Of a DNA stretch of 64,000 nt, positions 1 through 64,000 are shown one piece after another. The notes below the pieces were generated by a model that was given only the letters and a program-made list of their open reading frames with translations, was not told where the DNA came from and did not search any database. Both the position numbers and the translations under genes were made by a program. Within the stretch, counting starts at the first letter, position 1; every line of letters starts with the position of its first letter. Source of the DNA: Verrucomicrobiaceae bacterium (GTDB taxonomy: Bacteria; Verrucomicrobiota; Verrucomicrobiia; Verrucomicrobiales; Verrucomicrobiaceae); assembly GCA_016795485.1 (NCBI GenBank), contig JAEUHM010000019.1:62001-126000 (forward strand), in the 5' to 3' direction.

Positions 1-235
1 GGGATTGAAAACTAGCCATATCAGCTACGTTCAAACTCCATGTGCCGATATACAGCCTCATCGACTACCATGCTTCTGCCTATGCCTTTCGGCATGACGG
101 TGCACTCAGTGCCGAAACTTGACCCACAAAGTGAAGTCTTTGATGGCCGCTGGACACAAAACAAGCGGGGTAAGAAGCTGGCTTTGATAATGTGCAGGTA
201 TGGGAACTGAAATAGTGCTTTAGAACAACGCCACC
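1..235. other. Left-edge intergenic region, no gene recognised
   Basis: I see no convincing gene here. A short plus-strand frame stays open to a stop near 209, but its translation resembles no family I know and it has no credible start or ribosome-binding site. It could be the decayed 3' end of a gene lying to the left or simply noncoding leader for the sulfatase operon that begins at 236. No terminator hairpin with a T run and no tRNA-like fold was found. Confidence 0.4.
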
Positions 236-1759
236 ATGAGACACATCACTGCCCTTCTTGCCTGGATTGCGATCGGATTTCCCGCTTTCGCCGTCGAGAA
301 ACCGAACATCATTGTGATCATCGCCGATGATTTGGGCTATGGCGATGTTTCGTGTTACGGGGCCAAAGCGGTTAAGACTCCCGCGATCGATAAGCTGGCG
401 AGTGAAGGCATCCGCTTTACGAGCGGGTATTGCACAGCTTCAACTTGCACGCCCACAAGGTTCTCCCTGTTAACAGGCACCTACGCTTTTCGGCAGAAAG
501 ATACGGGCATTGCGCCTCCTAATGGACCGGCGATCATCAAGCCTGGAACGGAGACACTACCTTCCATTTTGAAGCGGGCAGGTTATGCCACTGCGGCTGT
601 TGGAAAGTGGCACTTAGGATTGGGCGATCCGGCTCCGAACTGGAATGGCGAACTCAAGCCAGGTCCGCTGGACATTGGGTTTGACCACTGTTTCCTGCTT
701 CCGACGACGAATGATCGTGTTCCGCAAGTTTACGTGGAAGATCGGCAGGTGCGGGGACTTGATCCAACCGATCCACTGTGGGTAGGCGACAAGAAACCTT
801 CCGAGGACCATCCAACAGGCATCACCCATCGAGATACACTGAAGATGGACTGGTCACATGGACACAATCAGACCATTCACAATGGCATCAGCCGAATCGG
901 GTTCTACACGGGTGGGACGAAAGCGCGCTTTCGGGACGAAGATCTTGCTGATGCTTGGGTGAACGAGTCGAATCGTTGGATCGAAGCCAACAAGGAGCGC
1001 CCATTCTTCCTCTACTTTGCTTCACAGGATATTCATGTGCCGCGAGTGGCCCATGAGCGATTCCAGGGCAAGAGCGGTCTTGGACCTCGGGGTGATTGCA
1101 TCCTGCAACTCGATTGGGCCGTGGGAGAATTGATGAAGACGCTTGATCGGCTCAAGATTGCAGAAAACACGCTAGTGCTATTCTGCTCTGATAACGGTCC
1201 AGTTTTGGATGATGGCTACAAGGATGATGCCGTGGAGAAACTTGGCGAGCATAAGCCGGGTGGACCTTTTAGGGGCGGCAAATACAGCGTGTGGGAAGGC
1301 GGCACGCGCACACCTTTCATTACGCGGTGGAAGGGTCGCATCCAGCCTGCGGTATCTGATAAGATCGTGAGCACTGTGGATTTCTCCGCGAGCTTTGCCT
1401 CGCTCACGGGTCAAACTTTGTCTGCAAATGGTAGTCTCGATAGCATGAACTTGCTGGATGCATTCCTTGGCCAATCTGAAGCCAAGGGGCGTGACTACAT
1501 CCTTCAGCAAGACAATGGCAGCGGGAACTTTGGCATCCGCTCTGGTGACTGGAAACTGGTGCGACTGGTGAAGCGAATGAAGACACAAGCACGCGTGAGC
1601 AAGGACGAACGGCCAGAGCCGAAAGGCACGCACACGCTTTACAAACTCACTGAAGATCCTGGTGAGAGCAGAGACGTGGCCGAGTCGCATCCTGACGTGG
1701 TTAAGCGTCTAATTGGCCAAATGGACTCTGTGGTGAAAAGTGACCGCAGTCGCCCTTGA
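236..1759 (+). CDS. Exported arylsulfatase-family sulfatase (first of island)
   Basis: Predicted sulfatase (alkaline-phosphatase superfamily, S1 type) that would remove sulfate esters from glycans in the periplasm or outside the cell. A signal peptide covers about residues 1-19. The metal-binding Asp pair is D31-D32 in an ADDLGYGD block. The formylglycine motif is C71-T-P-T-R75, followed by LLTG. GKWHLG (about 123-128) and SDNGP in the second half are further active-site blocks. The 507-residue length is normal for the family. It begins a three-gene same-strand run: the next sulfatase starts 38 bp after this stop. The Cys needs conversion by a formylglycine-generating or anaerobic maturase, and none is encoded in the window. 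The substrate cannot be told from sequence alone; it resembles arylsulfatase A/GALNS-like enzymes. Confidence 0.92.
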   Translation: MRHITALLAWIAIGFPAFAVEKPNIIVIIADDLGYGDVSCYGAKAVKTPAIDKLASEGIRFTSGYCTASTCTPTRFSLLTGTYAFRQKDTGIAPPNGPAIIKPGTETLPSILKRAGYATAAVGKWHLGLGDPAPNWNGELKPGPLDIGFDHCFLLPTTNDRVPQVYVEDRQVRGLDPTDPLWVGDKKPSEDHPTGITHRDTLKMDWSHGHNQTIHNGISRIGFYTGGTKARFRDEDLADAWVNESNRWIEANKERPFFLYFASQDIHVPRVAHERFQGKSGLGPRGDCILQLDWAVGELMKTLDRLKIAENTLVLFCSDNGPVLDDGYKDDAVEKLGEHKPGGPFRGGKYSVWEGGTRTPFITRWKGRIQPAVSDKIVSTVDFSASFASLTGQTLSANGSLDSMNLLDAFLGQSEAKGRDYILQQDNGSGNFGIRSGDWKLVRLVKRMKTQARVSKDERPEPKGTHTLYKLTEDPGESRDVAESHPDVVKRLIGQMDSVVKSDRSRP

Positions 1760-1797
1760 GGGACCCTAGCCAGCATTGCCTTTATCTCCGCAACTCC

Positions 1798-3291
1798 ATG
1801 ACTCGATTTGTGCTGCTGTTCTCTCTGGTGTTTTGTATTTCGGCTTTCGCTGAGCGACCGAACGTCGTCTGGTTTGTTGTCGATGACATGTCTCCACATT
1901 TCTCGTGTTATGGGGAGAAGCTGATTCAGACTCCCGCAGTTGATCGTCTAGCGTCTCAGGGAACGAAGTTTACTCACGCTTACGTGACGGCACCGGTTTG
2001 TTCAGCATGTCGGTCAGCATTGATCACGGGAATGTATCAAACCACGATTGGTGCGCATCACCACCGGAGTGGACGTGGCTCCTTGAAGATTCATCTGCCT
2101 ACGGATGTCACGCCGGTGCCCGTTTTGTTTCAAGAGGCTGGGTACTTCACCTGCATTGGTAGTGGATTGAAGGACTTGGATCATCGAGGGCTGCCATTTG
2201 CTGCCGCAAAAGGCAAGAAGAAGGGAGGACCATCTCGTTTGGGAAAAACGGACTACAATTTCGAGTGGGATGCCAAGATGTATGACAGTCACGATTGGGC
2301 AGGTCGTGGCGGGAAGCCATTCTTCATGCAGGTGCAACTGCACGGAGGAAAGTTGCGTGAAGGCAATGAAAGCGCACGGGCTGCATTCAAAGAGCGGGTG
2401 GTGGCGGAACTGGGAAGCGCTACTGATGCGACAAAGGTCACCTTTCCACCTTACTATCCGCGCGACCCTGTCTTACTCGATGACTGGGCACTCTATCTTG
2501 ATTCGGTGAGGCTTACTGACTTGCATGTGGGTCGTGTCTTGGCGCGTCTGGAAAGCGAGGGCTTGATGGAGAACACGCTCATCATCTTTGTGACAGACCA
2601 CGGGATCAGTCATGCGCGAGGGAAACAGTTTCTATTTGATGAAGGCACGCGCATCCCATTCATCGTGAGTGGGCCAGGAGTGAAGAAGGGTGCTGTGCGT
2701 GATGATCTGGTGATGCAGATCGACATGGCAGCCATTTCATTGGGTGCGGTGGGCATTGCCGTCCCAGCTTCGATGCAAGGGCGCGATGTTCTTGCCGAAG
2801 GTTATCAGCCGAGAGACGCTATCTTTGCCGCACGTGACCGTTGTGATGAAACTGTGGAGCGTATTCGCAGTGTGAGAGACGGCCAGTTCCTCTACATCCG
2901 CAACTTCCATCCCCAGCGCCCTCATTTGCAACCCAATGCCTACAAAGATGGCAAAGCGATCATTCAGACTCAAAGAGCCTTGCATACGGATGGCAAACTG
3001 CCGCCACTGTCCGAGAAACTCCTCTTCAGTGATCAACGTGAAGCCGAAGAACTATATGACTGTGTGGCCGATCCATTTCAGATCACAAACTTATCCAAAG
3101 ATGCCAAGTTCAAGACGCAGCTTGAACGGAATCGTGAAAGACTTGACCAGTGGATGGAACAAAGTCGCGACAAAGGCGCAGAATCTGATGCCATGTATGA
3201 CAGTGACATGGCTGAGTATGTGAAAAAGCCCAACCCAGAAGTTGAGCGCAACATCGCGCTCATGAAGCAGTGGGCAAAGGAGGGCAAGTAG
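1798..3291 (+). CDS. Exported sulfatase, N-sulfoglucosamine sulfohydrolase-like
   Basis: Predicted S1-type sulfatase of 497 residues. The start is placed at the ATG at 1798 because a clean signal peptide (residues 1-18, ending CISAFA) begins there; an earlier in-frame start at 1756 would overlap the previous gene and add 14 unlikely residues. The active-site motif is C68-S-A-C-R72 followed by ALITG. It has Ala in place of the usual Pro, which the C-x-(P/A)-x-R recognition rule allows. The metal pair is D29-D30, and a late VTDHG block supplies further ligands. The C-terminal LYDCVADPFQ-type block (spelt ELYDCVADPF) and overall layout resemble heparan N-sulfatase-like proteins. It is co-directional with sulfatases on both sides (gaps of 38 and 24 bp), so an operon is likely. 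The substrate is inferred only. Confidence 0.9.
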   Translation: MTRFVLLFSLVFCISAFAERPNVVWFVVDDMSPHFSCYGEKLIQTPAVDRLASQGTKFTHAYVTAPVCSACRSALITGMYQTTIGAHHHRSGRGSLKIHLPTDVTPVPVLFQEAGYFTCIGSGLKDLDHRGLPFAAAKGKKKGGPSRLGKTDYNFEWDAKMYDSHDWAGRGGKPFFMQVQLHGGKLREGNESARAAFKERVVAELGSATDATKVTFPPYYPRDPVLLDDWALYLDSVRLTDLHVGRVLARLESEGLMENTLIIFVTDHGISHARGKQFLFDEGTRIPFIVSGPGVKKGAVRDDLVMQIDMAAISLGAVGIAVPASMQGRDVLAEGYQPRDAIFAARDRCDETVERIRSVRDGQFLYIRNFHPQRPHLQPNAYKDGKAIIQTQRALHTDGKLPPLSEKLLFSDQREAEELYDCVADPFQITNLSKDAKFKTQLERNRERLDQWMEQSRDKGAESDAMYDSDMAEYVKKPNPEVERNIALMKQWAKEGK

Positions 3292-3315
3292 GTAAACGGG
3301 AACCACTAAACTGAT

Positions 3316-4680
3316 ATGAACCAACTGCGGACATTCATCACGGCATTGCTAGTTATTGGACTACCTCATGTGTTAGCAGCGGCTACACCCAATGTGATCA
3401 TCATTTTCGCCGATGATCTGGGCTACGGTGATCTCGGGTGTTACGGCTCGCCGGTCATACGCACACCAAACTTGGATCGCATGGCAAGCGAGGGACTGCG
3501 ATTCACGGACTTCTACTCTGCCGCTGAAGTTTGCACACCGAGCCGAGCTGCATTGTTGACGGGTCGTCTGCCCATCCGAAATGGTATGTGTGGAGACCGG
3601 CGGGTGTTATTCGCCAACTCGGAAGGCGGGCTTCCTCCGGCCGAGGTCACCATCGCGGAAGCACTGAGGGCCAAAGGATATGCGACGATGCACATCGGGA
3701 AATGGCATCTGGGCATCCATGAAGGTTCCCGACCGCTGGACCAGGGCTTTGAGCACAGTTTTGGCTTGCCTTACTCCAATGACATGGATGCGCGGCTCGG
3801 ATTGCCCAAGGGAAGCAGCGGCTCGCCCAACCCTCCTGCCGATGGTTGGAATGTTGCTCTGCTGCGTGATGGAGAAGTCGTGGAGCAGCCCGCTGTGCAG
3901 ACCACGCTAACCAAGCGCTACACGGAAGAGGCGGTGAAGTTCATCCGCGACAAGAAAAATGGGCCTTTCTTCCTCTACATGCCGCACACGTTCCCGCATG
4001 TGCCGATGTTTGCCTCACCGGCGTTCAAGGGCAAGAGTCGTGCGGGGATTTATGGTGATGCTGTGGAGGAACTCGACTGGAGCGTTGGTCAGGTGATGGA
4101 GACACTGCGGAAGGAAGACTTGGCGGAGAATACGTTGGTCTTTTTCACCAGTGACAATGGACCCTGGCTCATCATGGGCGATCAAGGTGGCAGTGCTGGA
4201 TTGCTAAAAGATGGCAAAGGGAGCACGTGGGAAGGTGGGATGCGTGTGCCGGGAATCGCATGGATGCCAGGACGCATCAGACCCGGTGTGACACAACAAC
4301 TGGCCAGCACCATGGACTTGCTACCAACGGCGTTAGGCTTGGCGCAAGCCGAACTGCCCAAGACGACTTTGGATGGCACCGATCTTGCCCCGTTGTTGTT
4401 TGAGTCGAAGTCATTGCCGTCACGGCCTTATTTCTACTATCGAGGCGATCAACTGTTCGCCTGCCGCGTGGGCGAGTGGAAAGCGCATTTCAAAACTCAA
4501 ACGGGCTACGGACAGCCGAAGGCCGATGTTCATGAGCCGGCACTGCTTTATCATCTGGGCCGTGATCCTTCTGAGAAACGGGATGTGGCTGCCGATCATC
4601 CGGACGTGCTGTCCAAGATCCAGCAGGCCGTCAAGGAACACCAAGCCGGTGTGGTGCCGGGCGTTCCGCAGTTGAAGTAA
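3316..4680 (+). CDS. Exported arylsulfatase-family sulfatase
   Basis: S1-type sulfatase of 454 residues with a signal peptide at about residues 1-21 (ending HVLAA). The metal pair is D33-D34 in FADDLGYGD. The formylglycine motif is C73-T-P-S-R77 with LLTG. GKWHLGIH and TSDNGP blocks are present, and a RVGEWKAHF block near the C-terminus is typical of arylsulfatase A/GALNS-like enzymes. It is the last gene of the three-gene plus-strand run, and its stop lies 8 bp from the end of a convergent sulfatase, with no visible terminator between them. It probably acts in the periplasm on sulfated glycans. Specificity is not predictable here. Confidence 0.92.
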   Translation: MNQLRTFITALLVIGLPHVLAAATPNVIIIFADDLGYGDLGCYGSPVIRTPNLDRMASEGLRFTDFYSAAEVCTPSRAALLTGRLPIRNGMCGDRRVLFANSEGGLPPAEVTIAEALRAKGYATMHIGKWHLGIHEGSRPLDQGFEHSFGLPYSNDMDARLGLPKGSSGSPNPPADGWNVALLRDGEVVEQPAVQTTLTKRYTEEAVKFIRDKKNGPFFLYMPHTFPHVPMFASPAFKGKSRAGIYGDAVEELDWSVGQVMETLRKEDLAENTLVFFTSDNGPWLIMGDQGGSAGLLKDGKGSTWEGGMRVPGIAWMPGRIRPGVTQQLASTMDLLPTALGLAQAELPKTTLDGTDLAPLLFESKSLPSRPYFYYRGDQLFACRVGEWKAHFKTQTGYGQPKADVHEPALLYHLGRDPSEKRDVAADHPDVLSKIQQAVKEHQAGVVPGVPQLK

Positions 4681-4688
4681 GCGGAGTT

Positions 4689-6089
4689 CTACTTCGCTTT
4701 CTTCTTTCCTTTGCCCTTCTTGGATTTCGGCTCGCTCTCTTTTGCAGTGGCGTTCTTTGGCATGCGTGAGAGAGCTTTCATTTCCGTGGGCTGTCCCTGA
4801 TCGCCCTGCTGCTGCATCCATTGATTAAGCTGAGAACGCAGAGCTGTGAGCTGTGGTGCAAACTTGGGATCGCCGGCGAGGTTTTTGCGGTTCCATGGAT
4901 CAGTCTCGCAGTCGTACAGCTCCTCTGCTGGGCGATGCTGATAGTCATGGACCAGTTGTTTGGCTATGGCATCGCCTGTTGCCGCCATTTTGATCCATGT
5001 TTGGAATGTTGGATCTTGAGTAGTGGCGTTCTCGAAGGTGACTTCTGGTGTGAGATTGCGGATGTACCGATACCGTGCGTCACGAACGGAGCGGATGCCA
5101 AAGTAGTCTGATCCGTGATGAATGCCGCGAGTGGTCTGGAGACCAAAAACGTGGGATTTGTGAGACGTAGCCTCTCCAGTGAGCACTGGCACAAAACTGC
5201 GGCCATCCAAAATCGAAGGGCGATCCACTCCTGCTGCTTCGAGGAAGGTGGGAACGACGTCCACGTACTCGATGAGTACATTGCTAACGCTTGCCGGTTT
5301 TACTTTGCTTGGCCAGCGGGCGATGCAGGCGCTTGCTAGACCGACGTCGTAGCAAGTCCACTTGGCAAAAGGGAAGCTGTTGCCCTGCTCGCTCAACACA
5401 ATGACCAGTGTCTGATCGCGCTGGGGTGAAGCGTCTAGAATGCTGACGAGATCGCCGACTTGGGAGTCGAAATAAGTGATCTCGGCTAGGTAGCGCGAAA
5501 AGGCATCACGAGTATCGGGCGCGTCCACCAGCACTGGAGGCAGTTTCAAGGATGCAGGAGGATAGTTTGATGGATCACCTTTGTTCCAAGGGCTGTGTGG
5601 CTCGTGTGAGGCGGCGATGAACAGAAACGGCTTTCCGCTGGCTGCACTGCTCTTCATTACTTCGGCAAAGGCCGCCGGATCAGGGTTCTCTTTGCCACTG
5701 TAGTCGAAGGGAAAAACAGACTTTGGGTTGATGTGTGTTTTACCGGAGAGGTGCGTGGTGTAGCTGGCAGCCTGTAGGTAGTGGGCGATGCTTTTTACCC
5801 AATCGTAAGCCATGGTGTGATTTGGATAAGCTCCCGACTTTACTGGATAGAGTCCGGTGTAGAGACAATGCCGTGTGGGCGAGCACATGGGAGCGGCTTG
5901 AAAGCAGCGTGTGAACTTCATGCCCTCGCTGGCAAGCTTCATGAGTTGAGGAGTGCGTGCCTGACCACCGTAAACTTCCATATCGCGGTAAGTGCAGTCA
6001 TCTGCGATGATCAGCAGCAGATTGGGAGGGGCGGCAAACGCGAACGTGTGCAGGCTGGCAATCGTCAGAGCAAGAAAGGTGAGGCGCAT
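4689..6089 (-). CDS. Exported sulfatase with lysine-rich C-terminal tail
   Basis: S1-type sulfatase of 466 residues. A signal peptide spans about 1-19 (ending TFAFAA). The metal pair is D30-D31, and the active-site motif is C69-S-P-T-R73 followed by CLYTG. A short LYDCETDPWN block near the C-terminus is characteristic of N-sulfoglucosamine sulfohydrolase-like enzymes. The last 20 or so residues are unusually basic (KSKKGKGKKKAK), a tail not seen in the neighbouring sulfatases; it might bind anionic polysaccharide or the cell surface, which is inference. The gene lies on the minus strand between convergent and divergent sulfatases. It is divergent from the next one, with 100 bp between start codons. 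Confidence 0.9.
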   Translation of the reverse strand: MRLTFLALTIASLHTFAFAAPPNLLLIIADDCTYRDMEVYGGQARTPQLMKLASEGMKFTRCFQAAPMCSPTRHCLYTGLYPVKSGAYPNHTMAYDWVKSIAHYLQAASYTTHLSGKTHINPKSVFPFDYSGKENPDPAAFAEVMKSSAASGKPFLFIAASHEPHSPWNKGDPSNYPPASLKLPPVLVDAPDTRDAFSRYLAEITYFDSQVGDLVSILDASPQRDQTLVIVLSEQGNSFPFAKWTCYDVGLASACIARWPSKVKPASVSNVLIEYVDVVPTFLEAAGVDRPSILDGRSFVPVLTGEATSHKSHVFGLQTTRGIHHGSDYFGIRSVRDARYRYIRNLTPEVTFENATTQDPTFQTWIKMAATGDAIAKQLVHDYQHRPAEELYDCETDPWNRKNLAGDPKFAPQLTALRSQLNQWMQQQGDQGQPTEMKALSRMPKNATAKESEPKSKKGKGKKKAK

Positions 6090-6189
6090 GGGGAAAATCT
6101 CGAAACGCAGTGACGCCCAGGAACTTGCTCGGCGCAGATGGATCGATCAAAGGCGAAAGAAAGACATGTCTTGGTGATTTCATAGCCAC

Positions 6190-7590
6190 ATGAGAATCTT
6201 GTTTGTGTTGTGTGCCATGGGCGCGATGTCCTTCGGAGCTGTTCCGAATGTGATCTTCATGCTGACGGACAATCACGGCGATTGGACACTTGGATGTTAT
6301 GGCAATAAAGACATCCGAACGCCGAACATTGATCGGTTAGCGGCCGAAGGGGTGCGATTTGCCAATGCATATGCCAACAACCCCGTTTGCTCACCCAACC
6401 GGGCGACTTTGCTCACTGGTTTGATGCCGTCTCAGCATGGGGTGCACAACTACCTTGGAAAAGGAGCCCCACAGATGGGAGAAGGTGCGTATTCGACGAT
6501 CGAGGAGTTTACTTCTTTAGGCGAAATCTTTCGGGATGCTGGTTATTCCACCGGGATGATCGGGAAGTGGCACCTGGGTGCTAACACAAAGATGCAAGAG
6601 GGATTTGAAGATGCATGGATTACGATGCCCATGGGTAGCACGAGCACATTCTTCAATGCTGAGATCATTGAAAATGGTGAAGTGCGAAAGGAACAAGAAC
6701 ACCTTACACGGTTTTGGCAGCGCCATGCGGTGGAGTTTGTGGAGCGGAAGCGTCAGAAGCCGTTCTTCCTCTATCTTCCGTTCAATGGCCCCTATGGGCT
6801 AGGCCCTGCACAATTGAGGGACTTTAAACGTGCGCCTAACTGGCAATTGTATGCAAATGAGCGGCTGGCATCTTTTCCGCGCACGGAGATGCATCCTTGG
6901 CAGTTCAATAACAAAGACTACTTGAACAACGACATCTGCATTCGCCGCTATGGAGCTGAGTTGACGGCGATAGACGATGCCGTGGGTGCGGTGCTAGGTG
7001 CTCTGGAGAAGACCGGACAGCGGGAGAACACGCTCATCGTATTTGCTGGTGACAATGGCTGGTCTGGCGGGCATCACGGTCTCTGGGGAATGGGTGACCA
7101 CACGCGTCCGAAGTGTGCTTTTGAGCCCACGATGCGAGTGCCGCTGATCTGGTGGCAGCCGGGTGTTATCAAGCCGCGCGTGGTGGATGAGCACGTGAGC
7201 CACGTGGACTTTTTCCCTTCATTGCTCGCTCATCTGGGCATGAAGCGGGAGTTGCCTGCTGAGCAGAAGCTAACGGGCCATGATTACTCAGCCGCTCTTC
7301 GTGGGGAATCTCTCAAGGACTGGTCTCACCCAGTGTTCTATGAGTATGAAGAGTTACGCTGTGTGAGAACGAACCAGGCCAAGCTTATTCTGCGTGATGG
7401 GGATCAGGTGGATGAACTCTACGATTTGAGAAGCGATCCGGGCGAGGTTGTGAATCTATTTGGCAAGCCTGAAGCTGGCGAACTGCAGGATAAGCTAATG
7501 CACATACTCACTGCGCACTTCAAACAGATGGTTGCGGCCAAATACGACCTCTGGAATGGCGGTGAGTCCAAGGCGCATCGGCTCAAGTGA
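6190..7590 (+). CDS. Exported sulfatase
   Basis: S1-type sulfatase of 466 residues with a short signal peptide (residues 1-17, ending MSFGA). The formylglycine motif is C67-S-P-N-R71 followed by LLTG. At the first metal site the block reads TDNHGDW, so an Asp-Asn replaces the usual Asp-Asp; this is tolerated in several sulfatase subfamilies but worth noting. GKWHLG and AGDNGWSGGHHGLWG blocks are present, the latter typical of choline-sulfatase or heparan-sulfatase-like subfamilies. The 3' end overlaps the convergent hpt gene by 8 bp. It closes the five-sulfatase island. Confidence 0.9.
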   Translation: MRILFVLCAMGAMSFGAVPNVIFMLTDNHGDWTLGCYGNKDIRTPNIDRLAAEGVRFANAYANNPVCSPNRATLLTGLMPSQHGVHNYLGKGAPQMGEGAYSTIEEFTSLGEIFRDAGYSTGMIGKWHLGANTKMQEGFEDAWITMPMGSTSTFFNAEIIENGEVRKEQEHLTRFWQRHAVEFVERKRQKPFFLYLPFNGPYGLGPAQLRDFKRAPNWQLYANERLASFPRTEMHPWQFNNKDYLNNDICIRRYGAELTAIDDAVGAVLGALEKTGQRENTLIVFAGDNGWSGGHHGLWGMGDHTRPKCAFEPTMRVPLIWWQPGVIKPRVVDEHVSHVDFFPSLLAHLGMKRELPAEQKLTGHDYSAALRGESLKDWSHPVFYEYEELRCVRTNQAKLILRDGDQVDELYDLRSDPGEVVNLFGKPEAGELQDKLMHILTAHFKQMVAAKYDLWNGGESKAHRLK

Positions 7591-8131
7591 GCTTCAGGAT
7601 GCCAATGCATGGCAGATTCCGGAAGCGGGCTTGGTAGTCCATGCCATAGCCAACGACAAACTCGTCTTCGATTTCGAAGCCAACGTAGTCGACCGGTACC
7701 TCACGGGCTGGGACGCGGCGTTTCTTGAGCAAGACACCTGTCTTGAGTGAGGCTACACCTTCTTCAGCCATGCGGTCCTGAATCGCGCCGAGAGTGAGCC
7801 CTGTGTCCAGGATGTCGTCGAGCAGAAGCACGTGCTCGCCTTTCAGAGAAAGACCCGCAGGCCAAGGGAGCTTCACTTCCCCGCTGCTTTTGGTTCCACC
7901 GTGATAGCTGCTGGCACTCATGGTCACGAGCCGCACTGGGAGGTGGATGGCACGCAGGAGGTCGGCTACAAAAAACAAACCACCGTCCATGATGGCGACT
8001 ACGGTGATGACCTTGCCTGCATAGTCGCGGCAAACTTCAGCGGCCATCTCGGCCACCCGATTCTGGATGACGGGAGCTTCCAGCATGACCTTTTCCAGGT
8101 CGGACATGACGCCTGAGACTGATTTTGACAT
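7583..8131 (-). CDS. hpt: Hypoxanthine phosphoribosyltransferase
   Basis: Cytoplasmic purine-salvage enzyme that would convert hypoxanthine or guanine plus PRPP to IMP or GMP. The 182-residue length is typical of bacterial HPRTs. The PRPP-binding loop is at about residues 101-114 (LLLDDILDTGLTL), an IMDGGLFF block lies near 47-54, and the flexible SSYHGG loop is near 74-79. The C-terminal FVVGYGMDYQARFRNLP block is diagnostic of the family. The start at 8131 is a usable ATG; an internal Met at residue 9 is an alternative. It is preceded on the same strand by a lipoprotein-like gene after a 234-bp gap, so it probably has its own promoter, and it overlaps the convergent sulfatase by 8 bp. Confidence 0.93.
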   Translation of the reverse strand: MSKSVSGVMSDLEKVMLEAPVIQNRVAEMAAEVCRDYAGKVITVVAIMDGGLFFVADLLRAIHLPVRLVTMSASSYHGGTKSSGEVKLPWPAGLSLKGEHVLLLDDILDTGLTLGAIQDRMAEEGVASLKTGVLLKKRRVPAREVPVDYVGFEIEDEFVVGYGMDYQARFRNLPCIGILKLT

Positions 8132-8365
8132 AGCGTTGCTTTTTTAGCCGAGGAATGGAGAGATGCACGGGCATTTGGGGGCTGGACAGCAATCGCGATG
8201 CACAAAACGGCGGCTGATGAAGGTGTTGATGAGCGCTTTTCGGCAGCGACAGAGGACGCGGTACCATCATCTTGGAACGATTATGGCGATGCCTATCCCG
8301 ACCTTTGGATAGCCGATGCTGATGGATTCAGTCTGAGGGCGCGACCACCAAAGACTAGTCCTTGA
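8132..8365. other. Intergenic region upstream of hpt
   Basis: These 234 bases separate two minus-strand genes. Nothing specific was recognised: no tRNA fold, no clear terminator with a T run, and no coding frame with a credible start. A TTTTTT tract immediately upstream of the hpt start is the only obvious composition feature. The region presumably holds the hpt promoter. Confidence 0.3.
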
Positions 8366-8986
8366 TCACTTGGTCTTGGTGGGCTCGGCTGGAAGTGTAG
8401 GCGCGGCTTCTTCTGGCGGACGGGTGCCGCTGACGAAAACGCCGTGCTTGAACTGAGCATCCCACATGAGTTTGCCTTCATCGTCGTAGTCGATGATGTG
8501 CCCGTGCCAGCGGAAGAGGTGGTCGTAGTGGGCTTTGAACTTCATGCGCCCATCGGCGAAGAACTTCACATAACTCCCGAAGGCGATGTCTGGCCGTCCC
8601 ATGTCTGAAGCCTCGCGTTGGGCGGATATTTCCCGGAGTTGGCCGTTGGGCCACCACTTGGAGATGAGCATGGGGTCGCCCCTTACCCAGAGTCGTTCGC
8701 TTTCGATCTGTTTTGGATTTTCTCTAAACCAACGGCGCTCATATCCATCGGGGCGACCGTCGGTGAAGGACTGCTCGCGCAAAAGCGCGTCCGTCTTTGG
8801 CAGATAGTGGACCGAACGGCCAGTGAATGGCATTTGCGCTTCCAGTTCATAATAAAGGCCATCGGCTCGCTGTTCGACCTTAGGTCCGCTCTTTGGCAGT
8901 GGTTTGACGGCTGGATCGTCGCATTGCGTGAGGCAGAGCATCGAGACGATGCCCAATATTGGGAGAAAATGAACGGATCTTAGCAT
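8366..8986 (-). CDS. Putative lipoprotein with MORN-like repeats
   Basis: Predicted exported protein of 206 residues. The start at 8986 is chosen because it gives a signal sequence ending at LTQC (Cys22), a possible lipidation site, although Gln at -1 is unusual. The body has short repeats with the pattern G-x-x-x-x-x-W/F-x-x-N/D-G-x-x (for example WWPNGQLRE, FFADGRMKF, DDEGKLMW), resembling MORN_2 variants found in exported bacterial proteins of unknown role. The Pro/Glu-rich C-terminus looks disordered. It is divergent from the SGNH-like gene, with about 90 bp between starts. No enzymatic motif was seen, so the function is unknown. Confidence 0.7.
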   Translation of the reverse strand: MLRSVHFLPILGIVSMLCLTQCDDPAVKPLPKSGPKVEQRADGLYYELEAQMPFTGRSVHYLPKTDALLREQSFTDGRPDGYERRWFRENPKQIESERLWVRGDPMLISKWWPNGQLREISAQREASDMGRPDIAFGSYVKFFADGRMKFKAHYDHLFRWHGHIIDYDDEGKLMWDAQFKHGVFVSGTRPPEEAAPTLPAEPTKTK

Positions 8987-9075
8987 CTGACCGAGGTAGC
9001 TTGAAAAGTATAAGGTTAAAGCCGTATTTATGTATAGAATAAAACCCGTAACAACCTTCTGTTTCACTCTTGTCG

Positions 9076-10284
9076 ATGATTTGTGTCGTACCAGCGCCAG
9101 TTTTCTCCACCATCAGTCTTGTGGTGGCTTCCGTGGCGACAGGCGGGCTGGCCTTGCTGGCGAGGTGTCGAGTCGGCTCGCATTGGGGAGTGGTAGGAGG
9201 CTTTCTTGTTGGCAGCTTGGGTGTGTCTGTGCTGCTCGCGCCGTTGTTTCCGCCGGGGATGAGCTACACGGCGGCAGACTCGGTGCGTACGGTCGCTGGG
9301 GTAGCGGAGGATCTAAATGCGGGAGTCAAAGACGCGGACTGCGTGGTCATTTTTGACGGCAGCAGCAGCTCGCGATACGCGCTGGACCATCCGACGATCA
9401 TGGATGCACTCAGAGCCAAAGGCCACCATCCCTGTATCGTTTATTTGGTATCGCCTGCGGGAGAGCATCTTGAGCGGGAATGGATGGCGGAGCAGGTTTA
9501 CCGTGCTCTGGAGCCGGAGACACGACAGCGGCTGGATAAGCTGCCCATTTTGTGGGCCAAAGAGATGCTCTGGCTCTATGAGACGCTCCCGGCGAGGTTT
9601 GCGGCTGAAAACCGCGGGACAGATCGGTTGCTGGCGTGTAGTTCTCCGTCAGAAGCGCTGCTGACTCTGAGGGCTTTGTGGACAGACTGGCGAGATGGCA
9701 ATCGCAACGCACGGAAGGACTGGCGGGAGGCATGGGAGGATTTCAGCGGCGATCGCATGATCGCCACGATCAATCACGGGTGCTTCAATCTCTTCCAATG
9801 TGGTCGACTTACTCGTCTTTCATCCAGTCCTGTCGTGCCATTGCGGACGGTTGCTGACACAGCCAGCGAGGCGGATCACTCAGGCAAACACGCATGGTGG
9901 AACGAGGCACCGGCACCAGATGCGGTTTTCAAGCCTTCTAGCACACTGAGACCGCGGCGGTGGTTCAAGGAACTGGTGACAAATGCTCCTTCAGGTTGGC
10001 CGAAGACCGGTCAGACCGAACTGGTCTTTTACATGCAGCCCGTGGCCAATGTGAGCGGGCGCAAGTATGGAGACTTGCTTCAACGTGAGGGACTGGGCGT
10101 GCCCAATCGACTTTTCAACGGGCAAGCAGACGAGTCGCTCCGGCTGAGTTTGTACAAGCCAGAGCTTTGGCGGGATACCATCCACTTGAACCGGGCTGGG
10201 GCCGTTGTGTTTTCTAAATGGCTGGTGGACCGATTGGAACCCGCGCTGGCGGAACTCAAAGGGCGAGACAGACATGCTTTTTAA
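9076..10284 (+). CDS. SGNH-hydrolase-like membrane protein, partner of MBOAT acyltransferase
   Basis: Protein of about 402 residues, unrecognised at family level. Two hydrophobic stretches near the N-terminus (about residues 5-30 and 35-60) suggest a membrane anchor with the rest outside the cytoplasm. A VIFDGSSSSRYALD block resembles the catalytic-Ser block of SGNH/GDSL proteins, and a C-terminal RDTIHLNRAG block matches the Asp-x-x-His block V of that fold. The gene overlaps the following MBOAT O-acyltransferase by 11 bp. AlgJ/AlgX- or DltD-like SGNH proteins commonly pair with such acyltransferases to move acyl groups onto exported polymers. The ATG at 9076 is preferred over a TTG at 9070. 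The assignment rests on motif placement and context, not overall similarity. Confidence 0.65.
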   Translation: MICVVPAPVFSTISLVVASVATGGLALLARCRVGSHWGVVGGFLVGSLGVSVLLAPLFPPGMSYTAADSVRTVAGVAEDLNAGVKDADCVVIFDGSSSSRYALDHPTIMDALRAKGHHPCIVYLVSPAGEHLEREWMAEQVYRALEPETRQRLDKLPILWAKEMLWLYETLPARFAAENRGTDRLLACSSPSEALLTLRALWTDWRDGNRNARKDWREAWEDFSGDRMIATINHGCFNLFQCGRLTRLSSSPVVPLRTVADTASEADHSGKHAWWNEAPAPDAVFKPSSTLRPRRWFKELVTNAPSGWPKTGQTELVFYMQPVANVSGRKYGDLLQREGLGVPNRLFNGQADESLRLSLYKPELWRDTIHLNRAGAVVFSKWLVDRLEPALAELKGRDRHAF

Positions 10285-11677
10285 CAGCTTCGATTTCGCC
10301 GTTTTCATCCTTCTTGTCTGGCTGCTTCATTGGGCCGTGCGGACCCATGCCTGGCGGAAGTGGATTTTGCTGTCTGCGAGCCTCCTCTTTTACGGATGGT
10401 GGGACTGGCGCTTTCTGCCGCTGCTAGTGGGCGTGTCCTTGATGGCGTGGTTCTGTGCACGTGGTTGCGGACGTGCTTTAGCCGATAACAACCCTGGGCT
10501 AGCGAGTCGATTTACTCGTCTGGCGGTGATTAGCAGCCTGCTGGCGCTTGGGTTCTTCAAGTACGTGCTCTTTGCGCTGGATGCGTTGTCTGATTTGGCC
10601 GGAGCAGTGGGTTGGAATGTGGTTCCGCCAGCATTTTCCATCGTCTTGCCTGTGGGGATCAGTTTTTACACGTTCCAAGCGCTGAGCTACGTGATTGACG
10701 TTCGGCGGGGCAAGTGTGAGGCGGAGAAATCGTTCCTCGATGTGCTGTTCTACATCGCTTTTTTTCCGCAATTGGTGGCTGGGCCGATTGTTCACGCGGC
10801 AGGATTCATGCCCCAAGCCCGCACGGCGCGGCGGATTACGCCACAGCACATCACCAATGGTGTGCGTCTGATGATTTGGGGCTTGATGCTGAAAGTGGTA
10901 TTTGGCGATGCGTTAGCGACATGGGCAGACCCTGTTTTTGACGCGCCTCTTGATTACACTCTCGCAGGAAGGTGGTTGGGAGCGCTCGCATTTGCTGGTC
11001 AGATCTATTTCGACTTTGCGGGTTACTCCACCATCGCCATTGGGCTAGGGCTCACGTTTGGTTATGTCCTGCCCGAAAACTTCAGGACACCCTACGTGGC
11101 ACAATCGGTAACCGACTTCTGGCGGCGGTGGCACATTTCGCTGTCTACTTGGTTGCGGGACTACCTCTTCATTCCGTTGGGTGGCAATCGGAGCCATCAT
11201 TTCCGCAATCTCATGATCACGATGGTTCTGGGCGGGCTTTGGCACGGTGCCAGTTGGAACTTTGTGCTCTGGGGTGGCCTTCATGGCTTAGGTTTGTGCG
11301 TTCACAAGCTGTGGAGCAAATCGGCTCGCGTCATGCCTTCAGTCCCGGCTTGGCTGCTGACTCAAATGTTTGTTCTGATCACGTGGGTGCCTTTCCGCGC
11401 TAACGACATGAAGGCTACCCTGGCGTTTTTCACCACGGAGGCGAGCTCCAGAGCAGCACTGGTGCCTGCGTGTGACATTACTTGGCTTTGGCTTTTGATT
11501 CCGTTGGTCCTGGATGCGTTGCTGGGGCCAAAGATCACAGCGCTCGAGGCTGTGGCAGAACAATCAAGCGCCCGCGGCAGATCTTTCGTCACGGGGTTCT
11601 CACTCGGGATAGCGTTGCTGATGGTCTTCGCACTTGGGCATTGGAGCTCAAAGGCATTCATTTACTTCCAGTTTTAG
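10274..11677 (+). CDS. MBOAT family O-acyltransferase (AlgI/DltB-like)
   Basis: Polytopic membrane protein of 467 residues with around ten hydrophobic segments. The catalytic signature GGLWHGASWNF, containing the conserved MBOAT His, is in the second half and is followed by LWGGLHGLGL. RRWHISLSTWLRDYLFIPLGG is the classic AlgI-type block preceding it. The family transfers acetyl or other acyl groups from a cytoplasmic donor across the membrane to a secreted polysaccharide or similar acceptor. The ATG at 10274 lies inside the end of the upstream SGNH-like gene (11-bp overlap), which indicates translational coupling. The acceptor polymer is unknown. pdxH follows after 64 bp. Confidence 0.9.
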   Translation: MLFNSFDFAVFILLVWLLHWAVRTHAWRKWILLSASLLFYGWWDWRFLPLLVGVSLMAWFCARGCGRALADNNPGLASRFTRLAVISSLLALGFFKYVLFALDALSDLAGAVGWNVVPPAFSIVLPVGISFYTFQALSYVIDVRRGKCEAEKSFLDVLFYIAFFPQLVAGPIVHAAGFMPQARTARRITPQHITNGVRLMIWGLMLKVVFGDALATWADPVFDAPLDYTLAGRWLGALAFAGQIYFDFAGYSTIAIGLGLTFGYVLPENFRTPYVAQSVTDFWRRWHISLSTWLRDYLFIPLGGNRSHHFRNLMITMVLGGLWHGASWNFVLWGGLHGLGLCVHKLWSKSARVMPSVPAWLLTQMFVLITWVPFRANDMKATLAFFTTEASSRAALVPACDITWLWLLIPLVLDALLGPKITALEAVAEQSSARGRSFVTGFSLGIALLMVFALGHWSSKAFIYFQF

Positions 11678-11741
11678 TGCGGGGATTGGCCGCTTGCAGT
11701 TTTTCACTTTAGGAGAGCCGGGAAACGTATTGGTTAGGGAT

Positions 11742-12392
11742 ATGAATACAACTGACCTGCAGGCTATGCGCGTGAGCTACGAGATTGGCGAACTAAATGA
11801 CTCTGACGCTCCAGAGTCGCCGTTTGACCTGTTTACTGGCTGGCTCAAGGACGCCGTAGCTCACCAATTGCCAGAACCGAACGCGATGACTTTGTCCACG
11901 CTGGGACTGGATGGCAGCCCGAATGCGCGGACAGTGCTGCTCAAGGCCTTGGATGATCGTGGGTTCACCTTTTTCACCAACTATGAGTCCCAGAAGGGCA
12001 ACGAGCTAGCGGCTCATCCGCGCGCGGCACTTACGTTCTTGTGGACGAATCGTCAGAGGCAAGTCGTGGTGCGTGGAGTGGTGTCCAAGCTGCCTTTTTC
12101 AGAAGCGGAGGGTTATTTTGCGGTCAGACCGTACGGGCATCAAATTGGTGCTTGGGCGTCAGAGCAGAGCAAAGTCATCCCAGATCGTGAGTGGTTAGAG
12201 GGCCGCGCGGAGGAACTGAGGCAAAAGTATCCCGAGGGTCAAGCGGTGCCGTGTCCGCCGCATTGGGGTGGATATGCATTGGAGCCCTCCGAAATCGAGT
12301 TCTGGCAGGGTAGGCGCTCGCGATTGCATGATCGCATTCGCTACATCAAGCAGCCCGATGGAAGTTGGCGGAAACAAAGGCTAAGTCCGTGA
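11742..12392 (+). CDS. pdxH: Pyridoxamine 5'-phosphate oxidase
   Basis: FMN-dependent cytoplasmic enzyme that oxidises pyridoxamine or pyridoxine 5'-phosphate to pyridoxal 5'-phosphate. The 216 residues align well with the E. coli family pattern: an N-terminal MRVSYEIGEL segment, NARTVLLKALDDRGFTFFTNYESQKGNELAAHP in the FMN-binding half, QIGAWASEQS, and the C-terminal FWQGRRSRLHDRIRY signature. The ATG at 11742 is chosen, with a weak GGT-TAGGGA stretch just upstream; a Met eight residues later is possible. The longer frame upstream would overlap the acyltransferase and matches nothing. It sits downstream of the SGNH/MBOAT pair on the same strand but is functionally unrelated to it. Confidence 0.94.
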   Translation: MNTTDLQAMRVSYEIGELNDSDAPESPFDLFTGWLKDAVAHQLPEPNAMTLSTLGLDGSPNARTVLLKALDDRGFTFFTNYESQKGNELAAHPRAALTFLWTNRQRQVVVRGVVSKLPFSEAEGYFAVRPYGHQIGAWASEQSKVIPDREWLEGRAEELRQKYPEGQAVPCPPHWGGYALEPSEIEFWQGRRSRLHDRIRYIKQPDGSWRKQRLSP

Positions 12393-12458
12393 CTTGGCAT
12401 TCATGCGCCCATAGATTTGACTCTCAGCTTCCGTTGGGAATCGTTGGAACATAAAGAC

Positions 12459-14594
12459 ATGCCTGAAGCCGCTCCATCAAAGCACACCAACGATCTCATT
12501 CACGAAAAGTCGCCCTATCTGTTGCAGCACGCTCACAATCCCGTGAACTGGCTGCCGTGGGGAGATAAAGCGATCGAGAAGGCTCGCGCCGAAGACAAGC
12601 CTATTTTGCTCTCTTCGGGCTACTCAACTTGTCATTGGTGCCACGTGATGGAGCGGGAGTCGTTTGAGAACGAGGAGGTCGCTGCGGTCATGAACGAGCA
12701 CTTCGTTTGCATCAAGCTCGACCGCGAGGAGCGGCCAGACATTGATTTGATCTACATGACCTACGTACAGGCCGCCACGGGAGGTGGAGGCTGGCCGCTG
12801 AATGTGTTTCTCACACCCGAGCTGAAGCCATTCTACGGCGGCACGTACTATCCGCCGGTGAGTAAGGGTCGGATCGGATGGAAAGATCTGTTGTTCGAGA
12901 TCAACAAGATCTGGACGGAGGACCGAGCGGGAGTCATCCAGCGCGCCGCTCAATCGATCGAGAAGCTCCAGGAACACATCGAGAGCGAGACGGCTACCAA
13001 AGGTGAAGCCAAGCTCGATGAGGCCTTGAGCAAGGCCTACGACCACCTGAGCGGCTCATTCGACTACCATGAAGGTGGGTTTGGTTCTGCGCCCAAGTTT
13101 CCACGTCCATCGGCGCTGCACCTGCTGCATCGGCTGAATCTCCATTACAAAGAGAGTGATCCCGGCCAGTCCAACTGGGCGCGCGAGATGGCGCTGAAAA
13201 CCCTCCGGGCGATGGCTAACGGTGGTTTGCGCGATCACATCGGGGGAGGTTTCCACCGCTACTCAGTGGATGGCTACTGGCACGTGCCTCATTACGAGAA
13301 GATGCTCTATGATCAGGCGCAATTGCTGCCGGCATACGCCGAGGCTTTCACTATCACCGGCGGTGAGTATTATGCCACTGTAGCAAGGCAGACCGCCGAG
13401 TATGTGAAGCGCGATCTCACGCACCCTGAGGGAGGTTTTTTCTCTGCTGAGGATGCGGATAGCCTGGAGAAGGCGGACTCCGATCACAAATCCGAAGGCG
13501 CATACTACGTTTGGACGGCGGCGGAAGTGGATGAACTCTTGGGAAAGGAAGACGGGAGTGTGTTTCGCTATGCGTATGGAATCCGCAAAAACGGGAATGC
13601 GCGGCCCGAGTCTGATCCGCATGGTGAACTGGCGGGAAAGAACACGCTGTTCAGGGCTTACTCGGCCAAAAAGACAGCGGAGTATTTCAAGCTGCCCATC
13701 GAGAAGGTGGAAGAACTGCTGGTGACTGGTCGGCAAAAGCTCTTCGAGGCGAGAACGAAGCGTCCGCGGCCTCATCTTGACGACAAAGTGATCACCGCCT
13801 GGAATGGAATGATGATCGGAGGCTTGGCTCGGGCTTCTGCGGCACTCAGTGAACCAGAATACTCGGCAATGGCAGCCCGGGCTGCGGAGTTCGTGCGTTC
13901 TAAGCTCACTAAGCAGAGCGGGAAAGGCCTTTTGAGGTCGTGGCGGGACGGTGTCGCAACGATTCCGGCGTTTAGCATCGACTACGCCTGTTTGATTCAC
14001 GGGCTACTGGAACTGCACTATGCCACTTTAGACGCCAAGTGGCTCGAGTGGGCGGTGCAACTCCAGAACGAAATGGACCAACTGGCTTGGGACAAGGAGC
14101 ACGGAGGCTACTTTAGTGTCCACACCGGCAGCGTGCATAGTGTGATGCGCATCAAGGAAGACTATGATGGTGCTGAACCGTCTCCCAACTCACTCGCGGC
14201 GGCTAATCTCGCGCGGTTGGCTGGCTTAACAGGTGAGGAACGCTATCTCGAACAGGCGAAGCAGATTTTGAACCTGTTTCATCAAACGTTGGCCACCGCG
14301 CCTCATGCCGTGCCAGTCATGACTGCGGCACTCGACTTCGTAGAACGCGGCAAACAGCAGATCGTGATCGCTGGAGAGCCTGAGTCGCCTGAGTTCCAGG
14401 CGCTCTTGAAGGTGGTGCACACCCAGTTCCTTCCCAATGCGATCCTTTTGAGAGCCGGGCAGTCTGAGAACGAAGCGGTCCAGGCCATGAGTCCGGTTGG
14501 TGGCAAGCCAGCAGCCTATGTTTGTCAGAACTACCGCTGCCAAGCACCCGTCACCGAGCCAGAGGCGCTGAAGAAATTGCTGGTTGGGGAATAA
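12459..14594 (+). CDS. DUF255 thioredoxin-fold protein (YyaL/SPATA20 family)
   Basis: Protein of 711 residues in the widespread YyaL/spermatogenesis-associated protein 20 family. The N-terminal thioredoxin-like domain (about residues 5-170) begins with [21 protein letters not shown] and has a CHWCH dithiol motif near residue 55. The remainder looks like an (alpha/alpha) six-hairpin toroid, similar to glycoside-hydrolase and N-acyl-glucosamine epimerase folds. The biochemical role of the family is not established. The ATG at 12459 is preferred over an in-frame TTG at 12417 because family members start just before the NDLI block. The stop lies 34 bp before the next gene. Confidence 0.9.
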
Positions 14595-14628
14595 CGAAGT
14601 CGTTCCACACGTATTTGAGCGAATAAGT

Positions 14629-16041
14629 ATGTCGGATCTAAACTTACTGAAGCGGCGCGCCTTCCTGGGCAGAAGCTCACAAGGCCTCGGGGCCATAGCC
14701 TTGGGTTCGCTACTGCAGTCGACTCGGCATTCTCAAGCAGGCACGTCTGGGGTGCTGAAGGCGCTGCCACTTCCGCAAAAGGCGAAACGCGTCATCTGGC
14801 TCACTATGGCTGGCGGACCGTCTCATTTGGAGACTTTTGACCCGAAGCCGAAGCTCGCTGAAATGCACGGCAAGCCGATGCCTGAGTCGTTCACCAAAGG
14901 GCAACAGCTTGCCCAGCTGCAAGGCAAGCCGCTTACCTGCTTTGGTCCACAGCATAAGTTTGCCAAGTTTGGGAAGAGCCAGACTGAGATTTGTGAACTT
15001 TTCCCGCACATCGGATCTGTCATGGATGAGATTTGTCTCATCCGCTCGATGACGACGGACGCGATCAACCACGATCCCGCCCACATGTTCATGAACACTG
15101 GTTCGCAGATCGCCGGGCGGCCCAGCATGGGAGCCTGGGTCACGTATGGACTGGGAACGGAGGCGGAAGACCTCCCGGGATTTGTGGTGCTAACGTCTTT
15201 GGGCAAGGGCGGGCAGAATCAGCCCATCGCCGCACGCCAATGGAGCAGTGGCTTCCTGCCATCGAAGTTCCAGGGAGTGCAGTTGAGGGCAAAAGGTGAC
15301 CCTGTGCTGTATTTGACAAACCCCGCCGGTGTCAGCCGCGAGCGTCAGGGCGCGGATGTGGCTGCTATCAATGCGCTCAATCGCCAGCAAGGTTCGGTGG
15401 CGGATGATCCAGAGATCGCCACACGCATCGCTCAGTATGAAATGGCGTTTCAGATGCAGGCCAGCGTGCCAGCGCTCATGGACGTCACCTCAGAAGGTGC
15501 CAAAACCCTGGAGCTATATGGTTGCCAAGCAGGAGATGGCTCCTTTGCGTCCAACTGCTTGCTTGCCAGGAGGCTGGCGGAAAGAGGCGTGCGTTTTATC
15601 CAACTCTATCACAAAGACTGGGACCACCACGGAGGCGTAAAGGACGGTGTTGCGCTCAAGGCCCAGGAGATAGACCGGGCTTGTATGGCGCTGATCACGG
15701 ATTTGAAACAGAGAGGGCTACTGGACGAAACTCTCATCGTTTGGGCTGGTGAGTTCGGTCGCACACCGATGTCCCAGGGCGGGAACGGGCGAGATCACCA
15801 CAATAAGGCCATGTCCGTCTGGATGGCAGGTGCTGGTGTGCGTGGCGGTATGGTGCACGGCACCACAGATGAGTTGGGTTACGCGGCGGTGGAGAAGGTG
15901 ACGACCGTTCATGATCTTCATGCCACCATGCTGCATCAGCTTGGTGTTCAGCACGACGCGTTTAGCTTCAAATTTCAGGGACTTGATGCACGCCTGAGTG
16001 GTGTAGAAGGCGCACGCGTGATCAAAGACATCCTGGTGTAA
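14629..16041 (+). CDS. DUF1501 family protein, Tat-exported (orphan, without PSD1 partner)
   Basis: Protein of 470 residues with a twin-arginine signal (KRRAFLGRSSQGLGAIALG, about residues 8-26), so export in folded form is predicted. The body has the DUF1501 blocks: MAGGPSHLETFDPKP, SMTTDAINHDPAH, a GVRFIQLYHKDWDHHGG metal-site-like block, and VWAGEFGRTP. These place it in the alkaline-phosphatase/sulfatase-like superfamily, without the Cys of true sulfatases. In Planctomycetes and Verrucomicrobia such genes usually follow a DUF1549/DUF1553 (PSD1) gene; here the upstream neighbour is a DUF255 gene and no PSD1 partner is adjacent. The ATG at 14629 fits the Tat signal. The exact function of the family is unknown. 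Confidence 0.88.
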   Translation: MSDLNLLKRRAFLGRSSQGLGAIALGSLLQSTRHSQAGTSGVLKALPLPQKAKRVIWLTMAGGPSHLETFDPKPKLAEMHGKPMPESFTKGQQLAQLQGKPLTCFGPQHKFAKFGKSQTEICELFPHIGSVMDEICLIRSMTTDAINHDPAHMFMNTGSQIAGRPSMGAWVTYGLGTEAEDLPGFVVLTSLGKGGQNQPIAARQWSSGFLPSKFQGVQLRAKGDPVLYLTNPAGVSRERQGADVAAINALNRQQGSVADDPEIATRIAQYEMAFQMQASVPALMDVTSEGAKTLELYGCQAGDGSFASNCLLARRLAERGVRFIQLYHKDWDHHGGVKDGVALKAQEIDRACMALITDLKQRGLLDETLIVWAGEFGRTPMSQGGNGRDHHNKAMSVWMAGAGVRGGMVHGTTDELGYAAVEKVTTVHDLHATMLHQLGVQHDAFSFKFQGLDARLSGVEGARVIKDILV

Positions 16042-16330
16042 GTGCTGAGAAGCGGCCCACGCAAAACGGCTGCTGTTTTCACGCGATTGACGAGTGCACT
16101 ACGGAGAAAAACAGGGAAATCTGCCGCCTGCATACGGGAAACCCCTTATAGCAACGGCATCTGGACTGTCCCGGCAAAAAAAGCAGGTGACAGCCTTTCC
16201 ATTCTCCCTAGCATCAAGAACCCGTCCAGTGGGAGTTTCCTGCTGATTAAGTCGCTAAGGTGGCCTGATCCGCAGGAGAAGCCCGGTGGACTCCTCACAA
16301 CCAGAAGACAACCTAACCACACTAACAACC
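16042..16330 (+). other. Long leader region upstream of the outer-membrane barrel gene
   Basis: These 289 bases separate an exported DUF1501 gene from the strongly codon-biased barrel gene. There is a TTGACG hexamer at 16087-16092, but no good -10 at the expected distance, and a TTATAG hexamer near 16146-16151. I could not assign a promoter with confidence. No credible coding frame was found. The length leaves room for a long 5' untranslated region or a small RNA. Confidence 0.3.
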
Positions 16331-17011
16331 ATGATCAAAAACGCACTCGTCGCTGTTCTCGTAGCAGCTTCTATGCCAGCAATCGCGGGTACCTCGGGCA
16401 AAGCTCCTGTTACTCCTCCTCCTCCGGCTCCTGCCGCTTCCTCCATCAGCTTCGACTACGTTGAGGCCGCATGGGTGCACGGCTTTGATGCCGCTAGCCT
16501 CACCGTTATCAACGGTTTCAACGGCCAAGTGATTGGTAGCGATGTTCAAGACACCGACGGTTACACCGTTGGCGTTTCCGCTACTCTCGCTGGTAACCTC
16601 TTCGGTTTCGCCAACTTCGGCCAAACCTTTGCAAGCCTCTCCGCAGCTGGCATCAACGTCGATGCTGACGCTCTTGGCGTTGCTTTCGGCCTCGGCTACC
16701 ACGTTCCTCTTTGGAGCGGTGCTGAGTTCGTGATCCAAGCTGGTGCTGCTTATCGTGAAGTGGACTTCGGTTTCGCTTCCAACGATGAGTGGGGCGTTGC
16801 TGGTGCCGCTGGTATCCGCTGGGCTCTTACCAACTGGTTGGAACTTAACCTGTTCTACACCCCTTCGTACTTCGACGAGACCGACTATCAGAACGCTGGC
16901 TCTGCCAACCTGATCTTCCGTAACGTGATCTCCAATGTTGACCTGGTGCTCTCCGGCAGCATCAACGACGAGTTCGAGACGATCGGCGCTGGCCTTCGTT
17001 ACAACTTCTAA
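16331..17011 (+). CDS. Outer-membrane beta-barrel protein, probably abundant
   Basis: Predicted 226-residue exported protein. A signal peptide covers about residues 1-19 (ending MPAIAG), followed by a short Pro-rich linker (PPPPAPA), then alternating polar/hydrophobic strands rich in Gly and aromatic residues. It ends in LRYNF, with the terminal Phe used by BAM-assembled barrels, so a small 8- to 10-strand barrel is likely. Codon use differs visibly from its neighbours: GCT, GGT, CTC, TTC and AAC dominate, as in highly expressed genes. It is preceded by a 289-base leader and followed by a strong hairpin terminator, so it is probably monocistronic. The closest functional label is opacity-like or porin-like barrel; cargo or role is not visible. 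Confidence 0.8.
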   Translation: MIKNALVAVLVAASMPAIAGTSGKAPVTPPPPAPAASSISFDYVEAAWVHGFDAASLTVINGFNGQVIGSDVQDTDGYTVGVSATLAGNLFGFANFGQTFASLSAAGINVDADALGVAFGLGYHVPLWSGAEFVIQAGAAYREVDFGFASNDEWGVAGAAGIRWALTNWLELNLFYTPSYFDETDYQNAGSANLIFRNVISNVDLVLSGSINDEFETIGAGLRYNF

Positions 17012-17042
17012 TCCCTTTCAGAGCTAGTCTCTGTAAGTCTCA

Positions 17043-17076
17043 GCGGCATGGAGGTCATTCTCCGTGCCGCTTTTTT
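17043..17076 (+). terminator. Rho-independent terminator of the barrel gene
   Basis: An 11-bp stem (17043-17053 with 17060-17070, one G-T wobble) with a 6-base loop is followed immediately by six T residues (17071-17076). It begins 31 bp after the barrel gene stop and precedes the DUF3500 gene. This is the clearest intrinsic terminator in the window. Confidence 0.9.
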
Positions 17077-17142
17077 GTGCTCATTCAATGATAGCAATCG
17101 GGGTGCCGATGCGCTTTCTCTTCTCCGCTCTTTTTTTGGCTC

Positions 17143-18201
17143 ATGAAACGATTCTTCACCGTCTTCTCTCTTGTCTCCTTGGCTATTTCGCACGCTGTGT
17201 TGGCCCATGATCCCGCACCGCAGATGGCGGAGATCGCCAATGCTTGGTTGACCATCCTTGACGATGCCCAGAAAGCCAAGGCTACCTTTGAGTTCGGAGC
17301 TGATGAGCGTCTGAACTGGCATTTCATTCCTCGGAGTCGCAATGGTCTTCCGTTGAAGGAAATGTCGCCTCAGCAGCGGCTTCTTGCTCTCGCCCTAATG
17401 AACTCGGGGCTTAGCCACGATGGTGCGCGCAAGGCTCTCACCATCATGAACCTTGAGGAGCACCTTTGGCAGACGGAAGGCGCTGCCGCTAAGGATGATG
17501 CGGCCAAGGCAGCGGTGCGGCTAAAGCGTGATCCGGAGAAGTATTACGTGAGCATTTTCGGCACGCCTGAGGTCAAGGGAACCTGGGGTTGGAGGATTGA
17601 GGGCCACCATCTTGCCATGAACTTCACGATCAAAGACGGGGCTCTTCTCCGAGCCACTCCGTCGTTTTTTGGCTCCAACCCTGGTGAAGTGAGGGAAGGT
17701 AAGCTCAAGGGGCTACGAGTTCTCCATGTTGAGGAGGAAATGGGCCGCAGTTTGGTGAAATCGCTGACGGCTGAGCAATTTGCTAAGGCAAAAGTGGCCG
17801 ATGTTGCTCCCAAGGAGATGCTCACCGCAGCAGATCGCTGGGTGAACCCACTGAAGCCAGATGGGTTGGTGGATTCAGACATGAATCCCGAGCAGAAAAA
17901 GATGTTACATGCCCTGGTGGAAGAATACCTTCGCCGTTTGCGGCCCGAGATTGCTGACGAGGCACTGAAAGAGATTTCTTCATCTGGACCGGTGTATTTT
18001 GGGTGGGCTGGTGAGCTTGAACGGGGTCAGCCTCACTATTACCGCGTACAGGGCAAATCGTTCCTGCTTGAGTATGACAATGTGCAGAATGGAGCAAATC
18101 ATGTGCATTGTGTCTGGAGGAGCTTTGACGGCGACTTCGGAGCCGATTTGTTGGGTGAGCACTACAAAGCGGAGCACCAAGGGCAGCCCACGACCAACTG
18201 A
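17143..18201 (+). CDS. Exported DUF3500 domain protein
   Basis: Protein of 352 residues with a signal peptide at about 1-21 (ending HAVLA). The rest matches the DUF3500 pattern: a FEFGADERLNWHFIPRSRNGLPLKEM block near the start of the mature protein, a VFGTP-like block (here SIFGTPEVKGTWGWRIEGHHLAMNF), PSFFGSNPGEV, and a late IHGPxxYFGWAG-type block (SSGPVYFGWAG) plus a HVHCVWRSFDGDFG tail. DUF3500 proteins are exported and uncharacterised; His-rich blocks suggest metal binding but this is not established. It is separated from the upstream barrel gene by a terminator and from the LysM gene by 97 bp. Confidence 0.85.
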   Translation: MKRFFTVFSLVSLAISHAVLAHDPAPQMAEIANAWLTILDDAQKAKATFEFGADERLNWHFIPRSRNGLPLKEMSPQQRLLALALMNSGLSHDGARKALTIMNLEEHLWQTEGAAAKDDAAKAAVRLKRDPEKYYVSIFGTPEVKGTWGWRIEGHHLAMNFTIKDGALLRATPSFFGSNPGEVREGKLKGLRVLHVEEEMGRSLVKSLTAEQFAKAKVADVAPKEMLTAADRWVNPLKPDGLVDSDMNPEQKKMLHALVEEYLRRLRPEIADEALKEISSSGPVYFGWAGELERGQPHYYRVQGKSFLLEYDNVQNGANHVHCVWRSFDGDFGADLLGEHYKAEHQGQPTTN

Positions 18202-18250
18202 GTGGGCTGGGCGCTCAGCAAACAAAAACCATAAATACTGATATTTCGGC

Positions 18251-18299
18251 TTGATTAATTATCGGCATATATTATAACCAGTCTAACGACCAGGTTATA
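18251..18299 (+). promoter_or_regulatory. Candidate promoter and inverted repeat at the LysM gene start
   Basis: TTGATT (18251-18256) and TATAAC (18273-18278) with 16 bp between them form a plausible sigma-70-type promoter in an AT-rich stretch. TATAACC (18273-18279) is also repeated in inverted form as GGTTATA (18293-18299), the second arm running into the A of the start codon at 18299. The inverted repeat could be an operator or a start-masking hairpin. Confidence 0.4.
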
Positions 18300-19597
18300 T
18301 GAATGCCAAAAAGCCCGTTTTTACATCCCGTCTCCTCACTGGAGTCGTTTTAGCCCTCGCTCTCTTTCCCGCTGTGGCGGTTTTGCCTGCTCAGGAGCCC
18401 GGGCAATACGTTGCTTATTCGTCTTCGCCCTATGGGCAGTGGCAAGCCCCGTCCAACTATCGGCAACAAAGAGAAGTTCACTACTACACGCCTGGGGAAT
18501 ATCTACCGGTGCCGGGTGCAGTGAATCAACCCCAGCAGAATGCTCCGGCACCTGCCCCCAAACCCACCCCGGCTCCTCCGCAGACTGTAGCCCCGACTGC
18601 CCCGCTGCTGCCCCCCTATGCCTACCCTCCAAATGTCAAAAAGCAGGCTGCTGAACAAGCAGCGGCAGCACCTAAACCTGTGGCACCAGTCCAAGGTGGC
18701 CCAAGACCCGCTGCCAATACCCCCGAGGAAATTGAAGCGCTAAAGCGCGAGAACTACCTGCTCAATCAGCAGCTCGTGGCCATGCAGAACCCGAAAGCGG
18801 CTCAACAAACCATCCCCGTGCCAGGCCGGGTGGCTTATGTGAAGCATGCCGTTCGCCATGGTGATAGCCTTTGGGGCTTGGCCTTGCGTTACAGGACAAC
18901 GGTTACAGCCATTCGGGAGTTCAATGCCCTCGGGCATAAGGACAAACTCATTGAAGGTCGCGTGATCGGTATCCCTGTTCGAGACCCAGGCGCTGAGAAA
19001 GCGAACGCCGCCTTCTATCAGCCTCCTGCTCCACCCCCTCCGCTTCAAGAAGCTCCAAAGACAACCCAACCGACCGCTGTGGCCTGGGGGAAACACATTG
19101 TGAAGCCCAATGAAACGCTGAGCTTGATTGCTCAGCACTACAACGTCAGCACCCGCTCAATGCAGGTCGCCAATGGATTGAAGAGTCCCAACCGCATTTA
19201 CGTTGGTCAGGAGTTGGTCGTTCCAGGCCGTAGCGCCACGGAGGTAGCCGAGGCCGCCAAGAAGCCCGTGCCAGTAGCACCAGCCCCGGTCCATCCTGGC
19301 ACGGCACCAAAAGAGCCCAAGGCCAAAACTTCATCCCAAGTGCAGGGAACTTCTGCTGCATATGTCCCACCAGCTCCCCCAGTGAACAGAACGCCTGCGT
19401 CCAGTAGCTCATCCCATTTGGCAAATCGCGGAATCACTTCCTATCGAATCAGAAAGTCCGACACAATCGAATCCATCTCAAAGTCCTACAATCTGTCTCC
19501 AACAGAAATTGCGGCCTTCAATCGTTTGCCAAACAACAAGCTTCCGCCAGTCGGGGAAGAAATCCTTCTCCCAACTCCAGTGATCGCTTCTCTCTGA
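18299..19597 (+). CDS. Exported protein with three LysM domains
   Basis: Protein of 432 residues with an N-terminal signal or anchor segment (about residues 9-31). A long Pro/Ala-rich, low-complexity region (about 70-140) is followed by a short helical stretch (NTPEEIEALKRENYLLNQQLVAMQ) that may be a coiled coil. Three LysM domains lie at about 180-228 (HAVRHGDSLWGLALRY), 262-305 (HIVKPNETLSLIAQHY) and 383-430 (YRIRKSDTIESISKSY). LysM domains bind peptidoglycan GlcNAc chains, so the protein probably sits in the periplasm attached to the wall. No catalytic domain (NlpC/P60 or M23 peptidase) is present, so it may be a structural or division-related wall-binding protein. It is convergent with nuoN, with a 12-bp gap. 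Confidence 0.85.
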   Translation: MNAKKPVFTSRLLTGVVLALALFPAVAVLPAQEPGQYVAYSSSPYGQWQAPSNYRQQREVHYYTPGEYLPVPGAVNQPQQNAPAPAPKPTPAPPQTVAPTAPLLPPYAYPPNVKKQAAEQAAAAPKPVAPVQGGPRPAANTPEEIEALKRENYLLNQQLVAMQNPKAAQQTIPVPGRVAYVKHAVRHGDSLWGLALRYRTTVTAIREFNALGHKDKLIEGRVIGIPVRDPGAEKANAAFYQPPAPPPPLQEAPKTTQPTAVAWGKHIVKPNETLSLIAQHYNVSTRSMQVANGLKSPNRIYVGQELVVPGRSATEVAEAAKKPVPVAPAPVHPGTAPKEPKAKTSSQVQGTSAAYVPPAPPVNRTPASSSSSHLANRGITSYRIRKSDTIESISKSYNLSPTEIAAFNRLPNNKLPPVGEEILLPTPVIASL

Positions 19598-19609
19598 GAC
19601 GCTCCTTGT

Positions 19610-21088
19610 CTATTTGCCAGCCGAGGTCAGAACAATGTTCTGCTTGAGAGCAGATTGGAGAGCCTTCGGATAAACTCCTAGCGTCACAATTGCCAATACT
19701 AACACGGCAGCGGTTGCTTTAGCAGGAAGGGACCAACGCAAAGCGGTGTCTTCGGGCTTGCCTGCACTATAAGCGGCCAGAATCGGACGGAAGTAGTAAT
19801 AAAATCCAGCTGCCGCTCCCACAACTGCTAGGCCGACAGCGCCATACCAGCCTTTGTCCACGGCGGCGAGAAAGACGAGCATTTTGCCAATGAATCCGGC
19901 AGTCAATGGAAGGCCGGCGAGTGAAGCAAAAGCGACTGCTAGCGCAAAAGCCATACCTGGGGAGCGCTTGGAGAGGCCCTGAAGTTGAGAAAGCTCCTCA
20001 GCCACGCCTTGAGAACGAAGAACGGCGAGAAGAAGGAAACCGAGCATCGTCATGGGCAGATAGGTGGCCAAATAAAAGGCTACGACGCCTTCTGAACTGA
20101 TGCCGAAGCGAGCGGAGTCACCAGCGGCCAGAGCGAGAAGGATGAATCCTGCGTGAGAAATCGAAGAGTAGCCAAGCAGACGCTTGATTTGTGTCTGAGT
20201 GATCGCGGCCAAACTGCCAAACAAAATGGTGATCACTCCACTCCACAACAGTGTGGTCTGAACCTCGCCGCTGATTTGGCTACCGGTGGCTGTGAGTGCT
20301 TGTACAGCCCGGGTCAGTACAATGAAGGCACCGGCCTTCGATCCCACCGAGAGAAATGCTGTGACAGGGGTCGGGGCACCTTGATAGACGTCTGGCACCC
20401 AAACATGGAATGGTGCCGCTGCTACCTTGAAGCCAAGACCTGCCAAAAGAAGAGCTGCTCCCACGATGAGTGCGGATTTGCTTGTGGAGGCAGCACCCAC
20501 AGCCTTGGCGATCCCTGCAAAGGTCATGCTGCCCGTGGCGCCGTAGATCCAGGCGATTCCGTAGACCAAGATTCCCGTGCTTAGTGCGCCTAAAATGAGA
20601 TACTTCACACCCGCCTCAAGCGATACTGCGCTCCGACGAGCAAAGGCTACGAGCACATAAAATGTTACCGTGACTAACTCTAGCGGGACAAAAACGCTGA
20701 TGAGGTCCTGGGCGGACGCCATCCACATCAGACCCACACAAACGATCAGAGGGAGTATGTAAAACTCGGCTATCCGTGTGGACGGGCCTTCCGTGCCCGT
20801 AAAGTGGGCTATGACTGGATCTGCCTCGCGAGCGATGATCAGGGCTGCAAGTGTAGCCACCAAGGCAAATACCTTGTAGAACATCGCAATCGAGTCGATG
20901 CGATAGTAGCTGGCCAGATAAGCCGGGGTATCTCCTTTGGCGAAGAACATGGCCAGTAAAGCCAAGCCAACCAGACCGATGGACAGTTTTGGGATGATGT
21001 CTCGCTTCAGAGTCGGGACGAAGGCATCCAACCCGAGTAGCGCAACTGCGGCTACGGCCAGGGCGATCTCAATGTTGTGAGCAGACAT
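19610..21088 (-). CDS. nuoN: NADH-quinone oxidoreductase subunit N
   Basis: Antiporter-like membrane subunit of complex I, 492 residues and about 14 hydrophobic segments. It belongs to the proton-translocating arm. Family blocks include KYLILGALSTGILVYGIAWIYG, AAAPFHVWVPDVYQGAPTPVTAFLSVGSKAGAF and KRLLGYSSISHAGFILL, which carry the conserved Lys residues of the proton channel. It is the last gene of the nuoIJKLMN run, 6 bp after nuoM, and convergent with the LysM gene. Confidence 0.96.
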   Translation of the reverse strand: MSAHNIEIALAVAAVALLGLDAFVPTLKRDIIPKLSIGLVGLALLAMFFAKGDTPAYLASYYRIDSIAMFYKVFALVATLAALIIAREADPVIAHFTGTEGPSTRIAEFYILPLIVCVGLMWMASAQDLISVFVPLELVTVTFYVLVAFARRSAVSLEAGVKYLILGALSTGILVYGIAWIYGATGSMTFAGIAKAVGAASTSKSALIVGAALLLAGLGFKVAAAPFHVWVPDVYQGAPTPVTAFLSVGSKAGAFIVLTRAVQALTATGSQISGEVQTTLLWSGVITILFGSLAAITQTQIKRLLGYSSISHAGFILLALAAGDSARFGISSEGVVAFYLATYLPMTMLGFLLLAVLRSQGVAEELSQLQGLSKRSPGMAFALAVAFASLAGLPLTAGFIGKMLVFLAAVDKGWYGAVGLAVVGAAAGFYYYFRPILAAYSAGKPEDTALRWSLPAKATAAVLVLAIVTLGVYPKALQSALKQNIVLTSAGK

Positions 21089-21094
21089 AAGGGA

Positions 21095-22567
21095 TTAGTT
21101 GGCTGCGGTGACAAACATCCCATGGATCAGACCGGTCAGGAACCCTGGGTAACATCCTGCCACCAACAAGACGACGGCTAACAGGACAAAAGGCAGTCTC
21201 TGACTGGAAACCAGATCGCTCATGAAGAGCCCAGACGACGGCTTGCCAAAAAAGAGCTTCCGGTAGGCACGCAGCATATAAACGGCCGACATCACGACTC
21301 CCCAGAGCCCAAAGATGGTCGCCCAGTGGATGTTTTTGAGGCCAGAAGTGAGGGAACCTACTGAAGGATCGAACGTTCCAACGAAGACCATCACTTCACC
21401 GGCAAAGTTGGCGAGCCCGGGAAGGCCAATTGAGGCAAAAGCACCGAAGGCGAACATCAACGAAAGGAACGGGGCATTCGCGGCCAAGCCACCCAGCTTG
21501 TCGAACTGGAGAGTGCCCAACTGATTCCGCAACTTGCCGCAGATGGCGAACAGCAGAGCAATCGAAATGCCATGCGCAAACATCAGCAGCACGACACCGT
21601 TGAGGGCGATCTGACTTCCCGCAGCAAGGCCGAGGAACAAATAACCCATGTGCATCACGGAGGAGTTCCCTAGAAGCGTGTCCAGTCGATCTTGATGAAT
21701 CGTGACAAGGCCGATGACGATGATGTTGCCCACCAGCATGAGCAGCAAAGCATTCTGGACCCACTCAAGCTTGGCACCCAACGGCAGCAGCGGCAGCGCG
21801 ACTTTGATCAAGCCGTAGAGACCAAACTTCTTCAATACACCAGCGTGCAGCATGGCCACTGGTGTCGGAGCAGAAGCATAAGCCGGAGCTGCCCAACTGT
21901 GCATGGGGAACAAGCTCACTAATGTGCCGAAACCGATCAGTAGGATGAAGAAAATCCAGCCCTGGGTGGCTGCGGGAAGCTTCACGTTTGCTGCGGCTTG
22001 CGTAAGATAACCGAGGTCAAAAGTAGCGCCCTGACCGATGTAGATGACCAGAGCTGCAAGACCAGCGAGCAAGATCAAACTTCCGACTCCAAGATAAACA
22101 GTGATCTTCCACGCGATGCCACGACGAGTGGTAGCGTCTCCGTGGCCATGAATGGCGATCATCAGGAGCGTGGGGATCAGCGCCAGCTCGTGGAAGCCAT
22201 ACATGAAGAACAAATCGGTGCTGAGGAATGCTCCGAGCGCTCCGCCACTGATGAGAAGCGATGCAGTGTAGTAGATCGCAGGCTTGTCGATGATCTGCCA
22301 AATAGCGGCCAACGTCACCAGCACGGTGAGCAGAAGCATGATGGCGCTCAAGCCATCAAGTCCGACAGAAAATGCAATCTTCGGAGTATCCAACACCACT
22401 CGGGAAGAGGCCAGAGTCTTGCCTTGCTGAAGCAACGCCAGAGCCGCGCCACCGAGCAGTAAGTTGATCAGTGCCACAGATCGCCCAACAAGCCGGGCAG
22501 GAGCGCCGAAGCCAATCAGTGCGGCTCCGAGCAATGGCAGGAGAATGATGATTTCCAGGAGGCTCAT
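21095..22567 (-). CDS. nuoM: NADH-quinone oxidoreductase subunit M
   Basis: Antiporter-like proton-pumping subunit of complex I, 490 residues with about 14 membrane segments. Diagnostic blocks are VGLDGLSAIMLLLTVLVT, FFMYGFHELALIPTLLMI, FPMHSWAAPAYASAPTPVAMLHAGVLKKFGLYG and LLGNSSVMHMGYLFLGL. Its start overlaps the nuoL stop by 4 bp, a sign of translational coupling. It has the usual length for the family, and nothing appears truncated. Confidence 0.96.
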   Translation of the reverse strand: MSLLEIIILLPLLGAALIGFGAPARLVGRSVALINLLLGGAALALLQQGKTLASSRVVLDTPKIAFSVGLDGLSAIMLLLTVLVTLAAIWQIIDKPAIYYTASLLISGGALGAFLSTDLFFMYGFHELALIPTLLMIAIHGHGDATTRRGIAWKITVYLGVGSLILLAGLAALVIYIGQGATFDLGYLTQAAANVKLPAATQGWIFFILLIGFGTLVSLFPMHSWAAPAYASAPTPVAMLHAGVLKKFGLYGLIKVALPLLPLGAKLEWVQNALLLMLVGNIIVIGLVTIHQDRLDTLLGNSSVMHMGYLFLGLAAGSQIALNGVVLLMFAHGISIALLFAICGKLRNQLGTLQFDKLGGLAANAPFLSLMFAFGAFASIGLPGLANFAGEVMVFVGTFDPSVGSLTSGLKNIHWATIFGLWGVVMSAVYMLRAYRKLFFGKPSSGLFMSDLVSSQRLPFVLLAVVLLVAGCYPGFLTGLIHGMFVTAAN

Positions 22568-24510
22568 CGTGTCATCAAATAAATCGCCAGAATCAGGCCG
22601 GCACCAAAAACAAACCCATAGCCCTGGAGTTGGCCGGACTGCAGACTGCGTGCGGTGCGGCCCACCCTGCAGGCCACAGCGGTAGGGAGCCTCGCCGCGA
22701 GGCCGTCAGCAAAAATGGTATCCATCGCGGTGACAATCCAAGCTAGGCGGTCCTGGAAGATCTTCACGATCATGGCGTAGATTTGGTCTATGTAGAAGCG
22801 GTTGGCAAAGAGAGGGATATTGAGAGGGTCCTTGTCCTTGCCCCAGTAAAGCTTCAGTCCAGCCAGCGCACCAAGGACGAACACTCCGATGGAAAGACCC
22901 ATGACTAGGCCTGCACCATCTCCATGGGGACCGTGTGGCTTGAGCGCTTTGAGTTTCTCAGCCACGGGGCCGTAACCTGAAAGGATGCTGAAGGCCGCCA
23001 AGAGCATAAGTGGCACCAGCATCACCATAGGTGCCTCGTGAGCGTGATTTGCACCCTCACCGCGTGCCTTCCCGAAGAACGTCACCACCACGCAGCGCGT
23101 CATGTAGAATGAGGTGAGGAACGCCGTGATGACTCCAATCGTCAGTAGGCCCCAGCACTCGTGCTTTGCTGCCAAAAGAATCTCTTCCTTGGAGAAGAAA
23201 CCGCTCATGAAAGGCATGCCCATCAAAGCAAGCGTGCCGATGGCAAATGTAACGAACGTCATGGGCGTTTTGTCCTTCAGACCGCCCATTTTCCAAATGT
23301 CCTGCTCGTGATGGCAGGCGTAGATCACAGCACCCGCGCCGAGGAAGAGAAGGGCCTTGAAGAACGCGTGCGTGTAGAGGTGAAACATGCCCGCCTCACC
23401 CGCATGAAGTCCAACAGACATCACCATGTAACCAAGTTGGGAAAGAGTGGAGTAAGCCAGGATGCGCTTGATGTCATTTTGCTGAACGGCCATCAGTGCG
23501 GCAAGTAAGGCAGTGATTCCACCAGTCCAGGCAATGACGTCCATAGCCAGAGGAGACGCCGCGATCACTACTTGAGCCCTTACGAGCATGTAAACGCCAG
23601 CCGCCACCATCGTTGCTGCGTGAATGAGCGCTGACACCGGAGTGGGGCCTTCCATGGCATCAGGTAGCCAAACATGCAGTGGCACCTGGGCGCTTTTGCC
23701 GACTGCACCCATGAAGATGCCGAGCGCGGCGAGAGTGAGCAACCAACCCGGAATGCTTGAACTCGATGACTTGGGGTAAGTGGTAGCCAGCGTGCTGAAG
23801 CGGATGTCGCCCGTGTAGTCAGCACCTTCTGTCGTCACGGCCGTGGGGGAGTTTGCCATTTTGGTGGCAAGCAATTGTTCCGGTGCCGCAAGCGCGTGCG
23901 TTGTAGTTGGCTTGTCCGAGATCGTTCCGACAAAACTAAGTGCCCAGACACACAGAATGCCGATCATGAATCCGAAATCGCCAATGCGGTTGGTCATGAA
24001 AGCCTTGTTTGCGGCGTCTGCGGCCTCCGGTTTCTTGAACCAGTGGCCGATGAGCAGATAGGAACTCAAGCCCACAAGCTCCCAGAACACGAACATCATG
24101 ACAAAGTGACTGCTGAGCACGATGCCAGTCATGGAGAACATGAACAGCGATAGCGCCCCGAAGAACCGAGGCCGCGCATCATCCTCCTTCATGTATGCGG
24201 TCGAATAAAGATGAACCAGAAAGCCAATGAAGGTCACAATGAACATCATGCCGATGGCTTGCTTGTCCAAAATGTAACCAAAGTCGGCCTTGAGCCCCGG
24301 AAGGTTCAAGAAGGGGAGTAGCATGCCTTCCATGCTGTCACCCGATGGCGGAGAGAGAAGCAACCTCACACTGCAAATGAGGCAGATGATTGCGGAACCG
24401 AGCGAGACGTAAACGGAAGCCTCACGAAGCAGTTTGTGCAGAAGCAAAATGGTCAGCGCTGAGAACAGCGGCAGGAGAAGAAGGACTTTGGCAGTGAGTT
24501 CGTAGTTCAT
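22564..24510 (-). CDS. nuoL: NADH-quinone oxidoreductase subunit L
   Basis: Largest antiporter-like subunit of complex I, 648 residues, including the extended C-terminal part that carries the long lateral helix. Diagnostic blocks are FWELVGLSSYLLIGHWFKKPEAADAANKAFMTNRIGDFG, KSAQVPLHVWLPDAMEGPTPVSALIHAATMVAAGVYM, and KRILAYSTLSQLGYMVMSVG. A poorly conserved insert at about residues 185-250, between membrane segments, lengthens an outer loop. It sits between nuoK (15-bp gap) and nuoM (4-bp overlap). Confidence 0.96.
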   Translation of the reverse strand: MNYELTAKVLLLLPLFSALTILLLHKLLREASVYVSLGSAIICLICSVRLLLSPPSGDSMEGMLLPFLNLPGLKADFGYILDKQAIGMMFIVTFIGFLVHLYSTAYMKEDDARPRFFGALSLFMFSMTGIVLSSHFVMMFVFWELVGLSSYLLIGHWFKKPEAADAANKAFMTNRIGDFGFMIGILCVWALSFVGTISDKPTTTHALAAPEQLLATKMANSPTAVTTEGADYTGDIRFSTLATTYPKSSSSSIPGWLLTLAALGIFMGAVGKSAQVPLHVWLPDAMEGPTPVSALIHAATMVAAGVYMLVRAQVVIAASPLAMDVIAWTGGITALLAALMAVQQNDIKRILAYSTLSQLGYMVMSVGLHAGEAGMFHLYTHAFFKALLFLGAGAVIYACHHEQDIWKMGGLKDKTPMTFVTFAIGTLALMGMPFMSGFFSKEEILLAAKHECWGLLTIGVITAFLTSFYMTRCVVVTFFGKARGEGANHAHEAPMVMLVPLMLLAAFSILSGYGPVAEKLKALKPHGPHGDGAGLVMGLSIGVFVLGALAGLKLYWGKDKDPLNIPLFANRFYIDQIYAMIVKIFQDRLAWIVTAMDTIFADGLAARLPTAVACRVGRTARSLQSGQLQGYGFVFGAGLILAIYLMTR

Positions 24511-24525
24511 GCGTGCTTCCTGGCC

Positions 24526-24843
24526 TCAACCTTGCAACTTGGTGACAGTGGTTACGTCCACGCTCTGGCGGGCGCGATACAGGGCCACGATGATGGCCAG
24601 CCCAACCGCCACTTCTGCGGCTGCCACAGTTATCGTGAAGAAAACGAGCGCCTGAGCGTGATAATCGGGCAGGCCGTCATGCAGGTGAAAACGAGAAAAA
24701 GCAACCAAGGTGAGGTTTGCCGCGCTCAACATCATCTCCAAGCACATATAAATGGTGAGGATGTTCCGGCGGGCCACGACTCCGGCCAGTCCGATGGCGA
24801 AAAGCATCGCTGCTACTACGAGGTAATGATTGAGCGTGATCAT
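24526..24843 (-). CDS. nuoK: NADH-quinone oxidoreductase subunit K
   Basis: Small membrane subunit of complex I, 105 residues with three hydrophobic helices, as expected. It shows the NuoK/MrpC-like pattern (YLVVAAMLFAIGLAGVVARRNILTIYMCLEMMLSAANLTLVAFSR), including the conserved membrane Glu residues in CLEMM and in AAAEVAVGLAI. It starts 4 bp after the nuoJ stop. It probably sits at the interface between NuoH/NuoJ and NuoN in the membrane arm. Confidence 0.96.
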   Translation of the reverse strand: MITLNHYLVVAAMLFAIGLAGVVARRNILTIYMCLEMMLSAANLTLVAFSRFHLHDGLPDYHAQALVFFTITVAAAEVAVGLAIIVALYRARQSVDVTTVTKLQG

Positions 24844-24847
24844 CCGG

Positions 24848-25456
24848 CTAGGCTCCTTTGCTTTCCTCCTTGGCAGTGTCCCGGCGGCTCAGGACCACCA
24901 CTCCCACCGTTCCTACCAACAAGAGCAATCCCATCATTTGTAAGTGAAGGGGATACTGATCAAAAAGCGTCTGGCCCATAAGGGCTGTGTCAGGAAGTTT
25001 GCCCGCATCGAGATCTTTTCGGATCATTTGCATGGAGTGCAGCGGGTGATTTTTGTCCTTGGCCGCAGTGGATGCAGCAGAGATGTCTAGAGGCTTGTCA
25101 TCGAGCTTCGTCTTGGCCAGCGGGAAACTGCCAGCCATGGAAGTGAGCTGAAGCGTTAAAACCGCCGCGAGGATCATTCCACCCACCACTGCGGTGAGGC
25201 GTTGGCCTTTTTTTTCCTCTTCCTTGATGTCCAGCAGCATGATGATGAACAGGAAAAGCACCATCACTGCACCTGCGTAAACCAGCACCTGAATGGTTCC
25301 GATTAAATAGGCATCCAGGGTGACAAAAAGCGCTGCGAGCCCGGAGAAGCACATCACCAAAGAGAGCGCGCTTGCCACTGGGTTGCGTGCCAGCACCACC
25401 AATAGGCCAAAACCGAGGGTGATGAACGCGAGGAGGTAAAAGAGCGGCGCGGGCAC
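24848..25456 (-). CDS. nuoJ: NADH-quinone oxidoreductase subunit J
   Basis: Membrane subunit of complex I, 202 residues with five hydrophobic helices. The block YAGAVMVLFLFIIMLLD is the NuoJ signature. An extramembrane insert of about 50 residues (roughly 105-160, containing KTKLDDKPLDISAAS and KDKNHPLHSM) precedes the last helix, which ends VVVLSRRD. It follows nuoI after a 42-bp gap and is immediately followed by nuoK. Confidence 0.94.
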   Translation of the reverse strand: MPAPLFYLLAFITLGFGLLVVLARNPVASALSLVMCFSGLAALFVTLDAYLIGTIQVLVYAGAVMVLFLFIIMLLDIKEEEKKGQRLTAVVGGMILAAVLTLQLTSMAGSFPLAKTKLDDKPLDISAASTAAKDKNHPLHSMQMIRKDLDAGKLPDTALMGQTLFDQYPLHLQMMGLLLLVGTVGVVVLSRRDTAKEESKGA

Positions 25457-25498
25457 GGTTGGTTTAAGATTTATGATTCTTCCGTCTACAATCCAAAC

Positions 25499-26032
25499 TC
25501 ACTTCAGTTCGTTCCACTTGTTGACGAGTCCAACTCTCACCCCACCGAGTTCATAGAGTTTCTCTTTGTTGTGGACCATCTCGGCACGGCTTTCACCTGT
25601 GATGGCGTAATCTTTTCTCAGGAAAATGGCCTGCTCTGGGCAAACCTCCTCGCACATGCCGCAGTAGATGCAGCGGATCATGTCGATGTCGAACTCCTTG
25701 GGCCGCTTCTCCACTTTGGCCCAGGGATCACTGGATGGGATTTCCCCAGGGATAATCTTGATGGCCTTCGGAGGGCAGATGAACTCGCACAACTGACAGC
25801 TTACGCAGCGCTCACGGCCGTGCTCGTCGGTAACGAGCGTAGGTGCTCCACGATACCAGTCAGGCAGATGTGCATCCCACTTTTCCTCGGGATACTGCAT
25901 CACTACCTTCGTCTTGCCTTTGAGCATTCGAACGGCGTGCCCGAGGGTGATCTTCAATCCCTTCCACAGCGTGGAAAGGAAAAGCTTCTCGTGCCAGGCG
26001 AGCTTGGGACGTTGGACAACAATTGTGGCCAT
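25499..26032 (-). CDS. nuoI: NADH-quinone oxidoreductase subunit I (two [4Fe-4S] clusters)
   Basis: Ferredoxin-like peripheral subunit of complex I, 177 residues. It carries two cluster-binding motifs, CVSCQLCEFICP and CIYCGMCEEVCP, which hold clusters N6a and N6b on the path to quinone. An amphipathic N-terminal part (LFLSTLWKGLKITLGHAVRML) anchors it to the membrane. The ATG at 26032 is preferred: an upstream in-frame start at 26161 would add 43 residues unlike the family and would run the coding region through the Rex-type operator at 26086-26103. It is the first gene of nuoIJKLMN in this window; nuoH, which usually precedes nuoI, is not adjacent. Confidence 0.95.
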   Translation of the reverse strand: MATIVVQRPKLAWHEKLFLSTLWKGLKITLGHAVRMLKGKTKVVMQYPEEKWDAHLPDWYRGAPTLVTDEHGRERCVSCQLCEFICPPKAIKIIPGEIPSSDPWAKVEKRPKEFDIDMIRCIYCGMCEEVCPEQAIFLRKDYAITGESRAEMVHNKEKLYELGGVRVGLVNKWNELK

Positions 26033-26050
26033 GCGGAGGTGTAACGTTTG

Positions 26051-26078
26051 ACTATGGCGGCCCGAAACTTGCGGGCAA
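26051..26078 (-). promoter_or_regulatory. Candidate nuoI promoter
   Basis: Reading on the minus strand, TTGCCC (26078-26073) and CATAGT (26056-26051) are 16 bp apart. The -35-like hexamer starts 8 bases after the Rex-type palindrome. The same hexamer type occurs at exactly the same offset from the palindrome in front of nuoD, which is the main reason to report it. No Shine-Dalgarno sequence is visible before the nuoI start. Confidence 0.4.
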
Positions 26079-26085
26079 CCGTTAC

Positions 26086-26103
26086 TTGTGAAAAATTTCA
26101 CAA
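26086..26103. promoter_or_regulatory. Rex-type operator upstream of nuoI
   Basis: An 18-bp sequence TTGTGAAAAATTTCACAA has perfect TTGTGAA/TTCACAA arms around a 4-base centre. It matches the known Rex consensus TTGTGAA-N4-TTCACAA exactly. Rex is a repressor released by a high NADH/NAD+ ratio, and in other bacteria it controls nuo operons. The site ends 53 bp before the nuoI start codon and lies about 105 bp from the divergent lipoprotein gene at 26209. An identical copy precedes nuoD. No rex gene is in the window. Confidence 0.82.
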
Positions 26104-26208
26104 GGGGGTCTAACCGCCTGTTTGGAGCCACCTCGGGCGCTATTCTTGGAATGGCAGGCATATTGCTCGTAGCGTGCCAAAATCATCCCGTTTTCACGTT
26201 CCATCCCT

Positions 26209-26631
26209 ATGAAACTCCTCAGATTCGCCTTTTGCGCCCTTTGGCTGGGTGTTTTCAGCGGCTGTTCTTCGCCACTGGAGTCCCGGATCAGCCGCCAGCC
26301 AGAGGTGTTTGCTCGTCTGGACGCATCGACTCAGGCAAAAGTTCGCCAGGGGCACGTTGAAGAGGGTTTCAGCCAAGACGCTGTGCTGATAGCTTGGGGA
26401 AGGCCCTCCGAGGTGGCGATTGTCTCTCAAAGCGGTGCCCAGATGGAGCGCTGGCACTACAGTCGGACGAAAACGGTTGCTCATCCCGAGCGCATGGTGA
26501 CCCGCATGTCAGCCGGGGGCAGACGTGGCCTAGCCCAGGCGACTATGTTTGATCGCGTGAATGTTCCAGGCCCGGTTTTGGTGATGAAAAACGGCAAAGT
26601 GGCCACCATCCAGCCTGCCGAAAGCCCGTAA
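26209..26631 (+). CDS. Small lipoprotein, SmpA/OmlA-like
   Basis: Predicted lipoprotein of 140 residues. The signal sequence ends at a lipobox FSGC with Cys19, so an outer- or inner-membrane lipid anchor is likely. The next part (RQGHVEEGFSQDAVLIAWGRPSEV) resembles the BamE/SmpA/OmlA motif, in which a short helix is followed by a WGxP turn, and the WHYSRTKTV strand continues that fold. It is divergent from nuoI, with the Rex-type site in between, and is followed by a strong hairpin. The assignment to a BamE-like fold is motif-based; the partner is unknown. Confidence 0.75.
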   Translation: MKLLRFAFCALWLGVFSGCSSPLESRISRQPEVFARLDASTQAKVRQGHVEEGFSQDAVLIAWGRPSEVAIVSQSGAQMERWHYSRTKTVAHPERMVTRMSAGGRRGLAQATMFDRVNVPGPVLVMKNGKVATIQPAESP

Positions 26632-26636
26632 ATGCA

Positions 26637-26670
26637 AAGAGACCACGATGGTTTCCCACCGTGGTCTCTT
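26637..26670 (+). terminator. Hairpin terminator after the 26209 lipoprotein gene
   Basis: A perfect 11-bp inverted repeat (26637-26647 and 26660-26670) with a 12-base loop begins 5 bp after the stop codon. There is no long T run after it, so termination strength on the plus strand is uncertain; it could also protect transcript ends. Confidence 0.65.
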
Positions 26671-26761
26671 GAAGGGTTGGTCGACGTTCCTGGTGATGGC
26701 TGAGAGCTTCAGTGAAACCCTCGACTCACGCCAATATCCAGGTTGTCATAGGAAAATCTGC

Positions 26762-26878
26762 TTACTTTCCCGAGCGAACGCCCATATCGACCATAGGAGG
26801 AGGCATGGGTTGTGGCTGGGAAGAACGGCAGGAGACTCCGACGAGGGCAAGCGCAAGGGCGAGAACAGCGTATTTCAT
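26762..26878 (-). CDS. Small lipoprotein, 38 residues
   Basis: A 38-codon frame starting with ATG at 26878 encodes a textbook lipoprotein signal: MKYA, then a run of Ala/Leu/Val, then the lipobox GVSC with Cys17. The mature peptide is only about 22 residues, rich in Pro, Gln and Met (QPQPMPPPMVDMGVRSGK). The compact signal-plus-Cys structure in an otherwise empty 380-bp gap argues that it is real. No Shine-Dalgarno sequence is visible. It resembles the small entericidin-like or Pro-rich lipoproteins found in many Gram-negative bacteria, but no homolog is named here and its function is unknown. Confidence 0.6.
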   Translation of the reverse strand: MKYAVLALALALVGVSCRSSQPQPMPPPMVDMGVRSGK

Positions 26879-27015
26879 GTTGGATTGTATTCGGTTTGGG
26901 GTGTTGGTGATGACCAGCGGAGAGAAAGCAGTAATCCTGCCAATTCAACGCGGCTTGTCTGATCTTAACAACAAACATAGCTTTTGCAAATAATCAATTT
27001 TAGCTAATCAAATCT

Positions 27016-28026
27016 GTGCCGGCGATTCTTGCTCTTGAAACTTCCTGTGATGAAACCGCAGCTGCCGTCTGTCTGCTCGACGGCACTCTGGCTTCATCCC
27101 GATTGCATTCCCAGATCGCTATCCATCGCCAATATGGAGGCATCGTTCCCGAAGTGGCGTCTCGAAGCCACATCACAAAGGTGAAACCCTTGGTCGAAGC
27201 GGTGCTCGACGAGGCGGGTATCGGATTGAGCGACGTCGTGGCTTATGCGGCAACTTGTGGTCCTGGGCTCGTCAGTTCGCTCTTGATCGGCACGTCCATG
27301 GCCAAAGCGCTCTCGGTTGCAGAGAATAAGCCCTTTTTGGCCATCAATCACATGGAGGCGCATCTGCTTTCACCATTTGTCGGGCTTCCAGAGATCACGC
27401 CAGCACTCGGGCTAATCGTTAGCGGTGGGCACACGATGTTGGTGAAGGTCAAAGCCGTCGGGGATTACGCCATTCTTGGCCGCACAAGGGATGATGCAGC
27501 CGGAGAGGCATTGGACAAGGTGGCCAGGATGCTTGGGCTGCCCTATCCAGGTGGGCCGGAGATTGACCGGATAGTGAGAGAGCAGTCGGGTGACCCGAAG
27601 GCGTTTGAGTTTCCGCGGAGTCGCCTACCCGATGCCCCGCTCGACTTTTCGTTCTCGGGATTGAAAACGTCCGTTCTCTACACGCTTCCCAAAGTTGAAA
27701 TCCAAGCTCCAGGAGTGATGGCGAACCTCTGTGCATCAGTCCAGGAAGCAGTCGTTGAAGTGCTGGTCGAGAAGACACTGCACGCGGCCCAGCAGCACAA
27801 GTTGGAAACTGTCGCTGTCTCAGGTGGAGTAAGTTGCAACTCCCGCCTCCGCGCGGCGTTGGCCGAAGCCTGCGAGCGAGAGGGGTTGCGGCTACTCTTG
27901 GCGAAGCCCCATCTCTGCACGGACAACGCTGGAATGGTCGCCTTCACGGCGGTGCATCGGTTCCGCCAAGGCAAAACCTCACCGCTCACTCAAGAAGTAG
28001 ACCCGCACTGGAGGCTGGATGCATGA
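27016..28026 (+). CDS. tsaD: tRNA N6-adenosine threonylcarbamoyltransferase
   Basis: Essential cytoplasmic enzyme that, with TsaB and TsaE, transfers the threonylcarbamoyl group to A37 of ANN-decoding tRNAs. The 336 residues start at a GTG (27016), because ILALETSCDETAAAV, the conserved N-terminal block, begins immediately after it. The metal-binding NHMEAHL block and the SGGHTMLV nucleotide-binding block are intact. DDAAGEALDKVARMLGLPYPGGP and FSFSGLKTS follow, and CTDNAGMVA lies near the C-terminus. The next gene overlaps it by 4 bp (ATGA). Confidence 0.96.
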   Translation: MPAILALETSCDETAAAVCLLDGTLASSRLHSQIAIHRQYGGIVPEVASRSHITKVKPLVEAVLDEAGIGLSDVVAYAATCGPGLVSSLLIGTSMAKALSVAENKPFLAINHMEAHLLSPFVGLPEITPALGLIVSGGHTMLVKVKAVGDYAILGRTRDDAAGEALDKVARMLGLPYPGGPEIDRIVREQSGDPKAFEFPRSRLPDAPLDFSFSGLKTSVLYTLPKVEIQAPGVMANLCASVQEAVVEVLVEKTLHAAQQHKLETVAVSGGVSCNSRLRAALAEACEREGLRLLLAKPHLCTDNAGMVAFTAVHRFRQGKTSPLTQEVDPHWRLDA

Positions 28027-28982
28027 GTGAGCGTGGTCAGACGGTGAGATGGCGGTTTGTGATCAGCGTGGTACTGTGGTTGGGACTCCTCGGTTCATGG
28101 ATGCCGCTGCTTCATAACTTCCACTGGTTTCCCGCTCTGTTTGACCACTTCAGGCTACAATTTGTGGTCGCTTCTGGCTTAGCAATGGTCGTTGCCCTGC
28201 TCGCCAGGGCAGGAAGAACCGCCGTTTTTGCACTGATCACACTGGTCTATCACTTATGGCCACTAGCGAGCGTTCACCGCACGGTGCCCAGCTCGGTCAC
28301 TGCTGCTCCGATGCCTGCTCTGAAAATGGTGTGCTTCAATGTGCTAGTGAGTAACACTCAGTATGATCGGGTGTCGAGGTGGTTGGATGAAGTAAGTCCT
28401 GATGTGATTATTCTGCTCGAAGTGACAGCCACCTGGGCGACAAAGTTGGAAGCACTGAAGAAAACACATCCACACGGAGACTCATTTCCCGCAGGCGACT
28501 GCACAGGTGTTGCCATCTACAGCAGGCTGCCGCTGAGTGGAGTATCTCTGTTGGATCATGGAGCGGACACGCTGCCGAGCATCACCGGCATCCTCAATTG
28601 GGCCGGCAGACCAGTTCGGCTGATCGGCGTTCACCCCATTCATCCCACTGGTGCAAAGCACGCGAGGATGATGGAGTGGCAACTGGAAGATTTGGCTCGT
28701 CGCGTAAGCGGCAGCAGAGACGTGCCGGTCATTGTGGCGGGAGATTTTAATTGCGCTCCTTGGGCCAGACAGATGAGGAAGTTTCAACAAGGATCTGGAT
28801 TGTCCTATCGTTGCACACAACCTATCTGGTGGCCAACTTGGAATCTCAGGCACCCGCTGATGCTGGCAATCGATCACACCTTGTGCACCCCACACCTTTT
28901 TGTTGAGAGCCGCGAGATCAGCCCGGACCTCGGGTCCGACCATCGAGCACAAAACCTTGCCGTGAGGTGGGTGAAAGACTAA
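28023..28982 (+). CDS. Membrane-anchored endonuclease/exonuclease/phosphatase (EEP) family protein
   Basis: Protein of 319 residues. The first 90 contain three hydrophobic helices (about 11-28, 43-60 and 64-80), and the rest is an EEP-fold catalytic domain. Catalytic blocks are CFNVLVSN (about 104-111), the metal Glu in IILLEVTATW, VAGDFNCAPWA and the C-terminal LGSDHRAQN. The domain placement suggests activity outside the cytoplasm on a phosphodiester, nucleic acid or phospholipid; substrate is unknown. The topology (three TM helices then EEP) is common in the YafD-like subgroup. It overlaps tsaD by 4 bp, so the two are probably co-transcribed. Confidence 0.85.
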   Translation: MSERGQTVRWRFVISVVLWLGLLGSWMPLLHNFHWFPALFDHFRLQFVVASGLAMVVALLARAGRTAVFALITLVYHLWPLASVHRTVPSSVTAAPMPALKMVCFNVLVSNTQYDRVSRWLDEVSPDVIILLEVTATWATKLEALKKTHPHGDSFPAGDCTGVAIYSRLPLSGVSLLDHGADTLPSITGILNWAGRPVRLIGVHPIHPTGAKHARMMEWQLEDLARRVSGSRDVPVIVAGDFNCAPWARQMRKFQQGSGLSYRCTQPIWWPTWNLRHPLMLAIDHTLCTPHLFVESREISPDLGSDHRAQNLAVRWVKD

Positions 28983-29047
28983 AGCCCATCCTTTCGACTG
29001 CGTCGAAGTCTTTCCAGGAGGCGCTTGCGCGTGGCGCGGCTTGAGGC

Positions 29048-30619
29048 ATGACTGCGGGCAGACCCATGTCCAAGAAAAAACCTGTTGTACTGATCATTCG
29101 CGATGGCTGGGGCATCAACCCCGGCGGTAAATCACAAGCTGAAGCCAACGGAGATGCCACACTTCTCGCGCGCACCCCATTCCATGACCAACTTTACGCC
29201 ACCTACCCGTGGGGAACCGTGAGCGGCAGTGGTGAGGATGTGGGACTTCCAGCGGGACAGATGGGAAATAGTGAAGTGGGCCATCTCAATCTCGGGGCAG
29301 GTCGCATTGTTTATCAAGACCTCACCCGTATTAACAAGGCGATCCGTGAAGGCACGCTTGCGGCCAATCCAGTGCTCCAGCGTGCTTTCACCGCCGCCAA
29401 AGGGAAGCGCATTCATTTCCTTGGCCTGGTCAGTGACGGCGGAGTTCATTCCCATCAGGATCACCTTATTGCGCTGTGCGATGCGGCTAAGGCCGCAGGG
29501 TGTAGCGACATCATGGTGCATGCGATCACCGATGGACGAGACACCTCTCCTACTAGTGGAGCCGGTTATCTACAGCATGTGGAGAATGGTTTGAAAAACA
29601 GTGGGGCACAGATCGCCACGGTGATTGGCCGATACTATGCCATGGACCGCGATAAGCGCTGGGAGCGCAATAAACTCGCTTGGGATGCAATCGTACTTGG
29701 TCGGGGTGAGAAGAAATCTGGCAGCCCCTCCGACGCCATTCGTGCGGCGTATCCATCTGAGCCACGTGGTGACGAGTTTCTGCTTCCGATGATCTTCAGT
29801 CATGCCGATGAGCAGCGGATTCGAGATGGCGATGTGATTTTTTGGTTCAACTTCCGCGCAGATCGTGCTCGGCAATTGAGTGAGGCCTTTTTGAAGACAG
29901 GGTTTGAAGGCTTTGACCGCGAGGTACATCCGAAGACGAGCTACTTCACACTCACCGAATATGATGCCACTTACGCTGAGCTTGGTGCGGAAGTCGTTCT
30001 CAGTACGGAGAGCCTGCACAACAACTTGGGGCAGGTTTTAGCTGCTGCTGGCCTCAAGCAATTGCGTGCTGCGGAAACCGAAAAATACCCGCACGTCACC
30101 TTCTTCTTCAATAGCGGGATCGAGGAGCCAATCCCTGGCGAAGACCGCTATTTGGCGATCTCTCCCAAGGAAGTGCCCACCTACGATAAAAAGCCGCAGA
30201 TGAGCGCCCCAGACCTTACTTTTGAAGTTCTTCGGAGGCTGGAGAAGTACGATGCTGTCATCATGAACTACGCCAATCCCGATATGGTGGGTCATACGGG
30301 CATCGTGGAAGCTGGCGTGCACGCGTGCGAGACGATTGATCTCGGTGTGCGGATGATCGTGGAGAAAACTCTCGAGCTAGGTGGGAAGCTTTTCATTACG
30401 GCTGATCACGGTAATTGCGAACAGATGCGCAATGCTGATGGGAGCCCTCACACGGCTCATACGACCAACCTCGTGCACGGTATCTACGTGGCTGCTGACG
30501 CTGGTGAGTGGAAAGTGAAAGATGGCATCCTGGCGGATGTTGCTCCTACACTTCTGGCCATGCTCGGCGTGCCGCAGCCTACCGAGATGACTGGGAAGAG
30601 TCTGCTGGAGCGAAAGTGA
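29048..30619 (+). CDS. gpmI: 2,3-bisphosphoglycerate-independent phosphoglycerate mutase
   Basis: Mn-dependent glycolytic/gluconeogenic enzyme that interconverts 3- and 2-phosphoglycerate in the cytoplasm. It is 523 residues from 29048, or 517 if translation begins at the second Met (29066). Blocks are VVLIIRDGWG (usually LILDGWG), GQMGNSEVGHLNLGAGR with the catalytic Ser at residue 75, HAITDGRDTSP, RYYAMDRDKRWER, and the second metal site FITADHGNCEQM. It is convergent with glpX, with 9 bp between stops. Both act in the lower and upper parts of glycolysis/gluconeogenesis. Confidence 0.95.
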   Translation: MTAGRPMSKKKPVVLIIRDGWGINPGGKSQAEANGDATLLARTPFHDQLYATYPWGTVSGSGEDVGLPAGQMGNSEVGHLNLGAGRIVYQDLTRINKAIREGTLAANPVLQRAFTAAKGKRIHFLGLVSDGGVHSHQDHLIALCDAAKAAGCSDIMVHAITDGRDTSPTSGAGYLQHVENGLKNSGAQIATVIGRYYAMDRDKRWERNKLAWDAIVLGRGEKKSGSPSDAIRAAYPSEPRGDEFLLPMIFSHADEQRIRDGDVIFWFNFRADRARQLSEAFLKTGFEGFDREVHPKTSYFTLTEYDATYAELGAEVVLSTESLHNNLGQVLAAAGLKQLRAAETEKYPHVTFFFNSGIEEPIPGEDRYLAISPKEVPTYDKKPQMSAPDLTFEVLRRLEKYDAVIMNYANPDMVGHTGIVEAGVHACETIDLGVRMIVEKTLELGGKLFITADHGNCEQMRNADGSPHTAHTTNLVHGIYVAADAGEWKVKDGILADVAPTLLAMLGVPQPTEMTGKSLLERK

Positions 30620-30628
30620 GGCTGGTCC

Positions 30629-31675
30629 TCACTTCCCGCGCAAAGGAATCACCTTCTGGTCCAGTTGATGCACTGCGGTAATGTGCCGCACGGTGCCACT
30701 CCGTGCCCGCATGAGAATGCTGTGCGTCTCTGCACGATGCCCTGTGAGCTTCACGCCGGGCAGCAGGGCGCTGTCGGTGATTCCAGTAGCGCAAAACAGC
30801 GCGCTGTCGCCAATCACGAGATCGTCTTTGAGGAAAACCCGGGTCATTTCTGCCTCGTCGACTTGTTGAGCGATCTCTGCTCGGTGTGCTTCGTCTTGAA
30901 ACCACATTCGCACCTGCATGTCACCACCGAGGCACTTTAGCGCTGCCGCTGTGAGCACAGCTTCTGGTGAGCCACCTTTGCCGATGTAGAGGTCGATGCC
31001 ACTGTTTGGCCATGAAGGCGCTACTGCGGCTGTGATGTCTCCGTCTGAGATCATTCGGAGGCTCGCTCCGGCATTCCTTACCGCATCGACGATATCCTTG
31101 TGCCTGGGTCGATCCATGGTCATCACGACAAGGTCGCCGATATGCTTCCCGAGTGCTTCCGCGACAAAGTGGAGCATCTTATCCAGCGGCCAGTCGAGCA
31201 GGACAGGGGAGATTTCCGTCTTCAGGGCTTCCACCACTGCTGGTCCGTAAGCGATCTTGTGGCTGTAGAAGCTTGGGATGTTCTTCATCATGCTCGGCGC
31301 GCCTTCTGGCACCTGAGCTGCGGCAATGACGGCAATGCTGTTTGGCATTCCCTTGCCAACATTCGTCGTGCCATCAATGGGGTCCAAAGCGATATTGAAA
31401 CGCGGTGCTCCGGGCTTCCATGTGCCCAGGTGCTCGCCCACGAAGATGCCGGGAGCATTGTCTTTGATGCCTTCACCGATCACCACTTCTCCGCAAACGT
31501 CTAGCAGGTCGAAAACGCCGTAAATGGCATCACAGGCGGCTGCGTCAGCTAGCTCTTTCTCGCCCCGGCCAAGCCATTTGCGTGCTTGGAGCGCTGCGTT
31601 TTCAGTGGCGCGGACGAACTCGAACTCAATGACCCGCTCAAGGTCGAGTGTGCTGCGGAGTGGTGGTAGGGACAT
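30629..31675 (-). CDS. glpX: Fructose-1,6-bisphosphatase class II
   Basis: Cytoplasmic gluconeogenic phosphatase of 348 residues. The start is placed at 31675 (MSLPPLRSTLDLERVIEFEFVRATENAAL), the usual family N-terminus; an upstream in-frame start at 31849 would run through the Rex-type site and the nuoD leader. The metal/substrate site is in FNIALDPIDGTTNVGKG, with GEGIKDNAPGIFVGE before it and GKGGSPEAVLTAAALKCLGG later. It is divergent from nuoD across 118 bp that contain a perfect Rex-type operator, so redox-dependent control of glpX is possible too. Confidence 0.94.
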   Translation of the reverse strand: MSLPPLRSTLDLERVIEFEFVRATENAALQARKWLGRGEKELADAAACDAIYGVFDLLDVCGEVVIGEGIKDNAPGIFVGEHLGTWKPGAPRFNIALDPIDGTTNVGKGMPNSIAVIAAAQVPEGAPSMMKNIPSFYSHKIAYGPAVVEALKTEISPVLLDWPLDKMLHFVAEALGKHIGDLVVMTMDRPRHKDIVDAVRNAGASLRMISDGDITAAVAPSWPNSGIDLYIGKGGSPEAVLTAAALKCLGGDMQVRMWFQDEAHRAEIAQQVDEAEMTRVFLKDDLVIGDSALFCATGITDSALLPGVKLTGHRAETHSILMRARSGTVRHITAVHQLDQKVIPLRGK

Positions 31676-31722
31676 GCCACCCAATAGAAGCGGAGACGAA
31701 CAGATGCCAGTCTCAGATGCGC

Positions 31723-31740
31723 TTGTGAAAAATTTCACAA
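31723..31740. promoter_or_regulatory. Rex-type operator between glpX and nuoD
   Basis: An 18-bp sequence identical to the one upstream of nuoI, with perfect TTGTGAA/TTCACAA arms around a 4-base centre. It ends 53 bp before the nuoD start, the same distance as at nuoI, and begins 48 bp from the divergent glpX start. It matches the Rex consensus exactly; binding by Rex is inferred. Confidence 0.82.
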
Positions 31741-31747
31741 AACCCCC

Positions 31748-31776
31748 TTGCCGCGCTTTCAGCCCTGCCGGATACT
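31748..31776 (+). promoter_or_regulatory. Candidate nuoD promoter
   Basis: TTGCCG (31748-31753) and GATACT (31771-31776) are separated by 17 bp. The -35-like hexamer starts at the same offset from the Rex-type palindrome as at nuoI. If correct, the untranslated leader would be only about 10 bases, consistent with the absence of a Shine-Dalgarno sequence. Confidence 0.4.
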
Positions 31777-31793
31777 CGCCTAAAGCTCCTGCC

Positions 31794-33053
31794 ATGCCTA
31801 CCGTCACCCGCGAAATCGAAGCTCTGGACCCCGCCACCAAGGCTGCCATTCAGTTGGAGGCTGGTGAAGAGACCACCAGCGACATCGTGGGTGAGAAACT
31901 GGTGCTCAATATGGGCCCCTCTCACCCGGCGACTCACGGAGTGCTGAGGCTCGTGCTCGAGATGGACGGCGAGATCATCACCAAAGCCGATCCAGTGGTC
32001 GGCTACCTGCACCGTGGCGATGAAAAGATTGCTGAGAACATGCATTACAACCAGTTCGTGCCGTACACGGACCGCTTGGACTACTTGGCACCGCTGGCCA
32101 ATAACGTGGCCTACGCCATGGCAGTGGAGAAGCTTCTTGGCTGGGAGTTGCCCCCCCGTGGACAAGCCATTCGTCTCCTTTGCTGCGAGCTTGCCAGGGT
32201 TTCGTCGCACCTTCTCGGCGTTGGTGTGTATGCGATGGACGTCGGTGCAATGACCGTGTTCCTCTACACCTTCCAGCAGCGTGAGTACATCTACAACATG
32301 AGCGAGCAACTCACCGGTGCGCGCTTTACGACCAGCTATACTCGTGTGGGCGGGCAAACGCGTGATTTGCCACCTGGGTTTCTGGATACTCTGAGCAAGT
32401 TTTTGGACGGTCTCGAGCCCGTGATCGACGAAACCGAGGGCCTCCTGAGCAGAAATGCCATCTTCCTCGCTCGGACAAAGGACGTAGGCGTGATTTCAAA
32501 GGAAGACGCTATCGCTTACGGTCTCACTGGGCCAAATCTAAGGGGTTCTGGCGTGGAGTTCGACCTCCGGAAGGCTCATCCTTACCTCGGCTACGAGAAC
32601 TACGAGTTCGACATCCCCGTTGGCACTGTCGGTGACTGCTATGACCGCTACTTGGTGCGCATGGAAGAGCTCAGGCAGTCCATTCGCATCCTGCGGCAGG
32701 TCATCAAGAGAATGCCTGATGGCGACATCAATGTAGCAGCCGCAAAAGGCTTCCTGCCGAAGAAAGAAAAGGTCCTTATGAAGATGGAGGAACTCATCCA
32801 CCACTTCATCATCGCTACACAAGGTGTGGATGTTCCTCCGGGAGAAGTCTACTTCGGAGCAGAGAATCCCAAAGGCGAGCTTGGCTTCTACATTCACAGC
32901 AAAGGCGGTGGCGTTCCGTACCGGCTCAAGATCCGCAGCCCAAGTTTCATTAACCTCAGTATCCTGCCGAAGACCCTCAAAGGCCACATGATGTCCGACC
33001 TAGTGGCCATCCTTGGCTCGCTCGACTTCGTGATGGGTGAATGTGACAGGTGA
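31794..33053 (+). CDS. nuoD: NADH-quinone oxidoreductase subunit D
   Basis: 49-kDa-type peripheral subunit of complex I that forms the quinone site together with NuoB. It has 419 residues from the ATG at 31794. Family blocks: LNMGPSHPATHGVLRLVLEMDGE, GYLHRGDEKIAE, YTDRLDYLAPLANNVAYAMAVEKLL, PYLGYENYEFDIPVGTVGDCYDRYLVRMEE and the C-terminal LVAILGSLDFVMGECDR. It stands alone: the next plus-strand gene is in the agmatine pathway, and nuoI-N are over 5 kb away on the other strand. An earlier in-frame start at 31524 is rejected because it lies inside the opposite glpX gene. Confidence 0.96.
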   Translation: MPTVTREIEALDPATKAAIQLEAGEETTSDIVGEKLVLNMGPSHPATHGVLRLVLEMDGEIITKADPVVGYLHRGDEKIAENMHYNQFVPYTDRLDYLAPLANNVAYAMAVEKLLGWELPPRGQAIRLLCCELARVSSHLLGVGVYAMDVGAMTVFLYTFQQREYIYNMSEQLTGARFTTSYTRVGGQTRDLPPGFLDTLSKFLDGLEPVIDETEGLLSRNAIFLARTKDVGVISKEDAIAYGLTGPNLRGSGVEFDLRKAHPYLGYENYEFDIPVGTVGDCYDRYLVRMEELRQSIRILRQVIKRMPDGDINVAAAKGFLPKKEKVLMKMEELIHHFIIATQGVDVPPGEVYFGAENPKGELGFYIHSKGGGVPYRLKIRSPSFINLSILPKTLKGHMMSDLVAILGSLDFVMGECDR

Positions 33054-33210
33054 CGCTTGAGGCTAAACTCAGGAAAAACGGCAACGCATCTGGTGTCTGG
33101 GACCCGGGCTTGATCTCTTTTTGAAGATAAGTAACCGCCAGAATCGGGCGAACTGAAAACCGCCACTCCTTTCTTCTTGCCACGGTATCTCTCACCGCTA
33201 CGGGAAAAGC

Positions 33211-34074
33211 ATGTCTCGCGTCACACTTGGTCTCGTACAGAGCAAGGCTTATCCTACCAAAGAGGAAAGCCTGCGGAAGCACGTGGCCTTGATCAAAAAG
33301 GCGGCCAAAAGCGAAGCGCAGATCATCTGCCTCCAGGAACTGTTTTTGACGGAGTATTTCTGCAAAGGTGAGGATGTGGATCGTTTTGATCTCGCTGAGC
33401 GGATTCCTGGGCCTACTACCGATGTGCTTTGCCCTTTGGCCAAGGAACTTGGTGTGGTGGTCATTGCCTCATTGTTTGAGAAGCGGGGTCCGGGATTGTA
33501 CCACAACACCACCGCGGTCATTGACGCCGACGGTAGTTTCCTCGGCAAGTACCGCAAACATCACATCCCGGAAGACCCAGGCTTCAATGAGAAGTTCTAT
33601 TTCACTCCCGGTGATGGAGGCTACAAAGTTTGGGACACAAAGTTTGGCCGCATTGGCGTGCTAATCTGCTGGGACCAGTGGTACCCAGAAGCTGCACGGC
33701 TGATGGCCTTGGCTGGAGCACAGATCTTGTTTTATCCGACCGCGATTGGCTGGCTCAAAAGTGAGAAGAAAGCTTTGGGCAAGGCACAGCACTGCGCCTG
33801 GGAGACCGTTCAGCGTGGACACGCCGTGGCCAATGGATGCTTTGTGGCAGCGGTCAATCGTGTTGGCACTGAGGACGAGACCGAGTTTTGGGGGCAGACT
33901 TTTGTTGCCAATCCGTACGGCGAGATCGTTGACAAAGCCTCCGCTAGCCGTGAGGAGGTGCGGATTGTGCCCGTCGATTTGCAGGCCGTGGAAGATTTTC
34001 GTCGGATATGGCCGTTTTTCCGTGATCGTCGCATTGACACCTACGCCCCCCTGACACAACGCTACCTCGACTGA
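33211..34074 (+). CDS. aguB: N-carbamoylputrescine amidase
   Basis: Nitrilase-superfamily carbon-nitrogen hydrolase of 287 residues that converts N-carbamoylputrescine to putrescine, CO2 and ammonia in the cytoplasm. The Glu-Lys-Cys triad is visible: E43 in CLQELFLTEYF, the Lys in GKYRKHHIPED, and the Cys in GVLICWDQWYPEAARL. The latter block and FYFTPGDGG are typical of AguB rather than of general nitrilases. Its partner agmatine deiminase begins 5 bp downstream, which strongly supports the assignment. It begins 157 bp after nuoD. Confidence 0.94.
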   Translation: MSRVTLGLVQSKAYPTKEESLRKHVALIKKAAKSEAQIICLQELFLTEYFCKGEDVDRFDLAERIPGPTTDVLCPLAKELGVVVIASLFEKRGPGLYHNTTAVIDADGSFLGKYRKHHIPEDPGFNEKFYFTPGDGGYKVWDTKFGRIGVLICWDQWYPEAARLMALAGAQILFYPTAIGWLKSEKKALGKAQHCAWETVQRGHAVANGCFVAAVNRVGTEDETEFWGQTFVANPYGEIVDKASASREEVRIVPVDLQAVEDFRRIWPFFRDRRIDTYAPLTQRYLD

Positions 34075-34079
34075 TTCTA

Positions 34080-35129
34080 ATGAGCAAAAAAAGCCCCAGC
34101 CCCGACAACTACCGTCTTCCAGCCGAGTTCGAGCCCCAGGAAGCTACTTGGCTATCATGGCCCGCCAACAAGGACGCCTGCCCAAAGACCTACCTGCGTT
34201 TGCAGGACAAGTTTGGTGAAATCGCAGCCAACCTTACCCGCTATCAGCGCGTACGGATCTGCGCACCTGCCCACATGCACATGGGCATCAAGCTGAGCAT
34301 TGCAGACAACGAAGGCGACCTCAGCCAAGTAGATATCTACGAGCACGCCACCAACGACGTGTGGGCGCGTGACCACGGCCCGATTTTCATCAAACACAAC
34401 GAAACCGGCAAGGTCGCCATCACCGATTGGAAGTTCAATGCTTGGGGCGAGCAGTTTGGTCCTTATGATCAAGACGACATCGTTCCTGCAAAAGCAGCTG
34501 AATGGCTGAAAATGGATCGCTTCACCTCCGACCTAGTTCTCGAAGGCGGCGCGATCGAGTGTAACGGCGCGGGCGTGTTAATCACTACCGAAGCGGTCAT
34601 GCTTGATCCCAAGCGGAACCCTGGCAAATCAAAGGCAGACATCGAAGCTGAACTCAAGCGCATGTTCGGCATCAAGACCGTGTTTTGGCTCGGGAAAGGC
34701 ATTGCCGGAGACGACACTGGCGGTCATGTCGACGACATGGTGCGTTGGGTGCGTGAGGATGCAGTCCTTTGCATGATTGAGACCAAGGAGACTGATCCCA
34801 ACTTCAAGATTCTGAAGGAGAACCGCGAGCGCTTGAATGATCTGCGCACCGCAGACGGCCAGAAAGTTGAAATCATTGAGTTGGAAATGCCCAATGCCGT
34901 CGAGCAAAAGGATTGGCGTCTTGATCGCTTGCCGGCCAGCTACGCCAACTTCATGCTGGCAAACAACGCGTTGGTCATCCCTACCTTCAAACAGAAGAAA
35001 AAGGACGCCATCGCCGAAGAAGTCATCTGCGAGCTCTTCCCAGGTCGTGAACTGACCACTTACGACGGTAAAGACTTCATCTTGGAAGGCGGTGCACTGC
35101 ACTGCATCTCCATGCATCAGCCGAAGTAA
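34080..35129 (+). CDS. aguA: Agmatine deiminase
   Basis: Porphyromonas-type peptidyl-arginine deiminase-fold enzyme, 349 residues, that converts agmatine to N-carbamoylputrescine plus ammonia. Blocks: PAEFEPQEATWLSWP, ARDHGPIF, EGGAIECNGAG, DTGGHVDDMVRWV, and the catalytic Cys342 in GGALHCISMHQP at the C-terminus. It is 5 bp from aguB and probably co-transcribed with it. Together the pair gives an arginine-decarboxylase-dependent route to putrescine. A hairpin follows the stop. Confidence 0.95.
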   Translation: MSKKSPSPDNYRLPAEFEPQEATWLSWPANKDACPKTYLRLQDKFGEIAANLTRYQRVRICAPAHMHMGIKLSIADNEGDLSQVDIYEHATNDVWARDHGPIFIKHNETGKVAITDWKFNAWGEQFGPYDQDDIVPAKAAEWLKMDRFTSDLVLEGGAIECNGAGVLITTEAVMLDPKRNPGKSKADIEAELKRMFGIKTVFWLGKGIAGDDTGGHVDDMVRWVREDAVLCMIETKETDPNFKILKENRERLNDLRTADGQKVEIIELEMPNAVEQKDWRLDRLPASYANFMLANNALVIPTFKQKKKDAIAEEVICELFPGRELTTYDGKDFILEGGALHCISMHQPK

Positions 35130-35146
35130 GCCAATCTCAGCTCTTT

Positions 35147-35186
35147 GAACACCGCAGTTCGTCCAGGAGTGGCGGCTGCGGTGTTC
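35147..35186 (+). terminator. Hairpin terminator after aguA
   Basis: A perfect 11-bp inverted repeat (35147-35157 with 35176-35186) and an 18-base loop begin 17 bp after the aguA stop. A short TATT follows, not a long T run, so efficiency is uncertain. Confidence 0.6.
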
Positions 35187-35384
35187 TATTGCTCAGCAAC
35201 CTCTGCCTAGCTCAGGCCAAAATGAGCCCAATACTCTTTGAGCCGGCCATCATGAGCCTGATCGAGCAGTTCTTGCCTGTGAACTTCATTGTGTGCGCTG
35301 CCCCTGAACGTGTTCTGCCAGCGGCCCCAACTTTTTTCGGTTCAGCGAACAAAAAGCTCGACCAAAACCCAAAAATGCGCTTTC

Positions 35385-35398
35385 TGTTCATGCGAACA
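35385..35398. promoter_or_regulatory. LexA-type box (TGTTC-N4-GAACA) upstream of recA
   Basis: TGTTCATGCGAACA is a perfect palindrome with arms of 5 bp and a 4-base centre, located 43 bp before the recA start. The form TGTTC-N4-GAACA is, as I recall, the LexA-binding motif reported for Verrucomicrobia. Position before recA supports SOS control by LexA cleavage. The lexA gene is not in the window. Confidence 0.8.
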
Positions 35399-35413
35399 TC
35401 ATTTTTGATGTTC
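35394..35413. promoter_or_regulatory. Second palindrome overlapping the recA LexA box
   Basis: GAACATCA (35394-35401), TTTT, TGATGTTC (35406-35413) form a perfect 8-bp inverted repeat that shares its first GAACA with the right arm of the LexA-type box. Its arms resemble the LexA half-site but with different spacing. It may be a second operator or an RNA hairpin in the recA leader. Confidence 0.5.
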
Positions 35414-35441
35414 ATTTCCACATCTAATCCGACACAATACT

Positions 35442-36518
35442 ATGGCTAAGGCACCCAAATCCGCAGAGAACGATGCACCAGAAGGCAACATCAAGAAGAT
35501 AGCCGAGGCCCGGGCTCGAAATCTGGACTTAGCCATCCAGCAGATTCAAAAAGACTACGGCGAGGGTGCCATTCTCCGCATGGGAGACAGCCAGAAACAT
35601 GAAGTGAGCGTGATTCCGACCGGGAATCTTCTGATCGACCAAGCTCTGGGAGTGGGCGGTTTTGCTCGAGGCCGTATCGTTGAGGTATTTGGGCCTGAAT
35701 CCTCTGGAAAGACTACCTTGACGCTGACAGCGATCGCTCAGGCGCAAAAGGCCGGCGGGCTTGCGGCATTTATTGATGTGGAGCATGCTTTGGACCCGAC
35801 GTACGCGCGGCGGTTGGGGGTGAATGTGGATGAGTTGCTTGTATCGCAGCCGTCTTCGGGTGAAGAGGCACTTCGGATCTGCGAGACCCTCGTTCGGTCG
35901 AATGCATTGGATGTTGTGGTGCTGGACTCTGTGGCCGCACTTGTGACACGGCAGGAACTGGAAGGAGAGATCGGGGACTCTACGGTGGGCGCACAGGCTC
36001 GTCTGATGAGCGCTGCACTCAGGAAACTGACGGCAATCATCGCCAAGGCGCGCACTTGTGCGATTTTCACCAACCAGATTCGTGAGAAGATTGGGGTGAT
36101 GTTTGGCAATCCAGAAACGACACCTGGTGGGCGGGCGCTGAAGTTCTACTCGTCCGTGCGTGTGGACATCCGCCGGATTGGCTCCATCAAGTCCAGTGAT
36201 GGCACAGTGACAGGCAACCGTACGAAGCTCAAAGTGGTGAAGAACAAGCTGGCACCGCCTTATACGGAAGCTGAGTTCGACATCATGTACAATGAAGGCA
36301 TCTCAACCATCGGCAGCCTTTTGGATCTCGCGCTTGAGTTCGATATTCTCCAAAAGCGTGGTTCTTGGATCAGTTACAATGGCACGCAAGTAGGCCAGGG
36401 TCGGGATGCAGTTAAGGACATTCTCAAAGGCGATGAAAACCTGATGAAGGAGATCGAGGCTGCCGTGAAACAGCGCCTACAAGAAAAGGGAGCAGCTTCC
36501 AGCGGTTCGGCTGAGTAG
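35442..36518 (+). CDS. recA: Recombinase RecA
   Basis: DNA strand-exchange protein and LexA co-protease, cytoplasmic, 358 residues. Walker A is GPESSGKTT, and the block [28 protein letters not shown] follows. [11 protein letters not shown] is the Walker B-type strand, and [38 protein letters not shown] covers loop L2 and beyond. The C-terminus ends in an acidic/Ser-rich tail, usual for RecA. It has its own LexA-type control region. A PSD1 gene starts 165 bp downstream and is probably independent. Confidence 0.98.
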
Positions 36519-36683
36519 GTGCACTTGTTTTGGGTCTTTAAGCAGGATCGCTTTAGGGGGCGGGCACACAAACTGCTTTATCCCTGTGGGCTGCGGCCTG
36601 GAATGTTCGGCAAAAATACTCAAAGCACAGGGAGTTCGGTAGGGTTGATTCCTGGCACTTGCTGCCTATGTGATCGGGCGCAA

Positions 36684-39600
36684 ATGTCCCAACCGATATC
36701 CAGCTTTACGCTTTCCCTGCTGCTTTTTGTAGCCGGGGCTGCTCTTTCCGTTTTTGCTGAGGTTGGAACTCCAATCAAAGCCGCCAAGCCGGACTTTAAC
36801 CGGGACATCCGCCCCATCTTGTCGGAGACGTGTTTTGCTTGTCACGGCATGGATGCCAAGGCGAGGGAAGGTGACCTCCGCCTTGATGTCCGGGAGGAAG
36901 CTATCAAGGGCGGTGCCTTAGTTCCTGGCAATTTGGACAAATCAACGATGTGGAAACACATCACCACAGACGACCCAAAGGAGATCATGCCTCCACCGAA
37001 GAGCAAGAAAGTGCTCTCTGAGTCGCAAAAGGCCAAGATCAAAGCCTGGATCGAGTCTGGAGCTGAATATGCAGATCACTGGGCATTTATTCCGGCTCAG
37101 AAGCCGACCATTCCTGCTGAAAGTGAGCCAGGGCAGACTGCCATAGACCCATTTGTCAGGAGGAAATTGCGCGAGGCTGGCCTTAGCCCTTCTCCGCCTG
37201 CTTCCAAGGCAGCTTGGTTGCGCCGTGTTACATTTGATCTCACTGGAGTGGCACCAACCTTCGACGAGATGAGCGCATTTGAAGCCGATAGCTCTCCATT
37301 GGCCCAGCATCGTGTCGTCGACCGACTGTTGGGATCTCCTCTGTTTGGCGAGCACATGGCGGTGGACTGGCTGGATGTAGCCCGTTATGCCGACACCTAT
37401 GGACGTCATGAGGATGGCGATTGTGTTTCGTGGCCGTACCGCAATTGGACGATTGATGCGATCAATCGAAACCTGCCGTATGACCAGTTCATCACGGAGC
37501 AAACGGCAGGGGATCTTCTCCCGGACCCGACAGAGGATCAGTTGATTGCGACCGCGTTTAACCGTTTAGCGCAGCAGTCCAACGAAGCAGGGTCTGACCC
37601 TGAAGAGTTTCGCATTGAGCAGGTGGCTGATAGAGTGAAGACGAATGGCATCGCTTTTCTTGGTCTATCCTTGGAGTGTGCTCGTTGCCATGACCACAAA
37701 TACGATCCCGTGAGCATGAAGGATTTCTACTCCATGGCGGCGTACTTGAACAACATCGACGAGTTGGGCTTGTTCGGCGTCTATGTGGGAGCAAGCACAC
37801 CACCGGCGATCCCTCTCTATACGCCGGAACAGAAAGCCGAGCGTGCGAAGGTTTTGGACCGCATCAAAGAGCTAGAGGGCAAGCTGGCTGCTGAGCGCGA
37901 AAGTGCGCGCACACGATTCATTTCATGGTTGGAAGCCAACGAGCCACCGTTTAGACGTGAAAATGGCTTTATGGCCAAGATGGCAGCGTGGTTTTTGACG
38001 CCGCCCAAGCGCGCGGAGAGTCGGAAGCCATTGGCTGATTATCGTTTTGAACAAGTCAAAGACAAGCACACTGCTAACAGCGCCTTACCGGGAGTAGAAG
38101 GGCAGTTTCGCAACAAAGTATCCCTTGTGCCTGGGCGGATTGGAAAGGCCGCTCACATGGAAGGAGACAACTCAGCGCTACTGACCGGCATTCCCGAAAT
38201 CAAACGGACAGACGCCTTCACTTTAGCTGGCTGGCTTCAGCCGAAGGAGTCATTCAAGCGTGCTACCGTTTTCCATCGCACCCGAGCTGGCCTTGATGCT
38301 GGGTGCCGTGGCGTAGAAGTACTGCTCGATGAAGATCGGCCAAGTTTTGCGCTCGTTCACTACAACCCCGGACACGAGATTCGCGTTCGAGCCAAAAGGA
38401 AACTGCCGATCAACCAATGGTCTCATCTAGCTGTCACCTATGACGGCTCATCAAAGGCAAGCGGACTGAAGATCTACATTGATGGGGAGCAAGTGGAGAC
38501 TGATGTTATCCGTGATCACTTGTACCGTGATGTCGTCTACCGCAGCGATTGGGGAGATGATACCGGCAAGGACGACGGTAAGGAGCTTGGCTTTCGCATC
38601 GGTGCGCGGACCAATGACAGCAGCTATAAAAATGGCTATGTAGATGAGGTAACGTTCCATGATGCGGCACTCAGTGTTCAAGAGATCCGTCAACTCGCTC
38701 TAAAGGAAGATACTTCAACAGCCGAAGACTGGTTCGAGTGGTATGTGCGTGAACAAGACAGTCCTTCGATGAAGATCGCAGCTGAGTTAAAGGCTGCACG
38801 GGACGAAGAAAACGTGATCTCTGGCGAGGCTACCGACTTCATGGTCATGAAAGAGTTGCAAGGGCCTCGTAGGCCCACTCACATGCTCAGACGTGGTGAG
38901 TTCAATCAGCCTACCGAGGAGGTGCAACCTGGAGTCCCCGAACGGTTCTTGAAAATGCCCAACGGAGCACCCAATAACCGGCTGGGACTAGCCAAGTGGT
39001 TGGTGGACAAACAAAATCCTCTGACTTCCCGAGTAGCCGTGAACCGCATCTGGCAGCACTTTTTTGGGCGTGGCATTGTGCCAACAGCAGAAGATTTTGG
39101 AACACAAGGCCAGCCGCCAAGCCATCCAGAGCTTCTGGATTATTTGGCCACGCGATTCATGGAAAAAGGTTGGGACGTGAAAGGCCTAGTTCGACTGATA
39201 GTCCTGTCTGCCACCTATGGGCAAGCGACCGGAACGCCGCCTCCTACTGATGCGGCAAATGTCCTTCTTTCATGTGCCAAGCCCACGCGTTTGAACGCAG
39301 AGCAGGTGCGTGATCACGCGTTGGCTGCTTCTGGGTTGCTGGTGAAGCGTTTCGGTGGGCCGTCGGTGAAGCCCTATCAACCTGTCGGTCTTTGGGAAGA
39401 AGCGGGCACTCAACATATTTATCACCAGGACCAGGGTGAGAAGCTTTTCCGCAGATCAATATATACCTTTTGGCGCCGCACGTTGCCGCCGCCAACTATG
39501 ACGATCTTCGATGCTCCAACCCGCGAATATTGTAAACCGAGACGCGACCGCACTGCAACACCTCTGCAGTCGTTGGTGCTGATGAATGATCCACAGTTCA

Positions 39601-39905
39601 TCGAAGCGGCGAGATACCTTGCCAGCAACCTCCTGAAGAAGCACTCCGCTCAGCCAATTGCGTGGGCAGAAGAGGCCTGGAGGTTGTTCGTCTCGGATCG
39701 TCCGAGTCAGGCTCAGTTGGAGACGCTGACCGCCTACTACAATGATGAGCTGGCAGCGTTTGCCGCCGACCGGAAAGAGACCGAGCTTTTTTTAACCTCC
39801 AGTGGCACGCTCAAGCCTGCTAACGATGAGCGATCTCCAGAGCTTGCCGCAGCAACGCTCACGATCCGCATGATCATGAACTATGCGGATGCTACCATGA
39901 AATAA
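36684..39905 (+). CDS. PSD1 protein: cytochrome c-like, DUF1549, LamG and DUF1553 domains
   Basis: Exported protein of 1,073 residues. The start at 36684 gives a good signal peptide (about 1-26, ending LSVFA). A planctomycete-type cytochrome domain follows with a heme c motif C50-F-A-C53-H54. DUF1549 (PSCyt2) occupies about 120-370, with a second CxxCH-like block (CARCHDHKYDPV). A LamG/concanavalin-like domain lies at about 480-670, and DUF1553 (PSD1) at about 770-1030, with the NRIWQHFFGRGIV block. These proteins are almost confined to Planctomycetes and Verrucomicrobia, and their function is unknown, although redox and polysaccharide-related roles have been proposed. A DUF1501 partner follows 10 bp downstream, so the two are an operon. 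Confidence 0.9.
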   Translation: MSQPISSFTLSLLLFVAGAALSVFAEVGTPIKAAKPDFNRDIRPILSETCFACHGMDAKAREGDLRLDVREEAIKGGALVPGNLDKSTMWKHITTDDPKEIMPPPKSKKVLSESQKAKIKAWIESGAEYADHWAFIPAQKPTIPAESEPGQTAIDPFVRRKLREAGLSPSPPASKAAWLRRVTFDLTGVAPTFDEMSAFEADSSPLAQHRVVDRLLGSPLFGEHMAVDWLDVARYADTYGRHEDGDCVSWPYRNWTIDAINRNLPYDQFITEQTAGDLLPDPTEDQLIATAFNRLAQQSNEAGSDPEEFRIEQVADRVKTNGIAFLGLSLECARCHDHKYDPVSMKDFYSMAAYLNNIDELGLFGVYVGASTPPAIPLYTPEQKAERAKVLDRIKELEGKLAAERESARTRFISWLEANEPPFRRENGFMAKMAAWFLTPPKRAESRKPLADYRFEQVKDKHTANSALPGVEGQFRNKVSLVPGRIGKAAHMEGDNSALLTGIPEIKRTDAFTLAGWLQPKESFKRATVFHRTRAGLDAGCRGVEVLLDEDRPSFALVHYNPGHEIRVRAKRKLPINQWSHLAVTYDGSSKASGLKIYIDGEQVETDVIRDHLYRDVVYRSDWGDDTGKDDGKELGFRIGARTNDSSYKNGYVDEVTFHDAALSVQEIRQLALKEDTSTAEDWFEWYVREQDSPSMKIAAELKAARDEENVISGEATDFMVMKELQGPRRPTHMLRRGEFNQPTEEVQPGVPERFLKMPNGAPNNRLGLAKWLVDKQNPLTSRVAVNRIWQHFFGRGIVPTAEDFGTQGQPPSHPELLDYLATRFMEKGWDVKGLVRLIVLSATYGQATGTPPPTDAANVLLSCAKPTRLNAEQVRDHALAASGLLVKRFGGPSVKPYQPVGLWEEAGTQHIYHQDQGEKLFRRSIYTFWRRTLPPPTMTIFDAPTREYCKPRRDRTATPLQSLVLMNDPQFIEAARYLASNLLKKHSAQPIAWAEEAWRLFVSDRPSQAQLETLTAYYNDELAAFAADRKETELFLTSSGTLKPANDERSPELAAATLTIRMIMNYADATMK

Positions 39906-39915
39906 TCTCGGTCCT

Positions 39916-41343
39916 ATGCTTGAAGTCCCACCTCAACTAACACGACGTCAGTGGCTTACCACAGCTGGTTCCGGACTGGGTGCGCTTGCATTTTCCGAGT
40001 TGATGAGTGGCGCTGCTCAAGCAGCCGGTGGTCTGCCTGGTTTCCCGCATTTTGCCCCGAAAGCCAAACGAGTGATCTTCCTCTTTATGAGCGGAGGGCT
40101 TTCGCAGTATGAGTCCTTCGCCTGGAAGCCGCTTCTCAATAAGCATCATGGCTCGGACTTGCCGCCAACGATGCTCGAAGGCAAGCGCCTCGTTGGTATG
40201 TCGCGTTTCCAGGCAAAGTTTCCGCTTGTCCGGAGCACCTTCGGCTTCAAACAGGCTGGAAAGTGTGGCGCGTGGGTATCTTCTCTCTTTCCGCGCACGG
40301 GTGACATCGTTGACGACATCACCTTCGTGCACAGCATGAAGTCAGACGCGGTCAATCATGACCCAGCGTTGACGTTCATGCAGACAGGAGCACCTCTGCC
40401 CAGTCGACCAACGATGGGATCATGGGTGACCTATGGACTCGGCTCAGAAAATGCGGACCTACCCGGCTACATCGTCCTTGTGACCAACAAGTCTGCGGAT
40501 CAACCGCTAACCTCGCGTCTTTGGGATAGCGGATTCCTTCCTGCACAGCATCAAGGTGTCCAGTTCCGCTCCGGTAAAGATGCTGTCCTCTACATCAACA
40601 ATCCACCGGGTGTGAGCACTAGCAGCACTAGGCGCATGTTGGATGGTTTGGCTAAGTTGCACGAGCAAAAGCTCGCTGCTTCTCCTGATCCTGAGTTGGA
40701 AGCGCGGATTGCTCAGGCAGAGCTGGCATTCAGGATGCAAACCGCTGTACCAGAAGTCACTGACTTGAGCGGTGAGCCTGAGTCTGTGCAGAAGCTCTAC
40801 GGTGCCGACGTAAAGACGCGAGGAACTTTTGCCTCCAACTGCCTGCTAGCCCGTCGTCTCGCTGAGAAGGGGGTACGATTTATCCAACTCTTTCATCCTG
40901 GCTGGGACATGCACGGAGGACTTCCTGAAGGCATGAAAGCCATGTCCAAAGAGATTGATCAGGCCTGCTATGGGCTTATCACGGACCTGAAACAACGTGA
41001 TATGCTAAAGGACACCCTCGTAGTCTTTGGCTCAGAGTTTGGGCGCACCTGCTACTCCCAGGGTTTGATGTCAAAAGTGACTGGGACCTATGGGCGCGAG
41101 CATCATCGCGATGCATTTACCTTCTGGATGGCTGGAGGCGGCATCAAACCCGGCCTCAGTCATGGTGAGACAGATGACTTCGGCTATCAAGTTGTTAGCG
41201 ATCAGATGCATGTTAATGATCTGCACGCAACGATGTTACACCTGCTTGGAATAGATCATGAACGGCTGACTTTCCGCCACCAAGGGCGAGATTACAGGCT
41301 TACAGATCTGCACGGCAAAGTAGCGAACAAAATCCTGCTCTAA
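39916..41343 (+). CDS. DUF1501 protein, Tat-exported, partner of the PSD1 gene
   Basis: Protein of 475 residues with a twin-arginine signal (TRRQWLTTAGSGLGALAF, about residues 9-26). DUF1501 blocks: FLFMSGGLSQYESFAWKP, SMKSDAVNHDPALTFMQTG, GVRFIQLFHPGWDMHGG, and VVFGSEFGRT. It lies 10 bp after the PSD1 gene, the standard arrangement in this phylum. The metal-site blocks suggest a phosphatase/sulfatase-like fold, but catalytic activity is unproven. Its stop lies 5 bp from the convergent minus-strand gene, and no terminator was found between them. Confidence 0.9.
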   Translation: MLEVPPQLTRRQWLTTAGSGLGALAFSELMSGAAQAAGGLPGFPHFAPKAKRVIFLFMSGGLSQYESFAWKPLLNKHHGSDLPPTMLEGKRLVGMSRFQAKFPLVRSTFGFKQAGKCGAWVSSLFPRTGDIVDDITFVHSMKSDAVNHDPALTFMQTGAPLPSRPTMGSWVTYGLGSENADLPGYIVLVTNKSADQPLTSRLWDSGFLPAQHQGVQFRSGKDAVLYINNPPGVSTSSTRRMLDGLAKLHEQKLAASPDPELEARIAQAELAFRMQTAVPEVTDLSGEPESVQKLYGADVKTRGTFASNCLLARRLAEKGVRFIQLFHPGWDMHGGLPEGMKAMSKEIDQACYGLITDLKQRDMLKDTLVVFGSEFGRTCYSQGLMSKVTGTYGREHHRDAFTFWMAGGGIKPGLSHGETDDFGYQVVSDQMHVNDLHATMLHLLGIDHERLTFRHQGRDYRLTDLHGKVANKILL

Positions 41344-41348
41344 GGCTG

Positions 41349-42788
41349 TTACATTCCGTCTAGCAGCAGTGCGGGCTCAAGGTCGTCTTCAAGGTGTTGG
41401 CCCGAGCCATTCCCACCATCATCGCGGTGATCTGATCCTACGGAATACAGCACCTGATCGCCGGGATTGTAACGCAGCGGTAAGCCCGTGAATGGATCAA
41501 TCGGCAGAGCAGTGAGCAGCTTGTCTGCAACAACGGACTCAAGGCTTGCTGGCATCCTGCCTTTGATCGCCATGAATCGCCTGATAGCAAAAAATGTCCG
41601 CACAAGTTCGTGTCGAGCACGAGCCAAAGTTTGGCTCTCCATGAGATCAACGTAGGGCCACAGTCGTTGATTAGCATGGCGGATTCCAGAGAAGTTCGGG
41701 TGACCGGGGATTGCCCTTGGGCGGCCTGGAAAGCCAACTCGGGCCGCGAGTTGTGATGTCGAGCGTGAATACGATGGCTTGATCACTTCTCCGCGTAGTT
41801 CACGAAAACTGTCGGCCATTAGTCCGAGTGTCGCTTGTGGTTTGAAGAAAAGTCGGCCCGGTTTGTTCGGCATCATCGCCGCCACAAGTTCGTCGGCCTT
41901 ATCGGAGCTGAGAGCACCAACAATCAGTTCCTTCTCATATCGGTAGTAGCTCCCCATCGCCTTCTGCAAAGTTTTGTCCAACGGCGCACAACTCTCCATG
42001 TCCTGCTGGGCATTGGCTAGATCGTCTGGGCTCATTTGACTGCCCTGAAGTACTGTGGATAGAGCGATGCAGCCCGCCCGATGAAGATCGATTGCGCGGG
42101 CGTAGTAGGAAGGGAGTACGGTGACGGTCTGAAAACGCTGACCAAGCGTCAACAAATCCAATCCGAGACTGACTGCGGCAGCTCCTTGCTGCTGACGGGT
42201 CTGATAGATGCTCGTAACCATGCAAGCCAACGTTAGGTTTGGCCAGGCAGAGTGATTCCCCAGATCTTCTTCGACCCATGCTGGGTTGTTTTGTGACCAG
42301 TCTGTCTCCGGTACCATGTCGCGGACTTGGTCGACGATTGGTTTAAATCGAAGTGCCTCCTTGGCCAGCGCTTGGGTGTTCCAAAGTGCCGGAGGCAGCC
42401 CTGGTGGACCTTGAACAGGTCCCAAGTTGGCAGTTGCGTCCAGAGCAACACGGAGGCGTTCTGCGGCTCTGGGGCGTGCTTCACCGCTCGGAACGCTCGC
42501 ATGGTCGGCCACCAGATCGTTGTCCCAGACTGGCTCTGCATCTCGGGTTAAGATCCACAGGACGATCGTCGCAAACAGAACCAGACCAGCTAGCACCGCA
42601 AGGAGCCACAATGAACTCTCGCGTTTGCGCAGAGGAGTGCGCAAGTCGATGTCGATCTCGTCAGCGTTGTCCCATGCTGGCTTTTCCGGCGGGAGCTTGT
42701 ACTCCGTCGGAACCGGATCAAGAGCCCACGGTGACTCGTAGGGCTCGCCGGCAGGTCGTTCGTCGTCAAGATGGCCGTGAGAGGCCAT
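41349..42788 (-). CDS. Membrane-anchored protein of unknown function
   Basis: Protein of 479 residues, not recognised. It has a Pro-rich, acidic cytoplasmic N-terminus (1-55), one hydrophobic helix (about 61-81, LWLLAVLAGLVLFATIVLWIL), and a large external part that is mostly helical. The C-terminal segment (PASLESVVADKLLTALPIDPFTGLPLRYNPGDQVLYSVGSDHRDDGG) looks like the C-terminal beta region of type II secretion pseudopilins and of large planctomycete/verrucomicrobial single-pass proteins. The next gene upstream ends 1 base before this start, which suggests co-transcription with the small membrane protein. No enzymatic motif was recognised. Confidence 0.7.
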   Translation of the reverse strand: MASHGHLDDERPAGEPYESPWALDPVPTEYKLPPEKPAWDNADEIDIDLRTPLRKRESSLWLLAVLAGLVLFATIVLWILTRDAEPVWDNDLVADHASVPSGEARPRAAERLRVALDATANLGPVQGPPGLPPALWNTQALAKEALRFKPIVDQVRDMVPETDWSQNNPAWVEEDLGNHSAWPNLTLACMVTSIYQTRQQQGAAAVSLGLDLLTLGQRFQTVTVLPSYYARAIDLHRAGCIALSTVLQGSQMSPDDLANAQQDMESCAPLDKTLQKAMGSYYRYEKELIVGALSSDKADELVAAMMPNKPGRLFFKPQATLGLMADSFRELRGEVIKPSYSRSTSQLAARVGFPGRPRAIPGHPNFSGIRHANQRLWPYVDLMESQTLARARHELVRTFFAIRRFMAIKGRMPASLESVVADKLLTALPIDPFTGLPLRYNPGDQVLYSVGSDHRDDGGNGSGQHLEDDLEPALLLDGM

Positions 42789-43142
42789 TTAGCCGATGGA
42801 TTTGAATAGACCAATCCACGCCAGCGCTCCACCCGCAAGCAATGCGAGCAATACGAGAGCCGACTCGCTCAGGATCCGGCGCTTAGCGACCAATGGGAAC
42901 AGCCCCAGCGCTAGCCAGAGCGCCGTCTTGAGCCAAGCCCAGGTGGGTGTGCCCAATTTGGCGGCCCCGAGGTAACCAAAGCCTGCGAGCAACATCAGCA
43001 ACAGGCCAATCCCGTGCAGCATGCCAAATAGCTTCCGCTTTCCGGGTTCAGTGGTAGATGACATGGCGATGTATCCGCCAATGCCGATGAATAGGCACAT
43101 AAGCCCGATAAAGTGTGCGAACTTGAAGTAGAGAGGATTCAT
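42789..43142 (-). CDS. Small integral membrane protein
   Basis: Protein of 117 residues with about four hydrophobic helices (FAHFIGLMCLFIGIGGYIAM, LHGIGLLLMLLAGFGYL, WAWLKTALWLALGLFPLV, ALVLLALLAGGALAWIGLF). The start at 43142 is chosen because the helical core begins right after MNPLYFK. It resembles SirB-like small membrane proteins; the function is unknown. It sits 44 bp downstream of the DD-carboxypeptidase stop and directly before the 41349-42788 gene. Confidence 0.75.
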   Translation of the reverse strand: MNPLYFKFAHFIGLMCLFIGIGGYIAMSSTTEPGKRKLFGMLHGIGLLLMLLAGFGYLGAAKLGTPTWAWLKTALWLALGLFPLVAKRRILSESALVLLALLAGGALAWIGLFKSIG

Positions 43143-43186
43143 TTGCAGGTAGGGGTTGGACTTTGGTTGAAGAAAAAGAATCGAAA

Positions 43187-44236
43187 TCATACTCGGAGCG
43201 CCCACTCGAGAAGGGCTTGCGCATCGCGCCACACGCTGTCCTTCGTGCCATTCAGCACAACGACAATACGCCGACGGCCTTCCCGTTCGCCTGTTGCTAC
43301 AAGGCAGTAGCCAGCGGCAGAAGTGTAGCCAGTTTTAAAGCCATCGCAGAACTCGCACGTCCTCAGCACTCGGTTGGTGTTCTCGAGAGGAATCTTCTTT
43401 CCATCGGGCTTCTCAAACCAATAAGACTTTAGCTTCACCATCTCCCTAACCGCAGGGATTTTGTCAGCTACCATTGTGATCTTTGCCAGATCGATGGCTG
43501 TAGAGAACGGGTCTGGCTGTTCTTTGACAGGTGGGAGTCCATTTGGGTTAATGAATAAGGTGTTCTGGCATCCCAGTTCCTTTGCCCGGGCGTTCATCTT
43601 GGCCACAAATGCCTCTACCGAGCCAGCGTTGTCACGTGCCAGAGCCTGGGCGATATCGTTGCTGCTCTTCACCATCAGGGCAGTTAGCAAGTTCCTGCGT
43701 GTGTAAGTCTCACCCTTTTTAAGCCCCATACGAACAGGCGCACATTCGGTGTCACTCTGTTCAACCGTCACTATCTTGTCCAAATCACCCGCCTCGGCCA
43801 ATATGAGTGCCGTCATGATTTTGGTGGTGGACGCGATCGCACCCTTGCGGCTTGCAGCGCGTTCAAATAGCGGGACATCGGGGAGTTCAGGGTCAATGAC
43901 CAAGATACGCTCTGAAGTTGTGGCTGGTGCGGGACCGCGTCTGGCCTTGGTTTCGAACTCTACCTTAGCACGCTGGGCAGCTTCCTCTAATTTTGCAACC
44001 TCCTGCAGCCTCACTGCCAAAGCTGCTTCTTTTTGCTTCAGGCTGATGCGTTCGCCCTCAATCTCACGAAGTCGAGCCGCGATTTCTTGTTCGCGCTTTG
44101 CGACATCCGCAACCTTGGCACTTACCTCTTCCTCTCTCCAGCGGAGTTCCGACTCACGTTTAGGGTCATCGCAGCCGCAGACTAGCATCGCATTGAATGC
44201 GACGAGAATCATGCGGCTGAACTTGTGGGCAGACAT
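43187..44236 (-). CDS. D-alanyl-D-alanine carboxypeptidase (PBP5-type) with N-terminal coiled coil
   Basis: Serine peptidase (S11 family) of 349 residues that trims the terminal D-Ala of peptidoglycan in the periplasm. Active-site motifs: S136-T-T-K139, S191-S-N193 and KTG in CDGFKTGYTSAAG. Before the catalytic domain there is a signal sequence with adjacent Cys residues (CGC, about residues 20-22, a possible lipidation site), then a highly charged coiled coil (about 25-95, KREQEIAARLREIEGERISLKQKEAALAVRLQEV). The classic C-terminal PBP5 membrane-binding domain is absent. The start at 44236 overlaps the aroD stop by one base (TGATG). Confidence 0.88.
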   Translation of the reverse strand: MSAHKFSRMILVAFNAMLVCGCDDPKRESELRWREEEVSAKVADVAKREQEIAARLREIEGERISLKQKEAALAVRLQEVAKLEEAAQRAKVEFETKARRGPAPATTSERILVIDPELPDVPLFERAASRKGAIASTTKIMTALILAEAGDLDKIVTVEQSDTECAPVRMGLKKGETYTRRNLLTALMVKSSNDIAQALARDNAGSVEAFVAKMNARAKELGCQNTLFINPNGLPPVKEQPDPFSTAIDLAKITMVADKIPAVREMVKLKSYWFEKPDGKKIPLENTNRVLRTCEFCDGFKTGYTSAAGYCLVATGEREGRRRIVVVLNGTKDSVWRDAQALLEWALRV

Positions 44237-44946
44237 CAAAGTTGTGAGAGGATTTCTTTCAGGCGAGGTGCGGGCCACTGTCCCGGTGCATTTGAGTTAC
44301 CAAGGAAGCCGTAGTTGAGCAAGGAACCAATTTTCGCAAGTGCCACTCTCGACATTCTGCCAAGTGGTCCCATTCCCATCGTGGCGATTGGGAGCCTCCG
44401 CTTATAGATCGTCTGATTCATAAGTCGGATCAAATCCCCCGCGCTGTTGAGGAAAACAGCCAACTTGACGGCATCAATGCCAGCCGTTTCCGCAAACTCT
44501 CTCGCTCCCGCCAGAACGTCGTCTGCCGGTGTTGCTTGGAAGTCGTGGAAAGAGCCAACAACGCCAACTCCCCGCGATCTGGCTTTGGAAATGAGACCAG
44601 CCATGCCAGGCACACTGCGTAACTCCAAGTCTATCAGTGCTGCTTTGTCCAAGAACGGCTCAAGCATGGCAGCGCGTTCGGCGTCAGACTCAGGACCTTT
44701 TCCCCCTTCGGCTGGATGACGTGCGGTGAAAAGAATCGGGCGTGCCAAGTGATCGCAAGCATCAAGGATGGCCTTTATGGGCATCTCAAGCAGATCGAGG
44801 CGGAGTTCGACTAAGTCGCAAGCGGCCTCCTTCACGTTGGGAGGCTCGTTGCAGAAGCGCTCAAGCACGGCTGCATCGCTGACCACACCCACGGTGAGGG
44901 GGGATGTGGATAATAGGAGGTTTTTAGAGGAAATAGTTTGCGGCAT
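44236..44946 (-). CDS. aroD: 3-Dehydroquinate dehydratase, type I
   Basis: Shikimate pathway enzyme of 236 residues that dehydrates 3-dehydroquinate via a Schiff base in the cytoplasm. Blocks: CDLVELRLDLLE, FTARHPAEGGKG, VGSFHDFQATP with the catalytic His, VKLAVFLN with the Schiff-base Lys, MGMGPLGRMSRV, and the C-terminal LNYGFLGNSNAPGQWPA. It is divergent from the sugar transferase gene across 50 AT-rich bases. Its stop overlaps the start of the DD-carboxypeptidase gene, so the two are translationally coupled. Confidence 0.94.
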   Translation of the reverse strand: MPQTISSKNLLLSTSPLTVGVVSDAAVLERFCNEPPNVKEAACDLVELRLDLLEMPIKAILDACDHLARPILFTARHPAEGGKGPESDAERAAMLEPFLDKAALIDLELRSVPGMAGLISKARSRGVGVVGSFHDFQATPADDVLAGAREFAETAGIDAVKLAVFLNSAGDLIRLMNQTIYKRRLPIATMGMGPLGRMSRVALAKIGSLLNYGFLGNSNAPGQWPAPRLKEILSQL

Positions 44947-44996
44947 AAATAATAACTGCCATATTATTTACATAACTTAAATATCGGAGCCTCACT

Positions 44997-46391
44997 ATGC
45001 TCGGACGCAGGCAGGAAATCAATTTACAGCTCACGGAGCTTGTCGACAGCGCACTGTTGGCAGCAGCGCTGTGGCTGTCCTACGTTTTCAGGGCCTACTT
45101 TCTCCAAAGTCAATTCCCCGACTTGGAACTGATCCCCGCCTTCGACGAGTTCCTTTGGGTCTTCGCGGTAGTCGTGCCATTCACACCGATAGTTCTGGAG
45201 TCCAGAGGCTTCTACAATGGCATCCTCAACAAGTCACTAATCACATCGGTAAAGCAGATGTTCAGCGCTCTGCTTGTCATGGCAACGATCATCGGTGCAT
45301 TCGTAGTGTTCTTTCGTTGGAATGTACCGAGTCGATCCGTGACGCTGATCGCGATACCGATGGCGGGGTTCGTTCTTCTTTTGAGAGAGGCTTGGCAGCG
45401 GGATCGCCATCGACGTCGGTTGCTAACTGGTAATGGCAGACAACGTGTGCTGCTCGCAGGGCTTCCCTCGGACGTGGATCGACTCCTTGGAAGCATGTCG
45501 CCAGAGCAGCGCGCAGAGATTGAAGTGATGGGCCGTGTGGATCTCACGGGTCAGCCAGTTTCGGACCTAGTTGCGGAGATGCGGGCCGGTTCAGTGGCGC
45601 GAGTCATCTTTGCTGCTCAGCACATTCACTTTGGACGCATTGAAGAAGCTGTCCAAGCATGTGAAACCGAAGGCGTTGAGTCCTGGGTCTGCGCGGACTT
45701 CTTCCAAACGAGCATTGCACGTCCCACGTTTGATGTCCTTGGCGGCAAACTGATGTTGGTGTTCCACACCACACCGCAGATAAGTTGGTCGCTGTGGTGC
45801 AAGGAGGTGCTGGACCGCAGTGCTGCCCTCGTCCTGCTGATTTTGAGTTCACCTCTTTGGATCGTAGCTGTGGTTGGGATTCGACTCTCGTCCCGTGGCC
45901 CGATCTTTTTCCATCAAGAGCGTGCGGGTCTCTACGGCAAAGGATTCCGTATGTGGAAGTTCCGCACGATGCATCCTGATGCTGAAGCCATGCAGAAGGC
46001 GTTGGCCGCGCAGAACGAGATGGACGGACCCGTATTCAAAATCAAAAGCGATCCTCGCATCTTTGCGTTCGGCTCATGGCTTCGGAAGTTCAGCATTGAT
46101 GAGCTACCTCAGCTCATCAACGTACTCCGCGGTGAGATGAGCCTCGTGGGTCCGCGCCCGCTGCCAATGTATGAGATTGCCAAGATCGAGAAGGACGCCC
46201 AACGCAGGCGATTGAGTGTGAAGCCAGGCCTGACTTGCCTCTGGCAGATCAGCGGACGAAATCGCATCACTAGCTTTGATGAGTGGGTGGCCCTCGATCT
46301 AAAGTACATCGACAACTGGTCGATCTGGCTGGATTTCAAGATCCTCGCACAGACTCTTCCAGCCGTGATGAAAGGCAGTGGAGCTAGCTAA
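44997..46391 (+). CDS. Polyprenyl-phosphate sugar-1-phosphate transferase (initiating exopolysaccharide synthesis)
   Basis: Membrane enzyme of 464 residues that would transfer a sugar-1-phosphate (for example glucose-1-P) from UDP-sugar to undecaprenyl phosphate, the first step of exopolysaccharide or O-antigen assembly. Four N-terminal hydrophobic helices are followed by a soluble CoA-binding-like region, a single hydrophobic segment, and the bacterial sugar transferase domain (about 260-462). Blocks: KEVLDRSAALVLLILSSPLW, FFHQERAGLYGKGFRMWKFRTM, FSIDELPQLINVLRGEMSLVGPRPLP, and KPGLTCLWQISGRN. No other glycosyltransferases are adjacent. It overlaps the convergent MFS gene by 8 bp. Confidence 0.92.
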   Translation: MLGRRQEINLQLTELVDSALLAAALWLSYVFRAYFLQSQFPDLELIPAFDEFLWVFAVVVPFTPIVLESRGFYNGILNKSLITSVKQMFSALLVMATIIGAFVVFFRWNVPSRSVTLIAIPMAGFVLLLREAWQRDRHRRRLLTGNGRQRVLLAGLPSDVDRLLGSMSPEQRAEIEVMGRVDLTGQPVSDLVAEMRAGSVARVIFAAQHIHFGRIEEAVQACETEGVESWVCADFFQTSIARPTFDVLGGKLMLVFHTTPQISWSLWCKEVLDRSAALVLLILSSPLWIVAVVGIRLSSRGPIFFHQERAGLYGKGFRMWKFRTMHPDAEAMQKALAAQNEMDGPVFKIKSDPRIFAFGSWLRKFSIDELPQLINVLRGEMSLVGPRPLPMYEIAKIEKDAQRRRLSVKPGLTCLWQISGRNRITSFDEWVALDLKYIDNWSIWLDFKILAQTLPAVMKGSGAS

Positions 46392-47670
46392 CGCGCGACT
46401 CGTGGTCTAGAAGCAGGTGTTGATCTGAGTCGATAAAGCACCAGCAGACCGCAGACACCAGGTAAGTGGACGCAGCAACGTAAAGGGGCACGTTCCAATC
46501 ATTTCCAGAAGACGTGAACAGAAATGCTGCGGCGGTAGGTCCAAGTGCGCCTCCCAAGTTGCCCATCATATTCATGCTGCCAGAGACAGATCCAGCCAGC
46601 TTACCTCCGATGTCCATGCAGGCACCCCAAGCGCCCGGCATCGACAAGTCGTTAAAGAAGCCCGATACGCCAAGTGCCAGCAACGCCCACATGGGATGAG
46701 CTTGTTGGGTCGTTGCCACCAAAATAAGAACTCCGGCAGCGATCATCCCCACCGCACCAATCCACCGCCTAGATCGGCTGAGTGTTCCAGGCCCATTTGT
46801 GAGCCTCCGAGCAACGATTCCACCGACAAAGCAGCCCACACCTCCAAAAAGAAGTGGCAAGCCACCCAAGAATGCGATCCAAGGATCATCCGTGTTCAGT
46901 TGGAGTGCCTCCTTCATGTATTTCGGCATCCAGGTGATGTAAAAATACCAAACGTAGCTGATGCAAAAATAGTAGAGCCAGAGCAGAAGGACCGAGCGAT
47001 GTCTGAAGAGCCTTCTCCATGGAATGGCAGCGTGACCGTCTACGCCGTGGCTGGATGCATTGATCAATTCAAGCTCGGCCATATTCACACCTCTGTGTTC
47101 GGCAGGATCGTCCCTGAACCACCGATAGAAGAAGACAACCCAAACCACGCCAAGCAAGGCGAACACCATAAACATGTTTCGCCAGTTCATCATCGTTAGC
47201 ATCCAGACCACAAGCAGTGGTGTGAAGGCTCCTCCCCAGCGAGCGCACATCCAAGTGATTCCTTGAGCCACTCCGCGCTCCTCATGTGGGAGCCAAATGT
47301 TGTACATCTTGGTGATATTTGGGAATCCCCCTGCTTCTCCAGCACCAAACATGAAACGAAACACGATGAGTGACACGAAGCTCCAAGCGAAACCTGTGGC
47401 TGCCGTAAATGCACTCCAAAACAGCACGATACGCAGTAGAACCTTACGAGGCCCGAGACGGTCTCCAAGCCAGCCGCCAGGTATCTCGAACAACGCATAC
47501 GCTAGAGTGAATGCTGAAAAGACAAACCCCATCTGCTCAGTAGTCAGGTGCAACTCGGCGGTGACCAGTGACGCCGCCTTGCTGATCGCTACCCGGTCAA
47601 TGTAGTGAATGATGCCGAGCGCGATCGCGAACAACACAACACCGTAGCGGGTTCTGGAAGCTTGAGTCAT
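46384..47670 (-). CDS. MFS transporter, anion:cation symporter (ACS) type
   Basis: Twelve-helix permease of 428 residues. The family signature between helices 2 and 3 is GGWLGDRLGPRKVL. The N-terminal IIHYIDRVAISKAASLVTAELHLTTEQMGFVFSAFTLAYALFEIPGG and the GAGEAGGFPNITKMYNIWLPHEERGVAQGI block are those of hexuronate/glucarate-type ACS family members. It would take up sugar acids or related organic anions by cation symport. Substrate is inferred at class level only. It is convergent with the sugar transferase gene, and priA lies upstream on the same strand (54 bp between the priA stop and this start). Confidence 0.88.
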   Translation of the reverse strand: MTQASRTRYGVVLFAIALGIIHYIDRVAISKAASLVTAELHLTTEQMGFVFSAFTLAYALFEIPGGWLGDRLGPRKVLLRIVLFWSAFTAATGFAWSFVSLIVFRFMFGAGEAGGFPNITKMYNIWLPHEERGVAQGITWMCARWGGAFTPLLVVWMLTMMNWRNMFMVFALLGVVWVVFFYRWFRDDPAEHRGVNMAELELINASSHGVDGHAAIPWRRLFRHRSVLLLWLYYFCISYVWYFYITWMPKYMKEALQLNTDDPWIAFLGGLPLLFGGVGCFVGGIVARRLTNGPGTLSRSRRWIGAVGMIAAGVLILVATTQQAHPMWALLALGVSGFFNDLSMPGAWGACMDIGGKLAGSVSGSMNMMGNLGGALGPTAAAFLFTSSGNDWNVPLYVAASTYLVSAVCWCFIDSDQHLLLDHESRVS

Positions 47671-47724
47671 GAAAGAATCGCATCCTAGGCGGATTCACAT
47701 GTTCTAAGCAATCACCAACTCGTT

Positions 47725-50046
47725 CTACATCATTTGCATCGGGTCCACGTCACAGGTGACGATCACGTCTGGCGGTATAGTCAGCTCTTTGAGCACTTTT
47801 CGCACGTGTCTTGCCAGCGGGCGTATCGACGCCGCACGCATGATGAGTTGGAATCGATATTGGCCGTGCGCCTTACTTAGAGCGCATGGCGATGGTTCAC
47901 CCATGATGGTTCCTTCGGGCAAATCTTGCCGCAGGCGACTGTTCAGTGTCTGTAAGGTGAACTCCGCGAGATTGGCCTGCTTGCTGCGGCTCATGATGAT
48001 CAGCATGTGGCTGAAGGGCGGATAGCTAAAGGCTTGCCGCTGCTCGCACTCTTGATCCGCATAACCCTCAAAGTCCGCCTGCCGAGAGAACTGAATCGCC
48101 GGTGTGTGTGGTGAGAAGGTCTGCACGATCACTTCACCCATGACTTCACCACGTCCAGCCCTTCCCGCGACTTGCGTTAGGAGTTGGAATGTCCTTTCGG
48201 CCGCTCGGATGTCCGGCAGGTTCAAGGCTTGATCAGCATTGAGCACGCCGACAAGCGTTACGTTTGGAAAGTCGAGACCCTTGGCAATCATCTGCGTACC
48301 GATGAGCATATCCAACTTCTGTGAACGAAACTCACGCAACGTATCTCGGAGTTGGTTCTTCTTTTGCATGACATCGGTGTCTACACGGGCGATGCGCGCT
48401 GTTGGGAAGGCCTTCTTCAGCACTTCTTCAGCTCTTTCTGTGCCGTACCCGGCAAATGCGATCCCTGGATCGGAACATTTGGGGCATTTGCGCGGAACCA
48501 ACCTTCTGGCGCCGCAAATGTGGCAAATCAGACGATCATCAGCCCGATGCAAAGTCATGGGTATGTCACAGTCCTGGCATTTTATCGTCTCGCTGCACGA
48601 TGGGCAGCTCAAGGACGTGTTGTAGCCCCTGCGATTGAGGAACAAGATGATCTGCTCGTTCTTGGCAAGGCGGTCGAGGATTGCAGTGCGCAACTGCTCA
48701 CTCAGAATCCGCGTATCAGGACTCTCCCCGCCTTTCTTTCGCCGCAGTCTGAGATCGACAATGCGGATCAGCGGCATCCGCTTTCCATCAGTTCGCCGAG
48801 TCATGCGCAGAAGGTCATATTTACCTGTCCGTGCGTTTTGATAAGACTCCAAACTTGGGGTGGCAGTCGCTAACAAGACAGCACAACCCTCTAGTTTAGC
48901 CCTGACCACCGCGACATCACGTGCTTGGTAGCGTGGCGTCTCGTCTTGCTTATATGAGGGCTCGTGTTCTTCATCGACGATGATAATCCCGAGGTTCTCC
49001 AGTGGTGCAAAAATCGCACTGCGAGCACCGATCACAATGTCAGCACGTCTTTCATGCACCTTGAACCACTCATCGTGCCGTTCTCCCTCACTGAGGTGGC
49101 TATGCAGCACGGCAATGCGGTCTCTTTTCTCCGAGAATCGGGCTTTGAAACGTTCTATCGTCTGTGGAGTGAGACTGATCTCTGGCACGAGCACCAAGGC
49201 TGTTTTTCCTTGCTCCAATGTGTGTGCGATTGCTTGAAGGAACACTTCTGTCTTGCCACTGCCCGTAACACCATAGAGCAGCATCGGTTTTGCGCTCTCG
49301 GGCGAGTCAATGGCCTTCACCACGGCCTTGTAGCAAGTTTCTTGTTCCTCGGTGAACTTGAGCGGCGTTGTTGGGAGGAACTCTTCGTCCGCATGAGGAT
49401 CGCGCTCCACTCGCACTTCTGCCCGCACGATGTATTCCTTCTTCAAAAGTGGCGCAAGAAACCGGGAAGCGTGTGGATGTTGCTTCCGTAGTTCGCTCAA
49501 AGTGGCCGTGCCGCCACGGTCAGAGAGCAGATCAATCACCCTTGCCTGCATGGGCGCTTTGCCCCGCAGTTTTTCAAGGTCGGCGGGCGATATGGGTTTG
49601 TGCAATGTTAGTCGGCTGTCCTTGATAAAACTCTCCGGCTTCTGCCTCACCGCTTGTGGCAACATGGTGCGTAGCACCTGATGCTGAGAGCATAAGTAGT
49701 AATCAGCTACCCATGCCGCCAACTTCAAGAGCGCTGGGGTAAAGCTAGCATCGCGTCCAATGACTTGAGCGATCGGCTTGAGCTTGAACTTTGTGCTCGA
49801 AGCCTTCGGAAGATCAATCACCACCGCCGCCACTTTTTGGTTTTGAAGTGGGACATACACACGCGTCCCTGGCTTGACCCGATCTTCCAAGTCTGTCGGA
49901 ATGAGGTAGTCCAGTTCAAGGTCAGTTTGTTCCACTTTCACCCGCGCAACCGAGCTACCAGAGGAGCTTGGCGCGTGTTGACCCGCCGGTGCTTCATCAA
50001 AGAGGCTGGCTTGGATTGGTTTAGGTGTAGTATCAGTGTCGGACAC
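47725..50046 (-). CDS. priA: Primosomal protein N' (replication restart helicase)
   Basis: Superfamily 2 helicase of 773 residues that reloads the replisome at stalled forks. The N-terminal DNA-binding part is followed by Walker A LLYGVTGSGKTEVFLQA, the DEEH box with DEEHEPSYKQ, and RYQARDVAVVRA. A zinc-binding insert has paired CxxC motifs (CPSCSETIKCQDCD, ICHICGARRLVPRKCPKCSD). LIGTQMIAKGLDFPNVTLVGVLNAD and the RTFQLLTQVAGRAGR block are diagnostic of PriA. The start is a GTG at 50046. It carries about 35 extra N-terminal residues (Thr/Pro/Ser-rich) before the usual family start. Confidence 0.95.
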   Translation of the reverse strand: MSDTDTTPKPIQASLFDEAPAGQHAPSSSGSSVARVKVEQTDLELDYLIPTDLEDRVKPGTRVYVPLQNQKVAAVVIDLPKASSTKFKLKPIAQVIGRDASFTPALLKLAAWVADYYLCSQHQVLRTMLPQAVRQKPESFIKDSRLTLHKPISPADLEKLRGKAPMQARVIDLLSDRGGTATLSELRKQHPHASRFLAPLLKKEYIVRAEVRVERDPHADEEFLPTTPLKFTEEQETCYKAVVKAIDSPESAKPMLLYGVTGSGKTEVFLQAIAHTLEQGKTALVLVPEISLTPQTIERFKARFSEKRDRIAVLHSHLSEGERHDEWFKVHERRADIVIGARSAIFAPLENLGIIIVDEEHEPSYKQDETPRYQARDVAVVRAKLEGCAVLLATATPSLESYQNARTGKYDLLRMTRRTDGKRMPLIRIVDLRLRRKKGGESPDTRILSEQLRTAILDRLAKNEQIILFLNRRGYNTSLSCPSCSETIKCQDCDIPMTLHRADDRLICHICGARRLVPRKCPKCSDPGIAFAGYGTERAEEVLKKAFPTARIARVDTDVMQKKNQLRDTLREFRSQKLDMLIGTQMIAKGLDFPNVTLVGVLNADQALNLPDIRAAERTFQLLTQVAGRAGRGEVMGEVIVQTFSPHTPAIQFSRQADFEGYADQECEQRQAFSYPPFSHMLIIMSRSKQANLAEFTLQTLNSRLRQDLPEGTIMGEPSPCALSKAHGQYRFQLIMRAASIRPLARHVRKVLKELTIPPDVIVTCDVDPMQMM

Positions 50047-50091
50047 TCATCTATCTCATAGAGCGAAAGCCGCGCGTGTCGTGCGCGGAGT

Positions 50092-50610
50092 TTAGGGCGC
50101 GTCCAAGTCTAAGTTTTTCGGAATGCGGTATCCTTCTAGTGCCGGATTGGCCACGCTGACGATCTGCCAACTCCACGGCCAACGTCCCGTCTTTTTCCAG
50201 TGAAACACCCAGGGCTCTTTGACGCGCTTGGACTCGGCTACGACGAAACTGCTGATTCCCGCTCCGGTGCCCTCAACGATAAGCCGAGTCTTCACGTAGC
50301 CGATGCCGCTCGCTGCCCGGACGTGTTTGATATCGTTCTGGATGCTGATGAAGATAAAATGCTGAAGGAGAAGTCTGGCGGTCTTTTTTGCAGATTCTGA
50401 ATCCTGTCCCCACATGTCGGAATAGTCGTTTGAAAAGTAATCATCCACATCATTCCAATCGCGGTCTGCTAGATGTTGGACGAACGCCTCATGCGCTCGT
50501 TGCATCTGAGTGTTGTGACTCGCCAAGAAAGTGGTGCTACACCACCACAGAAGCCAGATGAGGCTAACTGCTCCCAGCCATCGGAGCCCGGTTCTTTGCC
50601 AATCAGTCAT
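50092..50610 (-). CDS. Single-pass membrane protein of unknown function
   Basis: Protein of 172 residues with one N-terminal hydrophobic helix (about 10-30) followed by a soluble domain with mixed alpha/beta character (AHEAFVQHLADRDWNDVDDYFSNDYSDMWG, then several strands). The pattern recalls NTF2/SnoaL-like folds, but no signature residue is clear. It lies between priA (45-bp gap) and the pilin-like gene on the same strand. A hairpin just upstream of its start separates it from the pilin-like gene. Function unknown. Confidence 0.65.
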   Translation of the reverse strand: MTDWQRTGLRWLGAVSLIWLLWWCSTTFLASHNTQMQRAHEAFVQHLADRDWNDVDDYFSNDYSDMWGQDSESAKKTARLLLQHFIFISIQNDIKHVRAASGIGYVKTRLIVEGTGAGISSFVVAESKRVKEPWVFHWKKTGRWPWSWQIVSVANPALEGYRIPKNLDLDAP

Positions 50611-50628
50611 GGTGTGAGTTTCTGAGTT

Positions 50629-50660
50629 GGCACCGCAGCACCAAAAGGTCCTGCGGTGCC
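50629..50660 (-). terminator. Hairpin terminator after the pilin-like gene
   Basis: A perfect 10-bp inverted repeat (50629-50638 with 50651-50660) with a 12-base loop lies 16 bp past the 3' end of the pilin-like gene (read on the minus strand). There is no T run after it, so it is probably a weak or factor-assisted terminator. Confidence 0.55.
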
Positions 50661-50675
50661 TGTTTCCAATGGTCT

Positions 50676-51356
50676 TCAGCGCTGAATATCCAGGAAGCTG
50701 CCTTCCTCGGACATGAGCGTGAAGAGGTTCTTCCCGGAGTCATTGGACTTCAGGCCAACGTTGTTGCCGTCCGAGCTTTCTAACCGCTCTGGGCCAGAGG
50801 AGCCGTCGTTTCGGGCCACGATGATCCGTCCACCAGACCATGCACGCCCTTCCACGGGCCTGCCGGATGCAGTCGCATTCCATGCCGGCGGCCATGAAGT
50901 GCTCATCGCGTTCTCAAACACCACCGGGGCAGTGCCGTCGGTAGCATCTGAGATTCCTTTGACGAGACACCAATGGTTTTCGCCTGCTTCCAGAGCTTTC
51001 TCGAACTCAGGTGCACCGCCAAAATCGCCATCGGGCTGATAGGGGCTCACTGGGCTTGAGAAGATGCGTTCGTCTTTAAGGGAGCCGTTTTGGAACAGCA
51101 ACCTGAAGGCATCGTTCGCGGTGGAAGGCGGGTTCTTCCGGTTCGCGTCCGGATAGAGTCCGTGGTGATCGGCGGCGTATGATTTGAGCGCCAAAACGAT
51201 CTGTTTGGAGTTGTTTGTGGCTACAGCCATGTGAGCGGCGACTTGCGCGCTATGGATGGCTGACATCGCCATGCTGGACAGGAGGCCGATGATGGTAATC
51301 ACCACCAGCAGCTCCAGGAGGGAAAACCCTCCAGGCCTTTGTCGTGTCGTTTTCAT
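50676..51356 (-). CDS. Type II secretion/type IV pilin-like protein with prepilin N-terminus
   Basis: Protein of 226 residues with a type III prepilin leader, RPGGFSLLELLVVITIIGLLSSMAMSAI, cut by a prepilin peptidase after the Gly of GF. The conserved Glu at mature position 5 is present. The rest is a globular domain with a Trp/Gly-rich tail of the DUF1559/general pseudopilin type common in Planctomycetes and Verrucomicrobia; the partner pilins are not nearby. It is preceded by about 150 bases of intergenic DNA. Its role (pilus, secretion or surface) is not evident. Confidence 0.85.
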   Translation of the reverse strand: MKTTRQRPGGFSLLELLVVITIIGLLSSMAMSAIHSAQVAAHMAVATNNSKQIVLALKSYAADHHGLYPDANRKNPPSTANDAFRLLFQNGSLKDERIFSSPVSPYQPDGDFGGAPEFEKALEAGENHWCLVKGISDATDGTAPVVFENAMSTSWPPAWNATASGRPVEGRAWSGGRIIVARNDGSSGPERLESSDGNNVGLKSNDSGKNLFTLMSEEGSFLDIQR

Positions 51357-51454
51357 GTTATCAGTTTGGTTTGTGTTTGTTTTTTATGTCTATGAATGGC
51401 GGAGACCCAGCCTGGGTGGCCGCCAGGTCCATTTCACCAAAATGTAAGGTAAAA

Positions 51455-51472
51455 CACCACACAAATGTGGTG
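51455..51472 (-). terminator. Intrinsic terminator after the BSP peptidase gene
   Basis: Read on the minus strand, a perfect 7-bp stem (CACCACA/TGTGGTG) with a 4-base loop is followed by TTTT. It lies 38 bp past the stop of the peptidase gene at 51510 and upstream of the pilin-like gene. The short stem makes it weak to moderate. Confidence 0.6.
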
Positions 51473-51509
51473 GATTCACCGCTGCCGACAGTCGTTGAGG
51501 ACGATTTTG

Positions 51510-53027
51510 CTACTTTTTCCCCGCAAACACCTTCCAGAGGTCATCTTCCGACTTACCAGTAAGCTCTAGCCACCGCTCTGGGTGGTAGCGGCTAGCCCGC
51601 AGGTCTGCGTTGAGCTTGATTACAAGGCCTGGACCGTGATTCTTCTCAATCCACTCAAGGAAGATCGCAGCTGTTTTGTATCCGTCTTTGTAGCTGGAGC
51701 GGGCAAAGTCGAGCACGGGCCGTGGAGCTTGCGGCTCGTAATGGGCAATCCGGATGTAGTCAGCAATCCCTTCAACTAGCCAACCGGGACCGCCGGGCGG
51801 ATAAGCCTGTACCACGTGGCAGAGCTCATGGACTACCATGCCCCAATCGTCTGGGTGCTGTCGCACGTAGCGCGCCGAGATCGTGATTTTGTTTCCAGAA
51901 GCGTGTGCAACGCCCTTCATGTTCGGATCGAAGGTGAGCAATACCTGTTTCGGCGGCGAAAATCCGTCACTGGGAAGCAGGGCGGCGACTTTTGGGAGCC
52001 ACTCCACACAAAGGCTGCCTGCCTTAGCACCCCACTCTTTGAGGTCGATGGCATCATTCGCATCGACAAGCGCGATGTAGTCGCCCCCGATGATTTTTGT
52101 AAGGGTGCGATCTCCAGAGCGAACCAGTGCCAACGAGTGATTCCGTTTGGATTCATCTCGCTTGAAGATTGGGCCGACTTCGACCACGCAGTTCTCACCA
52201 TCCGCTTTTACCCAGGCGCAATCTGGCGAGTCCGGACCTCCTTGGTTTGGATAATATGCTCGGGCTCCCTTGATGGGCACTTTGGTTCCATTCAGTCTGG
52301 GCCAGCCGAAAGTGACATTTACCTTGGGAATCCCTGACTTTGGGATCTTTGCCGTGCTGTAGACTTCAACGAAGGCACTGTGTTTGTCCCAAAAAGTGAA
52401 GTCCGTGCCTTCAAATCTCAGACTGCCAACTTCATGCAGAGAGCCCCTCTGATCGCGAATCTTGCAAGTGAACCATGTGCCTTTGCCATCACTTGACGAC
52501 TTTTCGATGCACCAAGTGTAGGTGCCTTTCGTCCAAATGAACGGTCGCCGCACACTAGCGAACTCGCCTTCATAGCCCGCACTTTCCACAAGACAGTCCT
52601 CCGCAACAGTCCTGACGTGTTCCAGCCCGATCGGAGTTGTCTTGTCGCTCGACCAGCGAGAAAAGATTCCGCCTTTGCCTCGGTGAACTCGCTCCCGGCT
52701 ATCTTTGTTAACCCATCCATTGATGTTAGTCTGGATTCCACCATAAAACTGCAAACCATTGATCTTCGCGATGCCGCACGGAGAGATGTAAAGGTTGTAA
52801 TCGGTCGGAACGTCACGGTCGATTGTCACATCGACCTCAAGGGAAGCAAAATGCTCCACTGGAGCCGTGAAGTCCCACCAAATGTTGGCTACGTGCCAAG
52901 GCAAGGGAGGTAGCTTGACTCCTGCTGCCTTGGCCATCACTTCTGGAGAAGGTTGTTGGCACAAATCCTCAGCCAAAGCACTGTTGATGAGAAGGCCGAC
53001 GAGGAGAGAGCTGAGAGTGATGTGCAT
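51510..53027 (-). CDS. Secreted basic secretory protein (BSP)-type metallopeptidase with N-terminal unknown domain
   Basis: Exported protein of 505 residues with a signal peptide at about 1-20 (ending SALAE). The C-terminal third (about 335-500) matches the plant/bacterial BSP peptidase family: HELCHVVQAYPPGGPGWLVEGIADYIRIAHYEP, with an HExxH zinc motif (HELCH) and a downstream Glu/Asp. The larger N-terminal half (about 30-330) has a beta-rich pattern (DFTAPVEHFASLEVDVTIDRDVPTDYNLYISPCGIAKINGLQFYGGIQTN) that resembles DUF3472-like domains, but I cannot confirm this. The ATG at 53027 is preferred over 53036. nsrR lies upstream on the same strand after about 50 bp. Confidence 0.75.
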   Translation of the reverse strand: MHITLSSLLVGLLINSALAEDLCQQPSPEVMAKAAGVKLPPLPWHVANIWWDFTAPVEHFASLEVDVTIDRDVPTDYNLYISPCGIAKINGLQFYGGIQTNINGWVNKDSRERVHRGKGGIFSRWSSDKTTPIGLEHVRTVAEDCLVESAGYEGEFASVRRPFIWTKGTYTWCIEKSSSDGKGTWFTCKIRDQRGSLHEVGSLRFEGTDFTFWDKHSAFVEVYSTAKIPKSGIPKVNVTFGWPRLNGTKVPIKGARAYYPNQGGPDSPDCAWVKADGENCVVEVGPIFKRDESKRNHSLALVRSGDRTLTKIIGGDYIALVDANDAIDLKEWGAKAGSLCVEWLPKVAALLPSDGFSPPKQVLLTFDPNMKGVAHASGNKITISARYVRQHPDDWGMVVHELCHVVQAYPPGGPGWLVEGIADYIRIAHYEPQAPRPVLDFARSSYKDGYKTAAIFLEWIEKNHGPGLVIKLNADLRASRYHPERWLELTGKSEDDLWKVFAGKK

Positions 53028-53080
53028 TTGCAACATGCTCGAACGATGATGACACCCTTCAAGCGGGAGTTCTCAGCACA

Positions 53081-53518
53081 TCACGGGTGAAGCAAGATCG
53101 CTCGAAGCTTTGTTTTCGCCGTTCCAGAGGTGAGGTCTGCCAATGTGTATTGATCAAGACGGGCGTAGAAGGCATTCAATGCCTCCGAAAGCGCTCCTTT
53201 CATCCGACAGGCACCATTTAGGATGCAAGTGTTGGTTCCTGGGTCAAAACATTCGACAATAGCAGGATCGTCTTCAGTCTGACGCACAAGTCTGCCGATT
53301 TGGATTTCAGATGCGGCCATGGCGAGGCTGATACCACCACCGCGACCCCGCTTCGTCTCCAAGTAGCCGAGGTGGGCGAGACGATTGACGACCTTGGCAA
53401 GGTGATGGCGCGAGATATCGAAGGCATCCGTTACTTCGTCCAATTGAAACGAGTCACCTTTTGCGGCCCCGAACATTAGAACGCGCAAGGAGTAGTCACT
53501 GAATAAGCTCAGATGCAT
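53081..53518 (-). CDS. nsrR: NsrR-like Rrf2 family regulator (nitric oxide sensor)
   Basis: Rrf2-type Fe-S regulator of 145 residues. The HTH region is LDEVTDAFDISRHHLAKVVNRLAHLGYLETKRGRGGG, closely following the NsrR pattern rather than IscR or CymR. Three Cys (C90, C98, C104) in ECFDPGTNTCILNGACRMK would bind a Fe-S cluster that NO destroys. LSEALNAFYARLDQYTLADL matches the C-terminal block of E. coli NsrR. The start at 53518 (MHLSLFSDYSLRVL) is the family start; an upstream in-frame start at 53575 would add 19 unrelated residues. It is divergent from the HPP gene, and the 11-1-11 palindrome at 53593-53615 lies between them, so autoregulation is likely. Cluster type is unknown. Confidence 0.88.
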   Translation of the reverse strand: MHLSLFSDYSLRVLMFGAAKGDSFQLDEVTDAFDISRHHLAKVVNRLAHLGYLETKRGRGGGISLAMAASEIQIGRLVRQTEDDPAIVECFDPGTNTCILNGACRMKGALSEALNAFYARLDQYTLADLTSGTAKTKLRAILLHP

Positions 53519-53592
53519 AGCAGGACGGGAAGAATCGCAAAAGTTTACGGTAAGCGAAGGATAGATGTCGTCCATCTCTGTTTAGCTGATTA

Positions 53593-53615
53593 AAAGCGTA
53601 TTTTCAGTGCGTCTT
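53593..53615. promoter_or_regulatory. NsrR-type operator between nsrR and the HPP gene
   Basis: An imperfect palindrome with 11-1-11 geometry, the geometry of the E. coli NsrR operator, matching its consensus at about 15 of 22 half-site positions by eye. The flanks extend the symmetry (TTAAA at 53590-53594 with TTTAA at 53614-53618). It lies 74 bp upstream of nsrR and 79 bp upstream of the HPP gene. A closely related site precedes the globin gene, aligned without gaps at 21 of 31 positions. Confidence 0.65.
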
Positions 53616-53694
53616 TAATGCTCCCCATGCCGTTGCATCGCATCCAGTCTCAATTTCAAGCTCTTGGCCCATCCCAAGTCGGAGGGTCTTGTCG

Positions 53695-54366
53695 ATGAGT
53701 TGGAATGCATTCGTGCGATGGTTGGGCATTGAGCCAGTGACGACAAGTGCCACTGAGCGCGTCATTGCTGCTCTGGCTGGTGGGATGGCTATTTGGGTGC
53801 TTGCTTGGATTTCGCTATCATGGCTTCCTGCCAATGCGTCTGCGGCTCTCGTTGCATCGATGGGCGCGAGCGCGGTCATCCTCTTCGTAACACCACACAG
53901 CCCACTCGCTCAGCCTTGGCCGATGATTGCGGGGCACTTGGTGGCGGCATTTGCGGGTGTTTTGTGTGCCAAGTATGTTCAAGATGACGCGGTGAGCTGT
54001 GCTTGTGCCGTTGGGTTGACGATTGCGCTGATGCATCTGCTCAGGTGCCTTCACCCACCTGGCGGAGGCACTGCGTTGGCCGTGATTCTGGGAAGTGACC
54101 AAGTCCATGAGATTGGTTTCCAGTTCCTGGTTACTCCCGTGGCGATGAATGCCGTCGTCCTTGTGTTGCTCGCGGTCGTCATCAACCTAGTGTTTCCTTG
54201 GAGACGTTATCCAACAGCCCTATTTGCACGTCGGGCCGTTCATAGCGAGGTTGCGCCAACGCATGATGAGATCCTCGCTGCACTGCGAAAGATGGACGCT
54301 TTTGTCGATATCGCGGAGGAAGAGTTGATTCAACTCATCGAGCTTTTGTCCAAAAAGAAGCGCTGA
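53695..54366 (+). CDS. HPP family integral membrane protein
   Basis: Protein of 223 residues with four hydrophobic segments within about 20-175 and the family signature CLHPPGGGTAL. HPP family proteins have been shown to act as nitrite transporters in cyanobacteria and plants; that activity here is inference. An acidic, helical C-terminal tail (about 185-223, EEELIQLIELL) follows the membrane part, unlike the minimal HPP proteins. The ATG at 53695 is preceded by a good ribosome-binding site (GGAGGG at 53681-53686), a better spacing than for the TTG at 53689. It is divergent from nsrR and co-directional with the globin gene 145 bp away. Confidence 0.85.
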   Translation: MSWNAFVRWLGIEPVTTSATERVIAALAGGMAIWVLAWISLSWLPANASAALVASMGASAVILFVTPHSPLAQPWPMIAGHLVAAFAGVLCAKYVQDDAVSCACAVGLTIALMHLLRCLHPPGGGTALAVILGSDQVHEIGFQFLVTPVAMNAVVLVLLAVVINLVFPWRRYPTALFARRAVHSEVAPTHDEILAALRKMDAFVDIAEEELIQLIELLSKKKR

Positions 54367-54416
54367 TAGCGGAGTGTGCTGATCTTGCTCAATGCGATGC
54401 GGATTCTGACGAATGA

Positions 54417-54439
54417 AAGACGTATTGAAAATGCATCTT
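54417..54439. promoter_or_regulatory. NsrR-type operator upstream of the globin gene
   Basis: An 11-1-11 palindrome: the right half AAATGCATCTT is identical to the E. coli NsrR half-site consensus, and the left half AAGACGTATTG matches it at 8 of 11 positions when read in its orientation. It begins 50 bp after the HPP stop and ends 72 bp before the globin start. Together with the site between nsrR and the HPP gene it suggests a local NsrR regulon. Confidence 0.75.
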
Positions 54440-54511
54440 TAAGTTTACTTTGCGTGCCCTCAGCGGTCTGAGGGCGGCATTTCTATTCCGATCAACAACC
54501 TCCAGTTATTC

Positions 54512-55084
54512 ATGAAAGTCATTCGCATCTCACTCGCCGTTCTTGGACTGCTTCTCAGCCTGTCCAACCCTATCAATGCTGCCGAAGAGCTAAACACGGT
54601 GTGCCCAATCAGTGGTAAACCTGTCGATCCAAAAATCACGACGGTTTATGAGGGCAAAACTTATGCGTTCGCGATGGAAGCGTGCAAAACAAAGTGGATT
54701 TCAGCCCGGGACGCTAGTCTTTATCACAAACTGGGTGGCAAAGCCGCCATTGATGCGGCAGTGGAGTCCTTCTACGTCAAAGTGCTGGCCGATGATCGCA
54801 TCAAGCACTTCTTTGATGACATCAATATGACGGCTCAGCGGCGGAAGCAGAAGGCCTTCCTGTCTGCCGCATTCGGTGGGCCACAGCCTTGGACGGGAAA
54901 AGACATGCGGAAAGCGCATGAGAATCTTCCCGGACTGAATGAGACACACTTCAATGCCGTGGCTGAGAATCTTCAGAAGACCTTAGAGGAACTGAAAGTG
55001 CCGAAAGACCTGATTGATCAGGTGATGGCCATCGCTGCGTCCACCAAGGACGATGTGCTCAATCGGAAGCCTGCTGGCAAGTAA
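54512..55084 (+). CDS. Exported YHS-domain truncated hemoglobin (group 1) fusion
   Basis: Protein of 190 residues: signal peptide at about 1-23 (ending INAA), a YHS-like metal-binding segment at about 29-67 (TVCPISGKPVDP... YAFAMEACKTKW, with Cys31 and Cys58), then a group 1 truncated globin at about 69-185. Globin hallmarks: LYHKLGGKAAIDAAVESFYVKVLADDRIKHFF at the start, a B10 Tyr88 that stabilises bound O2 or NO, and the proximal His136 in MRKAHENLPG. Truncated globins with B10 Tyr often dioxygenate NO to nitrate. Export would place this activity in the periplasm, unlike cytoplasmic Hmp. It is preceded by a strong NsrR-type operator and followed by a strong terminator, so it is probably a separate NO-induced transcript. 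Confidence 0.88.
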   Translation: MKVIRISLAVLGLLLSLSNPINAAEELNTVCPISGKPVDPKITTVYEGKTYAFAMEACKTKWISARDASLYHKLGGKAAIDAAVESFYVKVLADDRIKHFFDDINMTAQRRKQKAFLSAAFGGPQPWTGKDMRKAHENLPGLNETHFNAVAENLQKTLEELKVPKDLIDQVMAIAASTKDDVLNRKPAGK

Positions 55085-55097
55085 AGTTCAAGTCGGT

Positions 55098-55133
55098 AAG
55101 CGCACGCTACTCCGGGATGGAGTCCGTGCGCTT
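55098..55133. terminator. Long hairpin terminator between the globin and sulfatase genes
   Basis: AAGCGCACG (55098-55106) pairs perfectly with CGTGCGCTT (55125-55133), and ACTCC/GGAGT (55109-55113 with 55119-55123) extend the stem inwards. For the plus strand it is followed by TTACTGTTTTTCC, so it should terminate the globin transcript. The stop codon of the convergent sulfatase lies within the hairpin, so the same structure covers both gene ends. Confidence 0.8.
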
Positions 55134-56612
55134 TACTGTTTTTCCTTCCCACACAGCTTCATCGCTCTTCTTGTCATAGGTGAGCACACGACTTGCGCTG
55201 TTGGGAGCAGGCGGCACGTCGATTTTAGGCAGCCATTTGCGATGCGCTTCGATGATTGAGGCATGTTCTGGCTTGTTAGCGACATTCGTCCACTCGTTGG
55301 GGTCATTTTTCATGTCGTAGAGCTCCTCTGAGCCATCTGCGTAACGAATGTAACGCCAGTTCTCGCTGCGGATGCCGTGATTTCCTTGGTTGTGGCTGGT
55401 GATAGCGGGGCGCTCTCGTTTGGTGCCTGCGTCCTTGAGTTGAGGGGCAAGGCTGATGCCCTCAAGGTCATCACGAGGGGGCACGCTAGCTAGGTCGATG
55501 AGTGTGGGATAGATATCCAGCAACTCAGCTGGTTGAGCGCACTTTTGACCCGCGGTTACACCCGGACCTGCAAAGACTAGAGGAACTTTGGTGCCGCGAT
55601 CCCATAGCGTGTTCTTGCCGGTGATCTCTTTTTCTCCGAGATGCCAGCCGTGATCTCCCCATAGGACCACAATGGTGTCGTCGGCATGTCCGGACTCCTC
55701 TAGCGCGGTGAGCAGGCGACCCACTTGTGAATCCGTGAAGCTGACACAGGCAAGATAACTGCGGACGAGGTTGCGCCATTGACCGGCTTCCTTGAGAAAC
55801 TTCAGACGCGGCTCTGGAAGCTCCCAGTGCAGATACCACGAGAAGCGTGGTGTGTCGGCGCGATCGTTCTCCAGCACCTTGGGTAGAACGCTGTCGTCGT
55901 CTGGGTAGAGGTCGAACCACTTCTGAGTGGCATAACATGGCACGTGCGGAAGGAAGAAGCCTGCGGCAATGAAGAACGGTTTGTCTTTGGGAGCGTTTTT
56001 GATCTGCTCTACCGTCCAAGAGGCAACCTGATAGTCACCTTTGCCTGTATCGTCATTGTCCAGTGGCCAGACGCCCCAGTCGACGAGTGCATGATTGCCC
56101 ATTGGAGTAGGATCGACGAGCTTCTTCGGCGGTTTGCTTCCCACGCCGCCGTAGGGCGCTGTCACTTGAAACTCTGATTTCATAGTGTCGCCCTTCTTCT
56201 TGCCTTTCGCGCGTCCGGCACCGCCCCCTGTGCCGCCGTGGTAGATTTTTCCCGTGGCCGCAGTGAGGTAGCCGTGGTTCTCGAAGTGCTGAGGTAGCGT
56301 GACGCGATCTTTCCACTTTGGAAGTGTGCGGAACCACGGTGAGAGACCATAAACCCCTGTAGTTGTGGGTCTCAGGCCGAGCAGCAAGCTTGTGCGGGAG
56401 GGATTGCAAAGTGGGGCCTGGCAGTGAGCGTTGAGGAATGTGGTGCCGCGCGCTGCGAGCTTGTCGATGTGGGGTGTCATTGCCATCACGTGCCCGCCGA
56501 GATGCCCAATCCAGTCGTTCTGGTCATCAATGGCGATGAACAAGATATTTGGCTTGTTGGCAGCGGTAACGAGGAGCGGGACGAGGCAGATGAGGAGCAG
56601 CAGCACTTTCAT
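55107..56612 (-). CDS. Exported sulfatase, iduronate-2-sulfatase-like
   Basis: S1-type sulfatase of 501 residues. A signal peptide covers about 1-17 (ending LLVTA). The metal pair is D29-D30 in IAIDDQNDW, and the formylglycine motif is C69-N-P-S-R73 followed by LLLG. The block LRPTTTGVYGLSPWF after it resembles iduronate-2-sulfatases. It also has LWGDHGWHLGEKEI and a late ELYDMKNDPNEWTNV block. The stop lies inside a strong hairpin at the 3' end. A beta-helix gene lies 70 bp upstream on the same strand, which suggests a joint role in degrading a sulfated polysaccharide. Confidence 0.9.
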   Translation of the reverse strand: MKVLLLLICLVPLLVTAANKPNILFIAIDDQNDWIGHLGGHVMAMTPHIDKLAARGTTFLNAHCQAPLCNPSRTSLLLGLRPTTTGVYGLSPWFRTLPKWKDRVTLPQHFENHGYLTAATGKIYHGGTGGGAGRAKGKKKGDTMKSEFQVTAPYGGVGSKPPKKLVDPTPMGNHALVDWGVWPLDNDDTGKGDYQVASWTVEQIKNAPKDKPFFIAAGFFLPHVPCYATQKWFDLYPDDDSVLPKVLENDRADTPRFSWYLHWELPEPRLKFLKEAGQWRNLVRSYLACVSFTDSQVGRLLTALEESGHADDTIVVLWGDHGWHLGEKEITGKNTLWDRGTKVPLVFAGPGVTAGQKCAQPAELLDIYPTLIDLASVPPRDDLEGISLAPQLKDAGTKRERPAITSHNQGNHGIRSENWRYIRYADGSEELYDMKNDPNEWTNVANKPEHASIIEAHRKWLPKIDVPPAPNSASRVLTYDKKSDEAVWEGKTVKRTDSIPE

Positions 56613-56682
56613 GAGAAGGCAGAGAACGGAGATTTCTTGAGATGCTTACCAGGGAATGATTTCGGAAGGCGTGACCTCTCGT

Positions 56683-59196
56683 TCAGCCTTCCGGTTGGAT
56701 GCCCATCAGCTCAAACGGGATCTTTTTGAATCCGAGGCGAAAAGCGGGTGATGTCGGCTGAAGGCGAAAGTCATCTTGGTCTGGATTGATGAACTGCGGA
56801 TCCGCTACAAGGCTGTTTTGGTCCCAACCCTCGGCCTGCCACGCGTTCCATTCGTCGAGTGGTTCAGCTTCCGTGATGACGACATCGTCGATGCTCACAG
56901 TTCCCGACGGAGAATGGCTGTCGATTCGCAACCAACCAGTCTTGATCCAGTCTTTGAAATCGCTGGCACCTTGGCGAGGCACTCTCGCAGTGACTTCCAC
57001 AGCCTGCCATTCTGGAGATGCGGCAAAACCGGCACCCTTGGCCTGCCAGTAGCCTTTGCCTGGTTCATACGCGGCTAAGGCCAGTTCCACCCGCATGCCT
57101 GGGGCACTGGATTTGATTCGAGCTCTGATCCTGTAGGCACCACCGGGCTTGAGACCCACATTGGGGCCATGAAAGGTGCTGTGGGGATTCTTTGGATCGT
57201 CACTCACCGCGCTGTCGGCCGTGAGCGCCCCATCTTCGGTCATTCGCAGTTCCACTTTGCCTGGGCGATGATTCCAACCCCAGCCTTTGGGCGTGGAGCC
57301 GGCCACCTGACCGTCTAGGCTGCCCGCGCCTGCTAGCAGATCGGGTCCCACATCGTTTCCAACTCGACTGACGTTCGTTCTGACGGGCATGCCTGCTGCC
57401 CAGGCGAGGTTTTGGTCAATGGTGTTCCACTTGGGCGTGCAGTGGCGAATGTCGCCGTAGAGACTGCCTTCCTCGCAGAGCACGATGTTTCTGCTCACCA
57501 CGTTGCCGCTCATCATGGTTCCATCATCACGGAAAGGATGGCGTGGATTAATCTCCATGCCGCGCATCCCCTTCCAAGCGGGCTCGTCTTTCACCGAGTC
57601 ATAGCCCTCGATCATGGTCTTCAGGTGGTTCTTGAAGAAGCTCATGTCTTCACGCCATCCGTGCAAGTCGAAGGCGTATTTCCCGGCACCGCTAAAGATG
57701 TTGTTCTCGACCCTACAGTCGCGTGAGTTGTGCAGATGGATGCAACTGGTGGCACAGCGGTAAACGATATTGCCAATGATGTCGATACCGCCGCTGTTGT
57801 CGTCTGGATAGAGGCCAAAGGTGAACCACGGGTGCTTCAGGCCTTCCTTCTCCTGGCCACAGCCGACAACGTCGTGAATGAGGTTGTAGCTCCACGACGT
57901 GCCGCGAGAGCTTATCCAGTCTCGTCCGCCGGTGTAGATGGCACCCCCGTCCTGGGTCTCCAAAACGACGTGATGAATGTGGTTCCACTCCACCTTGCAG
58001 AAGTTTCCACTCATTTGCACAGCCATCCGAGGGCAGTGATGAATGTGATTGTGCTCCGCGATCAACTCTACGCCATAGAGCGAGACACCAGGGCCATTTT
58101 TGTTGAAGAAGCCCACGTCGTGGATGTGGCAGTTGTCCACGATGTGTTTCGGGCCGGTGAGTTTCTTGCGGTCTCCTCCAGTAAGGCCCACCCCAGAGCT
58201 GCCCGTGCGCGAAATCTCGCAGCGAGTGACTCGACAGGCCGCTCCTCCGTTAATCGAGACCCCAGCTCCATGGAAACCACCGCACTGATCCAGGCGGCAG
58301 CGCTCGATGAGGCAATTGGATGCGTTCTCCATCGTGATGGCGGTACCCTCACAACCGGTGAAATCGATCCCGACAATCTTCACGTCTGACGCGCCCTTAA
58401 TCTGGATGATGGACTGCACGACAGGCAGCCAAACTTTGGGGGCCTTGTCTTTCTTGGGCGGCCAAAAATACAGTTCTCCGGTTCGCTTGTCCCAGAACCA
58501 TTCGCCAGGAGAGTCCAGTTCCTCCAGGGCATTCTGGAAGTGAAAACGGTTATGTGGATGCAAGTCGTAGCCGCAGGCTTTTGCCAAAGTGAGCTTACGA
58601 GAACTCGAATCTAGGCTGAGGACGGGTTCAAGGAAGTTCCACCAGCCGTATTGAGCGAAGATGTCGATCTGGACATCTTCCGGGTGAGCCCACTTCCGGA
58701 GATCCTTGGCTTTCACATAAAGTTCGCGATTCCAGTCGTGACCTTGGGGTGCCCCCGAAGCGGGAAAGTCTTCAACGAACGCCCAACCACCGTAAAGCGG
58801 GTCTTTCGGGTCAAAGTTTGGATATCTGGCAAGGATTTGGCGCTCGCCTTTGTAGAGGAGTTGCTTCGGCGTCACTCCCTTTGGGGCCGTCGTCTTCAAG
58901 ATCGCCCCTTGAAATGGCTTCCAGCCGCCCACCTCCACGACACCAGCCACCAGGGGAGCGGCTCCAGGCTCTGCGATGAAGGACAAACCAGAGTCAGCCG
59001 CTTCAAGGACGAGCGTCTTCGACAGAAAATAGGTCCCCGACTTCAATACCATCGTCTTCGCCTTGATCCGCCGGGCCTCATCACGGGCTTTTGCTAGGTC
59101 AGCGAAATCCCCAACGGGCGAGATAACCAACTCCTGGGCACAAACCAAAGATTGAAGGGAGATTAACAGGCTAAAACAGGGAAGAAGGCGAAACAT
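56683..59196 (-). CDS. Exported right-handed beta-helix protein with carbohydrate-binding-like domain
   Basis: Protein of 837 residues with a signal peptide at about 1-20 (ending SLVCAQ). A parallel beta-helix of the pectate-lyase type spans about 20-600, with repeated short coils such as GIDFTGCEGTAITMENASNCLIERCRL, NHIHHCPRMAVQMSG, and HLHNSRDCRVENNIFSG. The segment at about 640-790 (GGAYRIRARIKSSAPGMRVELALAAYEPGKGYWQAKG) resembles a CBM4/9/22-like sugar-binding domain. It may be a polysaccharide lyase or glycoside hydrolase, but catalytic residues cannot be assigned. The ATG at 59196 is favoured by the signal peptide; earlier starts lack one. It precedes the sulfatase at 55107-56612 and is divergent from the second PSD1 gene. 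Confidence 0.82.
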   Translation of the reverse strand: MFRLLPCFSLLISLQSLVCAQELVISPVGDFADLAKARDEARRIKAKTMVLKSGTYFLSKTLVLEAADSGLSFIAEPGAAPLVAGVVEVGGWKPFQGAILKTTAPKGVTPKQLLYKGERQILARYPNFDPKDPLYGGWAFVEDFPASGAPQGHDWNRELYVKAKDLRKWAHPEDVQIDIFAQYGWWNFLEPVLSLDSSSRKLTLAKACGYDLHPHNRFHFQNALEELDSPGEWFWDKRTGELYFWPPKKDKAPKVWLPVVQSIIQIKGASDVKIVGIDFTGCEGTAITMENASNCLIERCRLDQCGGFHGAGVSINGGAACRVTRCEISRTGSSGVGLTGGDRKKLTGPKHIVDNCHIHDVGFFNKNGPGVSLYGVELIAEHNHIHHCPRMAVQMSGNFCKVEWNHIHHVVLETQDGGAIYTGGRDWISSRGTSWSYNLIHDVVGCGQEKEGLKHPWFTFGLYPDDNSGGIDIIGNIVYRCATSCIHLHNSRDCRVENNIFSGAGKYAFDLHGWREDMSFFKNHLKTMIEGYDSVKDEPAWKGMRGMEINPRHPFRDDGTMMSGNVVSRNIVLCEEGSLYGDIRHCTPKWNTIDQNLAWAAGMPVRTNVSRVGNDVGPDLLAGAGSLDGQVAGSTPKGWGWNHRPGKVELRMTEDGALTADSAVSDDPKNPHSTFHGPNVGLKPGGAYRIRARIKSSAPGMRVELALAAYEPGKGYWQAKGAGFAASPEWQAVEVTARVPRQGASDFKDWIKTGWLRIDSHSPSGTVSIDDVVITEAEPLDEWNAWQAEGWDQNSLVADPQFINPDQDDFRLQPTSPAFRLGFKKIPFELMGIQPEG

Positions 59197-59301
59197 GGCA
59201 GATCGAAGCATACCGGAATGCCTCCTAATGCCCGGTCTAGGCCAAGAAGCGCACACATTTTTGCAAAAATAGGCCAACTCGCCCGTTTTTACTCGCCAGC
59301 C

Positions 59302-61806
59302 ATGAAAACCGCCCACCTAGGTTTATTCACCGTGTTGCTCAGTTTGAGCGCCACAGCAGCCCCAGTTGATACCAAGTCTGCCGCCAAGGCGATTGACGTG
59401 ATTTTGCAGAAAGACTGGGCCGCTAACAAGCTCGAAGGCAACCCGATGACCGATGATAACACATTCGTACGCCGGATTTACCTAGACGTGATTGGGCGCA
59501 TCCCGACGACCCGTGAAGCAGAAACTTTCCTGAACGACAAGTCAGCAGACAAGCGGGCCAAGTTGATCGACAAGCTTCTTGGTTCAGAAGGATACGTTCA
59601 GCACTTCTACAACTATTGGGCGGACGTTCTGCGTGTGACCTCCAATGGCAATCAGACAGGCGGTATCACAGGTGCCGCCTACATGAAGTTCGTCAAGGAG
59701 AGCCTGCGGGCCAACAAGCCATACGACCAGTTCGTGAGAGACATGGTGGCGGCTCAGGGCGAGGCTTGGGACAATGGTGCGATTGGCTACTATATGCGTG
59801 ATCGCGGCATGCCACTGGACAACATGGCTAACACCGTGCGTGTGTTTTTGGGTACGAGAATCGAGTGTGCTCAGTGCCACAACCACCCTTTCGATAAGTG
59901 GACGCAAATGCAGTTCTACAAAATGGCTGCCTTCACTTACGGTGTGCAGACCCAAGACTACTATGGCGGTGTGGTTGGCGAAGTGCGGGACATGGTGAGG
60001 GAGCAGACCGAAGAAACGGTGCGCACTGCCTTCAAAGAACCCACTAAGCCGGAAAAACCGCAGAAACCCGAGATCAAAGGTAAACTGACCAAAGAGCAGT
60101 CTAAGCAGATCGAAAAAGAGTTCAGCGATAAGCGCCGCACGTATGAAACAGCATTGCGTGCCTATGACAATGAAATGCGTGAGCTACGGAAGAAACAAAA
60201 CGATCTTCGGCAGAAGCTACAGCGTGAGCAACGCTCATTTCAGGAGCCGATGAACGACATTCGGGACACCATGCGCTACACGCAGGTGAGTTTCCAGGAT
60301 ACCCGGAAGCCAAGTTTGCCTCACGATTATCAATACAGCGATGCGAAACCACGGTCGACAGTTTCACCAGGCACGATGATGGGACATGACTGTGAAACGA
60401 TGCCGGGGGAGACTCCTCTTCAGGCTTATGCGCGTTGGATGACCTCCAAAGACAACCCCCGATTCACCACAGTGATAGCCAACCGCCTGTGGAAGCGTGC
60501 TTTTGGACTCGCATTGATCGAACCACTCGACGAACTCATGGACACAACGGTTCCGATGAACAAGGAGTTACAAACTCATCTTGAGAAGTTGGTCAAAGAT
60601 GCCGGCTACGACATGAAAGCAGTGTTGCGGGTGCTGTATAACACGAGCGCCTATCAGCGTCAGGTGAATCGCAAAGAGTATGCTCCGGGGGAAGTTTATC
60701 ACTTCACGGGTCCGCTTCTCCGGCGGATGAGTGCCGAGCAGATGTGGGACAGCTTCGTGACCTTGATCAATCCGAACCCGGACATGATCAATGTGACTGC
60801 GCGTGAAACAATGGAGCAGCGCGTCCTCCAGGCGAAGAAGAACGCCGACAGCATGGAGTCACTCACGCCCGAGGAAGCATTGCGTGGCTTCAAGCTCGCG
60901 GGGGAAGTTTATTCAAAAAACAGGGAGCGGACCGAGGGTGCGCAGAAGCGTTACGCGGATGCTCGCACAGCAGCCAAAGAAGCAGCTGAGAAAGCAGATG
61001 CTATGAAGGCAGGGCCAGAAAAGGATAAGGCTGTGGAGGAAGCCAAGAAACTCCGCGCGGCGGCTGACAAAATCCGTTCAGAGGTCAATACGATCCAAAA
61101 CGAAGGCCGTCGGGTTACCTTTGCGGAGGTGCTCCTACCTGGCCAGAAGAAGCTATACCAGCAAGTCACTGGCAAGCCTTACACGAATGCCGTTGGGAGT
61201 TCCTCTACTGAGGCGGCTCCTGCGATGATGAGTGGCGACATGATGATGATGGCTGCCGGTCCGCGTGCTGAACGAGTGAAAATCCCTGGCTATGACCGCA
61301 ATGAGCCAACTCCAGAAGAGCGCAAAGCCGAGCAGGAGGCCCGAGATGCGGCTTACCGTGAGGAAGCTGAGTATTTCGGCATTACAGATGCAAAACTGAT
61401 CCGCAAGTATATTGAAAATCGCCGCAATGTGGCTTCACGCTACCTGCGTGCTGCTGAGGTGGAGAGTCCAGCTCCCCGCGGTCACTACTTGCGCGAGTTC
61501 GGCCAAAGTGACCGCGAGACGATTGAAAACGCCAACAATGAGGCATCCGTCCCGCAGGCGCTCGCCATGATGAACGGTGAGCTGCTGCCAGCAATTACCA
61601 GTTCATATAGCCAGTTGATGCTCGCTATCAGCAAAGCGCAGTATCCTGACGACAAGGTTGAAGCCGCCTACATGACCATCTTGTCCCGCAAGCCAACAGC
61701 CAAAGAGAAAGAAGCATGGCTCAAGGCCCAAGACCAGGGTCTCTCCAGCATGGAAGACTTAGTCTTCTCATTGCTCAATACCCAGCAGTTCATCTTCGTG
61801 CAATAA
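59302..61806 (+). CDS. PSD1 protein (DUF1549/DUF1553) without cytochrome domain, with coiled-coil inserts
   Basis: Exported protein of 834 residues, with the start at 59302 giving a signal peptide (about 1-20, ending LSATA). DUF1549 begins near residue 30 with RRIYLDVIGRIPTTREAETFL. A CAQCHNHPFDKWTQ block lies near 190, then a charged, coiled-coil-rich insert (about 240-335, KPEKPQKPEIKGKLTKEQSKQ...) and DUF1553 with NRLWKRAFGLALIEP. A second Lys/Glu/Ala-rich insert (about 535-605) and a Met-rich patch (MMSGDMMMMAAG, about 640) follow. Unlike the other PSD1 gene in the window there is no separate CxxCH cytochrome domain or LamG. A DUF1501 partner follows after 42 bp. Function unknown. Confidence 0.88.
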   Translation: MKTAHLGLFTVLLSLSATAAPVDTKSAAKAIDVILQKDWAANKLEGNPMTDDNTFVRRIYLDVIGRIPTTREAETFLNDKSADKRAKLIDKLLGSEGYVQHFYNYWADVLRVTSNGNQTGGITGAAYMKFVKESLRANKPYDQFVRDMVAAQGEAWDNGAIGYYMRDRGMPLDNMANTVRVFLGTRIECAQCHNHPFDKWTQMQFYKMAAFTYGVQTQDYYGGVVGEVRDMVREQTEETVRTAFKEPTKPEKPQKPEIKGKLTKEQSKQIEKEFSDKRRTYETALRAYDNEMRELRKKQNDLRQKLQREQRSFQEPMNDIRDTMRYTQVSFQDTRKPSLPHDYQYSDAKPRSTVSPGTMMGHDCETMPGETPLQAYARWMTSKDNPRFTTVIANRLWKRAFGLALIEPLDELMDTTVPMNKELQTHLEKLVKDAGYDMKAVLRVLYNTSAYQRQVNRKEYAPGEVYHFTGPLLRRMSAEQMWDSFVTLINPNPDMINVTARETMEQRVLQAKKNADSMESLTPEEALRGFKLAGEVYSKNRERTEGAQKRYADARTAAKEAAEKADAMKAGPEKDKAVEEAKKLRAAADKIRSEVNTIQNEGRRVTFAEVLLPGQKKLYQQVTGKPYTNAVGSSSTEAAPAMMSGDMMMMAAGPRAERVKIPGYDRNEPTPEERKAEQEARDAAYREEAEYFGITDAKLIRKYIENRRNVASRYLRAAEVESPAPRGHYLREFGQSDRETIENANNEASVPQALAMMNGELLPAITSSYSQLMLAISKAQYPDDKVEAAYMTILSRKPTAKEKEAWLKAQDQGLSSMEDLVFSLLNTQQFIFVQ

Positions 61807-61848
61807 CAAGTCCCCGCTAACCCACCCAACGCCATCCTCAAGTCCATC

Positions 61849-63156
61849 ATGAAACAAGAACTCGCCTCCGCACTTCTCCGCTCAGGAGAGATTACTCGTC
61901 GCGATTTTGCGGCCAAAACAGCATCCTCCATGCTTGGAGTTGGTCTGCTAGGCAACTTCGCTTCTAACGCTGCTCGTGCAGCATTTGAGGGCTCCTCCAA
62001 GCTTCGCCAGGTCGCAACGGCAAAAAATGTGATCTACCTCTACATGAGCGGCGGCCAGTCCCACATGGACACTTGGGATCCTAAAGAAGGAGTGGAGACA
62101 GCCGGCCCAACAAAGCCCATCAAGACAAGTGCTGATGGAGTGCGCGTCTCCGAGTATTTGCCGCTGACAGCCAAGCAGATGCATCACGGCACAGTGATCA
62201 ACTCACTGACGTCCACCCAAGGCGCTCACGAGCAAGGCAACTACATGATGCACACCAGCTACGAGTTGCGTGGCACGATCCGACATCCAGCCATGGGTGC
62301 TTGGCTAAACGTGTTCCAGGGCGGGGGCAATACCACTCTGCCGAACTTTGTTTTTATCGGTAATGATAGTCGTCACCCTGGTGCAGGCTTCTTCCCTGCG
62401 GCTCACAGCCCCTTGTATGTGAACAATCCCGAAAACGGCCTCAAGAACATTCGCTCGAGCGTTCCTGAAGATAAGTTCATGAAGCGCATGGCTCTCGCCG
62501 ATGAACTAGATAAGGATTTCCGCGCCACTTTCCCTCATCGCAACGTTAAGGCCTACGCTGACATGTATGATGATGCCATGGCCATGATGAAGTCTGAGGA
62601 CCTGAAGGCATTTGATCTCACTCAGGAAGCTCCAGATGTGCGTGCTGCCTATGGGAGAGAGGCATTCGGTCAAGGCTGCCTGCTCGCACGTCGCCTTGTT
62701 GAGCGCGGAGTGCGTTTTGTCGAGGTTTCTCTCGGCGGATGGGACACACACAACGCCAACTTCGTTCGTGTGCCCGAGCTCTGCGATACTTTGGATAAGG
62801 GACTCGCATCTCTTATCGCAGATCTCAACTCCCGTGGCCTTCTTGAGGAAACGCTAGTCGTTCTGACTTCCGAGTTTGGTCGTACACCCGACATCAACCA
62901 AAACGTCGGTCGTGACCACTATCCGAAAGCCTTCTCCGCTGCGATGTTTGGCGGTGGTGTCCGTGGCGGTTATGTCTATGGCAAGACGGACAAGGAAGGT
63001 CGGGAAGTGGTGGAGAATAAGGTCAAGATTCAGGACTTCAACGCCTCCATCGGTTATGCTCTGGGCCTGCCGCTTGACCAAGTGGTGTTCAGCCCAAGCA
63101 AGCGGCCGTTCACAGTGGCCGACAAAGGTCAGCCACTGACCGACATCTTTGCCTAA
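61849..63156 (+). CDS. DUF1501 protein, Tat-exported, partner of the second PSD1 gene
   Basis: Protein of 435 residues with a twin-arginine signal (ITRRDFAAKTASSMLGVGLLGNFASNAARA, about residues 15-44). DUF1501 blocks: YLYMSGGQSHMDTWDPKE, SLTSTQGAHEQGNYMMHTS, GVRFVEVSLGGWDTHN, and VVLTSEFGRTPDIN. It follows the PSD1 gene by 42 bp and probably shares its transcript. It is shorter than the DUF1501 proteins elsewhere in the window (470 and 475 residues). No classic sulfatase Cys is present. Function unknown. Confidence 0.9.
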   Translation: MKQELASALLRSGEITRRDFAAKTASSMLGVGLLGNFASNAARAAFEGSSKLRQVATAKNVIYLYMSGGQSHMDTWDPKEGVETAGPTKPIKTSADGVRVSEYLPLTAKQMHHGTVINSLTSTQGAHEQGNYMMHTSYELRGTIRHPAMGAWLNVFQGGGNTTLPNFVFIGNDSRHPGAGFFPAAHSPLYVNNPENGLKNIRSSVPEDKFMKRMALADELDKDFRATFPHRNVKAYADMYDDAMAMMKSEDLKAFDLTQEAPDVRAAYGREAFGQGCLLARRLVERGVRFVEVSLGGWDTHNANFVRVPELCDTLDKGLASLIADLNSRGLLEETLVVLTSEFGRTPDINQNVGRDHYPKAFSAAMFGGGVRGGYVYGKTDKEGREVVENKVKIQDFNASIGYALGLPLDQVVFSPSKRPFTVADKGQPLTDIFA

Positions 63157-63232
63157 TCGGCAATTGGCTACAGACTCAAACTTGCGAACGGCCATGGAAA
63201 CATGGCCGATTTGCTTTCAAGGACGCTGACGA

Positions 63233-64000
63233 CTATTTGAGCGCCGCTTCGATCGCTTCTTTTAGCTCTGCAGCTGATGGCTCAACGTCCGGTTCAAACT
63301 TTTTGATCTCTGCGCCATTTTTGCTGACCAGAAACTTGGTGAAGTTCCATCCAACGCTCCGACCGTCAGATGTAAGGGCGGCAAAGAGTGGATGAGGACT
63401 GCCGGACGTAATGGTCACCTTTTCTGTTAGTGGAAAGGTGACGTTGTAGCTGCTTGAACAAAATGTTTTGATTTCCTCTGCCGTACCAGGCTCCTGACCG
63501 CCGAAATCATTGCACGGAACACCCACTACCACGAGACCTTTGTCTTTGTATTCCTTCCAGATGGCCTCCAGACCGGAGTATTGACCGGTGTAGCCGCACT
63601 GGCTTGCCACGTTGACGATGAGATACGCTTTGCCGTTCAACTCGGCGAGTGAGGTATCTTTTCCGTCGATATTTTTTATGGGCAGAGTGAGGAGGGTCGG
63701 CATGGGGGTCTTTTCGGTGGTTGATTGAGCATTTTCTTCGGTAGCAATGGCGGTCAGCTTCTCCCGCATAAAGGTCTGTCTGTCTGTAGGGCTCATCTGA
63801 CTCATCGCCTCCCGTGACTTTTGAAGGGTTTCCTTGAACTTGGCTTTTCCCGCCTCTGACAGCTTATTAAACAAGCTGATGTTGTGGTCACCCGGACCAC
63901 GTTGGGCTGCGGCGGCTTTGGAAGTCTCTTTTCGGAAGAACGATTGCCGATCCTCCTCAGTCATCGTCTTCAAGGTATCGCCGTGCTGTTGAATGAATGC
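63233..64000 (-). CDS. Glutathione peroxidase family protein, 5' end outside the window
   Basis: The catalytic C-terminal part (about 160 residues) matches the glutathione peroxidase/thioredoxin-fold family: NVASQCGYTGQYSGLEAIWKEY carries the peroxidatic Cys in place of Sec, followed by VVVGVPCNDFGGQEPGTAEEI and a WNFTKFLV block with the conserved Trp and Asn. It would reduce peroxides. The N-terminal 95 or so residues visible are not part of the GPx domain: they contain two related segments, TMTEEDRQSFFRKE and QMSPTDRQTFMREK, that look like helical repeats. The reading frame stays open to the right edge, so the start is outside the window. Minus strand, 77 bp from the convergent DUF1501 gene. 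Confidence 0.85.
   Translation of the reverse strand, partial: AFIQQHGDTLKTMTEEDRQSFFRKETSKAAAAQRGPGDHNISLFNKLSEAGKAKFKETLQKSREAMSQMSPTDRQTFMREKLTAIATEENAQSTTEKTPMPTLLTLPIKNIDGKDTSLAELNGKAYLIVNVASQCGYTGQYSGLEAIWKEYKDKGLVVVGVPCNDFGGQEPGTAEEIKTFCSSSYNVTFPLTEKVTITSGSPHPLFAALTSDGRSVGWNFTKFLVSKNGAEIKKFEPDVEPSAAELKEAIEAALK

Follow-up and report, generated by a model that had tools for sequence, protein, structure and literature searches.

In the stretch of Verrucomicrobiaceae DNA analysed here (64,000 nucleotides, hereafter the window), three neighbouring genes very probably make up a genuine small unit that defends the cell from nitric oxide (NO): nsrR lies back to back with the gene of an HPP-family membrane protein, and next comes the gene of an exported group-I truncated globin, which also bears a degenerate YHS domain (Table 1). 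We read the locus as an autoregulated, NO-inducible unit for detoxification in the cell envelope, to which we give a probability of roughly 0.6, and the parts of this reading differ in strength. Regulation by NsrR is well supported and NO removal by the globin is probable, while the substrate of the HPP protein is only inferred. The genes, the operators, their uniqueness in the genome and their conservation come from the sequence; NO sensing, NO dioxygenation, anion transport and cellular location are taken from family membership.

Layout of the locus

The adjacency of the three genes, proposed in an earlier note on this DNA, is borne out by the Pfam matches of their products to Rrf2 (104 bits, E=8.5e-30), TM_HPP (PF04982; 154 bits, E=3.2e-45, over the cut-off) and Bac_globin (E=2.2e-18), and the two NsrR-type operators that it described are indeed present at 53593-53615 and 54417-54439. 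Its term "operon" fits in so far as the genes make a compact NsrR-linked unit, but not as a single operon, since nsrR is divergent, the globin gene has an operator of its own, and a hairpin at 54455-54476, downstream of operator 2, separates the HPP and globin genes. Two or three NsrR-controlled transcription units are therefore more likely than one operon. The hairpin was also considered as an RNA leader and set aside, as it has no counterpart in the aligned relatives. An Rfam search of the window found no RNA family, and a sigma-70 promoter scan gave nothing exceeding chance.

Table 1. Features of the nsrR-HPP-globin locus (positions in the window).
Feature	Position	Strand	Remarks
nsrR	53081..53518	-	Rrf2-family repressor; cluster cysteines C90, C98, C104 and Asp8
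operator 1, AAAGCGTATTTTCAGTGCGTCTT	53593..53615	.	in the spacer between divergent nsrR and HPP; distance to nsrR start 74 bp, to HPP ATG 79 bp
HPP-family membrane protein	53689..54366	+	start TTG 53689 or ATG 53695; without CBS domains
operator 2, AAGACGTATTGAAAATGCATCTT	54417..54439	.	72 bp upstream of globin start
hairpin, TGCCCTCAGCGGTCTGAGGGCG	54455..54476	+	between operator 2 and globin; may be an HPP terminator or a leader
exported YHS-like + group-I truncated globin	54512..55084	+	190 aa

Two NsrR-type operators

The published core of the NsrR motif reads gATGyAT-N5-ATrCATc (PMC1274295). Operator 2 agrees with the E. coli-type NsrR consensus AAGATGCATTTNAAATGCATCTT at 19/22 positions and is its best match in the genome; operator 1 agrees at 15/22 and is a weak site. 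In random Markov sequence of the length of the window (30 simulations), 0.03 matches were obtained at 17/22, 0 at higher scores and 1.6 at 15/22. Neither operator is a perfect palindrome (symmetry at 6/11 and 8/11 arm positions), and by arm symmetry alone they would not reach significance. Their close likeness over 31 bases had been reported with 21 identities, a figure that we correct to 22/31. When all 31-mers of the window were compared with operator 1 on both strands, at least 19 identities were reached only by operator 2 (22 or 23) and by the reverse complement of operator 1 itself (20); each operator is the closest counterpart of the other in the window.

Across the 6.5-Mb genome, the two operators are the only matches with at most three mismatches to the degenerate palindrome AARRYGYATTTNAAATRCRYYTT (a reversed control pattern gave 0), a pattern written with both sites in view, so that the independent tests are the score against the E. 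coli consensus and the recurrence of the sites elsewhere. As to recurrence, NsrR-type sites scoring at least 17/22 were found upstream of 27/79 globin homologues vs 6/2456 background stretches. Two further operator subtypes, AAGAAGYATA...ATACTTCTT and AATAGGTAT...ATACCTATT, lie beside NsrR proteins of loci in the same family, where the two other NsrR subtypes are each adjoined by palindromes of their own type. Judged on sequence, it is very likely that NsrR controls both the HPP and the globin gene. A regulon with two operators in 6.5 Mb would be small enough for complete dissection.

Conservation in the family and beyond

The YHS-globin is encoded in 36 of the 68 genomes of the same family, and 45 of its loci were inspected. 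An nsrR gene lies near 12 of these and an HPP gene near 10, leaving 35/45 with no HPP nearby. The conserved neighbourhood that the earlier note had suggested looking for in relatives does exist, in that 8 loci of the family hold all three genes, a count that takes in one interrupted HPP gene and one HPP fragment. Gene order varies between nsrR/HPP/globin (as in the window), nsrR/globin/HPP followed by a gene resembling trHbIII, and nsrR/trHbIII-like/globin with a convergent HPP gene. Damaged HPP genes occur in three family loci, being interrupted in L282, out of frame in L280 and reduced to a fragment in L300. The insert in the first of these (L282:1103-2930, genome G592) is about 1.3 kb long and by eye resembles a class A beta-lactamase gene; that genome is listed at 8% contamination and the insert is possibly a misassembly. 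Orthologous nsrR genes that are 60% identical (L079, L080) adjoin neither HPP nor globin genes, and the regulator alone thus does not predict the unit.

Outside the family, in another phylum, a gammaproteobacterial contig (L109) carries nsrR, HPP, globin and reductase genes, the first three in the order seen in the window, with a strong operator in each spacer; these operators were the only matches with at most two mismatches among 15 other genomes. We considered a recent transfer of the unit between this gammaproteobacterium and the lineage of the window, which is not favoured, since the window HPP protein groups with Verrucomicrobiota (89/96, not a starred branch). As the HPP protein of L109 groups with Gammaproteobacteria, independent assembly or a very old unit accounts better than recent transfer for the layout that the two have in common.

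Proposed mechanism

An Fe-S form of NsrR would, at operator 1, repress its own gene together with the HPP gene and, at operator 2, the globin gene. Attack of NO on the cluster would release NsrR from both operators, after which the HPP protein would enter the inner membrane and the YHS-globin would be exported to the periplasm. There the globin would bind O2 and convert incoming NO to nitrate before it enters the cytoplasm. The anion products, nitrite or nitrate, would most likely be moved across the membrane by the HPP protein, a transport that could feed the assimilatory nitrate/nitrite genes of the genome or relieve nitrite. Genes for NirA, a CysJ-like reductase, an ABC transporter for nitrate and a molybdopterin reductase similar to NasA and Fdh are present in the genome (G000:C32, L306); a search of it for copper nitrite reductase returned just sub-threshold matches.

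The exported YHS-like globin

The globin protein comprises a segment resembling a signal peptide (about aa 1-23), a YHS-like segment (about aa 31-61) and the globin domain (aa 69-184). Cyanoglobins in the PDB match it at E=2e-34, and its structure model shows the 2-on-2 fold and resembles trHbN structures (target TM 0.8-0.9). The heme-pocket residues Tyr88 (TyrB10), Gln109 and Gln113 (E7/E11) and the proximal His136 are present and conserved, and the hydrophobic N-terminus is common to 12 aligned homologues. The match to the YHS domain (PF04945) reaches 20.3 bits, under the Pfam cut-off of 30.3, and we therefore call the segment YHS-like only. Two of its cysteines are left in the window protein, some homologues lack them, and the YHS cysteines differ from one homologue to another, which makes a metal site in this segment doubtful. 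Group-I globins oxidise NO to nitrate (PMC3820574, PMC10866078), and on this family membership the window globin probably removes NO in the envelope.

Electron supply is the weakest step of the periplasmic reading: no donor is evident, and whereas cytoplasmic homologues adjoin a 2Fe-2S/FAD reductase gene, none lies beside the exported globin. That missing neighbour is a ground for seeing the protein instead as a periplasmic handler of O2, heme or peroxide, or as an NO sink without turnover, with NsrR control merely marking nitrosative conditions. In cable bacteria, truncated globins joined to multiheme cytochromes have been suggested to act as oxidases in the periplasm (PMC11976967), a possible peroxidase role of a class-1 globin has been investigated (PMC3820574), and the inconstant YHS cysteines point the same way. 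We nevertheless hold such a role to be unlikely, given that the heme pocket keeps the residues seen in NO-oxidising group-I globins and that the link to NsrR is conserved as well. If NO scavenging by an exported, heme-dependent protein is true, it raises the matter of heme loading and of iron re-reduction outside the cytoplasm.

One further Bac_globin gene is found in the genome, on another contig. In the family, a globin similar to those of group III (Bac_globin 23.6 bits) is often paired with the YHS-globin, frequently in divergent orientation (L034, L265-L302); it is missing from the window locus.

The HPP membrane protein

The HPP gene of the window is the only one in its genome, and its product contains the HPPGG motif. 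A fold search gave a low-confidence model and no structure match. Nitrite transport by an HPP protein has been shown for cyanobacteria and chloroplasts (Maeda 2014, as cited in PMC4137279), and from family membership we would give even odds that the window protein moves nitrite or nitrate, the link to nitrite being drawn at the level of the whole family.

Of 80 loci chosen for their globin similarity, 7 have an HPP gene no more than 6 kb from the group-I globin gene, vs 0.12 expected from HPP density, about 60 times more by this rough figure. Some of these HPP-globin runs also hold norC-norB or an iron-sulfur repair gene. When HPP loci of Gammaproteobacteria were sampled by family alone, NO genes were found within 1.5 kb in just 1/30; HPP is therefore not an NO gene in general, and only a subset is. 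The HPP-globin link is thus a repeated but minority association. The phylogeny favours repeated recruitment beside globins, the starred branches of the HPP tree forcing at least three changes. The recurrence of HPP beside globins, norCB and the iron-sulfur repair gene offers a testable role for a poorly known membrane family. A broader and distinctly tentative proposal would be that HPP proteins have been recruited repeatedly and independently as partners of truncated globins that oxidise NO, where they would probably transport the nitrate or nitrite so formed, and that Verrucomicrobiota shifted NO oxidation to the periplasm by means of a YHS-fused exported globin drawing electrons from some donor there.

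The same genes could serve nitrogen nutrition rather than defence, with NO derived from nitrite relieving NsrR repression, the HPP protein importing nitrite or nitrate to be assimilated and the globin holding down the NO that comes with it. The nitrite transport by HPP proteins reported via PMC4137279 would suit this, as would NirA, the nitrate ABC transporter and the molybdopterin reductase encoded in the genome, and M. smegmatis has GlnR sites at both an HPP gene and glbN (PMC3662644). However, the nas-type genes are on another contig and have no NsrR site there, the genome already possesses a nitrate ABC transporter, and HPP relatives beside norCB and the iron-sulfur repair gene point to NO stress, all of which makes a nutritional role improbable and leaves NO defence as the preferred reading.

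By eye, HPP genes of relatives were also seen near a gene resembling a ClC-family channel (L035, L038, L040) and near a MarR-like regulator (L034, L035, L037, L039).

The NsrR regulator

The start of nsrR is better placed at 53518 (MHLSLFSDYSLR) than at 53575, as judged from alignment with other NsrR proteins. The window protein shares Asp8 and the three cysteines with S. coelicolor NsrR, in which Asp8 is a ligand (PMC9338935) and from which NO causes loss of the Fe-S cluster (PMC9338935, PMC4861436). The best NCBIfam equivalog of the window protein is NsrR (113.6 bits), yet below the cut-off of 182, a threshold that may be geared to proteins closely related to that of E. coli, and we therefore named the gene from other features. 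These are the Rrf2 fold, the three cysteines (invariant among the 9 NsrR proteins compared) with Asp8, and an 11-1-11 site close to nsrR itself and to NO genes; in the PDB, only the S. coelicolor NsrR entries 5n07 (E=1.5e-25) and 5n08 match strongly. The cysteines are spaced by 7 and 5, which we take to be the spacing of RirA, and the NCBIfam RirA model scores 107 bits, nearly as high as NsrR. Even so, a different Rrf2 protein that senses iron or redox state like RirA or IscR, with sites that merely resemble NsrR boxes, is highly improbable, since the strong PDB matches are restricted to NsrR, Asp8 is present, and the sites fit the published motif (PMC1274295) and are seen again ahead of globin genes, in some cases together with further NO genes.

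Relation to known systems

The nearest precedent is glbN-lpg2536 of Legionella pneumophila, predicted to be the sole NsrR target of that genome (PMC1274295, PMC3820574), where an NsrR-type site likewise lies upstream of a group-I cyanoglobin gene. There, however, the globin is paired with a ferredoxin reductase and no HPP protein is described, whereas in the window the globin is exported, YHS-fused and without an adjacent reductase, and HPP is a second target. The earlier statement that the arrangement is not a standard one thus holds as regards the HPP partner and the exported YHS-fused globin without adjacent reductase, which are new, and fails as regards the control of a glbN-type globin by NsrR, since the Legionella prediction came before (PMC1274295). 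Our literature search, which covered subscription journals thinly, found no paper joining NsrR, HPP and an exported YHS-fused globin, nor is an HPP protein given as a target of NsrR in any paper that it turned up.

S. coelicolor NsrR (hmpA1, hmpA2, nsrR; PMC4432287, PMC4861436) resembles the window in its very small regulon, with its own gene and globin genes, and in its 23-bp operator, but its globin target is a two-domain flavohaemoglobin and not a single-domain truncated globin with a signal peptide, accompanied by HPP. The cyanobacterial and chloroplast nitrite transporters (Maeda 2014) (via PMC4137279) share the TM_HPP family with the window protein; for them no NO regulator or globin partner is described. 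In cable bacteria a truncated globin domain is again proposed to be periplasmic (PMC11976967), though it is fused to a multiheme cytochrome c and proposed as an oxidase, and the window globin is fused to a YHS-like domain and linked to NsrR. Among proteobacterial MAGs we also observed tandem fusions of two group-I globin domains in one reading frame (L127:778-1587, L117:5758-6738, L145:4135-4944), and the frame in L117 has a hydrophobic N-terminal stretch too.
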